Source of the DNA: Acidobacteriaceae bacterium
Lineage (GTDB): Bacteria; Acidobacteriota; Terriglobia; Terriglobales; Acidobacteriaceae
Reading direction: 5' to 3'
DNA: 64,000 nt
Assembly (NCBI GenBank): GCA_003140075.1
Contig: PLIO01000145.1
Coordinates: 1-64,000 of the forward strand
Positions 1 through 64,000 of this stretch are shown one piece after another (position 1 is the stretch's first letter; the number at the start of each line of letters is the position of its first letter). Made by a program: the position numbers and the translations under genes. Below the pieces are notes generated by a model, which was given only the letters and a program-made list of their open reading frames with translations, was not told where the DNA came from and searched no databases.

Positions 1-444
1 CGCATCTTCAACACCTACGGCCCGCGCCTGCAATTAAACGACGGTCGCGTCGTCTCGAATTTCATGAAGCAGGCTCTGCGCGGCGAACCTCTCACCGTCT
101 ACGGCGACGGCAGCCAGACCCGCAGCTTCTGCTACGTCAGCGACGAAGTCGACGGCTTCCTCCGCCTGGCGAAATCGGATGAACATCTGCCCGTGAACAT
201 CGGCAACCCGAACGAGTTCACCATCCTCGAATGCGCCCAGCACGTGATTAAAGTGACCGGATCAAAAAGCAAAATCGCCTACGAACCCCTCCCGCAAGAC
301 GACCCCAAACAGCGCCAACCCGACATCACCAAAGCCCGCACCCTGCTCGGCTGGGAACCAAAGATCCAGCTGGAAGAAGGCCTGCGCCTCTCACTGGATT
401 ATTTCCGCAAAGCCGTAGCGGAAGAAGCCACTGCATCAAAGTAG
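1..444 (+). CDS. NAD-dependent epimerase/dehydratase (UDP-glucuronate decarboxylase-like), C-terminal part, 5' truncated by window
   Basis: Frame +1 open from base 1: [10 protein letters not shown]...[37 protein letters not shown], typical extended-SDR sugar epimerase/decarboxylase C-terminus. Confidence 0.9.
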
Positions 445-463
445 CCAGCGCCGACGTGGAAGA

Positions 464-481
464 GCGGCGCTTCAGCGCCGC
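464..481. terminator. Hairpin GCGGCGC-TTCA-GCGCCGC, possible terminator or REP-like palindrome, no T-run
   Basis: Perfect 7-bp inverted repeat 20 nt after the epimerase stop. Confidence 0.4.
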
Positions 482-959
482 GTAGCCTTGACCGCCCTCG
501 TTAGTTTGAAATAGGGCAAAACAAGCGCGCCGCTCCAATCGGTACCGCATTGGGCATGATGGCCCGCGATCCATTACGGCGCGCCTGCGAAGCACGTCAT
601 CCACAGCCCCCGTGTGACATCTGACCTTGCGCGCAGCCCCAAGTCGTTCCAAAATTGTCCCAGCAGAGGAAGTACACGCAGCGAGAGAAAGGCGGAGGGA
701 CCGAGCCGACAACTAGGCCCTAACTCCCCTGTTATCTAGATTATGACCCCTAAGTCCTTTGTTTGACGGATTTTGCAGGCAGGGATAACGCTAACTCGAT
801 GATTCTAAATATTATGCAGAAACGTGGGGGAGGGGGGGTACCCCATAATCAAATAGTAAACTTCCGGCAGCCCACCCTCCAACGCCGACACCCGCGCCCA
901 ACTTTATTTCGAGTGAGAACCCACAGATCGGAGGCCATGAAAGATTAGAGGGATGGAGC

Positions 960-1017
960 AAGAAGCTAAGAGCTAAAAGCCAACAGCTAAAAGCCAAGAG
1001 CCAAAAGCTAAGAGCTA
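960..1017. repeat. Degenerate short tandem repeat of AGCTAAAAGCCAAGAGC-type units
   Basis: aagaagctaagagctaaaagccaacagctaaaagccaagagccaaaagctaagagct; repeated (a)agagct / aaaagcc units. Confidence 0.75.
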
Positions 1018-2180
1018 CTCTCCGTCGCGGCCGCCACGAAATCGATCAACTGCTGCACGCCCTGCCGTTCATCTTTGGTATTCAGATGAAACCATACTCC
1101 CATCCCGTAGCCAGGATGCGAGGACTTCACTTCACCGCTCAAGCGCAACTTCATCTCGTGCGTGCGCACCACAATTTCAACCGTAACTCCCGCCTCGAAA
1201 GCCAGCGGTATTTCGAGATAACATCCGCCGGGACTGAGGTCGCTCAGATGGCAGTAATTCCGCACCGTGCTTCCCTTCTGGTAGACTTCCGCTCCCAGAC
1301 GGCACGCATAACGCGTTTGCCCGCGGCGGTTGCCGGACTTATCCTGCTGCCGAGCCGCTGCCTCTTGATCGCTGCTCTTCGCTTCCGTCGTCACCGCGGG
1401 CGCTACGTCCGGTTTCTGCCCGTGTCCGCTTGCCTCCGCGTCTTCACTCGGGCGAATCGAGTGCTCCACTTGCACCATTTCCGCGGCCAACTCCTGCTTT
1501 GGCGCCTCCGCGATGTTAGCCTTCAGCCACTCCTGCAGAATCCGCCGCGACCCTTTCGGCACATCCACAAACTGAATTCCCGCCCGGCCGTTCCAATCCT
1601 GCCACACCACCTGGCCGGAGAGCCGGACGCTCGAGGTCTGCCCCGGCAACTGAAACTGAAAATACACTTTGCAGGTCGGCGGCACCTTCTTGCCGAAGTT
1701 TACCGCCATGCCGTCTTCCGCCAGATCCACCAGCGTGGCCTTCGCCTGCTCCACTCCGGCATAGTCGATGGTCGCGTGGGTGTGCACCGCGGCGCGCGAC
1801 TTGCGGCGTTTGTCGCGGAACAGAACGCTCTGCGCCGCCCGCAGGCTGCTCAACGCCCGCTCATAGGAGACCGGCTTGTACAACACGAAGTTCACTCCCA
1901 GCGAAAACATCTCGCGGATGCTCTCCTGCCCGGATACCACCGCCACCGCCAGAGTCGAATCGTTCATGCGCGAAGAGCGGCTCTCGCCCAACAATCCAAT
2001 CACATCCGCCTGGGTTTCACAGTCAAGGATAAGCAGATCGAAACGCTGTTGCGCCACCCGTACCGCGGCGCGCACCGCGTCCGGACACAATTCCACCTGA
2101 ATCCCGAGTTCTTCCAGGACGCCCTTCAGCACTTGCACTGAAGCTTCGTCCGCGCAAACGAGCAGCGATGAGAGAGTCAT
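1008..2180 (-). CDS. Response-regulator-like protein with tandem PilZ domains
   Basis: Likely start at internal Met (MTLSSLLVCADEASVQVLKGVLEELG...), receiver-like N-term; two PilZ-like segments (RAAVHTHATIDYAG...; RRGQTRYACRLGAEVYQKG...NYCHLSDLSPGGCYLEI). Confidence 0.8.
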   Translation of the reverse strand: MTLSSLLVCADEASVQVLKGVLEELGIQVELCPDAVRAAVRVAQQRFDLLILDCETQADVIGLLGESRSSRMNDSTLAVAVVSGQESIREMFSLGVNFVLYKPVSYERALSSLRAAQSVLFRDKRRKSRAAVHTHATIDYAGVEQAKATLVDLAEDGMAVNFGKKVPPTCKVYFQFQLPGQTSSVRLSGQVVWQDWNGRAGIQFVDVPKGSRRILQEWLKANIAEAPKQELAAEMVQVEHSIRPSEDAEASGHGQKPDVAPAVTTEAKSSDQEAAARQQDKSGNRRGQTRYACRLGAEVYQKGSTVRNYCHLSDLSPGGCYLEIPLAFEAGVTVEIVVRTHEMKLRLSGEVKSSHPGYGMGVWFHLNTKDERQGVQQLIDFVAAATESSS

Positions 2181-2526
2181 ACCTGCCTCCATCCTAGGGT
2201 CACCGCAGTTCGTCCGACAAGTTACCGCAGTCATCTCCGCCGCTCTGGTCTTCGGGTACAGTTCGCTTAACTCCACTCCCTGCAGTGATGTGACCTGAGT
2301 CACCTTCCCCATTACAAAAGACCAATAGTCCTTCGTTGCACTGTGGTGCTTTGACGCTATCACCCCACGTTCATACGATGAAGACTGCCACACCGTATGC
2401 GGCGCCAGTTGGTCACTCCCCAAACGGCAGCAGCTCCCTCTTGTACGGTTGGGCGCTTGAGATTTCAGAGACGAGGTCGGGTTGATTAACACCAGACGAT
2501 ACGTGACTTACACCGGGACCGAACTT

Positions 2527-3144
2527 ATGGCGTCGCGCAAGTACAGAGGGTTCTCGTTGCTGGAGCTGCTGATAACGATCAGCATTCTCTTGATTATGGC
2601 CGGGGTCACCTTCGTCACTTTGCAGCCTGCGCTCAATCAGAACCACGTAAACTCGGGCTACGATACAACGTTGATGGCCCTGCGCAACACCCGCAATCTG
2701 GCGATCACGCAGAGTAACGAATACTACGTCAATTTCAATCCGGCTGGTTTTCCCGCGGGCACCATTCAAGTCGAGTTTCAAGGTCCCGCAGTCGCAGGGG
2801 TATTGCCACCGCTGCAACAAGTGATCACCTATGCCTTGCCGGCGGATGTGAGCTTCGCTGTCCAGACGGGATTTCCCGCCAATACCCCGGATAGCTTTGG
2901 CACCGGTGTCACTGCTATTGACTTCGAATCCACACCGGGTGTGCCTTTGAATTACGTCGTGTTCTATCCCGACGGATCGGCGCAAGACAGCCTCGGCAAC
3001 TATAGCAATGGCGTCGTCTATCTGACCCGCACTGGCAGCCCCATCTACATTTCGAAGGCCGTCACGCTATGGGGCGCAACCGGGAGAATCCGCGGTTGGT
3101 CGCTGAATAACGTAACCGGCGTTGCCACTTGGGTACAACAATGA
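2527..3144 (+). CDS. Prepilin-type protein, GspH/FimT-like minor pseudopilin
   Basis: MASRKYRGFSLLELLITISILLIMAGVTFV: type IV prepilin N-terminal methylation motif. Confidence 0.85.
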   Translation: MASRKYRGFSLLELLITISILLIMAGVTFVTLQPALNQNHVNSGYDTTLMALRNTRNLAITQSNEYYVNFNPAGFPAGTIQVEFQGPAVAGVLPPLQQVITYALPADVSFAVQTGFPANTPDSFGTGVTAIDFESTPGVPLNYVVFYPDGSAQDSLGNYSNGVVYLTRTGSPIYISKAVTLWGATGRIRGWSLNNVTGVATWVQQ

Positions 3145-3746
3145 CACAAGAAAACGAATCTGTGAGGAAGTATCAAGCGCAACGCGGCTTCACGCTACTC
3201 GAAGTCATGATCGCGACTGTCGTCATGACCATCGGCATTCTGGCATTGATGGCGAGTTTCGCCACCGCCATCGCTGCGACGGCTTCGGCGGAGGAAGATC
3301 TGGTGGCACGCCATAAGGCGCTCGATGCCATGGAAAGTATCTACACAGCGCGCAACAGCCAGCAGCTTCCTTTTGCGTCGATCAACAATATCGCCAACGG
3401 TGGAATTTTCCTCAGCGGGGCGCAGAAACTGCTTTGCGCCGGACCCGATGGCATCGTCGGCACCGCCGATGATGTTCCCTGCACCGCTCCCGATACCGGT
3501 GCAGCTTGCCCGGGAGGAATAGAATGCCTCGTCCTGCCTGGCCCGGACGGTATCCTGGGCACGGCCGACGACGTCACACAAACCCTGAGTAATTTCACGC
3601 GCACCATTGCCTTCAACCAGGTGCTGCTACCCACCGGCGGAGTCAACACCAACCTGATCGCCATCAGCGTCTCTGTCACATACATTAAGCCTGGTTGGCC
3701 TGCCCGAACCTATACGGTGAACGGGCTGATCTCCAGCTACCACTAG
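3129..3746 (+). CDS. PilV-like minor pilin
   Basis: QRGFTLLEVMIATVVMTIGILALMASFATAIAAT prepilin motif; start could be 3129 or 3141; overlaps preceding gene. Confidence 0.85.
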   Translation: MGTTMTQENESVRKYQAQRGFTLLEVMIATVVMTIGILALMASFATAIAATASAEEDLVARHKALDAMESIYTARNSQQLPFASINNIANGGIFLSGAQKLLCAGPDGIVGTADDVPCTAPDTGAACPGGIECLVLPGPDGILGTADDVTQTLSNFTRTIAFNQVLLPTGGVNTNLIAISVSVTYIKPGWPARTYTVNGLISSYH

Positions 3747-3750
3747 ACCG

Positions 3751-4923
3751 ATGAAAATCATGAAGATGCCCATCGCAAAATCGGAAAGCGGTTACAGCCT
3801 TCTGGAACTGATGATCGCCTCTGCCATCGGCGTAATCGTCGTCATGGCCATGACGCAAATGTTCCGCGTGGGAATGAACGCGACCTTTACCGTTACACAA
3901 CGCGCCGAGACCCAGGAGAACATGCGTGCCGCCATCGAATTAATGACGAAGGACATCAGCATGGCAGGCGCGGGCTTGCCTTCGGGCGGCCTGCAGTTGG
4001 CCAGTGGCAGCGGTGCCTCGAAAGTTGCCTGCAACCAATCCGGCACCTGCTACGTCCCCGCCGATACTTACCCGACGGGAAACTACATGTATGGCCTCCT
4101 GCCCGGCTACGGCAATGGCGTCGAGAATGCCAGCGTAATCACCAGCGCTCCCGCGGCAGTGAATGACAGCATCACTTCCATCTATTGCGACTACAATTTT
4201 CCGCTGACCAATTTCACGTTTACCTTTCCCAGCCAAACCCAGGCCACTGTGGCCTTGATAGCTGGCCCCAACTCGGCAATGCCCGAAAACATTCTGGCGC
4301 CCGGCGGTCTTAACGTCGGCGATCTGCTGTTCTTCCAGGTCACCACGCCAGGCGCGGGCACGGCCGGCAGCAACCAGGGGACCAGCGCCGCACAAACCGC
4401 TGCGGTGGTAGCAGAAATAACAGGCCTTCCCAGTAGCACTGAAATTCTCTTTGCTCCCGCCGACGCACTCAATTTCAATCAGACCGGCCCCAATAGTCTG
4501 GCCAACACGATCGCCACCTTAGGATCCGCTCTGGGCGGAGGCAATACGGTCACCGCCTGCCGCCTGAAAGCCGTGACTTACTTTCTGCAAGTTCCGCCCG
4601 CCGGCGGAACCGTTCAAACTCCGCGCCTGATGCGCCAAGTGAACGGCCTCACCGCCGTTCCGGTGGCCGACAACATCATCAACCTGCAATTCAGCTATGA
4701 CGTGATCAGTTCCACGAGCGGCCTTATGAATGCGAATCTGTCCAACCCGATCGCGGCTGGAGATTCCCCCGCGCTGATTCAGAAGGTCAATATTTGGATT
4801 ATGGGCCAAAGTCTGACGCAGGGAGGGACCCGATCCCAGAGCATGTATCTGGCGAGTTCCGTCAGTGCTGGCAATATGAGTTTCTGCAATTCCTACAGCA
4901 GCAACACAACTGTTTGCCAATGA
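3751..4923 (+). CDS. PilW-like minor pilin
   Basis: ESGYSLLELMIASAIGVIVVMAMTQMFR prepilin motif; PilW-like size and order. Confidence 0.85.
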   Translation: MKIMKMPIAKSESGYSLLELMIASAIGVIVVMAMTQMFRVGMNATFTVTQRAETQENMRAAIELMTKDISMAGAGLPSGGLQLASGSGASKVACNQSGTCYVPADTYPTGNYMYGLLPGYGNGVENASVITSAPAAVNDSITSIYCDYNFPLTNFTFTFPSQTQATVALIAGPNSAMPENILAPGGLNVGDLLFFQVTTPGAGTAGSNQGTSAAQTAAVVAEITGLPSSTEILFAPADALNFNQTGPNSLANTIATLGSALGGGNTVTACRLKAVTYFLQVPPAGGTVQTPRLMRQVNGLTAVPVADNIINLQFSYDVISSTSGLMNANLSNPIAAGDSPALIQKVNIWIMGQSLTQGGTRSQSMYLASSVSAGNMSFCNSYSSNTTVCQ

Positions 4924-4971
4924 TCGGCAATCTGTCCGAGGTTTGGGCTTTCGAGGTCGGAGGGGGAAAAC

Positions 4972-7900
4972 ATGGGAAAGAGTAAACGAGATTCGCGAGG
5001 CTTCACGCTCATTGCGGCGCTTCTGCTGACGGTGCTATTGTCGGCCGTGGCCGTTGGCCTGTTGTACATGGTCAGCAATGAGGAGCGCATGGGAGGCAAC
5101 GACCTGGAGAGCAACCTCGCCTACTACGGCGCGGAGTCCGGCATCGAAAACCTGACTGCCCAGCTTTCTCAGCTCTATCAGTCCTCTCAGAACCCAACCG
5201 CAGCGTCCATTACGGCCCTCGCCGCCCCCGCAAATTATCCGACTGCGCTTACCGGCTCGAACATCACGAGCATGAACTATGTGGAGTCCATCACCTGGCC
5301 GTCCACCCAGACCAACGGGACGCCTTGCCCGAATCTTCCCAACCCGTGCGGTTCCTGGGATATCGTCGGCTCCGGCTCGAACCAGGGGATGGTGGCGACC
5401 CTCATCCCGTTCAATCTGCAAGTTACGGCCACCCGCGCTTCTACCGCAGGTGAGGCCACAACCAACACCGCCATCACTGCCACCGGCGCATCCGTCAATC
5501 TCACCCGGACCGTGGAAGTCGCTCTTCTACCCGCTTTCGAGTTCGGAGTATTTTGCGACGGGGATTGCGACTATTTCGCCGGCCCGCCATTCAACTTCGG
5601 GGGCCGCGTTCATACCAATGGCAACCTGTTCCTGGCTGCCAACACCGGTCCTTTAACCTTCACCGACAAAATTACCGCCGTAGGCCAGGTCGTTACGTCC
5701 CAATTGGAGAATGGCACCGCCGCCGGCTCCGGGGCGGGTTCTTACAACGGCGCGGTTTACATACCCAATGCTTCGGGTGGTTGTCCCGCCGCTCCGAACG
5801 CTGGGCCGGGATCGGGCTCGAACTGCGTTGCCCTCAGCGGCGGAAGCTGGTCGGGCGGTTTTCCCCCAATCGCAGGTTCAGCAACTTCAAATTGGACCGG
5901 CATTTCCAAATCAACCTTTAACGGGTTCATTGAGACCGGAGCCACCGGCGCCACCGCGTTGCAGTTGCCCTTCGTGAACAGCTCGAAGGTGGGTGCAATC
6001 GACATCATTCGCAAACCTACACCCGGCGACACCGCGCAGGTGTCCTCCTCGCGGCTGTATAACGAAGCTTCGATCCGCATTTTGTTGGCCGATACCGAGG
6101 GCGACCTCTATCCCGGTGAAACCCGTTCCGACAGCGCGACGCAAGATATTCAGATCGGAACGCCGTTCACAGATCTCGGCAACACGACCGGTTATGTCAC
6201 CACTACGCAGACCGTGCCGGGTGGCGTCCCCGCAGTCGGCAATATGTACTTCGCTACCGCCCTGAAGGGCACCGGCACCAATGATTGGGCGACGCAAGCC
6301 CCTACGGGATGCACGAGCACATTAGCGTCCTGGCCGCTGTTTGGCCAAGTCACGGTCTCGGGCAAACAATGCCAGGGCGTATGGCTGCGTGTGGAATATT
6401 GCCCGACAACCGCTGCCAATTGCGGGACCAACCCCACTTCTTGGGTTGGCGTTACGAAGCAGTGGCTGGGGTACGGTTTTGGACGCACCTACAATCAGCC
6501 TCCGACGCACCCGTACAACAGCTCCACCGGCACGGCTCCGCTGTGCAAGAACTACCCGAACTATCCGGCAGCTCAGTGTCAGAATGGCATCAGTCCGGCC
6601 ATCCTGATTCTGCAGCAACTGCAAGAGCCCGTGGCCACGAGCAGCGCCATGGAGGGCGATACCACTGACTCGAGCGGAACGGCTCACAACTGGCTGCCCC
6701 TTAACTTCTATGACGCACGCGAAGGGGAACCGCGCGATGCCCGGCCCTCAGGAGATCCCGGCGGATCGGGAGGTGCTAATCCGAACTGCAGTCCGGTCGG
6801 CATCATGAACGCCGTGGAACTCGACGTAGGCAACCTGTGGTTGTGGCTGCAGGGATCGACGCCATATTCGGGCGGCAGCGGTAAGCTGGTCAACGCAGCC
6901 ACGTACAACGGCTACATTCTCTACTTCGCTGACCACCGTGGCATGTTGCCAGATCTGTACCCGCTGACCACGTTTAATAACGGCTTCTCGGGAATGTCAG
7001 GCTTGAACGACATCGTCAACTCTGGCTCCGCCGTCGGAGTCCCTGATGGAAAGCTTGAGCCGATGTCGTATTACGGAACGGTCACCTCCATCACCCCCGT
7101 TCCCTATTCGCCGGAAGACACGGCAGTGAAGGGTGCAGGGGTAAATGGGGGAAACGTCGATCGGTGGGGAGAACCGAACCTGGCCGCCGGGTTCGGCATC
7201 ACAAACACGACGAACATGGCCTTGCCTTATTACATTTACGGGTCGGTCACGGCGAATGCGGTGCGATGCGAGTCGTACGGCTCGGCATACGCCGCAAACG
7301 GGACCGCCACGGCAGAGTGGAACATGGTGGCCGCACCGCGACATGTGCTGCGCCTGGTCGATGGCGGTATGGATGGTTCCGGCAACAGTTTCGTTCCGCC
7401 GACAAACGGAAACCCGTCGATCAACGGGGTCGGCTTCACCGTCGCCTCGGAAGAACCCGTGTATGTCTGGGGCAACTACAACACCGGACCCAAAGATCCG
7501 TTCTGGCCGAGCGAAGACACACTTACAACCCCGCACTCGGCGGCATCCATCATGGCCGATGCGGTTACGCTACTGTCAAATCCCCCTGCGGCGAACAACA
7601 CCCAGGGAGGCAGTGCGGCTGCCACGACCGTCGGCTATACCGATTTGCTGACCTTTGAATACCCGGCCTATGTAACCGATCGTCCGGGCGACGACAGCTA
7701 CTACCGGATGGCCATCATCGCGGGAAAGAGCATTCCGTTCCCGAACCCTTCCTGGTCGACCGAAGCGGATTTCGGCACCGACGGCGGCATGCACAACTTC
7801 CTCCGCTATCTGGAAGACCGTGGAGCGAGCAACGCAGTAGTCAACTATGCCGGGTCGATGATCAGCATGTACTACTCGCAGTACGCGACCGGCAACTTCA

Positions 7901-8049
7901 AGTGCTGCACGTCGGTTTATGACGCGCCGGCGAAACGTAACTATTTCTTCGACACGCTGTTCGAGAACCCGAACAATCTGCCTCCCGGAACCCCCAGTTT
8001 CCAGGACGTAGTCAGTTTGGGTTTCCACCAAAACTTCACCCCGCAGTAA
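4972..8049 (+). CDS. Very large PilX-like pilus assembly protein (1025 aa)
   Basis: DSRGFTLIAALLLTVLLSAVAVGLLYMVSNEERMGGNDLESNLAYYGAESGIENL: PilX N-terminal pattern with long secreted C-terminal region. Confidence 0.75.
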   Translation: MGKSKRDSRGFTLIAALLLTVLLSAVAVGLLYMVSNEERMGGNDLESNLAYYGAESGIENLTAQLSQLYQSSQNPTAASITALAAPANYPTALTGSNITSMNYVESITWPSTQTNGTPCPNLPNPCGSWDIVGSGSNQGMVATLIPFNLQVTATRASTAGEATTNTAITATGASVNLTRTVEVALLPAFEFGVFCDGDCDYFAGPPFNFGGRVHTNGNLFLAANTGPLTFTDKITAVGQVVTSQLENGTAAGSGAGSYNGAVYIPNASGGCPAAPNAGPGSGSNCVALSGGSWSGGFPPIAGSATSNWTGISKSTFNGFIETGATGATALQLPFVNSSKVGAIDIIRKPTPGDTAQVSSSRLYNEASIRILLADTEGDLYPGETRSDSATQDIQIGTPFTDLGNTTGYVTTTQTVPGGVPAVGNMYFATALKGTGTNDWATQAPTGCTSTLASWPLFGQVTVSGKQCQGVWLRVEYCPTTAANCGTNPTSWVGVTKQWLGYGFGRTYNQPPTHPYNSSTGTAPLCKNYPNYPAAQCQNGISPAILILQQLQEPVATSSAMEGDTTDSSGTAHNWLPLNFYDAREGEPRDARPSGDPGGSGGANPNCSPVGIMNAVELDVGNLWLWLQGSTPYSGGSGKLVNAATYNGYILYFADHRGMLPDLYPLTTFNNGFSGMSGLNDIVNSGSAVGVPDGKLEPMSYYGTVTSITPVPYSPEDTAVKGAGVNGGNVDRWGEPNLAAGFGITNTTNMALPYYIYGSVTANAVRCESYGSAYAANGTATAEWNMVAAPRHVLRLVDGGMDGSGNSFVPPTNGNPSINGVGFTVASEEPVYVWGNYNTGPKDPFWPSEDTLTTPHSAASIMADAVTLLSNPPAANNTQGGSAAATTVGYTDLLTFEYPAYVTDRPGDDSYYRMAIIAGKSIPFPNPSWSTEADFGTDGGMHNFLRYLEDRGASNAVVNYAGSMISMYYSQYATGNFKCCTSVYDAPAKRNYFFDTLFENPNNLPPGTPSFQDVVSLGFHQNFTPQ

Positions 8050-8074
8050 GCATCGCGAAGACAGCGGCTCATAC

Positions 8075-8108
8075 AAAGCCCCGATCCTGCTTCAGGACCG
8101 GGGCTTTT
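8075..8108 (+). terminator. Rho-independent terminator after pilin cluster
   Basis: AAAGCCCCGATCCTGCTTCAGGACCGGGGCTTTT stem-loop with T-run. Confidence 0.8.
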
Positions 8109-8184
8109 CATTGTTTTGTACTATTCCCTCGGCCACGCTTTTTCGCTTAGAGTCACCAGGCACAGCGTTGTAGTCCAACAACCT

Positions 8185-9435
8185 ATGAGCGCATCTTCGC
8201 CGACTATGCCTCAGAATCAACCCGAAGAAACGGGTCGCCCCGCATCGGGCTGGCTCTGGACCGCGTTTTCCGTCTGTGCCATCGGGGCGATTGCGCTGTT
8301 CTTCATTCCAGCGTTCATCATTCGTCCCTTCACTCACCAGACGGCACGCGGACTCCTGCTCGCGATGGCCGTGCGCCAGCGCGCTCCGCTGGGCACGCTG
8401 ATCTCAGGTATCGCTTGTTTGGCTTTATCCTTGGCACTGTGGGGGACTGTCGGCCGCTGGCGGAAAGCCCTGCTCGTGTTGACTCTGGCCGTAGTCGCTT
8501 TTTCCGCTGTCATGTCACGCCTGAATTATTTCGAATGGATGTTCCATCCCATTGCAGGTCCGCAGTTCATTGCGCAGGCCGAGAGCAAGCTCGACTCTAA
8601 CGAGATGATAATGTCCGTGCGCTTCGGCGGCGACGCCCGCGCCTATCCCATCAGCCAGATGGCCTATCATCACGTCCTCAACGATGTAGTCGGAGGCGTG
8701 CCGATCGTCGCCACGTATTGAACGCTCTGTCACACCGGTCTGGTGTGGACGCGAACGGTAAACGGAACGGCCCTGCATTTCTACCTGGCCGGTATCAACA
8801 ACCAGAACTTTCTCATGCGCGACCAGGAAACCGGAACCTGGTGGCAGCAGATCACCGGCAAGGCCATCTACGGGCCGATGCGAGGCGCAGCGCTCAAGTT
8901 GGTCCCCAGCGACGAACTCAGCTTCGGCGAATGGAGAGCCGAATTTCCCTCCGGACAAGTCCTTGCGCCCGTCGCCAAATACACGAAAGAGTACGACCCC
9001 AACTGGGAACCCGACGTCGCGAAGCTACCGGTAGTGATCAGCTTCCCAGGTACTGAACTAAAATCGCGCGACGTCGTCATTGGACTGACCATCGGCGGCT
9101 CTGCCCGTGCTTATCCATGGGAGACCCTCGCGAAGCAATCTCCCATTCTCGATCGAGTCAACGGCACGCCGCTGCTTTTTGTGCTCGGCCCCGACGGCAA
9201 ATCATTCCGCGTCTTCGTCAGCCTCATCGACGGGCACGACGCAGAATTCTTTCTCCAGACTGATGCACATTCGTGGATACTGCTCGACTCACTGACTAAC
9301 AGCCAGTGGAACTTTCAAGGCTGCGCCACCTCAGGCTTGGCGAAGGGACGATGTCTCGATCGCATTCCTGCGTTGAAGGATTACTGGTTCGACTGGCGCA
9401 ACTACCATCCTGAGACCACCATCTACAAACGCTAG
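8185..9435 (+). CDS. DUF3179-family membrane protein, candidate selenoprotein: in-frame TGA (8719-8721) read as Sec at first Cys of YCxxC
   Basis: ORFs 8116-8721 and 8743-9435 are in the same frame; joined product ...AYHHVLNDVVGGVPIVATY-U-TLCHTGLVWTRTVNGTALHFYLAGINNQNFLMRDQETGTWWQQITGKAIYGP... is a continuous DUF3179-type domain; N-terminal TM helices. Confidence 0.8.
8722..8753 (+). promoter_or_regulatory. Candidate bacterial SECIS hairpin immediately 3' of TGA
   Basis: CGC(8723-8725)...CACACC(8731-8736)-GGTCT loop(8737-8741)-GGTGTG(8742-8747)...GCG(8751-8753); perfect 6-bp upper stem, G in first two loop positions. Confidence 0.75.
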
Positions 9436-9500
9436 GATAGCGACGAAACCTATGGCGGTTGCGTGCTAAACTTTCGCCTCAATCGATCTCAGGGGGCTTC

Positions 9501-12341
9501 ATGTTCCGACTCATCATGGTGTGGATGTCTTCGCTTGCGTTGTTGACCGTCACCGCAATTGCGCAAAGTCCCGACATTGCAGAGCCCGGTTCTATTCAGG
9601 CAATCGCGGCAGCTACGACCGATCCGCACTTTGTTTCCCCTTGGGTTTCCTATGTTCCGCAATCGAATAGCGTTCCGTCGCCGGAGAAGTTTCTGGGACG
9701 GATCATGGGAGCTCCCGGAGAATTGTTGGGGACGGAAAAGACATACGCCTATGCCCGCGCCTTGGCTGCCACGAGCCCGCGAGTTCGCGCGTTTACGATT
9801 GGGCGCAGTGAAGAAGGACGCGAAATCTTCATGCTCGCGATCGCGAATGAGGCCGGCATCCGCGATCTTGATCGTCTGAAAGCGGCCACTGCGGCGTTGG
9901 CGGATCCGCGGCGCACCGACCGGGCAGCAGCCGACAATCTCATCCTAACCGCCCGCCCTATTTATTACTTCAACGCCGCGCTCCATTCCGATGAGACGGG
10001 ATCATCCGAAGCGATGCTGGAACTCGCATACCGCTTGGCGGTGTCGGAGCAGCCCATGATCCGGCGGATTCGTGAGCAAGTGGTCGTGCTGATCAATCCC
10101 ATTTCCAACCCCGATGGCCGCGACAAGATGGTCGATTGGTTCTATCGATACCTGAAGGGCAAGACCGACCGCAACACGCTACCACGCCAGTCGCCGCCGT
10201 ATTGGTCAAAATACACCTTCGTCGACATCAACCGCGATACGCATCAGCAGACGCACGAGACGACGAAGGCGGTGCACCGCATGTTTTATGAGTGGCACCC
10301 CACAGTCGTCCACGACCTGCATGAGGGCACGCCGCTGATGATGACCTGGAATGGCACTGGTCCCTACAACCCCAACATTGACCCCATTACCTACACCGAG
10401 TTTCTTGAACTCAGCTTTCAGGAAGTGGAGGCGATGACTGCGATGGGGATGCCTGGGGTGTCGACATGGAATTTCGGCGAGGCGTTTGCTCATCTGTATC
10501 TCGATTCAGTAGCGATGAATCACAACAGCATCGGGCGTGGTTACGAGACATTTGGCAACGGCAGCGCGGAAACTGAGGAGCGCGCGGTTTCGCAATCTTC
10601 GGCAACGATGGAGTGGTACCGTCCTCTGCCTGCGCCACGGGAGGTGACATGGTCCGCCCGCGACAATCTCAACTACCAGGAGACGGGCGCGCTTGCAGCG
10701 CTGGACGAAACCGCGAGTCAATCCAAGGAAATGCTGCACAACTTCTACAAAAAGGGATGGGATTCCTGGCAGAAGGGCCTGACGCAACCGCCGTTTGCGT
10801 TTCTGATTCCAGAAAATCAGGGAGATCCGGCGCGAGTGGCACAGATGATAGGACGGCTCATGGGCCAGCAAATCGAAGTGGCGCGGGCGCAGAGCCCAAT
10901 TCAGCTCAAGGAAGGAAGCTTTCCCGCTGGAACATACGTGGTTCGCCTGGATCAGCCCTACCGCAACTATGCGGTCGATTTGCTGACGCCGCAACGTTAT
11001 CCGAAGGATGGAGAAGCGCCGTATGATGACGTCTCCTGGGAACTGCCCGCACACTACCATTTGCAGGCGATCTCTACCGCAGACGCGTCTATCCGCGATG
11101 CTGCTGTGACCCGGCTAATCGATCCGCCGCATGCTGTAGGACACATCAGCGGTACTGGAACGATTTATCTGCTAAAGGACACAGGACAGGAATCGTTTCT
11201 TGCCGCTCGTTATCGTCTGGCAAGTTTTGAAATTCAAATTGCGGAGCATGCGTTCGAGGAAGGCGGCGAAAGATACCCTGCTGGATCGTGGATCCTTACC
11301 GATCAACCCGGATTGCGCGACGCCATTCTCTCAACTGCAACGGAGCTGGGCCTCGACTTCACGCAGGTTTCCAATCAGCCCGAGGTGCCGCATCACAGCG
11401 CGAAAGCGCCGCGCATTGGCCTATGGGTGCCATGGGCCGATACCGACTCGATCGGTTGGATTCGTTACTCGCTCGATCAGCGCAAAGTGCCTTACACGTA
11501 TTTGCGTGACGAAGACATTCGCGCGGGGAGTCTGCCTGCGCGCGTCGACGTTTTGCTTTATGGACATGTCGATCTGGAACTGGCGGAGCAGATTGAGGGT
11601 CTGCCGAAAACCTGGTCGCCTATGGCTTTTAAGAAGACCGCGCTGACGCCAAGTTTTGGCACTCCCGCGGAATCCGATGACATCACGGGGGGAATCGGCT
11701 ACGAGGGGCTGGCACAGATTCAACATTTCATCGACGACGGCGGGTTGATGGTAACGCTCGGCAGCGGGAGCATGCTGGCGCTGGAAGGGGGACTGGTGCG
11801 CTTTGTGCGCCGGTCTTCGGGAGGGGTTCCGCGCAGTACAGCGGGAGGCGGGAGTGCTTCGTCCGCCGCGTCACAACACGCAGCGACGCGGACACCCGGA
11901 GCCCACGTGCGAGTCACGTTCGACCGCGGTGACCATCCAATCGCGTACGGGTATCCCGCGCACACCTACGTCTTCCGGCAGAACTTTCCGCTGTATGACG
12001 TCCCGCGCCGCTGGCTGCGGATGGCCTATTGCACCACGTGCCTCGACGGTCCGGAAGACCGCAGCGGTGTGGTGATGGAGTGGGGCGATGCCGACGGGAA
12101 GCCTTTCGTCGAAAGTGGGCAGGCATGGGGAGAAGAAAATCTTATCGGACGGCCGGCAATCTTGGACATGCCCGTGGGCAAAGGGCACGTCGTATCTTTC
12201 AACTTCAATCCGATGCATCGCGACTTGAACCGGGGTGACCAGCGTTTGCTTTGGAATGCGCTTCTCAACTGGCAGACGATCATCGCAGGGCAGCCGAAGC
12301 CTGCGCGAGCGCCTGGGCCCGCGCCTGAGCCCGAGGAGTGA
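9501..12341 (+). CDS. Secreted M14-family zinc carboxypeptidase-like metallopeptidase
   Basis: Signal peptide MFRLIMVWMSSLALLTVTAIAQ; YFNAALHSDETGSSEAMLELAYRL; HDLHEGTPLMMTWNGTGPYNPNIDPI. Confidence 0.8.
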   Translation: MFRLIMVWMSSLALLTVTAIAQSPDIAEPGSIQAIAAATTDPHFVSPWVSYVPQSNSVPSPEKFLGRIMGAPGELLGTEKTYAYARALAATSPRVRAFTIGRSEEGREIFMLAIANEAGIRDLDRLKAATAALADPRRTDRAAADNLILTARPIYYFNAALHSDETGSSEAMLELAYRLAVSEQPMIRRIREQVVVLINPISNPDGRDKMVDWFYRYLKGKTDRNTLPRQSPPYWSKYTFVDINRDTHQQTHETTKAVHRMFYEWHPTVVHDLHEGTPLMMTWNGTGPYNPNIDPITYTEFLELSFQEVEAMTAMGMPGVSTWNFGEAFAHLYLDSVAMNHNSIGRGYETFGNGSAETEERAVSQSSATMEWYRPLPAPREVTWSARDNLNYQETGALAALDETASQSKEMLHNFYKKGWDSWQKGLTQPPFAFLIPENQGDPARVAQMIGRLMGQQIEVARAQSPIQLKEGSFPAGTYVVRLDQPYRNYAVDLLTPQRYPKDGEAPYDDVSWELPAHYHLQAISTADASIRDAAVTRLIDPPHAVGHISGTGTIYLLKDTGQESFLAARYRLASFEIQIAEHAFEEGGERYPAGSWILTDQPGLRDAILSTATELGLDFTQVSNQPEVPHHSAKAPRIGLWVPWADTDSIGWIRYSLDQRKVPYTYLRDEDIRAGSLPARVDVLLYGHVDLELAEQIEGLPKTWSPMAFKKTALTPSFGTPAESDDITGGIGYEGLAQIQHFIDDGGLMVTLGSGSMLALEGGLVRFVRRSSGGVPRSTAGGGSASSAASQHAATRTPGAHVRVTFDRGDHPIAYGYPAHTYVFRQNFPLYDVPRRWLRMAYCTTCLDGPEDRSGVVMEWGDADGKPFVESGQAWGEENLIGRPAILDMPVGKGHVVSFNFNPMHRDLNRGDQRLLWNALLNWQTIIAGQPKPARAPGPAPEPEE

Positions 12342-12479
12342 AGACGCACGCCGTCATAATTACAATTGATGATCGGAGAGGAGCGTTGCGAGCCTGAAAA
12401 AAGCTAGGCAGATTCCTCACCAAGGAACGGTTCGGAATGACTAGCGGTAGTGACAAGAACAATGAGGGAGGATTCATTC

Positions 12480-13091
12480 GTGTCGGAAATTCATGCCATC
12501 TTTTGGGATGTGGGAGGAGTGCTGCTCACCAACGCCTGGGATCGAACCGAGCGCACGGCTGCGCTCGAACACTTTCGTCTGGATGAAGAGGAGTTTCACT
12601 CACGGCACGAGATGGTGGTCTCGTCGTTTGAGCGGGGAAAGATCACGCTTGACGAATATCTCGATCGCACCGTGTTTTATCGCAACCGTCCCTTCACCCG
12701 CGATGCTTTCCGGAATTACATGTACTCGTTGTCGCAGCCGATGCCGGAGGTTCTCGTCTTCGCGCGCGCTCTCGCCGATTCCGGCAAGTACTTCATGAGC
12801 ACGATTAACAACGAGTCCCGCGAGCTGAACTTGCACCGCATCGAGAAGTACGGGTTGCGAGGAATCTTCCGGCTGTTTGTGAGCTCGTGTTTCGTGGGAC
12901 TGCGCAAGCCGGAGAGCGGCATTTATCGGTTAGCCATTGAGACTACGCAGGTGAATCCGGAAGAGTGTTGCTTCATCGACGACCGGGCGCTGAATCTGGA
13001 ATGCGCCGCAAAGCTGGGCATGCGGACAATTCAGATGCAGACGCTGGAGCAGTTGCGGGAGGAACTGGGGAAGCTGGGAGTGAAGCAGTGA
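12480..13091 (+). CDS. HAD-superfamily (HAD-IA) hydrolase
   Basis: AIFWDVGGVLLTNAWDR; CFVGLRKPESGIYRLA; ECCFIDDRALNLECAAKLGM. Start GTG 12480 or ATG 12450. Confidence 0.85.
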   Translation: MSEIHAIFWDVGGVLLTNAWDRTERTAALEHFRLDEEEFHSRHEMVVSSFERGKITLDEYLDRTVFYRNRPFTRDAFRNYMYSLSQPMPEVLVFARALADSGKYFMSTINNESRELNLHRIEKYGLRGIFRLFVSSCFVGLRKPESGIYRLAIETTQVNPEECCFIDDRALNLECAAKLGMRTIQMQTLEQLREELGKLGVKQ

Positions 13092-13128
13092 TCAGTGGTC
13101 AGTGGTCAGTGGTCAGTGGTCAGTGGTC
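13092..13128. repeat. Tandem 7-bp repeat (CAGTGGT)x5, followed by inverted complement
   Basis: tcagtggtcagtggtcagtggtcagtggtcagtggtc; downstream ccaccgaccactggccact (13140-13158). Confidence 0.9.
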
Positions 13129-13156
13129 GATCTCGCTGGCCACCGACCACTGGCCA

Positions 13157-14257
13157 CTAGCTTCCTCGCAGCTGCGGCTTGGTCAGCGGAATCACCGGTT
13201 TCGGGACGTCTGATTCCGCACCCGAAAGCGTCAGGTCGCTGGACCAGCATTCCGAGACCAGCTTCCAATCTCCTCCGCTCTGCTTGGCAAAAACCCAGAG
13301 ATACTTGCCGCGCTCTTCGCGGCGTTTGCCCGCGGTTCCCGGAACCAGTGCGCTGTAGCGTCCTACTTCGTGCGCCAGATCGCCGACAACTTCCACGCGG
13401 ATAGGCTCGACCGAGACTTCTCCGAGGCCGGATTCGAGCGCGGAGAAGAAGAACTCGCGCACTGCGGCGGCGCCGCGAAGCAGCGGAAGATTGGAGCGCA
13501 GCACGAGCGCGTCGGGGGCATAGAGTTCGACCAATTCATCGAGTTGGCGGGTATTGCAGGCCAGAACCCATTCCTGCGTCAGACGACGAACCGCTGCCTC
13601 GCTACGGCTCATGGGTTCGCCCTTGGCAGCGGCCGCAACCCGCATCCGGTCGGCTTCTCGCGCACTCTCGGGAGCATTGGCTCGAGGCGCTTCCGTCGCG
13701 GCGTCGTGTCCACCCTGAAAATAGTGGTGGTAATGGTGGTGGTAGTGGTGTGCAACTGCGGAAGCGCCCGCTGGTGGGTGAACCTCCTGCGCGGGATCTG
13801 GCGCAGGAGCTGGAATCTGAGCCAGCTCTTTGGCGAAATCCGGCAACTCGAGAGCGGTAGACTCGATATGAGGTGACTCGACGGAAGGCGATTCAGGCGC
13901 CGCAGTTTGATCGGGTGCCGCTTCTATGAGAAGCCCACACATGCCGCAGAACTTATTGCCTTGGCGATTGTGATGTCCACAGACACGGCAGGCGGTGGAC
14001 GCGCTGACGAGAGTTTGGGGCGCGGCATCTTCCGCGGCCGTTTCGGAATCAGCTTCCATGGTGAGGCGCTGCATAGCCTGCAGAGCTGCAGCAATGGCCT
14101 CCTGATTCGGTTTTGGCCGCCGCATTTCCGGATACAAACGCTGATAGATTTCGCCCAGGGCAGGATTGTGGGGACCGATAGGCGGCGCGTCTTCAGAATC
14201 CTCCGCCGGAATGGCGCCGGATGGTTTGGCGAGTTTCTTGTCTCTGTCTTTGTCCAC
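13157..14257 (-). CDS. Zinc-ribbon protein with C-terminal SnoaL/DUF4440-like (NTF2 fold) domain
   Basis: CRVCGHHNRQGNKFCGMCG zinc ribbon; AVRRLTQEWVLACNTRQLDELVELYAPDALVLRSNLPLLRGAAAVREFFFSAL. Confidence 0.75.
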   Translation of the reverse strand: MDKDRDKKLAKPSGAIPAEDSEDAPPIGPHNPALGEIYQRLYPEMRRPKPNQEAIAAALQAMQRLTMEADSETAAEDAAPQTLVSASTACRVCGHHNRQGNKFCGMCGLLIEAAPDQTAAPESPSVESPHIESTALELPDFAKELAQIPAPAPDPAQEVHPPAGASAVAHHYHHHYHHYFQGGHDAATEAPRANAPESAREADRMRVAAAAKGEPMSRSEAAVRRLTQEWVLACNTRQLDELVELYAPDALVLRSNLPLLRGAAAVREFFFSALESGLGEVSVEPIRVEVVGDLAHEVGRYSALVPGTAGKRREERGKYLWVFAKQSGGDWKLVSECWSSDLTLSGAESDVPKPVIPLTKPQLRGS

Positions 14258-14333
14258 GATTCAGACCAGTTGCCGACGGGATGGAGATTGAGCTTCCTTC
14301 CGGTCCAACTATTCTAGCCCAAGCCGGCGCATC

Positions 14334-14771
14334 CTAACGCCGGGAAAACTCGACCTTTCCTTCGGATTCGGTCGGAACGCCGTTGCAGGTCGCGGGTCGA
14401 TACCGCCAGGCGCGAACAGTCTGCAGAACGTTGCGGTCGCCCACGGGTCCGACGCTCTGTAGAATGAGCGGGCTATGAACGCGGCCGTCGGACCCGATGA
14501 TGAAGCTGACTTTTACCTTCACACCCGCAGTCACGGGAACCAACAAGGGATCTGGTGTGGTGAGAGCCTCGGGTGGCTGAGTATCTTCGCAGCGCGCACG
14601 CGCACTCACGTGCGGCACATCGCTGAATTCGGAGGCGCGCTTGGGAGTCTTCCAGACTTGCCGCTCGCGCTCCGTCAAGGCCGCCTGGCGCAGCCGCGGA
14701 GCGGCAGCCTGCACAGAAGCAGTAGCGGGAACTGCGCAAAGTAACAAGCAAGGCCAGAGCCGACGAAGCAT
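14334..14771 (-). CDS. Secreted TonB C-terminal-domain-like protein
   Basis: MLRRLWPCLLLCAVPATASVQAA signal; VKVSFIIGSDGRVHSPLILQSVGPVGDRNVLQTVRAWRYRPATCNGVPTE. Confidence 0.65.
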   Translation of the reverse strand: MLRRLWPCLLLCAVPATASVQAAAPRLRQAALTERERQVWKTPKRASEFSDVPHVSARARCEDTQPPEALTTPDPLLVPVTAGVKVKVSFIIGSDGRVHSPLILQSVGPVGDRNVLQTVRAWRYRPATCNGVPTESEGKVEFSRR

Positions 14772-14992
14772 GTGATGGAAACCCTCCCTTTCAAGCGGGG
14801 GCGATGCCATGAGATGTTTATCGGCAAATGTGGGGCCAGACACATGATTACATACGTGTTTTGTTATCAGTCACTTACGCTGAATCTTCGACGGCAGTCG
14901 ATGGTCAATAGGAAGGCAATTGCACATGTCGTGCCCTCAGGATCGACGATGTGGCTGGATATTGCTGGGCGGTGCACGTTGATTCGTACGGG

Positions 14993-15856
14993 TTATCGAT
15001 TGGAGGTTTTCAAGGTGAGGAGCGTGATCTCGGGCGGACAATTCAAGCGCGCCGGAAAGCCGACGGTTCCCAAGCCTGCGTTGGTGTAGAGAGGCAGCGG
15101 ACCGACCTGATAGGCTCCCAGCACATATTTCTTGGCCATAGGGGGCAGGTAAAGCGGGGGCAGCAGGGGGATTCTAACCTGGCCTCCATGAGAATGTCCC
15201 GAAAGTTGCAGATCAATGGGAAATCGTGAGGCTACATCGGCGAAATCTGGTTCGTGCGCCAGCAGGACGACGGCCTCGCCGGAGGGAACGCTGCGCAGCG
15301 TCTTCGGCAGATCAGCAGTGTGGCTGAGAACATCATTCACACCCGCGAGCCAGAAACGTGCGCCATCGCGCTCAATGGCTTCGGACTCGTTTGCCAAGAC
15401 TTGGATGTTTTCGGCGCGGAGGGCTCGAGTCACATGCCGCGGATCGGTGCTGCAATCGTGGTTGCCCAGGATGGCCCAGAGGCCGTAAGGCGCGGACATC
15501 TGGCTCAGGAGGCGAGCGCATGGTTCGGCGGCGAACGCTGCTTTCCGCTCGTCTCCAACCAAGGGGGCCGAAACAAAGTCTCCGGTGAGCACGATCAGGT
15601 CGGGACGAAGGCCGCCGACCATAGTGATCGCGGCATGCAGGGGATGAACCGAAAAATAGGGATCGTAATGGAAATCGCTGAGCAGAGCGATCGTGAAACC
15701 ATCCAGCCGCTCCGGCCAACGTGGCAGAAAAAAATCCTTGCGCACAATGCGCGGACGATTCGGTTCGAGCAAGATTGAGTCACCAGCCAGCGCAATGGCT
15801 CCAACGGCAGCCGCGCGGAGAAGAAACTGGCGTCTTGTGGTGGGGATTGAGGACAA
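14993..15856 (-). CDS. Metallophosphoesterase (YkuE/YaeI-like) with Tat-like signal
   Basis: TRRQFLLRAAAVGAIALAG; IALLSDFHYDP, LTGDFVSAPL, AILGNHDCSTDP, LQLSGHSHGGQV. Confidence 0.9.
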   Translation of the reverse strand: MSSIPTTRRQFLLRAAAVGAIALAGDSILLEPNRPRIVRKDFFLPRWPERLDGFTIALLSDFHYDPYFSVHPLHAAITMVGGLRPDLIVLTGDFVSAPLVGDERKAAFAAEPCARLLSQMSAPYGLWAILGNHDCSTDPRHVTRALRAENIQVLANESEAIERDGARFWLAGVNDVLSHTADLPKTLRSVPSGEAVVLLAHEPDFADVASRFPIDLQLSGHSHGGQVRIPLLPPLYLPPMAKKYVLGAYQVGPLPLYTNAGLGTVGFPARLNCPPEITLLTLKTSNR

Positions 15857-15947
15857 ACGAAACGACTCTGCGGGCAGTCAAGGCATAAGCATCCGCATCT
15901 CCAGAATAACCGAAGGGAGGATTCAGTGCATGCCGGCGCTTATAGGA

Positions 15948-18929
15948 TCAGAAACTGAACGTGGCCAATAGATCAATGCGGCGAACCGCCGCACCCGTGG
16001 AAAAAGGTCCGCCCTGAAGCCCATTAGGGGTGTCGAAGAATCGCGAACCCAGGATGCCGCTCGGGTTTCCGAAGTTCACCTTGTTGAAGACATTGCGCGC
16101 CGAAACGCCGAACGTGAGATTGTAACGGCGGTCGGAGCTACTGGGCATTCCTCCACCCGGTCCGCCGCCGAAGAGAGGACCGCGCGGACCACCCCCGCCA
16201 CGAGAGCCGCCGCCGGGTCCGCCGCCCTGACCTTGACTGCCCGCAGGGCGGCTGACCTTGGGGCCGAAGCCGAAAGTCTTGGTGAGCCGCAGATTCGTCG
16301 TCACATGGGATGGACCTTCGCCGTAGTTGATGGGAACAATCTTCTCGCCAGCAACGGCGGGGCTGGCCGGATTAGCGTCAAAAGTTCCCAGCGACGTGCA
16401 ATAAATATTCGGGGCAGTGCAACTCGCTCCGGGAGCAAGTCCGGGACGGTCATTGAAGATGGAGTCGTTGTTGAGGTCGTTAGTGGTGGTGATGTTGAAT
16501 GGAGAACCGGAACTCGCGATCAGGAACGGACTCAGGCGAAAGTTGTAAGGGAGACCAAATGTGCCACCGAAGAACAGACGATTACGAATGTCAAAGGAAG
16601 CGCGGCCGTAGTCGGCGCTGATGTTGTACGAGTTCGAGGGAAAGCTGGAAACCCCGGAGGTGCCGCTGTTGGCATAGTTCAGCACATAGTATCCGAAAAG
16701 CTGAACCTTCGATCCGACCCGCACGTTGGTATTGGCAATCAATTGAGTCTGCCGGAAGACTGCTTCGGAAGCGTAGCGGTAGAGATTTTCAGTGGAAATT
16801 TGGCAGTTGGGACTGCATGGAGTCCCAGGGTAAGGCGCATCGGCGTTGATGGTGAGCAGTTGATCGAATCCGCGGGAGTTCAAGTAGGTCACGTTTAAGG
16901 TGGCAGACTTGGTGAGTTGCCGTTCCACGCTGATTGCCGACTGCAATGTGTACGGCGCGTGCAGACGCGGGCTGATCTGGTAGATAGTGGGCGTAACGGG
17001 TACAGCCGCACCAGTGCAGGAGGACAAGTCTGTGGGCGACAGAGACGGGCATTCCGGATTGTTAATCACGAACTGCTCCTGGGTAATGCCGTTCAAGCGC
17101 TCCGCTTCCAGTATCTGGGCTTCCTGAAAGCGATCATAGAAAACTCCAAATCCGCCGCGCAGCACGACTTTGGGCGGAGCGCTCTTGCCTCCAACTCCCC
17201 AGGCAAAACCCAGGCGCGGCGCCCAGTCGTCGTGATCCTGAATGCCGGTTTGCGTTTCGAAGCGCAGGCCGTAGCTGAGAGTGATGTTGGGCCGTAGCTT
17301 CCAATCATCCTGGTAGTAAAGCCCCGCATCGAAGTTGCCCACCACCAGAGGAGGACTGCCCACCGTATAAGTGAGTTGAGTGGCGATCGGGACGGTAGCG
17401 TTTCCGGCATTCTGAATCGCGGTCTCATAGGAGATCGGGCAAGGTACTTGCCCGGCAGTAGGCAGGCAGCTGCTTTCCCCCGTAGGGGTGAGCAACGAAG
17501 AAAACGTAAATGTGCCGTTGAATCCTGAAGTCTGGCTGTTTGCGTCGCGAATGCCGCGCAGCCGCGCTCCAAACTTCACGGTGTGATTGCCGTGGATGAT
17601 GGAAGTGTAATTCTGGAGTTCGTAGTGGTCCTGGTGGTCAAGAATGTTGCCCTGGCTGCTGCCCCCGCCGCCGAACGATCCCAGGACGTTGAGGGTCGGC
17701 TGGCTGTTCAGCGCTAGCTGATTGTCGAGCTCCCGCAGGTACTGGAAGCGGGTTTCGTTCACAATCTTTGCACCGATGATCTGGGTATCGCTGATTTGCA
17801 GCGTGTGCTCGGTCGCGCCCGAGTTGTAACCTTGTGAAGCTAGGGTGAACTGGCCGATTCCGTCGTTATCCTCAATGTCGCGGTAGAACTGATAGCGCGC
17901 GGTCAGGGTGTTGTTCTTGCTGAGAGCATAGTCGATCCGGGGCGTGATGTTGGTTCGATGCCGGGGAAAAGGCACCGATTCGATGATCGGCACCTCGGCG
18001 AGAGTGGTGGGATCAAGCGTGAAGGCATTGATGGCAGAGAGGTCGTTGATGTTCCGGCGCTGGGCGTCGAGAAAAAAAGACGCGTTCTTGTTGATCGGTC
18101 CACCGACATTGGCAGTGATTAGAGTGGAATCGTAACCGGGTTGGTCGACACCGCCGAACGGATTCGGCGTATTGAATGCGGAATCGTTCCCGTCCACCAT
18201 TACCTGCCCGTGAAATTTGTCGGTGCCGGGTTTTGTGAAGATCTCGATCCGGCCGTAGCCGAGCTTGTCGTATTCGGCGGAGAACGGATTTTGGTTGATG
18301 CGAATTTCGCGAATGGATTCCTTGGGAGGCAGCTGGCCTGCAGTGAAGCCATCGATATATATTTGTCCGCCGTTAGGACCGGCGGAAGGCCCGGCCAGGG
18401 CCTGCAGGTCTGTGAGCAATTCGTCGGGATCGTCGGGTAAGGCTTCCAGTTCCTTGCCTGAGATGGTGATGGCTCCGGCGTTGTTCGCAGGATTGACGTC
18501 GACCGTGGGCGCGGTGTCCGAGACCTGAATCTTGGTCTGCTCCACTTCGATGGCCATGGCGACGTTCAGACGCAAAGGCTGATCCGCTGTGACGGCTACG
18601 TTGTCGTTTTCGTAGAGGGAGAAACCCTGGGCAATAACGTTCAGCGTGTACTGACCCGCGGCCAGCTCCTTGAACTCATAGAGGCCCTGCCCGTTGGTCT
18701 GTGCTTTGATGGGCGTTGCGGAAGCGGCCGCAGGCGTGAGAACGACATCGGCATTCGCGATTGCGGCGCCGGACGGGTCAGTTACCTGGCCGCGCAAGAC
18801 CCCTGAAGCTGCGGGAGCCGTCGTCTGCGTGGCAGGCGCCTGGGAAGCCGCAAGCGTAGTAGACAACTGGAAAGAAAGAAAAATAAATATGAAAAGAAAA
18901 TACTTCCGCACCGTCATCCAATATTCCAT
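15948..18929 (-). CDS. TonB-dependent receptor with N-terminal carboxypeptidase regulatory-like domain
   Basis: GVLRGQVTDPSGAAIANADVVLTPA; plug and beta-barrel pattern; C-terminal aromatic ...LLATFSF. Confidence 0.85.
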   Translation of the reverse strand: MEYWMTVRKYFLFIFIFLSFQLSTTLAASQAPATQTTAPAASGVLRGQVTDPSGAAIANADVVLTPAAASATPIKAQTNGQGLYEFKELAAGQYTLNVIAQGFSLYENDNVAVTADQPLRLNVAMAIEVEQTKIQVSDTAPTVDVNPANNAGAITISGKELEALPDDPDELLTDLQALAGPSAGPNGGQIYIDGFTAGQLPPKESIREIRINQNPFSAEYDKLGYGRIEIFTKPGTDKFHGQVMVDGNDSAFNTPNPFGGVDQPGYDSTLITANVGGPINKNASFFLDAQRRNINDLSAINAFTLDPTTLAEVPIIESVPFPRHRTNITPRIDYALSKNNTLTARYQFYRDIEDNDGIGQFTLASQGYNSGATEHTLQISDTQIIGAKIVNETRFQYLRELDNQLALNSQPTLNVLGSFGGGGSSQGNILDHQDHYELQNYTSIIHGNHTVKFGARLRGIRDANSQTSGFNGTFTFSSLLTPTGESSCLPTAGQVPCPISYETAIQNAGNATVPIATQLTYTVGSPPLVVGNFDAGLYYQDDWKLRPNITLSYGLRFETQTGIQDHDDWAPRLGFAWGVGGKSAPPKVVLRGGFGVFYDRFQEAQILEAERLNGITQEQFVINNPECPSLSPTDLSSCTGAAVPVTPTIYQISPRLHAPYTLQSAISVERQLTKSATLNVTYLNSRGFDQLLTINADAPYPGTPCSPNCQISTENLYRYASEAVFRQTQLIANTNVRVGSKVQLFGYYVLNYANSGTSGVSSFPSNSYNISADYGRASFDIRNRLFFGGTFGLPYNFRLSPFLIASSGSPFNITTTNDLNNDSIFNDRPGLAPGASCTAPNIYCTSLGTFDANPASPAVAGEKIVPINYGEGPSHVTTNLRLTKTFGFGPKVSRPAGSQGQGGGPGGGSRGGGGPRGPLFGGGPGGGMPSSSDRRYNLTFGVSARNVFNKVNFGNPSGILGSRFFDTPNGLQGGPFSTGAAVRRIDLLATFSF

Positions 18930-18993
18930 TCTGTGAGTAAGAATCTTCGATATAAATCTTCCATGCAGTATTCGGTTGCGTGGGGAGCAAATC

Positions 18994-20256
18994 CTATGGG
19001 CCCCCAGCGTCGCCGGAGGGCGCGCCCATGGTCCACGGCGTCAGCATCGCGGCGCTGCTGGCGTTGGGAGCGGCTTGTAGAAGTTGTTCCACGCCGCTCA
19101 CGAGCGTAATCGTCGTCCCTACGCCCGCAGTGCCCTCAGTCGCGAGGATTATCACCGCGTCGCCCTTATGCAAGTCCGCCAGAGAAACAGTGGGGACGTG
19201 GCTCAGCATCTGCTGAAAATCCGGAGCACCGCCCGAACGGCCACCCGTAGCACTTCCGCCAGAAGACGCTCCACTGGAAGGACCCGACGGAAGCGGGGGT
19301 TGGCCGCTAGTGGTTTGAGCGTTTGAGGTTGGGACATTGGTTGCGGAGCCGCTCGATGGCGCTCCAGGTATCCCGCCCGCAGCCGCTCCCTTCAAGCGCA
19401 TCGCGATCCGCTGCGCCATCTCAGGCGGCAAACGGCGAAGTTGCGAGTCTCCGGTCACTTTGACCACCACTGATTTCTTCGACAATAAATCCTGAACGCT
19501 GAGAGTCGATGCACTTGCGTCCACCGAATTGACGGTGCCGGCAATACTACGGAACGATCCGGAAACGATTTCCTCGGCTGTCAGTTCGCTTCCATCGGCG
19601 CCGAGATCTCCACGGGCGCGCACCTGATCGCCGGGACGAATTTCCTGCAGCGTGCTTGGTTTGGCATCGTCAAATTCCACGGAGTCCGGCGCATAACGGC
19701 GAATGGCCGTGGCGCTGGACGTGTGAATCGTGATGCTCTTCTTTGAGGCAAAGCTACCCACGGAAATTGTGACAGTTCCGGTCGCTGTATCCTCCGCGGT
19801 CACCAAGCCGCCCACGCCACGCTTCTGCCAGTCTTCCAACTCCTGCTTATGCCGCGTTTCGAGATCGGAGTGCTTCATCACGACGACGGTGGAAGCCACG
19901 AGCGATAGATTATCGTCGGAAGCTTTGCCGCCAACCAGGATGCGATCACCGACCTGCAGATCCTGCAACTGAATCGGGGTGGCGTTCTTCAGATCCTTCT
20001 CGCCCGGAGCTATGCGAAGAATCCGGGTGGTGGGCTGGACAGTGATATTGACGTCAGGGCCGGAGTCGGGCGTGAGAGTGATCGCCGTTCCGTTGACGAC
20101 TTTGATGGCGCCAACGCGTCGACTGGCGGTACCTGGACCGGCGCTGGGTTGGGTTTGCTGGCCGGAGGAGATCGCATAACAGCAAGGCGCCAGTGGAAAA
20201 GCGGCGCTTGCGGCGCAGAGTGCAATTGTCAGCAGCCGGTTTGTGTTTGCGCTCAT
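18994..20256 (-). CDS. Secreted DUF5666-like repeat protein
   Basis: VGDRILVGGKASDDNLSLVASTVVVM; RPGDQVRARGDLGADGSELTAEEIVSGSFRSIAGTVNSVD; signal peptide. Confidence 0.7.
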   Translation of the reverse strand: MSANTNRLLTIALCAASAAFPLAPCCYAISSGQQTQPSAGPGTASRRVGAIKVVNGTAITLTPDSGPDVNITVQPTTRILRIAPGEKDLKNATPIQLQDLQVGDRILVGGKASDDNLSLVASTVVVMKHSDLETRHKQELEDWQKRGVGGLVTAEDTATGTVTISVGSFASKKSITIHTSSATAIRRYAPDSVEFDDAKPSTLQEIRPGDQVRARGDLGADGSELTAEEIVSGSFRSIAGTVNSVDASASTLSVQDLLSKKSVVVKVTGDSQLRRLPPEMAQRIAMRLKGAAAGGIPGAPSSGSATNVPTSNAQTTSGQPPLPSGPSSGASSGGSATGGRSGGAPDFQQMLSHVPTVSLADLHKGDAVIILATEGTAGVGTTITLVSGVEQLLQAAPNASSAAMLTPWTMGAPSGDAGGP

Positions 20257-20421
20257 ACGCCTTTCATTTCGCTCTTTTCGCTCTTTAACTAATCTACATC
20301 GGCCCATCGCACAGGAACGCAGGATTTACAAAGTTTTACTTCGAGACGCAAAGCTGCCACAAAAGCGACGCAAGAATATCGAGGCGGCATTAACAGAAAA
20401 TAATGCAGGTTCGCTGCGCAT

Positions 20422-21390
20422 TCATTCTGCGATGAGCAGGTTCTCCGCGAAAGGCCACTCCTCGTCTATCCATTGCACATCGCAGCGGAAACCGGCGGTG
20501 CTGGCCATTGGAAAGATCTCTTGGGGAGAATACTTGTGGCTGCTTTCGGTCCAGATGGTTTCGCCCTCAAGAAACTGAACGGAAAGTCCGGCCGCCGGAA
20601 TATCTACGGTCTGGCGGCACATGGAACGCAGATGCATTTCCACGGAGCGGTCCGTGTGATTGATTTTCGCCACGTGCTCGAATTGCGCAAGATCGAAATC
20701 GGCGTCCAGATCGCGATTGATGCGAGCCAGCAGATTCAGGTTGAATGCCGCAGTCACTCCCAATTCGTCGTCATAAGCGGCGATGAGCTGTGCGCTCGAT
20801 TTCTCCAGATCGGTTCCCAGCAGAAGGGAATCGCCGGGCTGAAGAATGCGCCGGACCTCGGCTAAAAAGTTGATGCCCGCCAGCCGGTCGAAGTTCCCAA
20901 TGGTGCTCCCCAGGAACAGCACGCAAAGATGCTGGCCACTGCGCCGTTGCGCTGCGACTTCCAGCAGTCCCTCCAGGTATTCGCGCTCGAAGCCCAGGAT
21001 GCTGATGGCATCGATGTCGCTCAGCTCGCGCTCACACATGGCGAGAGCCGACGGGGAAATCTCGATGGGATAGTAAGCCGTGCGCTGGCGGCGGCAAAGA
21101 GACTCAAGGATGTGGCGGGTCTTCCTGCCGCTGCCGCTGCCGAGTTCGGCGACGGCGACTGGAGTGGCGAGGCGCTCCACAATGTCTCCGGCATGCCGCC
21201 GCAGCAGGCGTTCATCCGCACGCGTCAGTCCGTACTCCCGCAGATGGCTGATCACTTCGAACAATGCTGAACCTACTTCGTCGTACAAGTATTTCGACGG
21301 CAGTTCTTTCTGACCCGGCATGGTAAGGCCATTGCGCACATCGGCTGCAAATTCATAGGTCGCATTTGGAGTAATAGTCTGAACCAGCAT
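20422..21390 (-). CDS. egtD: L-histidine N-alpha-methyltransferase
   Basis: LPSKYLYDEVGSALFEVISHLREYGLTRADERLL; VAELGSGSGRKTRHIL; LFLGSTIGNFDRLAG. Confidence 0.9.
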   Translation of the reverse strand: MLVQTITPNATYEFAADVRNGLTMPGQKELPSKYLYDEVGSALFEVISHLREYGLTRADERLLRRHAGDIVERLATPVAVAELGSGSGRKTRHILESLCRRQRTAYYPIEISPSALAMCERELSDIDAISILGFEREYLEGLLEVAAQRRSGQHLCVLFLGSTIGNFDRLAGINFLAEVRRILQPGDSLLLGTDLEKSSAQLIAAYDDELGVTAAFNLNLLARINRDLDADFDLAQFEHVAKINHTDRSVEMHLRSMCRQTVDIPAAGLSVQFLEGETIWTESSHKYSPQEIFPMASTAGFRCDVQWIDEEWPFAENLLIAE

Positions 21391-21440
21391 ATTGGCGGCT
21401 CCCTTTAACGATCAGAACGTTAATATCGACGAAGTGACAA

Positions 21441-22775
21441 TCATCGGCTTACGCAGCGAAATCCGGTGTAGGCGAATTGATAGTGCGCCTGGAACCAATT
21501 GCGGAACGTGCGCCGCAACAGGCACGCGGCGGTGCGGGACGATCCGCCCTTGAGCACGAAATGCTTGCCGTCAAAGAAATCTGCGGAATAGCCGCGGTAG
21601 AACGGAAAGGGTTCGAACCCGGGGAACGGCGCGAACTCGGTGGAAGTCCACTCCCATCCATTGCCCAGCAGCCCGTGGACACCGAAGGCGCTTCGGCCAT
21701 CCGGAAATGCGTTTACCGGCGCTGGACTCCAACTGGCGAAATCGAAGTTGCCAAATCTCGCCGAAGGCGCTTCCCTTCCCCACGGGTAAGTTAGCTCTTC
21801 TCCGCGGGGAGTAGCATAGGCTGCGCGCTGCCACTCGGCTTCTGTGGGCAACGACTTCCGTGCCCAGATCGCATACGCCGTCGCCTCCGCGTGGCTCACA
21901 TAGACGGGCCAATTCAGGGGCAGCGGCACGTCTTCAAACATCGTGCGATAGCTCCACTGCCCAGCTTCTTTCTTCCAAAATGCCGGATGTGAAATTCCCT
22001 GCCCAGATTTCCAGTTCCAGTCATCGTCACTCCAGAATGCGGGCGTTTCGTATCCACGCGCTGTAATGAACTCGAGATACTGAAGGTTCGTGATTTTGTA
22101 CTGATCGATGGCAAACGCCGGCACCTCGACGGTATGGGCTTGATATTCGTTGTCCCAGCCGAATAGGTTGCTGCCGCGCGGGAGCCCAAGCGTAACCGCA
22201 CCCGCAGGAATCTCACTGCTCCGGTGAACGGCTGGAGTAGCCTGCAGGTCGAGAGGTTCTTTCCGTCGCACTTTGTGATTCAGTGACAACTGATGCAGCA
22301 TGTAGGCCAGTGTTTCGGCGTGCATGAGGCGGTGCTCAATGGCGACACTGAGCAGAGTGCTGAGTGGGAAGCCGTCCCTTGTGGGGGGGCGAGGATCGGC
22401 CAGTGCGTCCGATAGTTTCTCGTCCAGGATCATTCGGATTTTTCCGACATATTCCTCCACGGCTGCCATAGTAGGCCAGTCCGACGGCTGATCAGTGGGG
22501 AGTCCGCCGCCGACTGGATCGATGCCGAACGCAAACAGACGGTCAAACTCGGGATGGAAGCTCTTCAGTCCGAGAACGCGTTCGTGAAAGAGGTTCCAAT
22601 CGAAGGCCTCGACATGTCCGATGTAAAAGATGATGCGATGACGTTCGTCAATGGGCCGTTCGTAGAGAGAATCGGGCTTGACCAGAGCGAACACATCGTC
22701 TGTGCGTTGGCGGGCGTCGGCGAGTTGGTCGATCAGATAGTAACGGAGGGTTGAGTCGCTTGATGTGGCGAGCAT
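21441..22775 (-). CDS. egtB: Ergothioneine biosynthesis EgtB-type sulfoxide synthase (DinB + FGE-sulfatase domains)
   Basis: HVEAFDWNLFHERVLG, IEHRLMHAETLAYMLHQL, LGNGWEWTSTEFAPFPGF, KGGSSRTAACLLRRTFRNWFQAHYQFAYTGFRC. Confidence 0.9.
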   Translation of the reverse strand: MLATSSDSTLRYYLIDQLADARQRTDDVFALVKPDSLYERPIDERHRIIFYIGHVEAFDWNLFHERVLGLKSFHPEFDRLFAFGIDPVGGGLPTDQPSDWPTMAAVEEYVGKIRMILDEKLSDALADPRPPTRDGFPLSTLLSVAIEHRLMHAETLAYMLHQLSLNHKVRRKEPLDLQATPAVHRSSEIPAGAVTLGLPRGSNLFGWDNEYQAHTVEVPAFAIDQYKITNLQYLEFITARGYETPAFWSDDDWNWKSGQGISHPAFWKKEAGQWSYRTMFEDVPLPLNWPVYVSHAEATAYAIWARKSLPTEAEWQRAAYATPRGEELTYPWGREAPSARFGNFDFASWSPAPVNAFPDGRSAFGVHGLLGNGWEWTSTEFAPFPGFEPFPFYRGYSADFFDGKHFVLKGGSSRTAACLLRRTFRNWFQAHYQFAYTGFRCVSR

Positions 22776-22882
22776 TCAGTTCTCCTGACTCGGTGGCCGT
22801 GAGCGGATGAAATTCACCGGCGGCAAACTGACGCGGCGAATGCTGCATTCTATCCGCCGGGCTGGCCGAGTACCATAGGGTA

Positions 22883-23671
22883 ATGCCCCTACCGGTATTT
22901 CACGTCGACGCCTTTACGGCCCGGCCCTTCGCGGGCAATCCGGCCGCCGTGTGTCCGCTTGCAGGGTGGTTAGATGACGAGGTACTGCGTGCGGTCGCAG
23001 CCGAAAACAATCTTTCGGAGACCGCCTTCTTCGTTGCTCGCGGCGATCACTACGAATTGCGCTGGTTCACGCCTCGTTGCGAAGTGAAGCTGTGCGGGCA
23101 TGCGACGCTGGCTTCGGCGTGGGTGGTGCTGCAAATCCTGGAGCCGGAGCGCAATTCGGTGCGCTTCGAAACACGCTTCAGCGGTACGCTCGCCGTTTCC
23201 CGTGACAGCCATTTGTTCGCGATGGACTTCCCTGCGTTGGAACCTTGGACCTGCGGAGATCCGCCTGCGGCGTTGCTCAAAGGTTTGGAAAGGACCCCAG
23301 CCACGGTTATGCAAATCGAAGACAACTATTTTGCCGTGTATGAAAGCGAAGAGGATGTCCGGCGCGTCCGTCCGGACCTTCGGACGCTGGAAGAGCTTCA
23401 TCCCGCGGGAGTCGCGATCACAGCTCCGAGCAATGATGCCGATTTTGTATCTCGCTACTTTGCACCCAGTTACGGCATTCCGGAAGATCCCGTGACCGGC
23501 TCCACGCACTGTTCGTTGGCGCCGTATTGGGGGCAGCGGCTGGGCAAGACTAGCCTGCACGCGCTCCAGGTCTCGGAGCGAGGCGGCGAACTGTGGTGCG
23601 AAGTCAAAGCAGACCGCGTGATTATCAAGGGGAATGCTGTGCTTACGTTGCGAGGCGAGTTGCTGATCTGA
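22883..23671 (+). CDS. PhzF-family isomerase
   Basis: HVDAFTARPFAGNPAAVCPL; NNLSETAFFV; LRWFTPRCEVKLCGHATLASAWVV; EDPVTGSTHCSLAPYW. Confidence 0.93.
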   Translation: MPLPVFHVDAFTARPFAGNPAAVCPLAGWLDDEVLRAVAAENNLSETAFFVARGDHYELRWFTPRCEVKLCGHATLASAWVVLQILEPERNSVRFETRFSGTLAVSRDSHLFAMDFPALEPWTCGDPPAALLKGLERTPATVMQIEDNYFAVYESEEDVRRVRPDLRTLEELHPAGVAITAPSNDADFVSRYFAPSYGIPEDPVTGSTHCSLAPYWGQRLGKTSLHALQVSERGGELWCEVKADRVIIKGNAVLTLRGELLI

Positions 23672-23751
23672 GTGAGCGCAGGCAGACTATCAGGCGCAAA
23701 CTGCCTCGCTTCGCTCGGCGGACAGCCGGGGGCGGCTGTCCCCACACGAGC

Positions 23752-24681
23752 TTAGTTGACCAGTCCTTTGCGGCGCAGGAATTCGTGCGCGACATCTTTC
23801 ACGTCACGATGCTGGCCATCGAGGGCGTAGTTCAGTTGCTGCATCTCCTGATCGGAAATCTTGCCGCCTAACTCGGCGAGCGCCTGGGCAGCTTCAGGAT
23901 GCTGCACTACGATCTGCTGCCGCATCACCGCGACCGCTTCGTAGGGAGGAAAATAGTGGCGGTCATCTTCGAGCACAAACAAATCGAGCGTGGGAATCAG
24001 CCCATCGGTGGCGTTGCCGGCGGCAATGTCGATCTGGCGATCTTTCAACGCCGAGGCGAGCAATCCCAGATCCATAATGCGGGGCGGGACGGCAAAGTGC
24101 AGACCATAGGCGGCGGCCAGTCCCGCATAGCCGTCTGGACGCTCCATGAACTCGTAGCCAAAACCCGCCCGCCATTGCGGAGCAAGAGCGGCTGCCTGCG
24201 ATAGGGTTTTCAGATGCAAGCGGCGCGCATCGTCTCCGCGAATCTCCATCGCAAAGGTGTTGTTGAATCCGAGAGGCGGACCGAGTGTTAGGCCAAGCCG
24301 CGTCTCGTAGTCGCTCTTGACCCGCTGGTATACCTCGGTCCGATCACCTTCAACTCGTTGCTTGAGAATGGCGGACAAAGCTGTGCCCGTGTATTCGGGA
24401 TAGACATCGATGCGTCCGGCCAGCACCGCTTGTTGGCAAATGTAAGTTCCCGCGAGATAGAAGCGGCGCTCGACTTTCAGGTGCGTGTGCGCTTCAATTT
24501 GCTGCGCCATGAGCTCGCCCAGGATCAGCGACTCGGTAAAGTTCTTGGAGCCGACCACAATTCGGTCGGAGTGCGATGGCGCACACGCGGACAACAGTAG
24601 GGCTGAGAGAATCAAACTCAGAGACATGCAGAACCTCACTCGGTGAGTGCAGCGACGCGGTCTCTGTCGATCCCTTCTCAT
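23752..24681 (-). CDS. Glycine betaine/choline-type ABC transporter substrate-binding protein (OsmF/OpuCC-like)
   Basis: Lipobox LLLSACAPSHSD; VVGSKNFTESLILGELMAQQIE; ATG overlaps stop of upstream permease gene. Confidence 0.85.
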   Translation of the reverse strand: MRRDRQRPRRCTHRVRFCMSLSLILSALLLSACAPSHSDRIVVGSKNFTESLILGELMAQQIEAHTHLKVERRFYLAGTYICQQAVLAGRIDVYPEYTGTALSAILKQRVEGDRTEVYQRVKSDYETRLGLTLGPPLGFNNTFAMEIRGDDARRLHLKTLSQAAALAPQWRAGFGYEFMERPDGYAGLAAAYGLHFAVPPRIMDLGLLASALKDRQIDIAAGNATDGLIPTLDLFVLEDDRHYFPPYEAVAVMRQQIVVQHPEAAQALAELGGKISDQEMQQLNYALDGQHRDVKDVAHEFLRRKGLVN

Positions 24682-25310
24682 TGTGGCCGCAACCGCTTCT
24701 CCAGCCATCCCAGGCCGAAATCCGCCGATAGCGCCAGAACCGCGGCGGGAATGGCTCCGGCCAAAATAAGTTGATTGTTGACCATGGCGAGACCACGAAA
24801 GATGAACTCGCCCAGGCCACCGGCGCCAATCGCGGCGGCGATGGTGGCCAATCCCACCGAAACCACAACCGCAACTCGCACGCCCGAAAGAATCACGCTC
24901 AACGCCAGCGGCAGCTCCACCTGAAACAAGAGTTGGCTGCCGGTAAGTCCCATGCCACGCCCGGCTTCGACCACTGCGGGATCGACACCACGAATTCCGG
25001 TATAGGTATTGCGAATCACGGGCAGCAGCGCGTAGAGAGTCAGCGCCAGAATCGCCAGGCGATCGGCACGATCGCCAAGCCAGGGCACAGGCAGCAGAAA
25101 TCCAAACAGCGCCAGGCTCGGAATTGTCTGAATGATGTTCGCAGTTCCTAGAACTGGCTTATTCCACGCTGGCCAGTGCGCACTCAGTATGCCGAGCGGT
25201 ATGCCAATCAGCACCGCGAGCATCGTGGAGATGCCGACCAGCCAGAGATGCTCCAACGTGAGTTCGAGAATCTGTGCGCGGTTTTGCAAGAAAAAGTGAA
25301 AGACGTTCAT
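24678..25310 (-). CDS. Glycine betaine/choline-type ABC transporter permease
   Basis: LEHLWLVGISTMLAVLIGIPLGILSAHWP; ANIIQTIPSLALFGFLLPV; EAGRGMGLTGSQLLFQVELPLALSVILSGVRVAVV. Confidence 0.9.
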   Translation of the reverse strand: MNVFHFFLQNRAQILELTLEHLWLVGISTMLAVLIGIPLGILSAHWPAWNKPVLGTANIIQTIPSLALFGFLLPVPWLGDRADRLAILALTLYALLPVIRNTYTGIRGVDPAVVEAGRGMGLTGSQLLFQVELPLALSVILSGVRVAVVVSVGLATIAAAIGAGGLGEFIFRGLAMVNNQLILAGAIPAAVLALSADFGLGWLEKRLRPQ

Positions 25311-26089
25311 GACACGCCTCGATTTGCGACCGACTCCGTTCCGTCTGTGAAAGCCTGCACATACGCGGCGGCCAACGGATCACTGGATCGCAGGAAATCC
25401 TCGGGAGGAAGAACAGCAACCAGCTTGCCCGCTTCCATGAGTGCGATACGAGAACCGAGACGCAGGGCCTCGCGCAAGTCGTGGGTAACGAAGACAACCG
25501 TCTTGTTCAGCCGCTGTTGGAGCGACAGAAACTCTCGCTGCAGTTGATTGCGAGTTAACGCGTCGAGCGCGCCAAAGGGTTCATCCATGAGCAGAATGGC
25601 AGGATCGGCGGCCAGCGCACGGGCTACCCCCACTCGCTGCCGCTGTCCTCCGGAGAGTTGGTGCGGATAACGCGAGGCCAGGTTCGTCTCAAGGCTGACC
25701 ATCTGCAACAATTCTTCGACCCGCGAATAAATTCGCTCGGCAGTCCAGCCCTCGATTCGCGGAACCAGACCAATGTTTCGTTCCACAGTGAAATGCGGGA
25801 ATAAACCCACGTCCTGGATCACATAGCCGATGCTGCGCCGCAAACGAATGACGTCGCCTTCGGTCGTGGGCACCCCGTTCACACGCACTTCCCCGCCGCT
25901 GGGAGTCAACAATCGATTCACCAGCTTCAGCGTGGTGGTCTTCCCTGATCCGCTGCGCCCCAACAAAACCAAAGTCTCGCCCCGTTGAGCCTTCAGGTTC
26001 ACGCCCTCAATTAACCCCTGGCCGTTGGGTAGCGTGTAGGCGACGTCGCGGAATTCGATCACAGGAATATTAGCGAGACTTGGTTCCAT
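25307..26089 (-). CDS. Glycine betaine/choline-type ABC transporter ATP-binding protein
   Basis: Walker A LGRSGSGKTTT, LSGGQRQRVGVARALAADPAILLMDEPFGALD. Confidence 0.93.
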   Translation of the reverse strand: MEPSLANIPVIEFRDVAYTLPNGQGLIEGVNLKAQRGETLVLLGRSGSGKTTTLKLVNRLLTPSGGEVRVNGVPTTEGDVIRLRRSIGYVIQDVGLFPHFTVERNIGLVPRIEGWTAERIYSRVEELLQMVSLETNLASRYPHQLSGGQRQRVGVARALAADPAILLMDEPFGALDALTRNQLQREFLSLQQRLNKTVVFVTHDLREALRLGSRIALMEAGKLVAVLPPEDFLRSSDPLAAAYVQAFTDGTESVANRGVS

Positions 26090-26289
26090 ATCGGTCAAGA
26101 ACACATTCGCCAAGCATACCGGAGTTCCCTACCCAGGGTGGCGGAGCAGGCTAAGTGAGTCTGGGATGGAGGCCCCTGAATTTGAAGTGGATTTGAAATT
26201 CAGCCGATTACCCTCTAGGGGAATTTACTGACTTTCGGCAATCACCGGTCAAAGACTTGATCTTCCCCGGGCACGACGTAGGCTGACCC

Positions 26290-26664
26290 ATGACCGAGCA
26301 TATTCGGTTCATTACCCATCGGGATAAGAAGATTCTCCTGGTCGATGTATCAAACTGTTCGGCGGATCGAGTGGAAAAGATTTTCCGAGCGCTTCCCGAC
26401 TTTGTGACCACTCAACCCCGCGGTTCGGTCCTGATCTTCTGCGATTACACGGAAGCATCCTTTAACGAGGATGCGATCCGAACCATGAAAGAAACTGCCG
26501 TCTTTGACAAGCCCTATGTCAAGAAATCCGCATGGATAGGAAAGACAAAGGATCCCTATGTGGCCTCTAAGAGGATCGCTGAAGACCTGGGCAGCTTCGC
26601 CCGCCGCGGATTTCGCGCCTTTTCGACTCGCGAAGACGCATTGGCATGGCTGGCGAAGGACTGA
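26290..26664 (+). CDS. Hypothetical protein, STAS/SpoIIAA-like
   Basis: Intact ORF HIRFITHRDKKILLVDVSNCSADRVEKIFRAL...VLIFCDYTEAS; pattern resembles STAS-like regulators. Confidence 0.6.
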   Translation: MTEHIRFITHRDKKILLVDVSNCSADRVEKIFRALPDFVTTQPRGSVLIFCDYTEASFNEDAIRTMKETAVFDKPYVKKSAWIGKTKDPYVASKRIAEDLGSFARRGFRAFSTREDALAWLAKD

Positions 26665-26778
26665 ATAGGCTTCCTCTCCCAACTCGTTCAACACTTTGTC
26701 CAGAAAGCTTCCGCGCCGCTGGGCACCCAGAGAGCTAATAGACGATCAGGCTCCTTGCTTCTACGATCTTCATAGAAG

Positions 26779-27477
26779 GTGTGGAAATTTGGTTTGGGTA
26801 TGAGTGTGTCTGCTCTACGCAATTTTCTTTGCTGGACGATGGTCGCGCTGTATCCGGTCTCGCTCGCGGCTGCGAATGCGGGCTCTGCCATCGTGCATAG
26901 CAAGGGGGGAGTGTGGGTGAACGGCTCCGAGGTGCCGGATTCCACTGTCATTTTTCCCGGAGATTTGCTTGAGACGAAACCGGGCTTCGTCGCCAATCTT
27001 GACGCGGAGGGCTCGTCTGTCCTAGTCCAGGGGGAATCCATTGTGAAATTTCAGGGGAATTTCCTGACCCTTGAGCATGGCAGCGTCTCTGTGGGCACAT
27101 CTACGGAGATGAGCGTGCACGTCAATTGCCTGAAGGTTGAGCCCCTCTCGAATGACCGCACGCAATACGATGTAACGGACGTGAGCGGGAAGGTCGAGGT
27201 TGCGGCCAACAAGAACGACGTAAAGATCACACAAGTAGGATCTCTCCGCAAGGTGCCTACGGAAAGCTCATCCCAATCCAACACGGTGCACGAGGGAGAG
27301 CGGGCGACGCGTGACGAATCGACAGCCTGCGGAGCAATTCGGCCCGAGAATCCCAACAATGCTCTGAACCCAAAATGGATCGAGATCGGCGGTGGCGCAG
27401 GTGCGGGAGTTGTAGTTCTCTGCCTGATCCTATGCCGAGGTTCGGGCTCCAGCAGCGTAAGCCCTTCGCAGCCGTGA
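26779..27477 (+). CDS. FecR-domain-like exported protein with C-terminal TM segment
   Basis: GSAIVHSKGGVWVNGSEVPDSTVIFPGDLLETKPGFVANLDAEGSSVLVQGESIVKF; IGGGAGAGVVVLCLILCRG. Confidence 0.65.
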   Translation: MWKFGLGMSVSALRNFLCWTMVALYPVSLAAANAGSAIVHSKGGVWVNGSEVPDSTVIFPGDLLETKPGFVANLDAEGSSVLVQGESIVKFQGNFLTLEHGSVSVGTSTEMSVHVNCLKVEPLSNDRTQYDVTDVSGKVEVAANKNDVKITQVGSLRKVPTESSSQSNTVHEGERATRDESTACGAIRPENPNNALNPKWIEIGGGAGAGVVVLCLILCRGSGSSSVSPSQP

Positions 27478-27845
27478 AGGCTGGTTCTGCAGCCCTGATC
27501 GAAATTACCCCGGCACCTTATGATGACTTCTAGTCGGAGCGGACCGAGCAGAATCGACGAATGCAGCGTATACTAGAGGTCTTGACCTCGAAGACACCCT
27601 AACCGCGCGTTGCGCCTTCGCGATTGAGAAATTCCCTGAAAGGCGAGTGACGTATCGCACCTGAGAGCCTCTGGAAATCAGTTGTTTCGATCCCGAGACA
27701 TCAACTTCAAGAAACGGCCGCTCGGTTGGGCCGATTTGACGATCCGCTCGTAGCGGGATCCGCAATTTCCCGCGCGTTGTGATGCTTGCGGAGCAGTAAT
27801 CTCGCGCAGGCTCGGTGTAACCAGCCAAGGAAGCAGGAGAGAAAA

Positions 27846-28001
27846 ATGTCCGGAATCAACGGCGATAAAGCTCGATTCAACCGGCGGCGCAGGCAGAAGA
27901 TCAGCCGCCGCCAAAGCAACGAAAAAATGTTGAAATCCCTGGCCGAGAAGCACTTGGTGGCCCCGGCAGCGCATACGAATCTTAAGGAGAAGGTGGCATG
28001 A
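27846..28001 (+). CDS. Small basic hypothetical protein (51 aa)
   Basis: MSGINGDKARFNRRRRQKISRRQSNEKMLKSLAEKHL...; preceded by aggaagcaggagagaaaa and overlapping next ATG. Confidence 0.55.
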   Translation: MSGINGDKARFNRRRRQKISRRQSNEKMLKSLAEKHLVAPAAHTNLKEKVA

Positions 28002-28615
28002 GCGCGCCCATCCTCGGATTGCCGCTTCCTAATCCTGATGGCAGTCCCGCGAAGAAGAAGCGCGTGCTCCTGCTGGACACTTCGCAGACAAAACGCGACT
28101 TGCGGGCCGACGTGATGAGGAAACTTGGCATTGAGGTTGACTGCGCGGCCGATGTGCTCGAGGCGCGATGTTGGTGGCGAGCCGACTTATACAATCTGGT
28201 GCTCATTAACGTAGTTGGGGAGCAAGACAGCCGCGACAAGTTTTGCACTGATATACGAAGTGCGACTCCTCCGCAGAGAATCGCCTTCTTCGTAGGCGGT
28301 CCGGAGTATCTGGCCGCCGCGCCGCATTCCGACGCAGCGGCTGCTGGGACGGATGCAGACTCGCTACACAAGGAATTGGTTGCCGCATTACTAGCTCATG
28401 CCTCGGGGAGTCCATCGCAGCGGTGGGGAATTCTGGAAGCCTGCAAGCGGATTTCCTCGGTGCGCTCAGTCAGTGAAGCTCGTTCGCGAGCGATACGGGA
28501 AGCTCCCAGACCATCGCGTTGGGCCGAAGCAATTGAACAGCACTCCCCACTCGAAGCCACGCATTCTCACCCCGCAGTTGCAGTTGAATCGTCAGAGAGA
28601 GAAGAACTCCTATGA
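27998..28615 (+). CDS. Response-regulator receiver-like protein
   Basis: KKRVLLLDTSQTKRDLRADVMRKLGIEVDCAADVLEARCWWRADLYNLVLINVVGE. Confidence 0.6.
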   Translation: MSAPILGLPLPNPDGSPAKKKRVLLLDTSQTKRDLRADVMRKLGIEVDCAADVLEARCWWRADLYNLVLINVVGEQDSRDKFCTDIRSATPPQRIAFFVGGPEYLAAAPHSDAAAAGTDADSLHKELVAALLAHASGSPSQRWGILEACKRISSVRSVSEARSRAIREAPRPSRWAEAIEQHSPLEATHSHPAVAVESSEREELL

Positions 28616-28968
28616 AGAACCTTTACGTTGGCAATTTGCCTCACAGCACCACAGAACCAGAGCTGCGCGGCTTGTTTGAAGCGCATGGCGCAGTCGAGAA
28701 GGTCAGCATCGTCACCGACCGGGAAACCGGCCGAGCCCGCGGCTTCGCCTTTGTCGAGATGACCAATGCCGGCGAGGCAGATAAGGCAGTCGCCGCCTTG
28801 AACGGAACGGAGCTTGGCGGCCGCGCACTGAAGATCAACGAAGCGAAACCGAAGACCGATGCGCCCCGCGGCGGCGGAGGTGGCGGAAAACGCTTTGGTG
28901 GCGGAGGCGGCGGCAGCCGCGACGATTACCAGGGTCACGCCCGCCAGCCCCGCGAACCGCGCTGGTAG
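28612..28968 (+). CDS. RRM-type glycine-rich RNA-binding protein
   Basis: KNLYVGNLPHSTTEPELRGLF; RGFAFVEMTN (RNP2/RNP1); Gly-rich tail; ATGA coupling to upstream ORF. Confidence 0.93.
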   Translation: MKNLYVGNLPHSTTEPELRGLFEAHGAVEKVSIVTDRETGRARGFAFVEMTNAGEADKAVAALNGTELGGRALKINEAKPKTDAPRGGGGGGKRFGGGGGGSRDDYQGHARQPREPRW

Positions 28969-29112
28969 CGGTGCAGCATTCACGCGGGTGAGTTCAAGAG
29001 CACGGAACGGCGGTTTCGCTGGACGGGTGGGTCAGTGCGCCGCTGCTTGGGCTCCGAAATGCGAGAAGCAAACCTGCCGGCCGCTGTTGCAAATTGATGA
29101 TTGGAGATTGGG

Positions 29113-29373
29113 ATGCCAGGACGAGGTCGATCAAGCTTTACTAAACGCCAGAAAGAACATACACGCCAGCAAAAACAGCGCGATAAAGCCGAACGCCGCA
29201 GCCAACGCAAAACCGAGGAGCCGTTAGGCACTTCGAGCGATTCGAGTGAACTGGATTTGGACGAGTTGCAGCGCCACGCAGCCGAGCAAGCCGCCCTTTT
29301 TCAGATGGGAGCCGACGACGGCGATATTTCCAGCATCCCTCGTGAGCGCGGTCCGGAGAAAACCGAGTCTTAG
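29113..29373 (+). CDS. Hypothetical basic/acidic protein
   Basis: MPGRGRSSFTKRQKEHTRQQKQRDKAERRSQRKTEEPLG...LDELQRHAAEQAALFQMGADD; intact ORF in a compact gene string. Confidence 0.6.
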   Translation: MPGRGRSSFTKRQKEHTRQQKQRDKAERRSQRKTEEPLGTSSDSSELDLDELQRHAAEQAALFQMGADDGDISSIPRERGPEKTES

Positions 29374-29421
29374 ATCTTCGGCCGCTGTAGACCTACCAAG
29401 TCAAACGCCATCAAAAAGCAG

Positions 29422-29447
29422 GGCGCGTCTCTAGGACGCGCCTTTTT
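29422..29447. terminator. Rho-independent terminator between convergent genes
   Basis: GGCGCGTC-TCTAG-GACGCGCC-TTTTT, perfect 8-bp stem. Confidence 0.85.
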
Positions 29448-29472
29448 ACTGTGCTTGCGGTTCTTTTCTACC

Positions 29473-30669
29473 TTATGCGAATACTTCCCCGGGCATCTTG
29501 GTCAGCGTCCGGCTTGCCAGCGTGTTTTGGACGACATGCTCCGAGCGTCCCGCATTCGCCCAATCCACTTGTTTGCGTTCGATGCGCAGTTTCAAAGCGC
29601 GCTCGATATTCCGCAGTTCGATGACCTCGGCTCCCGCCACTAAACTGGAGGCCAGCCCTTGCGATCCCGCACGCCCTGTGCGGCCTACGCGATGAATGAA
29701 ATCCTCCGCCATCTTGGGCAGGTCGTAGTTGATCACGTGCGCCACATCATCGATGTGCAAGCCGCGTGCCGCTACGTCGGTGGCCACCAGCACCTGGAAG
29801 CGGCCTTGCTGAAATCCGCTGAGCGCTCCGTTGCGCTGCGATTGCGAGCGGTCGCCGTGAATCATGGCAGCGGAAAAACCTTCGCGAACCAGTTCCTTGG
29901 CCAAGCGTTCCGTGCCACGTTTGGTGCGGGCAAAGATGAGCGTCTGTCCTTTTTCGCCGTAGAGCAACTGGCGCAGCACATCGGGCTTTTCGGCGGGGCG
30001 CACCTCATAGGCTTGCAGCCGGACACTCTCGACCGGCTTGAGCACCGAGCCGATGGCCACGCGCACCGGATCCCGCATGGAATCGTTCACCAGGCCCGCG
30101 ACGGATTGTTCCAAGGTCGCCGAGAAGCACAAGGTCTGCCGGCGTTGCGGCAACACCGCGAGGATGCGCCGCAGGGCAGGCAGAAAACCCATGTCTAGCA
30201 TGCGGTCAGCTTCGTCGAGTACAAGGATTTTGATTTCGCGCAGGTCGATCAGCTTGCGGGTAATGAAATCCTGCAAGCGGCCGGGGGTTGCGACCACCAG
30301 GCTCGATCCGCCACGCACCGCCAGAATTTGCGCCTTCTCGGAGACGCCGCCGATTACCAGCGCGGCCCTGGACAGTCCCTTGCCACGCAGTTTTTCGTAT
30401 TCTTCGTTGACCTGAATCGCCAACTCGCGCGTGGGCAGTAGAACCAGCACGCGCACTTTCTGCGAAGGTTCGCGCTGCAGCATCTCGATCACCGGGATCA
30501 GAAATGCCAGCGTCTTGCCGGTACCGGTTTGCGCTGTCGCCAGTACGTCTTTGCCCTCAAGAGCACATGGGATAGCCTGCACCTGAATCGGTGTAGGGGT
30601 AATAAATTGAGCTGTCGCCAGCCTCTGCTGCAAAGCAGAAGAGAGTGGTAATTCCGTAAAGCTTGTCAT
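29473..30669 (-). CDS. DEAD-box ATP-dependent RNA helicase
   Basis: ATAQTGTGKT, VLDEADRMLDMGF, FSATL, ATDVAARGLHIDDV, HRVGRTGRAG. Confidence 0.95.
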   Translation of the reverse strand: MTSFTELPLSSALQQRLATAQFITPTPIQVQAIPCALEGKDVLATAQTGTGKTLAFLIPVIEMLQREPSQKVRVLVLLPTRELAIQVNEEYEKLRGKGLSRAALVIGGVSEKAQILAVRGGSSLVVATPGRLQDFITRKLIDLREIKILVLDEADRMLDMGFLPALRRILAVLPQRRQTLCFSATLEQSVAGLVNDSMRDPVRVAIGSVLKPVESVRLQAYEVRPAEKPDVLRQLLYGEKGQTLIFARTKRGTERLAKELVREGFSAAMIHGDRSQSQRNGALSGFQQGRFQVLVATDVAARGLHIDDVAHVINYDLPKMAEDFIHRVGRTGRAGSQGLASSLVAGAEVIELRNIERALKLRIERKQVDWANAGRSEHVVQNTLASRTLTKMPGEVFA

Positions 30670-31128
30670 TCGTAATTGTTCTTTCTGGAGGGGCCTGATC
30701 GCATTTCGATACACGTATCGTGAGTTCCCACGCCGCTCTTTAAGTTGTTGATTTTACGCTGAATAAACGGCGGGCAGGAAAAGCGGAGATGAATCTTGAT
30801 CCGATAGGATCACCGCGTCACGAGCAAACCGTGGCAGTAGCGTTGAGGGCATTATAGCACAGCGCTTTACTAGTTTGACAATAGCAAAAGAAGGAAAAAG
30901 CTCTCTTCGTCGCACTTCGGTAATAGGACACTCCAGCGGAAAGGCGTTGCAACTTGGTTCCTATATGCTCCGAACGAACCGGCCTCCGAGCGTTTGGAGC
31001 GTCCTTTTACTTTATTTGACACTCTTCCGTTCAGTCCTATTCGTTGAAAACGGCATCCAAAACCCGCAGAAGTGAAATTGACCAATGATCCGTGAGTGAG
31101 CGGCATGCTGTCGAGCTGGGGCCGAGCC

Positions 31129-31165
31129 GGGTACTGGGCTAAAAGCTGGAATTAGCCCAGTACCC
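31129..31165. repeat. Long intergenic hairpin (14-bp perfect inverted repeat)
   Basis: GGGTACTGGGCTAA-AAGCTGGAA-TTAGCCCAGTACCC. Confidence 0.9.
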
Positions 31166-31394
31166 CGAGCCGCACTACGTCTGCCCTCCGCCATAGGTAG
31201 GCTGTGTGGTCAGCGGATGAACTCTTCGTCTGGGTTATCGATCAGATTCGCTCATTTGGTTCGAAATACTGTGCAGAATTGCTCACTTGAGAAACTCGCT
31301 GGGGCAGGGACAGTGGGCGTCCCGATTGCGAATCCAACACTCTTCTCCTCGGCTATAATTCGGAGCAATCCCGAGGCGGAAAAGGAGATTCCTT

Positions 31395-32624
31395 TTGGCC
31401 GTTGATACGAATGAGCATCCTTTAATCGACCGCAGCCATCAGCTCCCGGCTCACGGTTCACGATCTCACCGACGCAAAGTTCTTTGGATCGTCATAGCGA
31501 TTGCGTTGTTGCTTCTCCTTGTAATCGCATTCGTGCTGATGTGGCGCCACGAGGAGAACGCGAAAAAAGTCGTGCACCCGCCAGCGAAGATCCCAGTCAC
31601 GACCGCGACGGCAACGAAAGGTGACATCGGCGTGTATCTCAATGCAATTGGTACCGTCACTCCGGTCTATACCGATTCCATTACCAGCGAGGTGACGGGC
31701 CTGGTCTCTACTGTGCATTACACCGAGGGTCAATTGGTACGCAAGGGCGAGCCGCTGGTTGACATCGACTCGCGTCCCTACCGCGCAACTCTCTTGCAGG
31801 CGCAAGGTGCGCTGGAGCGAGACCAGAACGTGCTGGCCCAGGCACAGATGGACCTTGATCGCTACCGGGCCGCATGGGCGCGTAACGCGATACAAAAGCA
31901 ATTATTGGACGACCAGGAAAAACTCGTCCTGCAGGACGAGGGCACAGTGAAGAACGATCAGGGAACGGTGCAATATGACCAGATTCAGGTCGAGTTCTGC
32001 CATATCACCGCTCCCATCGCCGGCCGCGTAGGTTTACGGTTGGTGGACCCGGGCAACGTGGTGCAGTCTGCCGGAACTGTGATCCTGGCAGTCATTACGC
32101 AACTGGAACCCATCACTGTAATTTTCACGATACCGGAAGATAGTCTGGGTCCCGTTGCGGCGCGATTGCGCAAGAAGGCTAAGCTCACCGTCGATGCCTT
32201 CGATCGCACCGGGCAGACAAAGATTGCAAGCGGAACACTGTTGACGCTCGACAATCAGATCGACACTACGACCGGAACGGTAAAAGCACGATCCGTCTTC
32301 GACAACAAGAATGACGCGCTCTTCCCCAACCAGTTCGTGAACACGCGGTTGCTGGTGAACACGTTGCAGGGCGTGACGCTGATTCCAGCATCCGCCATTC
32401 AGCAAAATGGCCAGGCATCGTTCGTGTATGTGATTCAAGACAACGTCGCTCACATGCGCAGCGTAAAGCCGGGAGTTACAGATGGCGGCGTAACGCAGGT
32501 GGATGGCATCAATCCTGGGGACGTCGTTGCCAATAGCAGCTTTGACAAGTTACAGGACAACACCGCGGTCGCCGCTTCGAGCAAGCCTGGCGCAGCCGCC
32601 AGCACCGGGAGCAGCGCCAAGTGA
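31395..32624 (+). CDS. RND efflux periplasmic adaptor (MdtA-like)
   Basis: TTG start likely; [62 protein letters not shown]. Confidence 0.9.
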
Positions 32625-35600
32625 GTCCATCTCGTCCGTTTATCTTGCGGCCGGTTGCGACCTCTCTGCTGATGGCTGCAATCCTTTTGGTCGGCATCGT
32701 TGGCTATACCCAACTGCCGGTTTCTGCACTGCCCGAAGTCGACTATCCGACGATTCAGGTACTCACGTTTTATCCCGGAGCAAGCCCAACCGTGATGGCA
32801 ACCACGGTGACCGCGCCCCTGGAGCGTCAATTCGGCGAACTGCAGGGCCTGAGCCAGATGACCTCCACCAGTTCTGGAGGCACTTCCGTCATCGTGCTGC
32901 AGTTCAACCTTACGCTGAATATCGATGTGGCTGAGGAAGAAGTACAGTCCGCCATAAACGCGTCGCAAAGCCTCTTGCCCTCGATTCTGCCGGCGCCCCC
33001 AACCTACAGTAAGACCAACCCGGCCGATGCCCCTGTGCTCACCCTGGCCATCACCTCAAGTTCCATGCCGCTTTCTCAGGTCGAGGATCTTGTGGACACG
33101 CGCCTTGCGCCCAAGATTTCACAGCTCAACGGCGTCGGTCTGGTAACCATCAGCGGCGGACAAAAGCCTGCGGTCCGCATTCAAGCCAACCCTTCAGCTC
33201 TGTCATCCTATGGCATCAACATGGAAGACCTGCGCACGGCCTTGACCGATGCCAGTGTAAATGCCGCCAAAGGGAACTTCGATGGACCGAGCCAGGATTA
33301 CCAGATCGACGCCAACGATCAACTGGTCACCAGCGACGACTATCAGAAGGTTGTAGTCGCCTACCGCAACGGTGCGCCGGTGATGCTGACCGACGTAGCG
33401 CAAATTGTGAATGGGGTGGAGAACAATAATCAGGCTGCCTGGATGAATCAGACCCCGGCGGTCATTCTCAACGTGCAGCGCCAGCCGGGGGCCAACACGA
33501 TCAGCGTGGTCAAGAGCATCAAGCAGTTATTGCCGCAGCTTACGAACAGCCTGCCCAAGGGCATCCAGGTGACCACGCTTACCGACCTCACAACCGCCAT
33601 CGAAGCATCGGTTTCCGACGTTGAGTTCGAATTGCTGCTCACGGTCGGCCTGGTCGTGCTGGTCATCTTTCTCTTCCTGCGGAGTCTCTACGCCACGATT
33701 ATCCCCAGCGTGGCAGTGCCGCTCTCGCTGATCGGCACTTTCGCGGCGATGTATATCCTGGGTTACAGTCTGGATAACTTATCTCTGATGGCGCTGACCA
33801 TCTCCACCGGCTTCGTGGTGGACGATGCCATCGTGATGATCGAAAACATTGCGCGCTACATCGAGGACGGCGATCCTCCCATGGAAGCGGCGCTCAAGGG
33901 TGCGGAGCAAATTGGTTTTACGATTCTCTCGCTAACCGTATCGCTCATCGCCGTATTGATTCCGCTTTTATTCATGGGCGACGTCGTGGGCCGCCTGTTC
34001 CGCGAGTTCGCCGTGACCCTTGCCGTCACCATCATCGTTTCGGCCGTAGTCTCGCTTACGCTCACGCCGATGATGAGCGCGCGAATTTTACGACATCAGC
34101 CGAAGGAGCAGCAGGGGCGCATCTATCAAGCCTCGGAACGTGCATTCGACGGGATGATTGCCTTCTATGGGCAAACGCTGAAGTTTGTCCTGCGATACCA
34201 GACGATTACGCTATTGGTCGCGTTGACTACGCTGCTGCTTACGATTTTCCTTTACATCATTATTCCCAAAGGATTCTTTCCGGTGCAGGATACCGGCGTC
34301 ATCCAGGGTATTTCGCAGGCGCCGCCATCAATTGGCTCCAAGGCCATGGCGGAGAAGCAGCAGGAACTGGCAAAGGTAATTCTGGCCGATCCGGCCGTCC
34401 AAAGCCTCTCCTCGTTTATCGGCGCAGACGGAACCAATACCACGATCAACAGCGGTCGAATGTCGATCAATCTAAAGCCGCTCGACCAGCGCAAGATGAG
34501 TGCTTCCGACGTAATCCGGCGACTCAACTCAAGCCTGGCCCAGGTTCAAGGCATACAGCTGTTTATGCAGCCGGTACAGGACATTTCGGTGGACGATCGA
34601 GTGAGCCGAACGCAATACCAGTACACGCTCGAAGACCCCGATGCGAATGAACTGAATGACTGGACCAACCGCTTCGTCGGCCGGCTGAAGCAGCTGCCGG
34701 AGCTGGAAGATGTCGCCACCGATCAGCAACCGGGCGGCCTTGCTGTATCTCTGGTGATTGACCGGGTTACCGCGTCGCGATTTGGCATCGCGCCGACAAC
34801 CATCGATAACACTCTGTACGACGCCTTCGGCCAGCGGGAGATTAACACGATGTATACCCAGGTCAACCAGTACCATGTGGTTCTCGAGAGTCAGCCGCAG
34901 TTTCAACTGGATCCCAACAAGCTCAACCATCTTTACATCCAGTCCAATGCGTCGGCGGACGCGACCGGTGCCGGCGCCGCAACCTCATTCGCTTCTTCGG
35001 GAGCATCCGCCGCGGGGTCCAATGCGTTGACGTCTTCGGCCCTGTACACTCCATCGGCAAATACTCTTGTTCCTCCCACGAACGCGCTGTCCCCCAGCAC
35101 ATCTTCCACATCGAATAACGGGGCCAACTCTGCCGGCGCCACCAGTTCAACCATGAGCAGCGCCGTGCCGCTGAGCGCTTTCTCCCACTTCGAGAACACG
35201 ACCGAAGCGCTAGCCATTACCCACCAGGGTCAGTTTCCGGCTATTACCGTGTCGTTCAATCTCGCGCCGAACGCCGCGTTGGGCGAGGCCATCACGGCAG
35301 TGGACAAAGTGCAGAAGGACATGCACATGCCTCCCAGCCTCCAGGCCGGCTTTCAAGGCACCGCGGCGTCGTTCACCAATTCGCTCTCCAACGAGCCTTT
35401 ACTCATTCTTGCGGCGCTGGTCACGGTGTACATCGTACTTGGGGTTTTGTACGAGAGTTTTATCCATCCCATCACGATTCTCTCCACGCTCCCGTCGGCT
35501 GGTGTTGGCGCTTTCCTCGCGTTGATTCTCTTTCACCAGGATTTGAGCGTGGTAGCGATCATCGGTATCGTTCTGCTGATCGGTATCGTTAAGAAGAACG

Positions 35601-35941
35601 GCATCATGATGGTCGACTTCGCGCTGGAAGGCGAGCGGAAGCACGGAAAGAATGCAACTGATGCAATTTACGAGGCCTGCCTGCTCCGTTTCCGCCCCAT
35701 TATGATGACCACCATGGCCGCTCTGCTGGCTGGGCTGCCGCTGGCGCTCGGGAGTGGTTTCGGTTCCGAGTTGCGCCGGCCGCTGGGCATCGCCATGGTC
35801 GGCGGACTGTTGCTGAGCCAGGCGCTCACGCTGTACACCACGCCCGTCATCTACATTTTCTTCGATAATCTGGCACACCGCTTTACCCCCAAATCGAACC
35901 GGGTCGAAACCGGAGAGGCAGAACAGGCAGGGCCCGCATGA
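32621..35941 (+). CDS. RND multidrug efflux permease (MdtB-like)
   Basis: [58 protein letters not shown]; full-length AcrB-type. Confidence 0.95.
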
Positions 35942-38900
35942 ACATCTCCGCACCCTTCATTCTCCGGCCAGTGGCGACCACGCTGCTCACGGTGGGGATT
36001 GCCCTTGCCGGGGCGATTGCGTTTGAAGTGTTGCCGGTGGCGCCCCTGCCGGAGGTCGACTTTCCGACGATTTCAATCAGTGCGAGTTTGCCGGGAGGCA
36101 GCGCCGACATTATGGCATCGTCCGTCGCCACTCCTTTGGAGCGGCAACTCGGTCATATTGCAGGTGTGACCGAGATGACCTCCGCCAGCACGCTCGGCAG
36201 CACCTCGATCACCATTCAGTTTGACCTCAGCCGCGACATTGATGGCGCGGCGCGCGATGTGGAGTCGGCCATCAATGCCGCGCGCACCTATCTGCCCACC
36301 AACCTGCCGGGCAATCCAACCTATCGCAAGGTCAATCCCGCCGATGCGCCGATCATGATCCTCGGCCTAACCTCCGACAAATTCGGCCCCGCTAAACTGT
36401 ATGACGAAGCTTCCACCGTCGTCGAGCAGAAGTTGTCGCAGATACAGGGCGTAGGGCAGGTCGTTGTCGGAGGTGGCGCGTTGCCGTCCGTGCGTGTGGA
36501 CGCAAATCCCACACAATTGGCCAGCTATGGACTTACTCTCGCGAACTTGCAGTCGGTGCTGAGCCTGCAGAACGCTGACCTGGCCAAAGGCCAGATCACT
36601 GACGGCGATGTGACTGCGGACATTCTCGCGAACGACCAGATTTCGCTCGCCGAGGACTACAAGCCGCTCGTCGTTGGGTATAACAACGGCGCGGCCGTCC
36701 ATCTGTCCGACGTCGCGCAGGTGACGGACTCGGTGGCTAACGTCCGCGCCGCTGGCTATTTGAACGGCAAGCGCGCAGTTACGGTCATCATCTTCCGCCA
36801 GCCCGGTGCCAATATTATTGACACGGTCGACGCCATACGTGCCCAACTTCCGTTCATCCAGGCAACCATTCCGCTCGGCATCGAGACCACCATCGTTCTG
36901 GATCGCACCACAACGATCCGCGCCTCGGTCAGTGACGTCGAGCGGACGCTGCTCATTTCCATCGGCTTGGTCATCATCGTGGTGTTTGTCTTTCTGCGCA
37001 ATGGCCGCGCCACTCTGATTCCCGCCGTTGCGGTGCCGGTCTCGCTGGTTGGTACGTTCGCAGTGATGTATCTGTTCGGATACAGCATTGACAACCTCTC
37101 GCTGATGGCCATGACCATTGCAACCGGATTTGTGGTCGATGATGCCATCGTTGTGATGGAGAATATCGCACGCCACCTGGAGGGCGGCATGAAGCCCTTT
37201 GCCGCGGCTTTGAAGGGCGCGGAAGAAATCGGCTTTACGGTTTTCACCATCAGCGTTTCGCTGATTGCCGTCTTTATTCCTCTGCTGATGATGGGCGGAA
37301 TTGTTGGCCGTCTCTTCCGTGAGTTTGCCGTCACTCTTTCGACGGCCGTCTTCGTGTCGATGCTCATTTCGCTGACCACGACACCAATGATGTGCGCCTA
37401 CCTCTTGAAGGACGAGCGCACAGGAAGACATGGCCGCCTCTACATGGCCAGCGAAAAATTCTTCGACGGCATGCTGTCGTTGTATCGCGGCAGCCTGCAC
37501 TGGGTGCTTGCCCATCCGGCCCTCACCCTCGTCGTACTGTTCATCACCATTGCGCTCAATGTGGTGCTGATCGTCAAGATACCCAAAGGCTTTTTCCCGG
37601 TGGAGGACACGGGAGCGATCACCGGTGCAGTACGCGGGCCCCAGGATTCATCCTTCCCGTCGATGGACAGCTCCATTCGGCAGATCGGTGAGGTAATCAA
37701 GAAGGATCCTGCCGTCGCCAATGTGATTGCGTTTACCGGCGGCAGCGGGGCTACAAATACCGGCTCCCTCTACGTCGCCCTCAAGCCGCTGGCGGAGCGT
37801 AAGGTGAGCGCCACGCAGATCATCAACCGCCTGCGGCCGCAAATGAACCGTCTGCCGGTCGCTTCCGCGTTTCTCCAATCCGTGCAAGATCTGCGCATCG
37901 GCGGCCGCTCCAGTAATGCCATGTACCAGTACACGCTCCAATCCGACAATGAGCAGGATCTTTCCAAGTGGGCGCCGATCATACTGAATGAGATGATGCA
38001 CCTGCACGGCCTGCAGGACGTGAGTTCAGACCAGCAGAATGGCGGTCTTGATGAGGTGATGAACTACGATCGCGTCACTGCGGCAAAGCTCGGCATAACC
38101 GCACAGTCGCTGGACTCGACCTTGTACGGCGCATTCGGCCAGTCGGAAGTATCCATTATCTACACGCAGTTGAATCAGTACTACGTGGTGCTGGAGGTTG
38201 CTCCTCAGTTTTGGCAAAGCCCGGAAGGCTTGAAAGACATCTACCTCGCAACGTCCAGCGGCGGAAACATTCCCTTGAACACCGTAGCCAACGGCCAAGC
38301 CAACACGACCCCCCTGGCCGTCAACCATACGGGTTTATTCCCCTCGGTCACCGTGTCTTTTAATTTGGCGCCGAGCATGTCTTTGAGTGATGCCACATTG
38401 AGTATCAGCCAGATGCAAAAGCGGCTTGGCACGCCCTCCACGCTGCAAGGTTTTTATGCCGGCACGCTGCAGGCCTACCAGCAATCTCTGAGCACCGAAC
38501 CGATACTGGTAGTGACGGCGCTGCTGGCGGTATACATCGTCCTTGGTATCCTGTATGAAAGTCTGGTACATCCGCTGACCATCATCTCCACTTTGCCTTC
38601 GGCAAGCGTGGGTGCGATGCTGGCATTGCTGATCTTCAAACAGGATCTGAACGTGATCTCCATCATTGGAATTGTGCTGCTGATCGGAATCGTAAAAAAG
38701 AACGCCATCATGATGATCGACTTCGCTCTCCAGGCCGAGCGCCAGGAGGGCAAGAAGCCGCTCGACTCGATTTTTGAAGCGTGCATGTTGCGCTTCCGTC
38801 CGATCCTGATGACCACGATGGCCGCGCTATTGGGTGCTCTGCCGCTGGCGCTCGGGTCCGGCACGGGGTTTGAACTCCGGCGTCCCCTTGGTATTACGAT

Positions 38901-39048
38901 TGTGGGAGGGCTCATCCTGAGTCAGTTGCTCACGCTCTATACGACACCGGTCGTTTATTTGGCCTTCGACCGATTGCGCCTGCGAATGGCGGGGAAAGAG
39001 CACGATACCGTGCCAGGGCTCGGCAGCCCCGCTGGTACGACGGACTGA
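35938..39048 (+). CDS. RND multidrug efflux permease (MdtC-like)
   Basis: [42 protein letters not shown]; paralog of upstream permease. Confidence 0.95.
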
Positions 39049-39083
39049 GATGATGAATGGATGTTGTTCCAGGTAGAAACGCT

Positions 39084-40643
39084 ATGATTATGACTATTTT
39101 CCAGCGAAGATTGACGAGCAGAAAACTCCGGCTGGGTACGGCTGCGATCTTGCTGCCGATGTTATCGGGTTGCGTGGTCGGACCGAAGTATCACCCGCCC
39201 ACGCCGCAGGCGCCTGCCGCGGTCTATAAAGAATCACCCACGCAGTTCAAGGAAACTGGAGACTGGACGGTGGCACAGCCGGCGGATGCCAAACTGCGTG
39301 GTAAATGGTGGGAGATCTTCAACGACGCTGAATTGAACGTCCTCGAAGAGCAGCTGGACATCAACAACCAGAACATCAAGCAGTACTTCGAAAACTTTAT
39401 GGAAGCGCGCGCGATCGTGCGCGAAGCCCGTTCGCAATATTTTCCAACGTTAACCGCTACACCCTCGGTCACCCACTCGCGGGCCTCGGCGAATGTGGTC
39501 ACAGCCAGTACGAGCAGCACGGGCACCACCACCACGACTACTCCGCAGTTGCAAAGCACGCTCTATTCCCTGCCGCTCGAAGCTTCCTGGGAGCCCGACC
39601 TTTGGGGCAAGGTCCGCAATACCGTGCGCCAAGCCCAGTACGCTGCCCAAGTCAGTGCGGCCGATCTCGAGAACGAACGGCTAACCGAGGAGGCCAGCTT
39701 GGCCGAATATTTTTTCGAGATTCGCGGCCAGGACCAGTTGCAAAAAATCTTTGATGAGACCGTGGAAGCGGACCAGAAAGCGTACGACTTGACCCGCGCG
39801 CTGTATGAAGCGGGCATCGACGACCAGATTTCTGTGGTCGAAGCCGAAACCACGCTGCGTAGCGCCCAGGCCGGCGCAACCAACGTCGGAGTGGCACGCG
39901 CACAATATGAGCACGCGATCGCCGTACTTATCGGCAAGACGGCCACAACTTTCTCCATTCCGGTTAAGCCGATGACCGTTGCTCCGCCCCCGATTCCGGT
40001 GGGCGTACCCTCGGAACTGCTGGAGCGCCGGCCGGATGTGGCCGCCGCGGAACGCACCATGGCCGAAGCCAACGCGGCGATCGGCATCGCATATGCCGCG
40101 TACTATCCGAATCTGACTTTGACCGCGGAAGGCGGCTTTGAGAGTTCCGCCTTCAAGAATTGGCTATCCTGGCCGAGCCGCTTCTGGTCCATCGGCGCGT
40201 CGATCCCGGAAACCATCTTCGACGCCGGCCTGCGCCGCGCGACCGTTCAACAATATGTAGCCACCTACAATGCGGATCTGGCCAGCTACCGCCAGACCGT
40301 ACTTGCCGCTTTTCAAAACGTAGAAGATTCCCTTGCGGAGGTCCGCATCCTCTCCAAAGAGATCGAGCAGGAGCAGCAGGCTGTTAGTTCCGCTCAAACC
40401 TATCTCAAGCTCGAACAGGGCCGCTATGATACCGGTATCGATCCCTACCTCGACGTGCTGATCGCCCAGACCACAGTGCTGGTGGACCAGCAGACTCTGA
40501 ACGCTCTTCAGGTCCAGCAGATGGCCTCGGCTGTGGCGCTGGTGGAGGCTCTGGGCGGCGGCTGGGATCGTTCGCAATTGCCCGGCACACAGCAGGTGAC
40601 GCAGAAACCGGCTAAGTCGGAGACGGTGATCGAACAGCAGTAA
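39084..40643 (+). CDS. RND efflux outer-membrane lipoprotein (NodT/OprM family)
   Basis: LSGCVVGPKYHPPTPQAPAAVYKE; ELLERRPDVAAAERTMAEANAAIGIAYAAYYPNLTLTA. Confidence 0.93.
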   Translation: MIMTIFQRRLTSRKLRLGTAAILLPMLSGCVVGPKYHPPTPQAPAAVYKESPTQFKETGDWTVAQPADAKLRGKWWEIFNDAELNVLEEQLDINNQNIKQYFENFMEARAIVREARSQYFPTLTATPSVTHSRASANVVTASTSSTGTTTTTTPQLQSTLYSLPLEASWEPDLWGKVRNTVRQAQYAAQVSAADLENERLTEEASLAEYFFEIRGQDQLQKIFDETVEADQKAYDLTRALYEAGIDDQISVVEAETTLRSAQAGATNVGVARAQYEHAIAVLIGKTATTFSIPVKPMTVAPPPIPVGVPSELLERRPDVAAAERTMAEANAAIGIAYAAYYPNLTLTAEGGFESSAFKNWLSWPSRFWSIGASIPETIFDAGLRRATVQQYVATYNADLASYRQTVLAAFQNVEDSLAEVRILSKEIEQEQQAVSSAQTYLKLEQGRYDTGIDPYLDVLIAQTTVLVDQQTLNALQVQQMASAVALVEALGGGWDRSQLPGTQQVTQKPAKSETVIEQQ

Positions 40644-40689
40644 GAATCAGTAGATCGGCCAGCAACCCCCGTTCGAAATTGACCAGATC

Positions 40690-41775
40690 ATGCACGTTCC
40701 TGATGGTTACCTCAGTCCGTCGACCTGTGCGACCCTCTATGTGTGCGCGGCGTCTGGCTGGTATGCGGCGTTGAGGCGTATTAAGCGGCTTCTGGCCACC
40801 CGCGCCATCCCGCTGATCTCGGTGTTCGCAGCCTTCTCCTTTGTCGTCATGATGTTCAACGTTCCACTGCCGGGCGGAACCACAGGTCACGCAGTTGGCG
40901 TTGGCGTCGCCGCGATCGTGCTCGGCCCCTGGGGTTCGATTCTCGCCATCTCGATCGCGATCGCGATTCAGGCGCTGTTCTTCGGCGACGGAGGAATCAC
41001 CACACTGGGAGCGAACTGCTTCAACATGGCAATCGTCGGATCGTTCACAGCCTTCGCCACGTACCGAATGGTTGCAGCAAACTCGAATCTGAATTCCCGC
41101 CAGAGAGTGATTGCGGCAGCAATTGCCGGCTATGTTGCCATCAACGCCTCGGCCCTGGTTACGGCAGTTGAGCTCGGCATTCAGCCCATGCTCTTTCATG
41201 ACGCCAGCGGAACACCGCTCTACGCGCCGTATCCGTTGCATGTGGCTATTCCAGCAATGATGATTGGACACCTAACGTTTGCAGGGCTGGCTGAAGCGGT
41301 GATATGTGCGGGGATGGTGTCTTATCTTCAGCGGGCTGATTTGGGTCTATTACGAGGAGTAAGCGGTTTGGCGCAGACGCCAGCTCCGATCGTCACTGGC
41401 GCGGGCGCGGAACGTTTCCCAAGACGACTATGGGTCGCGGTAGCTTTGCTAATGTTATTCACGCCGCTTGGCATCCTCGCGGCGGGCACTGCCTGGAGTG
41501 AATGGTCTTCCGCCGATCTGACGGATCCTCACACGCGGGAGCAAATCGGAACTGCAACGGGGAACCATGCGCTCCCGCCTTCCGTTCCTGTCGAACTCCA
41601 AAAGTTATCGAACTTGTGGACCGCCCCGTTTCCCGGCTATGCTCCCAAGTTCATCAAGAATCCGGCATTTGGCTATTTGCTCTCTGCAATGTTTGGCGTG
41701 GGCATACTTGTCTTGGCGTCGCAGCTCGCGAGATTGGTCGCCAGCAAACGGGCCGCGAGGAACCTCGGGTCATGA
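40690..41775 (+). CDS. CbiM/NikM-type cobalt/nickel ECF transporter substrate component with C-terminal PDGLE-like region
   Basis: MHVPDGYLSPSTCATLYV; VPLPGGTTGHAVGVGVAAIVLGPWGSILAIS; ALFFGDGGITTLGANCFNMAIVG. Confidence 0.93.
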   Translation: MHVPDGYLSPSTCATLYVCAASGWYAALRRIKRLLATRAIPLISVFAAFSFVVMMFNVPLPGGTTGHAVGVGVAAIVLGPWGSILAISIAIAIQALFFGDGGITTLGANCFNMAIVGSFTAFATYRMVAANSNLNSRQRVIAAAIAGYVAINASALVTAVELGIQPMLFHDASGTPLYAPYPLHVAIPAMMIGHLTFAGLAEAVICAGMVSYLQRADLGLLRGVSGLAQTPAPIVTGAGAERFPRRLWVAVALLMLFTPLGILAAGTAWSEWSSADLTDPHTREQIGTATGNHALPPSVPVELQKLSNLWTAPFPGYAPKFIKNPAFGYLLSAMFGVGILVLASQLARLVASKRAARNLGS

Positions 41776-42590
41776 GCCGGCACACTTTCCTCGAATCGAC
41801 GCTGCAAGGCTTCGCCCGGGCCCTGGCGAAAGCTCTGCAATCGGAACATGGCGCAACTCAACCGGGATTACTGCAGCAACTTGATCCCCGCGTTCGGGTC
41901 ATCGGAATCTTTGCTCTCGTCATTTCGATGATTCTGTGCCGGCGCATCGAGGCTATCGCGGCCATCTTCGTCATCGCTGTTGCGCTCGCAGTCGCTTCCA
42001 GGGTGAGCCTCGGGTCGCTCGCGAAACGAGTCTGGCTTGTGGTTCTCGGTTTCTCGGGAGTAATCGCACTGCCCGCATTGTTTCTTACTCCCGGAGAACC
42101 ACTCTTCACCGCGCCGGGATTGCACCTTTCTATCTCCGCGCAAGGCTTGCGAACGGCAGAGTTGCTGATCCTGCGGGCGGAAACGGCGGCCACACTCACA
42201 ACGGTGCTAGTGCTGTCGACCGCCTGGACTCACATCTTGAAAGCGCTCCGTTCGCTGCATATCCCCGCTGAGATTGTCACCATGCTGGCCATGACGCATC
42301 GCTACGTGTTCCTGCTGATCGAGACGGCCAACCAGATGTTCGAATCGAGGCAAAGCCGAACGGTGGGTATACTGAGCGGTTCTGAACAACGCAACATGAC
42401 AGCCCGTACCGCCGGGGTGCTGCTAAGCAAGAGCATCGAACTCAGCCACGAGCTATACCTGGCGATGTTGTCCCGTGGCTTTCGAGGAGAAGTTCGTCTC
42501 TTAACCGACTTCCACCTGAGACCCCGCGATTACGTCGGACTTACTGGCTTCTTCTTTACCGGTTGCTTTGCCGCATGGATGGGGAGGTAA
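41772..42590 (+). CDS. CbiQ/NikQ-type ECF transporter T component
   Basis: LDPRVRVIGIFALVISMIL; LLIETANQMFESRQSRT; ATGA overlap with CbiM-like gene. Confidence 0.85.
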   Translation: MSRHTFLESTLQGFARALAKALQSEHGATQPGLLQQLDPRVRVIGIFALVISMILCRRIEAIAAIFVIAVALAVASRVSLGSLAKRVWLVVLGFSGVIALPALFLTPGEPLFTAPGLHLSISAQGLRTAELLILRAETAATLTTVLVLSTAWTHILKALRSLHIPAEIVTMLAMTHRYVFLLIETANQMFESRQSRTVGILSGSEQRNMTARTAGVLLSKSIELSHELYLAMLSRGFRGEVRLLTDFHLRPRDYVGLTGFFFTGCFAAWMGR

Positions 42591-42597
42591 GCAAAGG

Positions 42598-43410
42598 TTG
42601 CCTTCAACATTCGAAGTGCAAGATATCAGCTTCTCGTACGACGCAATTCCGGCGATCCGCGGGCTCACGCTGCGCATAGAAGAGGGTGACCGGATTGCAT
42701 TGCTGGGAGCCAACGGCTCCGGCAAGTCCACCTTGTTGCGAATTCTAGATGCGCTTTATTTTCCATCGACAGGCTCTGTCACATTCAAAGGGGATGCGCT
42801 CACTCAAGAGCACTTGCAGGACGACCAATTCTCTCTGAACTTCCGCCGGCGCGTCGCGCTCGTTTTTCAAAACCCTGATGTCCAACTGTTCAATCCCACT
42901 GTATTCGACGAAGTCGCCTACGGTCCCTTGCAGATGGGATGGAGCAAGGAAGACGTGATACGGCGAGTGGAGGAGACGATCGAGTTCATGACAATTTCAC
43001 CCTTGAGAGACCGCCCACCCTACCGGCTCTCCGGAGGTGAGAAAAAGAGGGTTGCCTTAGCTTCAGTCCTCGTCCTTGATCCCGAAGTCTTGCTGCTCGA
43101 CGAGCCGACAGCCACCCTCGATCCAAAAAGTCAGAGCCAGGTCATAGACCTCATTCAACAATGGAAGGGCACGGCGAAGACCGTTATCACGGCGACTCAT
43201 CAGTTGGAGATCGTCGAAGACATTGCCGATCGAGTTTTGGTGCTTGAGGCAGGCAGAGTGATCGCTGAAGGGACGCCAACGGAAATTCTGTCTAACGCCG
43301 ATTTACTTTTGCGAGCGAACCTTATTCACGCCCACCGACATTCTCACGGCGGCGCAGTGCACTCCCATCCGCACTCGCACGGGTATTCTCACCATGAACA
43401 CGAGCACTGA
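42598..43410 (+). CDS. CbiO/NikO-type ATP-binding protein with His-rich C-terminal tail
   Basis: LLGANGSGKSTLLRILDALYFP; LSGGEKKRVALASVLVLDPEVLLLDEPTATLD; tail HAHRHSHGGAVHSHPHSHGYSHHEHEH. Start uncertain (TTG 42598 or ATG 42568). Confidence 0.9.
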   Translation: MPSTFEVQDISFSYDAIPAIRGLTLRIEEGDRIALLGANGSGKSTLLRILDALYFPSTGSVTFKGDALTQEHLQDDQFSLNFRRRVALVFQNPDVQLFNPTVFDEVAYGPLQMGWSKEDVIRRVEETIEFMTISPLRDRPPYRLSGGEKKRVALASVLVLDPEVLLLDEPTATLDPKSQSQVIDLIQQWKGTAKTVITATHQLEIVEDIADRVLVLEAGRVIAEGTPTEILSNADLLLRANLIHAHRHSHGGAVHSHPHSHGYSHHEHEH

Positions 43411-43445
43411 GCGCGTCTACGCGCGCATCAAGTGCTCCGTAAGCG

Positions 43446-45728
43446 CTAGGGTGCCGCACCCAGCCCAAACCTATACGTAAGAGTCACGCTGGCATAGGAA
43501 GGTATGCGCACTCCGACGACCTCCTGGATCTCGGAGGGATAGAAGTTCTCCGTGGTCTGGCCGGTGTAGCCGCTCGCGATAAGGAAATTAACGCCGCCGG
43601 TTAGACGCCCATCCATAAAAGGCCGCAGCATCGCACCACGAAACTCCTTCACCGGAGTTCCTGTGCATTCGGCATTCAGGTTTGCAGGGTTGCAGCCCGT
43701 GCCTAAGGGCTTCGTGCCCACAAATTCGAATTCTCCTCGTGCTTGCAAATGAAACGGAAGTCTCTGCATCGTCCCCAATAAATCAAAGATAGTCCGCGGC
43801 GCTTCGGGCGTGGGCTGTCCCGACTCAAGGTCTCGTGCGTCCGCCTTGGAAAAAGTTGCCAGCAGCGATCCTTGACTGAAATTCCGGCGCACCGACATAG
43901 TCATAAATCGAAGGCGGCTGGGTCCCTCGTTAAACTGAAGGCCGGTATCAGGATCGATCTTAGCCAGCTCAGCGCTGCTGGTCACGTGGCCGAGAGTAAG
44001 CCGCAGATCCGTTTTATGGATGGCCTTGCTGGCCACGATCTGATATGAATGCGCCGTGGCCACCGGAGTACCCACGGTAGTCCCAGTGCCGATCCGGGGA
44101 TCTTCGGTGAAGAAAGCCTGGCCGAAACTAAGAGCAAGCAAGGGGACGTACCACGACTCCTTGGGGAGAAATGAAACCGTGATCTTTGGTGAGTTCACCC
44201 CCACCCATTTTTGAAAAGAATTCTGCGGCACGATCAAATCGTCGTTATCAATATTGATTTGATCGCGACGCCAGCCGAGATAGTAGCGAAAGTAGCGGCC
44301 CAGACCTCCATCCGCCGCAATGTACGGCGTGTACGATCCTATGGTCACGTTGTTTCCGTCCACTGGATTGAAGGGGCCGTAATAGCTAGGTTCGCTGGGA
44401 TTAAAGAAATTATAGTGGTCGAGATCGTCGCGCCGTGGCGCTTCGCGCTCATAGTCGAAGCCAGCCAATACGGACAGGTAGTCGGCAATCTTGTTCACAT
44501 AGTTCGCGTTGCCCCCGGCGACAGTTCGGAATTCGCTTTGCCGGATGAGGCCCTGTCCAAAATCTGAAAACAACGAGAGATTGTAGCTGCGAAAGAAACC
44601 GGAGAGTTGTAGTTGCTGATCTCCACTGAGTTGCCAGATGTCGTTCAAAGCTATAAGCGCAGTATGAGTCTGGTCCTTCTGACGCGGATCGATGGTATCG
44701 CCGTAGTTCGGAAAGTTGTTGTCGTATTGATTTTCGGCAAAAATCGGAACAAGCCCCGGAACATAGGAAAAACCGTAATACCCAATGCCAACCAGCGTGA
44801 TCCGGTGCTGGTCCAGGTAAAACGATCGCTTGCCATTAAATTTGTACTGTTGCCGATGCTCCAACCGATCCAAGAACCCGTTGCCATAGGAGGCTGCGAA
44901 GGCCATCCATGATTCGGGGGTAGGACTCAATCCCGCGATCACGTCGATATCCCGATAATCTCCGGTAAGGGCGATGAATGGAGCAAGGCGAGAACGGAGT
45001 CCGTAAGTCGCCGCAAGATTCACCGAATGATTTCCTTCTCGGACGTTGAATGCTCCGCCATCCACCCGAACGCTCTCCAGAATCTCGGGGATAAATATGT
45101 TCGGATCGGAGTAGCCATTGCCGTGAGCATTGGCCGACAAGTTATTGGGTACGAGGTAGCTGCCCACCGCGATGTATTGCGCTATCGGTTCACCGTGATC
45201 GCCTGCCACGCCCGGCGCAAAGTATTGCGGGGCCTTGATACCGCTTGAAGCGGTTTCCATGGGATACCCGGGAATCGACACCGGCGCACCTGGCCGACCC
45301 GGATTCGCATCGAGCATGTCCTGACGGACAAAAACCTTCTCGCCCGGGTCTGGAGACAAAACGTCCGACTCGTTTACTTCCGCAATCACGGTGAGGTTTT
45401 CGATGCGCGATGCAAGTGGACCCACGCTTATTGCTATCTCGGGATTGCCATTGGGACGGATGCTAATCGGGTGGCTCACCGACCGAAATCCTGGAGCATC
45501 AACCTTGATAACGAAGTCGCCAGCCGAACTGCTTTTCAACACAAATTGCCCATCGGCTCCGGACTTGGCCTGTGCGAGAACCTGATCGTGGCCGACGAGT
45601 TGGATCGACACGTCGGGAAGAGTATTCCCTTGCGGATCCAGGACACGGCCTTTCAGGGCGATCTCCTGCGCAAACATGGCGCAGGGCAAGAGCAGCAGCG
45701 AGAGGAAGACAACCTTGATCCCGGACAT
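43446..45728 (-). CDS. TonB-dependent receptor with carboxypeptidase regulatory-like N-terminal domain
   Basis: EIALKGRVLDPQGNTLPDVSIQLVGHDQVLAQ; plug/beta-barrel pattern; C-term SVTLTYRFGLGAAP. Confidence 0.8.
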   Translation of the reverse strand: MSGIKVVFLSLLLLPCAMFAQEIALKGRVLDPQGNTLPDVSIQLVGHDQVLAQAKSGADGQFVLKSSSAGDFVIKVDAPGFRSVSHPISIRPNGNPEIAISVGPLASRIENLTVIAEVNESDVLSPDPGEKVFVRQDMLDANPGRPGAPVSIPGYPMETASSGIKAPQYFAPGVAGDHGEPIAQYIAVGSYLVPNNLSANAHGNGYSDPNIFIPEILESVRVDGGAFNVREGNHSVNLAATYGLRSRLAPFIALTGDYRDIDVIAGLSPTPESWMAFAASYGNGFLDRLEHRQQYKFNGKRSFYLDQHRITLVGIGYYGFSYVPGLVPIFAENQYDNNFPNYGDTIDPRQKDQTHTALIALNDIWQLSGDQQLQLSGFFRSYNLSLFSDFGQGLIRQSEFRTVAGGNANYVNKIADYLSVLAGFDYEREAPRRDDLDHYNFFNPSEPSYYGPFNPVDGNNVTIGSYTPYIAADGGLGRYFRYYLGWRRDQINIDNDDLIVPQNSFQKWVGVNSPKITVSFLPKESWYVPLLALSFGQAFFTEDPRIGTGTTVGTPVATAHSYQIVASKAIHKTDLRLTLGHVTSSAELAKIDPDTGLQFNEGPSRLRFMTMSVRRNFSQGSLLATFSKADARDLESGQPTPEAPRTIFDLLGTMQRLPFHLQARGEFEFVGTKPLGTGCNPANLNAECTGTPVKEFRGAMLRPFMDGRLTGGVNFLIASGYTGQTTENFYPSEIQEVVGVRIPSYASVTLTYRFGLGAAP

Positions 45729-45828
45729 CTTTCGTGGCGTTTATACTGTACAGGAATCCCAGTTTCAGACTACCGTTGCAAATCGCCCAGTCGTCAAACG
45801 CGGTCGCGAGCAAGCACAAAGCTTTATT

Positions 45829-47274
45829 CTACGTACCCAGACCGTTTCCTGGCGGCATCGTCCTGGGCAAAGTGACCTTCACCGCGCAGCCTCTCTTTCC
45901 CACACGGTTTCCCAGCTCAACAGACCCACCGTGAGCCTCGCAGATCTGGCGCGAGAGTATGAGTCCGATACCGCTTCCTCCTGGTTTTGTCGTGTAAAAG
46001 GGAACGAATACGTTGCTCGGATTCATGAGTCCAGGACCGTTGTCCTCAATGGTGAGAACCAGGTCTTTGTCGGCCAGTTGCCAAGTCAGGACGATTTGAG
46101 GCTCCGATTGGCTGGCGTATAAGTTCGTCGATCCGTTCGAATTTTCCCTAGCGTTTGACGGCTCCAGAGCAGCTTCCGCCGCGTTGCGCAGCAGGTTAAT
46201 GAGCATTTGTTCGAGCTGGTCGGGGTCGGCCATCAAGGTAATATCAGGACCGGGGATTACAGTAACATCGACCCGAGTCTCTACCGCCGCGACACGCTTC
46301 GCCAGGGTTGACACTGAACATTGCTGCAAAACAGGCGGCGGCATTTGCGCTAACTGACGATAGGCCTGCAAAAAGCGATTGAGTGAGGCGGCACGAGTTT
46401 CGATGATGCTCAGGCCACGTTCGAAGTCCTGCCTTTGGTCGGCATCAAGACTCGTGGCCGGAAGCCGCGCACTAAGGCTCCCAGCGATCGATTTGATGGG
46501 AGCCAGTGAGTTGTTCAATTCGTGACCCATGACTCGGATCAGGCGTTGCCATGCCCGTCGTTCCTCTTCCCGCAAAGGACGGCTCACGTCGGACAAAACG
46601 ACGAGAGTATGCGGTACTCCCTCCTGCCGGAACGAACTTCTTCGCACGAACCAGCGGGCCTCACCGCCGAAACCCAGCGGGACCAGAGTCTCGTTTTCAC
46701 AGGACAGCGCGTTCTGCAGCGCCAGATCGGAGGCCGTCTTCCCAAGCAATTGCGCGGAGGACTGTTGCAGAAGTTTTTCCCCGGCCGAGTTAACCAGACG
46801 CAACGCAGTTGTTGGATCAAACGCAAAGATGGGAATGTCCACCTCTCCCACGACACGCTGCAGCAAGGCTGTCGCTTCGGCGGCTCCGGTGTGGTGCTGA
46901 GCCAGCAGGTCGGCCAGCGCGTTCACTTCGACCGAGAGCTCACCCAGAGCATCACTGGGAACCGCCAACCGAGCCCGAAAAGAGTAGTCCTCCTCGCGCA
47001 GGGCTCCCACCACATTGGCCAAGGTTTGCAAAGGGCGGACGATAAGATCGTGCAGAGCGGTACCGATCAACAGACAAGCGAGCACCTCCACTCCCAGCAC
47101 AACCAGCTTCCACGCAATCGACCAGGGTTGCAGCCAGATGAGAATGCCGCTGACCAGAAGTCCGGGCACTGCCAGGAGCACTGAGAAGCGCGCTACGCGG
47201 CGCTCGAAAGGCGCTCGTCGCGGTTTCCGTAATTTGCGTTTGCATGATTCGCTTACATCTGGGCTAGAGCCCAT
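45829..47274 (-). CDS. NtrY-like sensor histidine kinase
   Basis: HAMP-like region, RVMGHELNNSLAPIKSIAGSL, LEQMLINLLRNAAEAAL, LTIEDNGPGL, GSGIGLILSRQICEAHGG. Confidence 0.92.
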   Translation of the reverse strand: MGSSPDVSESCKRKLRKPRRAPFERRVARFSVLLAVPGLLVSGILIWLQPWSIAWKLVVLGVEVLACLLIGTALHDLIVRPLQTLANVVGALREEDYSFRARLAVPSDALGELSVEVNALADLLAQHHTGAAEATALLQRVVGEVDIPIFAFDPTTALRLVNSAGEKLLQQSSAQLLGKTASDLALQNALSCENETLVPLGFGGEARWFVRRSSFRQEGVPHTLVVLSDVSRPLREEERRAWQRLIRVMGHELNNSLAPIKSIAGSLSARLPATSLDADQRQDFERGLSIIETRAASLNRFLQAYRQLAQMPPPVLQQCSVSTLAKRVAAVETRVDVTVIPGPDITLMADPDQLEQMLINLLRNAAEAALEPSNARENSNGSTNLYASQSEPQIVLTWQLADKDLVLTIEDNGPGLMNPSNVFVPFYTTKPGGSGIGLILSRQICEAHGGSVELGNRVGKRGCAVKVTLPRTMPPGNGLGT

Positions 47275-48676
47275 ACTTTTCCATCCGCCGGTACAGGGCG
47301 CCGCGGCTCAGGCCAAGCGCTTCCGCCGCCTGACTCACGTTGCCCTGAAAGCGCTGCAGCGCTTTGCGAATCAGAATAGTCTCAACCGATTCAAGACTCA
47401 ATTCTTCTAAGTTCTGGGCCTGTGGGCGCGACACCCCCAAGCCGAGATCGGCTGGCAGGATCTGACCTGAGCGGCACATCAGGACAGCCCGCTCCAGGGT
47501 GTGTTCTAACTCCCGCACATTACCAGGCCAGGAGTACTGCATCAAAGCCTGCAGTGCCGAAGGATCCAGGCCAAGCACTTGCCTGCGATAGCGCGCCGCA
47601 TAGTTCGATAGAAAATGCACGGCAAGCGCCGCAATGTCTTCTCTGCGCTCGCGCAATGGAGGCAAGTGGATCTCGACCGTATTCAGCCGGAACAGAAGAT
47701 CCTCGCGGAATTGGCCGGTTTGGCACGCGCCAGGAAGATCCGTATTAGTGGCCGAGATCAGGCGGACATCGATATTCTTGCTCCGGGACGAACCTACGCG
47801 CTCGATCTCTCCGGACTCGACCACGCGCAACAGCTTGGCCTGCTGGCGTAGCGGCAGGTTACCGATTTCGTCCAGGAAAAGCGTTCCACCGTCGGCCAAT
47901 TCAAAGCGTCCGATGCGATCGGTGCGCGCGTCGGTAAACGCGCCCTTCACATGGCCGAACAACTCGCTCTCGAACACTCCCTCCGCCAAGCCACCGGTAT
48001 TCACCGCAATCAGCGGACGCGAAGCCCGCAGCGACAAAGCATGGATAGTGTGAGCGACAACTTCTTTTCCCGTGCCGTGCTCGCCGGTAATCAACACGTT
48101 GGCATCAGACGGAGCAATGCGCGTGATGGCTTCGAGCACCGGCGACATTGAGGGTGCAGTCGCGATGAACTCACACCGCCCCTGAGCGCTAAGCAGCCGG
48201 TTTTCCGCAGCTAATCGTTCCGCCTGCTGCAATGCGCGATGCAGTTCCACCTGCGTGCGCAGGATGGAAAGCAGACGCTCGTTTTCCCAAGGCTTCTGGA
48301 TGAAATCGCGCGCCCCGCGCCGCATGGCCTCGACCGCAAGATCCACGTTGCCCCAGGCCGTCATCACGATAACCGGAAGAGTGCCGTCGAGCGCAACCAT
48401 TTCGGAAAGCAGGTCGAGCCCTTCCCTTCCGGAGGTAGTGTCGCGAGCGTAGTTAAGATCGATCAGCGCCGCGTCGTAAGTGGCGTTGGTCAAGACCTCT
48501 CGGGCCAGCTCCGGAGACCGCACCACGTCCACTTTGTACCCCTGGGGCCTAAGTAGCAGCTCGATAGCCTCAAGAATATGCTGTTGATCGTCGGCCGCCA
48601 ATATCCGCGGAGGATTAAGATTCTTCGCGAGGACCGCCGGGCTGCTGACATCTGGCGGCTTGGCCGAGGTTGGCAT
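47264..48676 (-). CDS. Sigma-54-dependent response regulator (NtrC family)
   Basis: Receiver AALIDLNYARDTTSGREGLDLL; GEHGTGKEVVAHTIH, ELFGHVKGAFTDA, Fis-type HTH at C-term. Confidence 0.95.
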   Translation of the reverse strand: MPTSAKPPDVSSPAVLAKNLNPPRILAADDQQHILEAIELLLRPQGYKVDVVRSPELAREVLTNATYDAALIDLNYARDTTSGREGLDLLSEMVALDGTLPVIVMTAWGNVDLAVEAMRRGARDFIQKPWENERLLSILRTQVELHRALQQAERLAAENRLLSAQGRCEFIATAPSMSPVLEAITRIAPSDANVLITGEHGTGKEVVAHTIHALSLRASRPLIAVNTGGLAEGVFESELFGHVKGAFTDARTDRIGRFELADGGTLFLDEIGNLPLRQQAKLLRVVESGEIERVGSSRSKNIDVRLISATNTDLPGACQTGQFREDLLFRLNTVEIHLPPLRERREDIAALAVHFLSNYAARYRRQVLGLDPSALQALMQYSWPGNVRELEHTLERAVLMCRSGQILPADLGLGVSRPQAQNLEELSLESVETILIRKALQRFQGNVSQAAEALGLSRGALYRRMEKYGL

Positions 48677-48679
48677 GGC

Positions 48680-50584
48680 TTAGGGGCCTGGATTGCTGAC
48701 GGCGCCTGCTATCGCATCCTGGATCTTGATTCCATTATGTTCCAAAGTGCTGCCCGTAGCACGATCAAGTTCCACTTTCGCTTTTTCGTAAACCGTCATG
48801 GCCGTGACCAGGTCGAGTTCAGCAACCGCGAGGTCGCGCTGCGCACTCATGGTCTGGTAGCTCGACCCCGCCCCGAGCGTTTGCTCTTTCTGCATGATTT
48901 CGAAGGTGCGTTGCGCCAGGTCTCGCGCCTTGCGGGCTGCATCGACGCGAGAAGCAGTTTGCTCGAGCGCGTACTGTGCGTTACGCACCTCAATGCGAAT
49001 CTGCTTTCTCAATTGCTCCCGGCGCAGCTCGGCTTGCCGGTATTCCAGCTCGGAACGGTATTGGTCGGATTTGGCGACGCGGTTTCGGATTGGGATATTG
49101 AGATTCAATCCGATGTAGTAGTCAGGAGCTGTGTTGTTGAATGCGTTCTCCAGTGCTCCCGAGAAATCAGTGGGAACGGATGAAGAATTTATGGTCCCGG
49201 GGACGCTATAAACCGGATTTAGAGGCCCGGCCAATCCCGACGCTCCATAAAATCCTACCAGCGACAGCGACGGCAATAACGCGTTCCTCGCGGCCTTGTT
49301 GCTGATCTGGCGATTCACCAGATCGACATCGGATTCGGCAAGTTCGGGGCGATCATGCAGAGCCTCGGCGATGAGGTCTTGCACGGCCCGGCTCGCGGGC
49401 GCTTCCGTGGATTCCAGACGGTCCGTCGGAATCACCGGCATAGCTTCCAGCACAGGATCGTCCAGGCTTTTGGTCAGTGCGTTCTTAATCAGCAATTCCT
49501 GCAGTTGCAGCGTGGTTCGCGCCACGGTCAAATCCTGATCGCGCCTGGAAACCTCGGCTTCGGCGCGCATCACCTCCATTGCGGGGATGCTTTCCAGTTG
49601 GAGCTGTTTCTTTGCCGTATCGAAGGACTGCTGCGCGAAGGCCAACGATTGTTCACTTACCTGCGCCTGTTCATACGCATTCACCAAGTCCCAATAAATG
49701 TTCTCAATCTGCGTGACCGTGGTGATCACCTGATCTTTGAAGGCAATGTCAGATATCTTCCTGTTGTTATTTGCAATCCGGAGATAGCGAAGATTGGGAC
49801 CGAAGCCGAACCCGGCCAGCAACTGCTGCTGGATGGTGACGCGGTACATCGACGTGAGCACGGGAGACAAGTTGAAGAAAGGACTATTCGTAGTCTGGCG
49901 GCTGTTGTTGAACTCCACAGAAAAGCTGGTGCCCGTCGCAAACGCCTGCGAATACGTAAGATTGGCTTGCCCGGTATTGAGCTGCAGCAAAGGCACGCCG
50001 TAAATCTGCAGATTGGCGAGAGGGCTGGTTTGATGCTCCGCTCCAATCGAGCCGGTAATGCTGGGATCGTAGGAGTTTACGACCGTCCCAGCACCCAATG
50101 TGGATTGAACCAAACCCGAGGCTCCAGCGCCGGCTCCGCCTGCGCCGCTCGTCGTACCTCCGGCGCCCGCGCCTGGAGCTCCCGCGCCAAAACCGCCGAC
50201 GCCTCCTCCCGGAGTTCCCTGCACTACTCCCGTATTCACGCCGCGGAAGACACCTCCGGCCTTAGTGCGCAGAATGTCCATATTCGCAATTGGCAAATTA
50301 TAGCGGGCTATCGCCAAGTCCAGGTTATTCTCCAAAGCCAGCCGAATCGCGTCTTTGAGCGACAATTGCAGCTTGCCGTCGCGCACCAACTGGCTCAGCA
50401 TAGGAGAATTCGTCAGCGGCGGCTCAGATACTTCACTGGAGAAGTACGCGCTGAAAGGGTTGTGGGACTTCGGCATCTCGAAGGATACCGATGCGTTCGT
50501 CTGGGCTAGAGCCGCTGTAGTAACACCGATGACAAACCCGGCTGCGACCCAAGTCAAGCGTGCGCGGTGGCATCTCCGTCTCAT
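48680..50584 (-). CDS. TolC-family outer membrane efflux protein
   Basis: LSLKDAIRLALENNLDLAIARYNLPIANMDILRTKAG; repeated OEP helical pattern. Confidence 0.9.
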   Translation of the reverse strand: MRRRCHRARLTWVAAGFVIGVTTAALAQTNASVSFEMPKSHNPFSAYFSSEVSEPPLTNSPMLSQLVRDGKLQLSLKDAIRLALENNLDLAIARYNLPIANMDILRTKAGGVFRGVNTGVVQGTPGGGVGGFGAGAPGAGAGGTTSGAGGAGAGASGLVQSTLGAGTVVNSYDPSITGSIGAEHQTSPLANLQIYGVPLLQLNTGQANLTYSQAFATGTSFSVEFNNSRQTTNSPFFNLSPVLTSMYRVTIQQQLLAGFGFGPNLRYLRIANNNRKISDIAFKDQVITTVTQIENIYWDLVNAYEQAQVSEQSLAFAQQSFDTAKKQLQLESIPAMEVMRAEAEVSRRDQDLTVARTTLQLQELLIKNALTKSLDDPVLEAMPVIPTDRLESTEAPASRAVQDLIAEALHDRPELAESDVDLVNRQISNKAARNALLPSLSLVGFYGASGLAGPLNPVYSVPGTINSSSVPTDFSGALENAFNNTAPDYYIGLNLNIPIRNRVAKSDQYRSELEYRQAELRREQLRKQIRIEVRNAQYALEQTASRVDAARKARDLAQRTFEIMQKEQTLGAGSSYQTMSAQRDLAVAELDLVTAMTVYEKAKVELDRATGSTLEHNGIKIQDAIAGAVSNPGP

Positions 50585-51288
50585 TGCTTCACCGCCTCGT
50601 GCGGCTGCAGTCCAGGATGAGCTGTGTCGTTCACCAGCCAGCCATCGCGCAACTGAATCGTGCGCGAGCCGTAAGCCGCATTCGCCTCCGCATGTGTGAC
50701 CTGGATGATCGTCATCCCGTGTTGGTTCAAGGTTCGGAAGAGCTCCATGATTTCCCTGGCTTGCGCGGAATGCAGATTGCCGGTGGGCTCATCGGCAAGC
50801 AGAAGCGCAGGTTTGTGGACCACGGCGCGCGCGATCCCCACCAATTGCTGTTGTCCGCCAGAAAGCTGGCTGGGAAACAGATCTTTCTTGGCGACAATCT
50901 GAAAGTGGTCGAGAGCGTCCGCAACGAGGCTCTGCCGCTGGCTGTGTGGAATGTCCTTATAGGAAAGCGGAAGGTCGATGTTCTCCCGCACCGTGAGATC
51001 GTCGAGCAAGTGATAGCTTTGAAAAACCATCCCGATGTTGCGTTTGGCCAGCTCTGCGCGCTGCTTGCGCTTCATTTCGTGGACGGCCTGCTCCCGAAGC
51101 CAGTATTCGCCTTGCCACTGGTCGTCGAGGAACGCAAGCACATTGAGCAGGGACGACTTCCCCGCCCCGGACGGCCCCATCACGGTGATGAACTCGCCTT
51201 CACGAATGTCGAGAGTAACGCGCCGCAGTACCCAGGTTTGTCCCGGGCCGGTCTTATAACTGCGGTCGATATTCTTCAGGTGGATCAT
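50581..51288 (-). CDS. MacB/LolD-type ABC transporter ATP-binding protein
   Basis: MIHLKNIDRSYKTG; VMGPSGAGKSSLLNVLAFLD; LSGGQQQLVGIARAVVHKPALLLADEPTGNL. Confidence 0.93.
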   Translation of the reverse strand: MIHLKNIDRSYKTGPGQTWVLRRVTLDIREGEFITVMGPSGAGKSSLLNVLAFLDDQWQGEYWLREQAVHEMKRKQRAELAKRNIGMVFQSYHLLDDLTVRENIDLPLSYKDIPHSQRQSLVADALDHFQIVAKKDLFPSQLSGGQQQLVGIARAVVHKPALLLADEPTGNLHSAQAREIMELFRTLNQHGMTIIQVTHAEANAAYGSRTIQLRDGWLVNDTAHPGLQPHEAVKQ

Positions 51289-51319
51289 TATTTTGCCGGT
51301 TTCATTTTCTTTGAAGCTT

Positions 51320-53794
51320 CTACTCGTAGCGCAGCGCCACCATGGGATCCACCTTGGCCGCCCGTCGCGCAGGAACATAGCTTGCCGCCGTAGCGAACCC
51401 AATTAGCAGCAACGCTGCCGCCAGGAAGGTAGCAGGGTCAGCAGGAGAGATCCCAAAGAGCAGTTGCGCTATGACTTGACGGAGGGTCCAGGCTCCTGCT
51501 AGTCCAGTGATCGCTCCAACCATGGCCATCCACAAGGCCTGCCTAATGACCATCCACAACACATCCGACCGTTCTGCGCCCAGGGCCATCCGCAAGCCGA
51601 TTTCGTTTGTGCGCTGCGCAACCACATAAGAGACCACTCCATAAACACCGATTCCTGCCAGCACGACTCCGAACGTTGCAAACAATGCGAGTAGGCTGGT
51701 GGTATATCGGCGGTCTGCGGTCTGCCCCCGCATAATCTGATCCATGGTCGAAACTTCTGCGAACGGAAGATCGGCGTCCAAAGAGTGGAGCTGCATCCGA
51801 ATCGGCGGAGCAAGTTGCATTGGATCCAGACTGGTGCGAACGATTAAGTACTTGAAACCGGCATTCAGCTCGGGCGTTTGGCGGAAGAGAGTGTTGATGT
51901 GCGGCAACGGGGACAGTGCCAGTCCGCGGTTCATGGAATTCGCGAGCACACCGATAATAGTGAATGGAGTGGTCGACGCACTGGAGGCGAGGATCGGATT
52001 GAAGCCCATGCGAATCCGCTTCCCAACCGCGTCCTCAGTTGGAAAGTATCGATCTGCGAATGCCTGATTTACCAACGCCACGGGCAGGCTGGTCTCGGTA
52101 TCTGAATCCGAAAAGTTGCGCCCCCGAAGCAGAGGAATTCCAAGCGTATGAAGATAATGCGAGTCCGTAACATTGAATGCGGCAGAGGGCGTTTCTTCCA
52201 GTCGCGATACGGGCCGGCCTACGCTGGTGAAATTTTCCGTCCACTGATCGTCGAAGGGGTAGGCGGCACTGATCACTGCGTCCTGTACTCCCGGCAATTG
52301 GCGAACGCGCGCCACGTATTCGTCGCAAAAACGGGTGATGCTGCTGGGATTGGGGTATCTAACCGATGGCAGAAAAAAATGGGTTCTCAGCAAATGATCT
52401 ACGCGAAAACCGAGCTGCTGATCCTGCAAGCGCACAAGACTCTGAATCAGAAGCCCGGTGCCAACTAATAGCATCACCGCGAGCGCCAACTCACCGGCAA
52501 CAAATGCATGCCTCAGCCGGCTCTTGCCTCGTGCAGCGATGTTCGACCGTCCGCCCTCCTTGAATGCCTCTGACGGATTTACCCTCAGGCTGATCCAAGC
52601 AGGAAGGGTTCCGAAAACTAAGCTGCTCGCCACTGAAATTACGAATCCAAACGTGAGAACGCGAAGATCGAGTCTCACCTGAGCAAGCTGAGACAGTTGG
52701 GCGGGATGAATGCGAGCGATTAACGCGCAGGCGCCCCATGCCAGTGCGCAGCCGATAATTCCCCCGAACATCCCGAGCGTCAGATTTTCGGCCATGAATT
52801 GCCGAATCAGGGCAGATCGTTCCGCGCCCATTGCGACCCTTACCGCGATTTCTCGAGTGCGGCTGGAGTTTCTTGCCAATAACAAGTTCGCGACGTTCGA
52901 GCAGGCAATCAGAAGAATTAAGATTACCGCGCCCATCAGCAGCAGGATGACCGAGCGTAAAGCGGCGACCCGCTCTTCCCGTAGCGAATGAAGGACTACA
53001 CCTACGCCGCGGTCCAGCGGATATTCGGCAGCGAGATTTCGTGCAATTCGCTGAAGGTCGGCACTCGCCTCCTGAATGCTGACCCCAGGTTTCAGCCGGC
53101 CGATCGCGCCCCAACCGCGCGAGCCACGTTCGCTTTCCTTCCATACTGTCTCACTAGCCGCAATATACGGCACGAATGGGCTCCACAGCTCGACCTTGCC
53201 CTGTGTCGCGTTGCCGAACAATTCGGGAACTTCGCCCGGCATTACGCCGATAATCGTGTAAGGCTCATCATTGATCCGAATGGTATTGCCAAGTATGGAA
53301 GGATCGCCATGAAACCGCGTGCGCCAGAAGTCATAACCGAGAATCGCCTCGAACTGATTTCCCCATCGATTCTCTTCATCCTTAAACAAACGCCCCAGCA
53401 AAGGCTTGATGCCCAGCACCGCGAAGTATTCCGCTGGGACCAGCCCTACCCGCATCTGCTCCGGCTCGATCGATCCGCTGCCGGTGCTGACATTCTTCGG
53501 CCAAATGTCATAGACGGCAACCTTCTCGAAAGTGTGGTTCTGGTCGGCAAAATCCCGAACGTCCATTGGAGACGGGCCGGGTAACACGCGGTCACCCTGG
53601 GTTGCTAAGATTCTGACTAAGCGGTCAGGATTGGGAAATGGTAATGGCTGTAGCAGGACAACATTTACCACTCCGAACATCGTCGTGCTTGCTCCAACGC
53701 CCAGAGCTAACGTCAGCGCGGCTACCGCAGTGAAGCCGGGGCTTTTGCGCAGTTGGCGCAGTGCGTAGCGACCGTCCTGGATTAGGCCGCTCAT
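51320..53794 (-). CDS. ABC transporter permease, MacB/FtsX-like (ADOP-type, two FtsX units)
   Basis: DGRYALRQLRKSPGFTAVAALTLALGVGASTTMFGVVN; YVPARRAAKVDPMVALRYE. Confidence 0.95.
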   Translation of the reverse strand: MSGLIQDGRYALRQLRKSPGFTAVAALTLALGVGASTTMFGVVNVVLLQPLPFPNPDRLVRILATQGDRVLPGPSPMDVRDFADQNHTFEKVAVYDIWPKNVSTGSGSIEPEQMRVGLVPAEYFAVLGIKPLLGRLFKDEENRWGNQFEAILGYDFWRTRFHGDPSILGNTIRINDEPYTIIGVMPGEVPELFGNATQGKVELWSPFVPYIAASETVWKESERGSRGWGAIGRLKPGVSIQEASADLQRIARNLAAEYPLDRGVGVVLHSLREERVAALRSVILLLMGAVILILLIACSNVANLLLARNSSRTREIAVRVAMGAERSALIRQFMAENLTLGMFGGIIGCALAWGACALIARIHPAQLSQLAQVRLDLRVLTFGFVISVASSLVFGTLPAWISLRVNPSEAFKEGGRSNIAARGKSRLRHAFVAGELALAVMLLVGTGLLIQSLVRLQDQQLGFRVDHLLRTHFFLPSVRYPNPSSITRFCDEYVARVRQLPGVQDAVISAAYPFDDQWTENFTSVGRPVSRLEETPSAAFNVTDSHYLHTLGIPLLRGRNFSDSDTETSLPVALVNQAFADRYFPTEDAVGKRIRMGFNPILASSASTTPFTIIGVLANSMNRGLALSPLPHINTLFRQTPELNAGFKYLIVRTSLDPMQLAPPIRMQLHSLDADLPFAEVSTMDQIMRGQTADRRYTTSLLALFATFGVVLAGIGVYGVVSYVVAQRTNEIGLRMALGAERSDVLWMVIRQALWMAMVGAITGLAGAWTLRQVIAQLLFGISPADPATFLAAALLLIGFATAASYVPARRAAKVDPMVALRYE

Positions 53795-54516
53795 GCATGC
53801 ACGTCCGCCATGAGCTTTTTCAGTTCTTCTTCCGCAACCACCTTGCCGTCAAACAGATGCACTTCCCGCTGGGCATGCTTGGCAAAGCGCGGGTCGTGGG
53901 TCACCATGCAGATTGTCGCTCCGTCGCGGTGCAAATTCTGCAGCAATTCCATGACGGCTTCGCCGTTGTGTGAATCGAGGTTTCCGGTTGGTTCGTCTGC
54001 CAGCAGAATCGAAGGATGTCCGGCAAGCGCGCGCGCCACTGCGACGCGCTGTTGTTGTCCTCCGCTGAGCTGCGACGGATAGTGACGCACGCGATGCGCC
54101 ATGCCCACGCGTTCCAGGGATTCCATCACTCGTTTCTTGCGATCGGCCGACGGCATTTTCTGGCGGTAGGTCAGCGGCAGCTCTACATTCTCGTAAACCG
54201 TGAGATCGCCAATCAGATTGAAACTCTGAAAGATGAATCCTATCTCCTGGTTGCGGATGCGGGAGCGCTGCGCAAAATCCAGGTTCTCAACCGGTTGGTT
54301 GTTCAAGCGGTAGTTCCCGCCGGTTGGAGTATCCAGCAAACCAATAATCGAGAGCAGCGTCGATTTGCCGCAACCCGACGGGCCGGACATGGCCACGTAC
54401 TCCCCTTTCCGAATGGCTAGATGAACCCCTGACAGTGCGTGGGTCTCCACTTCATCGGTGTAGAAGACTTTCGTCAGGTTCTCAATCTCGATTAGCGGTT
54501 GTCGTTCGTCAATCAT
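53791..54516 (-). CDS. MacB/LolD-type ABC transporter ATP-binding protein (second copy)
   Basis: MSGPSGCGKSTLLSIIGLLDTPTGG; LSGGQQQRVAVARALAGHPSILLADEPTGNLD. Confidence 0.95.
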   Translation of the reverse strand: MIDERQPLIEIENLTKVFYTDEVETHALSGVHLAIRKGEYVAMSGPSGCGKSTLLSIIGLLDTPTGGNYRLNNQPVENLDFAQRSRIRNQEIGFIFQSFNLIGDLTVYENVELPLTYRQKMPSADRKKRVMESLERVGMAHRVRHYPSQLSGGQQQRVAVARALAGHPSILLADEPTGNLDSHNGEAVMELLQNLHRDGATICMVTHDPRFAKHAQREVHLFDGKVVAEEELKKLMADVHA

Positions 54517-54538
54517 GGTTTGCCTCGAATGTTTACCA

Positions 54539-55798
54539 TTAATTTAGCCGGACACGGTCGGTGTTGTCGGATCGTGACATGTCGGACAGAATCACAGTGT
54601 CGCCTGCCTGCAAGCCTTCAAGAATCTGGATCGAATTCACCGAGGCGCGCCCAACTTTCACGGGAACACGGACCGCGCCTTTGCCGTCGGGATCGAGTTT
54701 GAACAGGCTGATCGTACTGCTTTCCTGACCGAACGCGGGACGGCCGACGTAAAGGACATCGTCGAGATGTTCCAGGTCGATGGTTCCGTCCACGCTCAAG
54801 TCGGGCCGAGCTCCTTTGGGGAGTTCCCCGGTGAGCGTCACATCTACGGTAACGGTGCCGTTCTGAACGGCCGGATCGACGCGCATCACGGTCCCGGCAA
54901 CGGTTCCATTGTGCGTGTCCACCTGCGCCGGTTGTCCGATCTGCACATCCCGTGCCTGCGTCTCGGCGACCTTCAACTCTGCGATCAGATGGTTTGGCTG
55001 GACGACCTTCGCCAGCATCGTGCCCGGCAGCACATGTTGCCCCACCTGCAGCGGCAAGTCGACCAGAACCCCTTCGATTCCCGCGCGAACCTTCAGGGCG
55101 TCTAACTGCTTCTGCTTGAGCTCGGCGAGAGCGCGGATCTGATCCACTTTGGCCTGCTGTTCGGCAAGCTGCGATTCAATCGCCTTTTGGCCGATATCCA
55201 ACCGTTCGCCCTCAATGTTGTTGCGCGTGGTGAGTTCGTCGGCTCTGCTCTTCGAATTCTTGTAGGCGATGCCGGAAATCACGCCCAGGTCGTACAGTGC
55301 CTTATCGGTTTCCGATTGCAGCTTCGCCTGGCTGTAATCCGCGTTCACCGTGGCAGCCCCGGCCTTTTGGTTCATCAGATCGCTCTGCAGTCTGACCCGC
55401 AGACTCTGATATTCAGCTTCCGCGGCCTTCAATTGAAGTTCGGCATCGACTGCAGCCTGCTCCACTTGCGGATTACTCATCTCCAACAAAATGGTGTCCG
55501 CCTTCACTTGCGAACCGGGCAGCATACGAATCCGAACCACGGTCGCTTCCGTCTCTGCCGGTATTTGACGGGTAAACTCCTGGCTGGGAATCAGGGAGCC
55601 CAGTCCTCGGACCTGGCGCAGCATGGAACCGCGCTTCACGGTGTCGGTCCAAACGGTACTGCGTTCCACCTCGGGCGCCGCCGGCTTCAGTCGCGAGACG
55701 CCGATGGTGACACCGACAAGCAGCACGCAGCCGACGGCCAGCCACACGATTTGCCGTCGTCGCTTCTGGCGTTTGAATTCAGGCCGGGAGATGTCCAT
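54539..55798 (-). CDS. HlyD/MacA-type periplasmic adaptor
   Basis: Start MDISRPEFKRQKRRRQIVWLAVGCVLLVGV; VRGLGSLIPSQEFTRQIPAETEATVVRIRMLPGSQVKADTILLEM. Confidence 0.9.
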   Translation of the reverse strand: MDISRPEFKRQKRRRQIVWLAVGCVLLVGVTIGVSRLKPAAPEVERSTVWTDTVKRGSMLRQVRGLGSLIPSQEFTRQIPAETEATVVRIRMLPGSQVKADTILLEMSNPQVEQAAVDAELQLKAAEAEYQSLRVRLQSDLMNQKAGAATVNADYSQAKLQSETDKALYDLGVISGIAYKNSKSRADELTTRNNIEGERLDIGQKAIESQLAEQQAKVDQIRALAELKQKQLDALKVRAGIEGVLVDLPLQVGQHVLPGTMLAKVVQPNHLIAELKVAETQARDVQIGQPAQVDTHNGTVAGTVMRVDPAVQNGTVTVDVTLTGELPKGARPDLSVDGTIDLEHLDDVLYVGRPAFGQESSTISLFKLDPDGKGAVRVPVKVGRASVNSIQILEGLQAGDTVILSDMSRSDNTDRVRLN

Positions 55799-56005
55799 CG
55801 CTAAACATGATGCAAGAATTGGACCTATGCGCAGGGAGTCTATACTATTCAAAACGCTAAGACGTGGAGGTTCAGGGCAGTTCCCCGGGGGCTCAAGAAT
55901 GTCCGCTTACAAAATCGAGTGTCCATAACTGGACAGCGCCAGAACTACTCAAACTCCGCCGTTGCGAATGAACCAGAGAACCACATGTCTGCCCTATTCG
56001 CTCTT

Positions 56006-57682
56006 TCAGCCCAATTGCAAAAAATCGTCGGTAACGAAGTACCCACCGAAAATTCCGGACCATCCATCACGACGGTCAAGAGCAGGCGGCTTCACGTCAC
56101 CGGCTCGCCGCCCGTTTCCCACGGCTACTGACAGGTAAGTTTCAGCTGCGGTTTGGGCGCGAAACACACGAACCAGGGAAAGTTGTCCCAGTTCTCGCGC
56201 ATAGTGGTAATGGAAATTGCTGCGGAGGCCCTTATCAATACGTGCGGCCGCGTGGGCCAGCACCTCATCCGACCCAATGGCATCGGTGTAAAGCACATAG
56301 CCCGCAGGCAGACCAACGGTGTGGCATGCCAGCATGGCAAACGAAGGCGTCATCGCCAGCGAGTCAAACACATCTCGCAAAACTTCGGAGACGTGAGCTT
56401 CATTCAGCTTCTCTCCAAACCAGTCGGAGACATGGCCGCTCCGCCCCAAGAAGCGCACAAGTGGACACTCGTGAAAGTGTCCGGTAACTTCCACCATGTC
56501 CTGCAAGAGATAACGATAGAGACCACCGCCGGTAGTCAGCACCACGGTGTAACGCTGTCCGCGATCGATTTGGTGCGCCAACTGAGGACTCGCGGGATCG
56601 ACTTCCCCACTGGAGTCGACAGGAAGAAATTCCAGAAAATGCGACCGCACAGCCAGAGCTGCATCCGCCTGCCCGACCATGGGAAATGAAACCATGCCTT
56701 CAGTCGCGATGAGTCCCTTGCCCTGGATCCGGGCGTGCGGAAACAGTGTTCTCAGACGCGCAGCAGGCGCGGCGGCGTTAGCGTCCGTCCAGCAACTGAT
56801 GTGAAGAAGATCCGGCCATAATCTGGCGTGCCGTTCCGCCGGGTTGGACGACCGCAGCGCCGCACGCAGATCTGCAGCCCGGCGCCTTTCCGGGCACATC
56901 AACCAACGAAGACCGTCCGGCAAACCCCTGTTGGAGCGAACGGTTCCCCGCTCCAGATCGTGGGCCAGTTCATCGCCCCACTCCGGCAAATGATCTACCA
57001 GTAAAGACAGGAAAGTCGGGTTCCACACGGAGATCGGTCTTAGTTTGGAAGCCCGGATAAGAAACAGCAACGTCAGATACTGAAATGTTTCCATGTCAGA
57101 GACTTTGCGCAGCTCACTGGGCACAGCCATGACGGCGCGCAATAAGCGTCGCTGCCAGCCGCCTACATATGCTGCGTCGTCCTCAAAACCAATCGGAATG
57201 CCAGCTGGCGTCCGGCTATCCGGAGTGGTCGCCGGACTGATGGACCAATAAGCCTGCCCGGAAAGCAGCGCTGGGTTATGCAGGAAAAGATTGGCGATCC
57301 AGGGGCGGATTCCTCTTTGAAACTCACGCTGCAAGGAGCGGGTATACGGAATCAATTTGGCGGCGCCTGAGGATCCGCTGGTCGGCTCGAAGAGCCGGAC
57401 GCGCTCACGGGTAAGAACGTCGGGACATCCTGTGCTGACGCAGTCGATCCATCCCTGATATCCGTCGTAATCCCGGAGAGGTACTCTTTGTTGGTATTCG
57501 TGGACAGAATGGATGGAAGAAAAATTGTGCGACCGCCCGAACTCGGTCTCGGCGTTCGCAGCCAGCACGTGCCTCAGCAACGTCTGCTGTTCGTGCTCAA
57601 CCCGCGTCGCAGCGCCACGGAAGCGGGCGGCCTCCGCAAGGCAACCGGCCAACCACAGCGAGTTTGCGAGCTCACAAATCAT
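56006..57682 (-). CDS. GH3-family acyl-acid-amido synthetase-like ligase
   Basis: FEPTSGSSGAAKLIPYTRSLQREFQRGIRPWIANLF; VVLTTGGGLYRYLLQDMVEVTGHFHECPLVRFLGRSGHVSDWFGEKLNEAHVSEVL. Confidence 0.88.
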   Translation of the reverse strand: MICELANSLWLAGCLAEAARFRGAATRVEHEQQTLLRHVLAANAETEFGRSHNFSSIHSVHEYQQRVPLRDYDGYQGWIDCVSTGCPDVLTRERVRLFEPTSGSSGAAKLIPYTRSLQREFQRGIRPWIANLFLHNPALLSGQAYWSISPATTPDSRTPAGIPIGFEDDAAYVGGWQRRLLRAVMAVPSELRKVSDMETFQYLTLLFLIRASKLRPISVWNPTFLSLLVDHLPEWGDELAHDLERGTVRSNRGLPDGLRWLMCPERRRAADLRAALRSSNPAERHARLWPDLLHISCWTDANAAAPAARLRTLFPHARIQGKGLIATEGMVSFPMVGQADAALAVRSHFLEFLPVDSSGEVDPASPQLAHQIDRGQRYTVVLTTGGGLYRYLLQDMVEVTGHFHECPLVRFLGRSGHVSDWFGEKLNEAHVSEVLRDVFDSLAMTPSFAMLACHTVGLPAGYVLYTDAIGSDEVLAHAAARIDKGLRSNFHYHYARELGQLSLVRVFRAQTAAETYLSVAVGNGRRAGDVKPPALDRRDGWSGIFGGYFVTDDFLQLG

Positions 57683-59283
57683 GTGGACTTTTCTGCGGGA
57701 GATTCCAGGCCGATCGGCGTTTCATCCAGCCGGGGTGTAGCGCGAAGGAACCTGGCGAGGAACCCCAGATAACTGCGCCCCGAAACCACACGCGGTAACC
57801 GCAGCCAAATCAGCCGATGCAAGCGCGGCAGGTGATAGCTGGGCACCTCGGGGAAGAGGTGATGTTCCAGATGATAGTTCTCGTGCAGGAGGAAAAATCC
57901 CACCAGTGGATTTGGAAGAATGGTCCGGCTGGCGATATAGGGGTCGGAAGCGTCTGTGATTCCGTGCTGGGTAAAGCCGCGGATGGCGGTGAAAATCGCG
58001 ACAATAAGCAACGGAGCCAGCCATGCTACCAAGAGCAGATGCCCGGGCACGAGCCGCCACAACACGCTGTAGGCTGTCAGCAAGAAAAGGTATTCGGCCA
58101 GGATGTGGCGGCGATCCTCGCCGGTGCCATATTTCAGAGCGAGCACTGGAATCAGCGCGAGATATAACACCGGCCCCACGGTCAGGCGCGTAAAGTGAAG
58201 AGACCAAAGCAGCGCACGGGGACGCGGAAGATAGTTCTGGTAATCATCCGGATCGCGCGCATCACCAAGAAACCTGTGGTGCCGCGTGTGCATTACCCGG
58301 TACGCGGAATAAGACATGAGAAAGGATGCGCCCAATAGCACGGAGCCCATCCTGTTCCATCGCCGGTTCGGAAACAGGCTGGAGTGCATACCATCATGCA
58401 TCAGCAGCACGAACGCATTCAGTGCTAGCGCTGTGACCGGAACGCCAGCAGCAAGCAAGAACGATTGGGAGTTCGTCCAGCCGGTCACCGTCAGCCACAC
58501 GCCGCAAACTCCGAATGCGAGAAAGAGGGCAAAGTCCAGTGCACGCTTGCGCCAATCTTGCGTGGCGAGCCTCGCCACTTCGCCTTCGAAACCGCTAGAC
58601 ATATCCTCTCTTGCGCGCAGAGTTGCCTGCAAGGCCTCGCACTCCAACGACTCTTCGCGTCGCTCTCTGAAAAGCGCCACAAACGCACCCCAGCCAAGCG
58701 CGGCACCGGCACAAATATCCACGAACGCATGCCGCTTGGTTAGCAAGGTCGAAGCCAGAATCAGCACAACCCAGCCCCAGAGCGCAAATCGGAACTTCCA
58801 GTTCTTGACCAGGCGCGTGCAACACAATGCGCAGTAGACCGCGAGTGACGCGTGCAGGGACGGGATAGCATTCCCATTCGTATCTGCGGCGAGAACGATT
58901 CTTAGCAATGGATCGGTAACCTGGGAAGAAGAAATCTGCGTGGCAATTGCGGTCGGCCAGAAAACGAAAACCACTTGGGACGCCAGCACGATCCAGCCAA
59001 AACCGAAAGCCATTTGGCGGAGATCGACGGAATCGCGAACCAGCAACAGTGGCAATGGCAATAGCAGATATAGCGAAACGTACCACCATATCGCGAGCGG
59101 GAAAAATGGTATCGTTCGATCAATCCAGGTGAGCGGCACCGGCGCTGGAGTAAACAAAAGGTAATGTTCGATCAAGAAGTAAGGCACGGTTACGAACAGG
59201 CCAAGCGCAAGGCCGAGCCCTGCCTTCCGAATTTTTGTCGGCGCTAACATCGTCATCCCGGCAGCATTGTCGCGCAGTCTCAT
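57679..59283 (-). CDS. Fusion: N-terminal PAP2/IPC-synthase-like phosphatase domain + C-terminal fatty acid desaturase
   Basis: GNAIPSLHASLAVYCAL...KRHAFVDICAGAALGWG (PAP2-like); LLMHDGMHSSLF, RVMHTRHHRFLGDARDPDDYQNY, HENYHLEHHLFPEVPSYHL (desaturase His boxes). Confidence 0.88.
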   Translation of the reverse strand: MRLRDNAAGMTMLAPTKIRKAGLGLALGLFVTVPYFLIEHYLLFTPAPVPLTWIDRTIPFFPLAIWWYVSLYLLLPLPLLLVRDSVDLRQMAFGFGWIVLASQVVFVFWPTAIATQISSSQVTDPLLRIVLAADTNGNAIPSLHASLAVYCALCCTRLVKNWKFRFALWGWVVLILASTLLTKRHAFVDICAGAALGWGAFVALFRERREESLECEALQATLRAREDMSSGFEGEVARLATQDWRKRALDFALFLAFGVCGVWLTVTGWTNSQSFLLAAGVPVTALALNAFVLLMHDGMHSSLFPNRRWNRMGSVLLGASFLMSYSAYRVMHTRHHRFLGDARDPDDYQNYLPRPRALLWSLHFTRLTVGPVLYLALIPVLALKYGTGEDRRHILAEYLFLLTAYSVLWRLVPGHLLLVAWLAPLLIVAIFTAIRGFTQHGITDASDPYIASRTILPNPLVGFFLLHENYHLEHHLFPEVPSYHLPRLHRLIWLRLPRVVSGRSYLGFLARFLRATPRLDETPIGLESPAEKST

Positions 59284-59286
59284 CGC

Positions 59287-60099
59287 TTAACTGCTCCTTG
59301 CGCGTACTCCAACCATTCGCTCACCGGCGCGAGTCAGATTGGAGCGGGAAATTTCCGTCAGGCATGCGAGTTCGTCGCCATCCGCATGCCCTGGATTCAT
59401 TCTTGTGAAGAAGGCCACATGCGAATCGCGCAGGCGTTGCTCCGTCACTTCCGCCACTCCGGGACGCAACGGCGTGGCAGGCCTTAGCCGAACAATGCCT
59501 GAGTCGGGCCGGAATTGACTACCGAACTTCTGTTGGCCAAGCGTATTGAGAATCTTCTGCACATCAGGCGGTGTTGGAACATTCGGATTCGGATAAAACT
59601 CACGAAAGAAAACAGGCAGGAAACGCCAGGTCCTGTATCCAGAGCAGATGAGAAACCAGTACACGCGCGTGGTGGGAGACTGCAATCGAATGAGATCAGC
59701 TTCGGCAAAAATCGTTTGGCTCCAGAGCCGGCTCAACAAAGTATCGCCCCAGTATTCGCGGGCAATGATCGTGTCTCCCGAAAAGAAGGCAACTATCTTC
59801 TCTTCATTGATGCAAGTGGCGATGCGCATGAAGGTGGAGAAGCCTCGAATACGCCCGCCCTCCGCATCGCGCAACAGGACTACACCTTCTTTCTCGCTAA
59901 GGTCAGATTCGAATTGGGCGCGGTTTGTACCCATGAAGTATGACGCGAGCAAGGCATACATTTCGTCACGCTCGCCAGCCGTGAGGCTCCCGCGGGGAAC
60001 CACCGAGCCTGCCAGACGATGATCGCTCCGCGGCTGCTCGCTTCGAAAATCAGAGGGTGGCTGCGTCAACGTAGACAGGGCGCCGATCAAGTTGTTCAT
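59287..60099 (-). CDS. GNAT-like hypothetical protein
   Basis: MNNLIGALSTLTQPP...MYALLASYFMGTNRAQFESDLSEKEGVVLLRDAEGGRIRGFSTFMR; intact, coupled within operon; family assignment tentative. Confidence 0.65.
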   Translation of the reverse strand: MNNLIGALSTLTQPPSDFRSEQPRSDHRLAGSVVPRGSLTAGERDEMYALLASYFMGTNRAQFESDLSEKEGVVLLRDAEGGRIRGFSTFMRIATCINEEKIVAFFSGDTIIAREYWGDTLLSRLWSQTIFAEADLIRLQSPTTRVYWFLICSGYRTWRFLPVFFREFYPNPNVPTPPDVQKILNTLGQQKFGSQFRPDSGIVRLRPATPLRPGVAEVTEQRLRDSHVAFFTRMNPGHADGDELACLTEISRSNLTRAGERMVGVRARSS

Positions 60100-61156
60100 G
60101 CAGATGACCTCCGTCAGACCATTCGGCCAAATAGAACCGGCTTGGATAAAAAACGTGCGCATAAGCTTGCGCCACCGGCAAGAGCGGATCGCGAGCATCC
60201 AGCCCGACCAGGAGATAACCGAAGCCTCGCAGATTGGCCAAATTGTAGATCTCGCGCAGCAAGCTGCGGAAAACAGCTGAATCATCGTCGGCAACACAGA
60301 TCAGACCGGCATAGGCACTGCGAAGCTTCTCGCCGGGCCGCGGCAAAGCATTTCGCCCGAACCAGCCTGCACTGGAATTCCACAACGGCGCCGCAGCCTT
60401 AAGCCAGCCGGAATAGCCTCGGACCACTGTCTGCTTATAGGCCGATTGGTCCCACAAACCGATGACTCCGACAATCTCTTTGCCGCGGCGCGCGATGCGC
60501 AGGTCTTCGGTCCGCAAACCAAGCGTAGCCAGGTTGCCTAGCGCTTTCTCGGTCCAAACGGAAAAGAACTGGCGATCTCTGCCGTGTTTACGAAGGAAAT
60601 CAGCCAGTTCAGCAAGTTCGTTGGAATTGGCGGGCAAGATGCACGCCTCGCAGGCTAACGGCGACTTCGGTCGATGTGCATCGATGGCCAGCGTGCAATA
60701 GTCCGCCACTGCGTGAAAGCTGGGAAACGATTTGCGTCGCTTCTGAACCAGCACCGCCGTCGCCTCCTCGTTTCCTCCAATCATCGACGTGAGATAGGCA
60801 GGGACTGGGTCGTCATCATGCAGTTGCCGGAGGAGCGCAAACCCGCGGGAAACGAGCCACCGGCCGCGGAACCGCTCGTCGACGCGAAGCTGCCCAAGGT
60901 ACCCCAGCCGCTGCTCTCGGCCGTTCACGAAAACATGGCGGACGGAGCGGCACGCCACCCCGACCACTTCTGCGTCTTCCCCAGTGCGCGCTACAAGTAT
61001 CCGGCAATCGTCTCCGGTCACAGCGCAGCCGAGTGAAAAATCAGGCTCGCGTTCAAAGGCAACAGTAATCCGTCCGGGAACGGGCTGCCGTTTCACCAGT
61101 CGACGAATCGCGGCGTCATCCGCGGGAGCCGCAAAATCGACGTTGACATGCATCAT
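60050..61156 (-). CDS. GNAT-family N-acyltransferase-like protein
   Basis: VARTGEDAEVVGVACRSVRHVFVNGREQRLGYLGQLRVDERFRGRWLVSRGFALLRQL: GNAT acetyl-CoA-binding-like pattern. Confidence 0.75.
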   Translation of the reverse strand: MMHVNVDFAAPADDAAIRRLVKRQPVPGRITVAFEREPDFSLGCAVTGDDCRILVARTGEDAEVVGVACRSVRHVFVNGREQRLGYLGQLRVDERFRGRWLVSRGFALLRQLHDDDPVPAYLTSMIGGNEEATAVLVQKRRKSFPSFHAVADYCTLAIDAHRPKSPLACEACILPANSNELAELADFLRKHGRDRQFFSVWTEKALGNLATLGLRTEDLRIARRGKEIVGVIGLWDQSAYKQTVVRGYSGWLKAAAPLWNSSAGWFGRNALPRPGEKLRSAYAGLICVADDDSAVFRSLLREIYNLANLRGFGYLLVGLDARDPLLPVAQAYAHVFYPSRFYLAEWSDGGHLHEQLDRRPVYVDAATL

Positions 61157-62559
61157 GCGTGCGCACCGGCGAGTTGTTCGAGTGGAAGCAGCGGTTCCGT
61201 GTGCCGCGCCTTCAGCAGAGGCGCAGTATAGGATTCGTCTCCAAGCGGAAAATCCTTTCGCTGAAGTACTTCCGACCGGAAGAGCATATTAATGGAGAAA
61301 AAGTGGGCCCACATAAACCAGTCGCTGGCATTGACCTTGAAATCGAAACCCCGTCGCAAAATTGAGGAGAAGCTGTAAAACTTCTGCCGCGCCTGGATGC
61401 AACGCTGCTTGACCTGCTCCGCCGTGATGCCGCGCGGCGAAAACGGGACCATGCCATAGCGGTATTCGGGATCGAGCCACCAGCGCTCATAGAGCAGGCG
61501 TCCTTCGCTCTGCAGGCGCGTGTAAAGCGGCGTCCCCGGGAAGGGCGTCAGGTGGTTGAAGGCAACAATATAAAAGCGGTGTCGTTCGGCGAAGGCCAGC
61601 GTTTCCTTCAGCGTGTCGCCATTGTCCTCGTCGTAGCCGAGGATAAAGGTCGCGTAGAGGCGGATTTCGTGGCGCCTCAGATTCTCCAGAGCTTTTTCAT
61701 AGCCTCCTTTCATCAGGTTGAAAGACTTGTGCATGTGGCGAAGGTTTTCCGGATTGAGCGTTTCGAAGCCGATAAGAAGTCCCTGGCAACCACTGGCCTT
61801 GATCAGCCGGAGAAACTCTTCGTCATGAGCCGCATTGATGCTGGCCTGGCTGACCCAGCGCACCTTCAAAGGAATCAGCGCGCGGAAGAATTCCTTGGCC
61901 TGATCCATGTTAGAGGTGATGTTGTCGTCCACGAAAAATAGAAGTGGCTTCTTGATGCTGCGTATTTCGTCGATGATCTCGTCGACAGGCCGGCGCGTCT
62001 GAGTGTTCGCAAAGTAGGATTGCACGGCACAAAATTCGCAGCGAAAGTGACAGCCGCGTCCGGCTTCCACCAGACCGACGGGCAAGTAGCGTTTACCGGC
62101 GAAGATCGACCTGTCCGGCCGCAAACCGGTCAACGGCGGTCGGCGCGCTTGCTGGTAAATCCGATGTAAACTGCCGCGGCGAAAGTCCTCCATCACTTCC
62201 GGCCACAAACCCTCAGCCTCTCCGGCCACAATTGACTCGGCATATTCGCTGGCCTCGTCCGGCACCAACGTGGGATGGAAACCGCCCATGATCACAGGTA
62301 CGCCACGGCGCCGAAACTCTGAAGCAATCTGGTAAGAGCGTTTGGCCGTGTACGTCTCTACGCTCATCGCCACGAGGTCGGTGGGTTCGTCGAATGGTAT
62401 CGCCTCCGTACGGTCATCGTAGAAGCGAATTTCCGTTTCAGGATCGCGTGGGGTTAGGCCTGCGAGCGTGGCCGGCGCCAGCGGCTCCATCTGCCAGGTG
62501 CGGATGTAGGGCTGGCCTTTGCGGCGGCCAACACACGGATGAACCAGAGTCAGGCGCAT
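61153..62559 (-). CDS. B12-binding-domain radical SAM enzyme
   Basis: DLVAMSVETYTAKRSYQIASEFRRRGVPVIMGGFHPTLVPDEA; GRGCHFRCEFCAVQSYF (CxxxCxxC). Confidence 0.93.
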   Translation of the reverse strand: MRLTLVHPCVGRRKGQPYIRTWQMEPLAPATLAGLTPRDPETEIRFYDDRTEAIPFDEPTDLVAMSVETYTAKRSYQIASEFRRRGVPVIMGGFHPTLVPDEASEYAESIVAGEAEGLWPEVMEDFRRGSLHRIYQQARRPPLTGLRPDRSIFAGKRYLPVGLVEAGRGCHFRCEFCAVQSYFANTQTRRPVDEIIDEIRSIKKPLLFFVDDNITSNMDQAKEFFRALIPLKVRWVSQASINAAHDEEFLRLIKASGCQGLLIGFETLNPENLRHMHKSFNLMKGGYEKALENLRRHEIRLYATFILGYDEDNGDTLKETLAFAERHRFYIVAFNHLTPFPGTPLYTRLQSEGRLLYERWWLDPEYRYGMVPFSPRGITAEQVKQRCIQARQKFYSFSSILRRGFDFKVNASDWFMWAHFFSINMLFRSEVLQRKDFPLGDESYTAPLLKARHTEPLLPLEQLAGAHA

Positions 62560-62568
62560 GCAAATTCC

Positions 62569-63966
62569 TCACGCATTGGGAGCCAGTTGCCAGTCGCAGT
62601 TGTAAAACGTGTCCAGATGATAAGCGTAGAACCGATACCCCAGGTTTGCCGGAATTGCGATGGGTAGTTGCGTCCGCGATCCGCTCAGCCGCTTCCACAT
62701 CGATAAATAACTGTAAGTCTTCTTCCATGCGCGGCGCGTGTTCTCGAGCAACTCGGCCGCAGTCATGTTCTTCGGTTCGAACACCACATGCTGGCCATCG
62801 TATAGCCCCCAGTTCTCCGTGGTGATACGCCCTTGTGCCTTCAGCTTCTTATACAAGCCGGTGTTGGGAAACGGGACAGCCACGGCATAACGCGGCAGAT
62901 CCATGTGGGTTTCCATCACGAAATCGACGGTCTCGTCGAACGTCGCGAGCGTATCGTGATCGAAACCGAAGACAAAGCACCCCATCAGCGCAATGCGGCG
63001 ATCGCGAATCTTTTGAACCACCTCGTGATAGTCGTGCCGCATGTTGAACGACTTTCTGGTCTCGTTCAGCGATGCCTGATTCAAAGACTCGAACCCTATC
63101 AACAAACCACGGCAACCGCTGCGGGCCGCCAGGTCGAGCAGCTCATCGTCCCATGCGATGGTCGTGGTAGCCAGGCCGCCCCACTGGATCTTTAGCGGGA
63201 CCAAAGCCGTGAACAATTCCTTGGCATAGGCAACGTCGGCGATGAGGTTCAGATCAAGGAAGATCACACGTTTGGCCTTCATCTGCCGGATGTCCGCGAC
63301 CACGTCAGCCACTGGCTTCTGCAGTGGTTTCCCCCAGGCCGCAGGCACTACGCAGAAGTCGCATTGGAAGATGCAGCCACGCGTAGCTTCAATCGTGTGC
63401 GCAACGTTGACCAGCCCCGAGTTATAAAGTTCCCGCTGTGGAAAAGGAAGATTGTCGAGCCGCAAGTTGGGACTCTGGTCATAACGAGGCGACATCCTGC
63501 CGGCCACAAAATCGCGCAGCAGTTGCGGCCACGATTCCTCGGCATAGCCGACCACCGTACTATCGGCGTGCCGCATTGCTTCTTCCGGCATGAGCGTCGG
63601 GTGGACCCCGCCCAGCACAACTGGAATACGCCGTTGCCGCAGCCGTGCAGCTATTTCATAGGCTCGAGGTGCCGTTCCCGTGATCGCGGTGATCCCGACC
63701 AGGTCGGCCTCCATGCGGTCTACCTCAACCTCGTCGACTCCTTCGTCGGTGATGCGCACCTCGGCATCGATCTCGGATGGAACGAGCGAAGCTAGCGTAG
63801 TAAGCGTGAGCGGAGCGTAACGCATGGTCTTCTTCCAGACACCACCGCGATGCCGGTAAAGGGGACCACGAGGGCACAGAAGATGGATACGAAGCTTGCG
63901 TCGCTGAGAAACTGGAGCCGGAGATATCGGGCGCGACGGATCGGAAGCGCGGTCACCGGTCGGCAT
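62569..63966 (-). CDS. B12-binding-domain radical SAM enzyme (paralog of neighbour)
   Basis: DLVGITAITGTAPRAYEIAARLRQRRIPVVLGGVHPTLMPEEA; TRGCIFQCDFCVVPAAWGKP. Start uncertain; ORF reaches 63999 at window edge. Confidence 0.92.
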   Translation of the reverse strand: MPTGDRASDPSRPISPAPVSQRRKLRIHLLCPRGPLYRHRGGVWKKTMRYAPLTLTTLASLVPSEIDAEVRITDEGVDEVEVDRMEADLVGITAITGTAPRAYEIAARLRQRRIPVVLGGVHPTLMPEEAMRHADSTVVGYAEESWPQLLRDFVAGRMSPRYDQSPNLRLDNLPFPQRELYNSGLVNVAHTIEATRGCIFQCDFCVVPAAWGKPLQKPVADVVADIRQMKAKRVIFLDLNLIADVAYAKELFTALVPLKIQWGGLATTTIAWDDELLDLAARSGCRGLLIGFESLNQASLNETRKSFNMRHDYHEVVQKIRDRRIALMGCFVFGFDHDTLATFDETVDFVMETHMDLPRYAVAVPFPNTGLYKKLKAQGRITTENWGLYDGQHVVFEPKNMTAAELLENTRRAWKKTYSYLSMWKRLSGSRTQLPIAIPANLGYRFYAYHLDTFYNCDWQLAPNA

Positions 63967-64000
63967 ATTCCCCCACAGTGAGCAAAATATTCCGGGCATT

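Follow-up and report, generated by a model that had tools for sequence, protein, structure and literature searches.

In the SECIS of Escherichia coli fdhF, GGUCU lies in the apical loop of a hairpin shortly after the UGA. DUF3179 is listed as a selenoprotein family with the motif UxxC/T in two reviews, from 2022 and 2026 (PMC9312934, PMC13188914), and PMC9312934 credits DUF3179 selenoproteins to Zhang and Gladyshev 2007, a paper on the Olavius algarvensis symbiont. RefSeq naming likewise includes 'DUF3179 domain-containing (seleno)protein'. Selenoproteins were known in Acidobacteria by 2006 (PMC1794560), and the searched text of PMC9312934 and PMC13188914 makes no mention of Acidobacteria.

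We analysed a locus in 64,000 nucleotides of acidobacterial DNA (the window; Acidobacteriaceae bacterium, assembly GCA_003140075.1, contig PLIO01000145.1, positions 1 to 64,000). A first-pass annotation, made from the sequence, had suggested that the DUF3179 gene found there might represent a new selenoprotein family. We reject that proposal on the strength of the two reviews and the RefSeq names; since the family is already listed, the gene is a well-supported further member of it. The features of the locus are as follows.

8089 to 8104, plus strand: terminator-like hairpin between a PilX-like gene and the DUF3179 gene, a weak call (2 found in the region, 1.5 expected)
8185 to 9435, plus strand: DUF3179 selenoprotein gene, 416 residues, predicted Sec at 179, stop TAG
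8242 to 8520, plus strand: three N-terminal helices in the model (residues 20-45, 54-86 and 91-112), a probable membrane anchor, with transmembrane character judged from hydrophobicity
8551 to 9417, plus strand: PF11376 (DUF3179) domain, residues 123-411
8551 to 9000, plus strand: first DUF3179 repeat, residues about 123-272, with invariant H162 and D167 and with U179xxC182; Rieske-like in the model
8719 to 8721, plus strand: in-frame TGA, read as selenocysteine (Sec) 179
8728 to 8730, plus strand: TGT, encoding Cys182, the second residue of the UxxC motif
8731 to 8747, plus strand: bacterial SECIS-like hairpin CACACC-GGTCT-GGTGTG, assigned from the centroid structure and by comparison
9031 to 9432, plus strand: second DUF3179 repeat, residues about 283-416, with no Cys motif

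As the first-pass annotation had described, two open reading frames in the same frame are parted by a single TGA. The frame runs from ATG at 8185 through TGA at 8719-8721 to TAG at 9433-9435, with 178 residues before the TGA and 237 after it, and the peptide that had been given across the junction, LNDVVGGVPIVATY-[TGA]-TLCHTGLVWTR, is exact. Once joined, the two halves do form one continuous DUF3179 domain: a single PF11376 match spans the TGA (residues 123-411, profile positions 7-292 of 292, E = 1.4e-62), scoring 212.3 bits against a gathering cut-off of 27. The motif in the protein, U179-T-L-C182, satisfies the UxxC/T pattern of the review-listed DUF3179 selenoproteins. None of the NCBIfam models matched the joined protein, and no sequence relative of it was found among solved structures. 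TGA-joined open-frame pairs are not rare in the window (11 over all frames, both members having 120 codons or more), so the weight of the case rests on the continuity of the domain and on the TGA being conserved across 78 distinct genes.

Our preferred reading, to which we assign a probability of roughly 0.94, is that the gene belongs to the known DUF3179 family and truly encodes a selenoprotein, its UGA being read as Sec; the figure covers Sec insertion and family membership, and not the redox role. Following this logic, SelB would deliver Sec-tRNA(Sec) to the UGA at 8719, aided by the hairpin at 8731-8747, and the product would be a 416-residue membrane protein carrying U179-x-x-C182, with the three N-terminal helices as its anchor.

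Homologs of both kinds that the first-pass annotation had suggested looking for, with TGA and with Cys in this column, were found. TGA is carried in the column by 99 homologous loci; the few others are partial or frameshifted, leaving the column unreadable. Removal of duplicates left 78 distinct genes, and TGA stood in the same alignment column in all of them (78/78), with protein identity among TGA-bearing homologs down to about 39% and homology on both sides of the TGA. This excludes a sequencing error or a recent pseudogene. Record titles of the TGA-bearing loci include Acidobacteriaceae, Bryobacterales, Blastocatellia, Pyrinomonadaceae and others, and among named relatives, MAGs of Acidobacteriaceae and Candidatus Sulfotelmatobacter stand closest. 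The Cys homologs, among loci L127-L162, have TGC or TGT in the TGA column; at the motif, TFCPLC or FCTLC is found in more distant homologs, and UPLC, UPLT or UPLA in TGA-bearing paralogs. Judged from these genes, the predicted Sec form of DUF3179 is widespread in Acidobacteriota, of which the literature searched contains no report. Where the TGA is taken solely as a stop, the gene is split in two, likewise in many acidobacterial genomes, and a conserved soil-bacterial protein may be missed or truncated.

The hairpin after the TGA has six pairs and a GGUCU loop, with 15 nt (spacer plus stem) between TGA and loop. It is seen in the centroid structure; folding the 57-nt stretch to minimum energy gives a different structure. 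Hairpin energy was uninformative (z = 0.59 versus shuffles) and was dropped as evidence. Because the peptide HTGLVW favours such a hairpin, with at least six pairs and a GGTCT-containing loop arising in 5.7% of random synonymous codings of the same peptide, the hairpin on its own is modest evidence, and we used comparative evidence instead. Synonymous entropy over codons +1 to +8 was 0.25 of background, compared with 0.88 over a further 80 conserved codons (p = 3.5e-6), and the exact CACACC-GGTCT-GGTGTG is retained in 72 genes. The closing pair is swapped on both sides in L041 and L112, a compensatory C-G to G-C change (CACACG-GGTCT-CGTGTG); in L039 and L089 the original stem is broken and a new stem about 5 nt downstream presents the GGTCT loop (GGGTCT-GGTCT-GGACCC); and L098 and L107 have a GGA-loop variant. 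Searches of the window found no Rfam families.

In six species of this family (L157-L162) the TGA column holds TGC, inside the same peptide, TYCTLCHTGLVW. In none of these genes do 5 or more pairs form a hairpin with a GGU/GGA-type loop, and SelB is over the cut-off in none of the six genomes. Synonymous constraint, compensatory and displaced forms, and absence in the Cys species together indicate that the SECIS hairpin is selected beyond the protein sequence. With Sec/TGA and Cys/TGC species inside one family, there is a ready natural comparison for why Sec is retained.

A five-model AlphaFold2 prediction of the full protein (mean pLDDT 93.9) gave three N-terminal helices followed by a beta-rich domain. 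The helices are of transmembrane length, which fits the membrane anchoring that the first-pass annotation had proposed; the three helices, together with a positively charged RWRK loop that joins the second helix to the third, suggest that the duplicated DUF3179 domain probably faces the periplasm. This domain is internally duplicated: comparing its two halves gave E = 8e-12 by BLASTP and E = 1.1e-27 by hhalign, the latter with 24% identity across 130 columns. U179-x-x-C182 occurs in the first repeat only, and the second has GPDGKS at that place. The literature searched holds no report that DUF3179 is duplicated in this way with UxxC confined to the first repeat, nor that this repeat weakly resembles Rieske folds. 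Across 49 sequences, A153, H162, D167, the Sec/Cys column 179, L181 and others are invariant, and C182 is nearly so. In the model, a strand of the first repeat ends at U179, and the turn of a beta hairpin follows immediately.

The protein may have a role in redox chemistry or metal binding, as first envisaged. U179 would most likely act as a selenol, cycling via a selenenyl-sulfide with C182, and we put at about even odds that the protein is an extracytoplasmic thiol/selenol oxidoreductase. Four loci (L134, L140, L141 and L143) are paralogous TGA-bearing DUF3179 genes in which UPLT or UPLA replaces UxxC, so the resolving Cys182 is not universal and some lineages can do without the second Cys.

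The Rieske fold of NirD holds no cluster. When the first repeat was modelled alone (pLDDT 94.1) and compared with the PDB by Foldseek, the best matches were almost all Rieske-fold proteins, including Rieske ferredoxins and NirD-type proteins, at probabilities up to 1.00 and E = 0.02 to 1 (best 0.022); for several of them the TM-score by target was about 0.55, at 2.6-3.0 Å over 82-85 columns. The full-length model also matched Rieske proteins. These matches, together with the invariance of H162 and of the Sec/Cys column, would suit a first repeat in which Sec is present but which serves chiefly to bind a metal or cluster on a Rieske-like scaffold (H162, U179, C182), not as a dithiol-type redox site. 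Such a binding site, which competes with the functional half of the preferred reading and not with Sec insertion, seems to us unlikely: every Foldseek E-value lay above 0.001, hhalign against five Rieske proteins of the same genome found no similarity (probability 2.6%), the CxH/CxxH Rieske ligand pattern is absent from the conserved residues of the 49 sequences, and paralogs with UPLT and UPLA exist. No match to PF00355 was listed for 41 DUF3179 repeats. We do not claim membership of the Rieske family, because no E-value fell below 0.001, profile similarity was absent and so was the ligand pattern. Returning to the selenol redox protein, we entertain as a tentative and rather doubtful idea that DUF3179 arose as a tandem duplication of a Rieske-like fold that lost its Fe-S ligand pattern and holds UxxC/CxxC in the first repeat near the old cluster loop. 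The protein would then be a selenol redox protein anchored in the membrane and built on a scaffold of Rieske origin. No function has been assigned to the family, and the duplication together with a possible Rieske-like fold gives a first structural lead on it. When the model of 8551-9435 was compared with a viral structure library, the only match with an E-value below 0.001 was an Indivirus giant-virus protein (A0A1V0SD44, E = 1.2e-7), uncharacterised and uninformative on function.

The host genome (5.77 Mb, 276 contigs) encodes the Sec machinery that the first-pass annotation had proposed searching for as selA, selB, selC and selD. It has a tRNA-Sec with a UCA anticodon (C121:6318-6411; 64.4 bits versus a gathering score of 47), SelB (369.6 bits), SelA (548 bits summed) and SelD (373.7 bits), each of the three proteins above its curated cut-off, so that all four occur in one genome. 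Among 80 genomes with DUF3179, SelB was over the cut-off in 41 of the 42 with a TGA-bearing form versus 28 of the 38 with TGA-free forms only (p = 0.002, a value that is only indicative because related genomes are not independent). The single exception, G140, has TGA-DUF3179 with SelB not over the cut-off and is 75% complete. Six relatives carrying TGA-DUF3179 and a full SelB had no strong tRNA-Sec match, for which assembly gaps or a divergent tRNA are candidate explanations; one of them, G036 (L026, L172), is in about 20 contigs and 97% complete, and its selC may be divergent or missing. In the relative G034 the DUF3179 gene (PLHQ01000105.1; L043 and L085) is broken in two frames near the TGA region, possibly by an assembly frameshift or by true decay, and tRNA-Sec is still found in that genome. 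Cys homologs, machinery and TGA in homologs together give strong support to the original placing of Sec at the first Cys of the TYCxLC motif.

Some deltaproteobacteria are known to have a selC*-type tRNA-Cys. An opal-suppressor tRNA of this type, or an acidobacterial allo-tRNA, could decode the UGA as Cys or another standard amino acid; allo-tRNAs have been reported in Acidobacteria (PMC7609411), and TGA-free homologs have Cys at this position. We regard such decoding as very improbable, however, as among the genome's eight best tRNA-Sec matches only the full tRNA-Sec has a UCA anticodon, both SelA and SelD are encoded, and the TGC form in six species coincides with the absence of both SelB and the hairpin. 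Least credible is a genuine stop, whether it reflects a nonsense mutation, a pseudogene or a sequencing error, or ends an intentionally truncated anchor that is followed by a separate C-terminal protein: a GTG-started ORF of 230 aa does begin at 8743 and chance joined open frames exist in the window, but the TGA is fixed in the 78 distinct and widely diverged genes with homology on both sides, a stop would cut through a single domain repeat, between two of the strands in the confidently predicted model, and the codons that follow the TGA show added constraint.

Upstream of the selenoprotein gene, at 2482-8049, lie three genes with prepilin N-methylation motifs and then a 1025-aa PilX-like gene. 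Synteny between the PilX-like gene and the DUF3179 gene extends to 25 relatives and looks clade-level. No functional operon link or operon partner was found among the neighbouring genes, no promoter consensus was found for the DUF3179 gene, and the search for phage homologs of its protein found none. Directly downstream, a large M14-type zinc carboxypeptidase gene (9504-12341) is followed by a HAD-type hydrolase (12450-13091), and a protein matching both DUF5666 and CusF-like is encoded on the minus strand at 18994-20307.

Set beside the known systems, the hairpin resembles the E. coli fdhF SECIS in its GGUCU apical loop and in its short distance 3' of the UGA, but its upper stem is an uninterrupted 6 bp with no bulged U assigned. 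Rieske ferredoxins and NirD may share the predicted fold of the first DUF3179 repeat, by Foldseek matches whose E-values are not significant, whereas DUF3179 has a tandem duplication and UxxC and is without CxH/CxxH ligands or profile similarity to them. The RefSeq '(seleno)protein' matches share the family name, and those seen are haloarchaeal plasmid genes with 24-31% identity. The DUF3179 selenoproteins of the Olavius algarvensis deltaproteobacterial symbiont, known from review listings, belong to the same Pfam family and likewise have Sec in UxxC/T; the gene described here differs in its acidobacterial host, its three-helix membrane anchor and its motif TYUTLCHTG.
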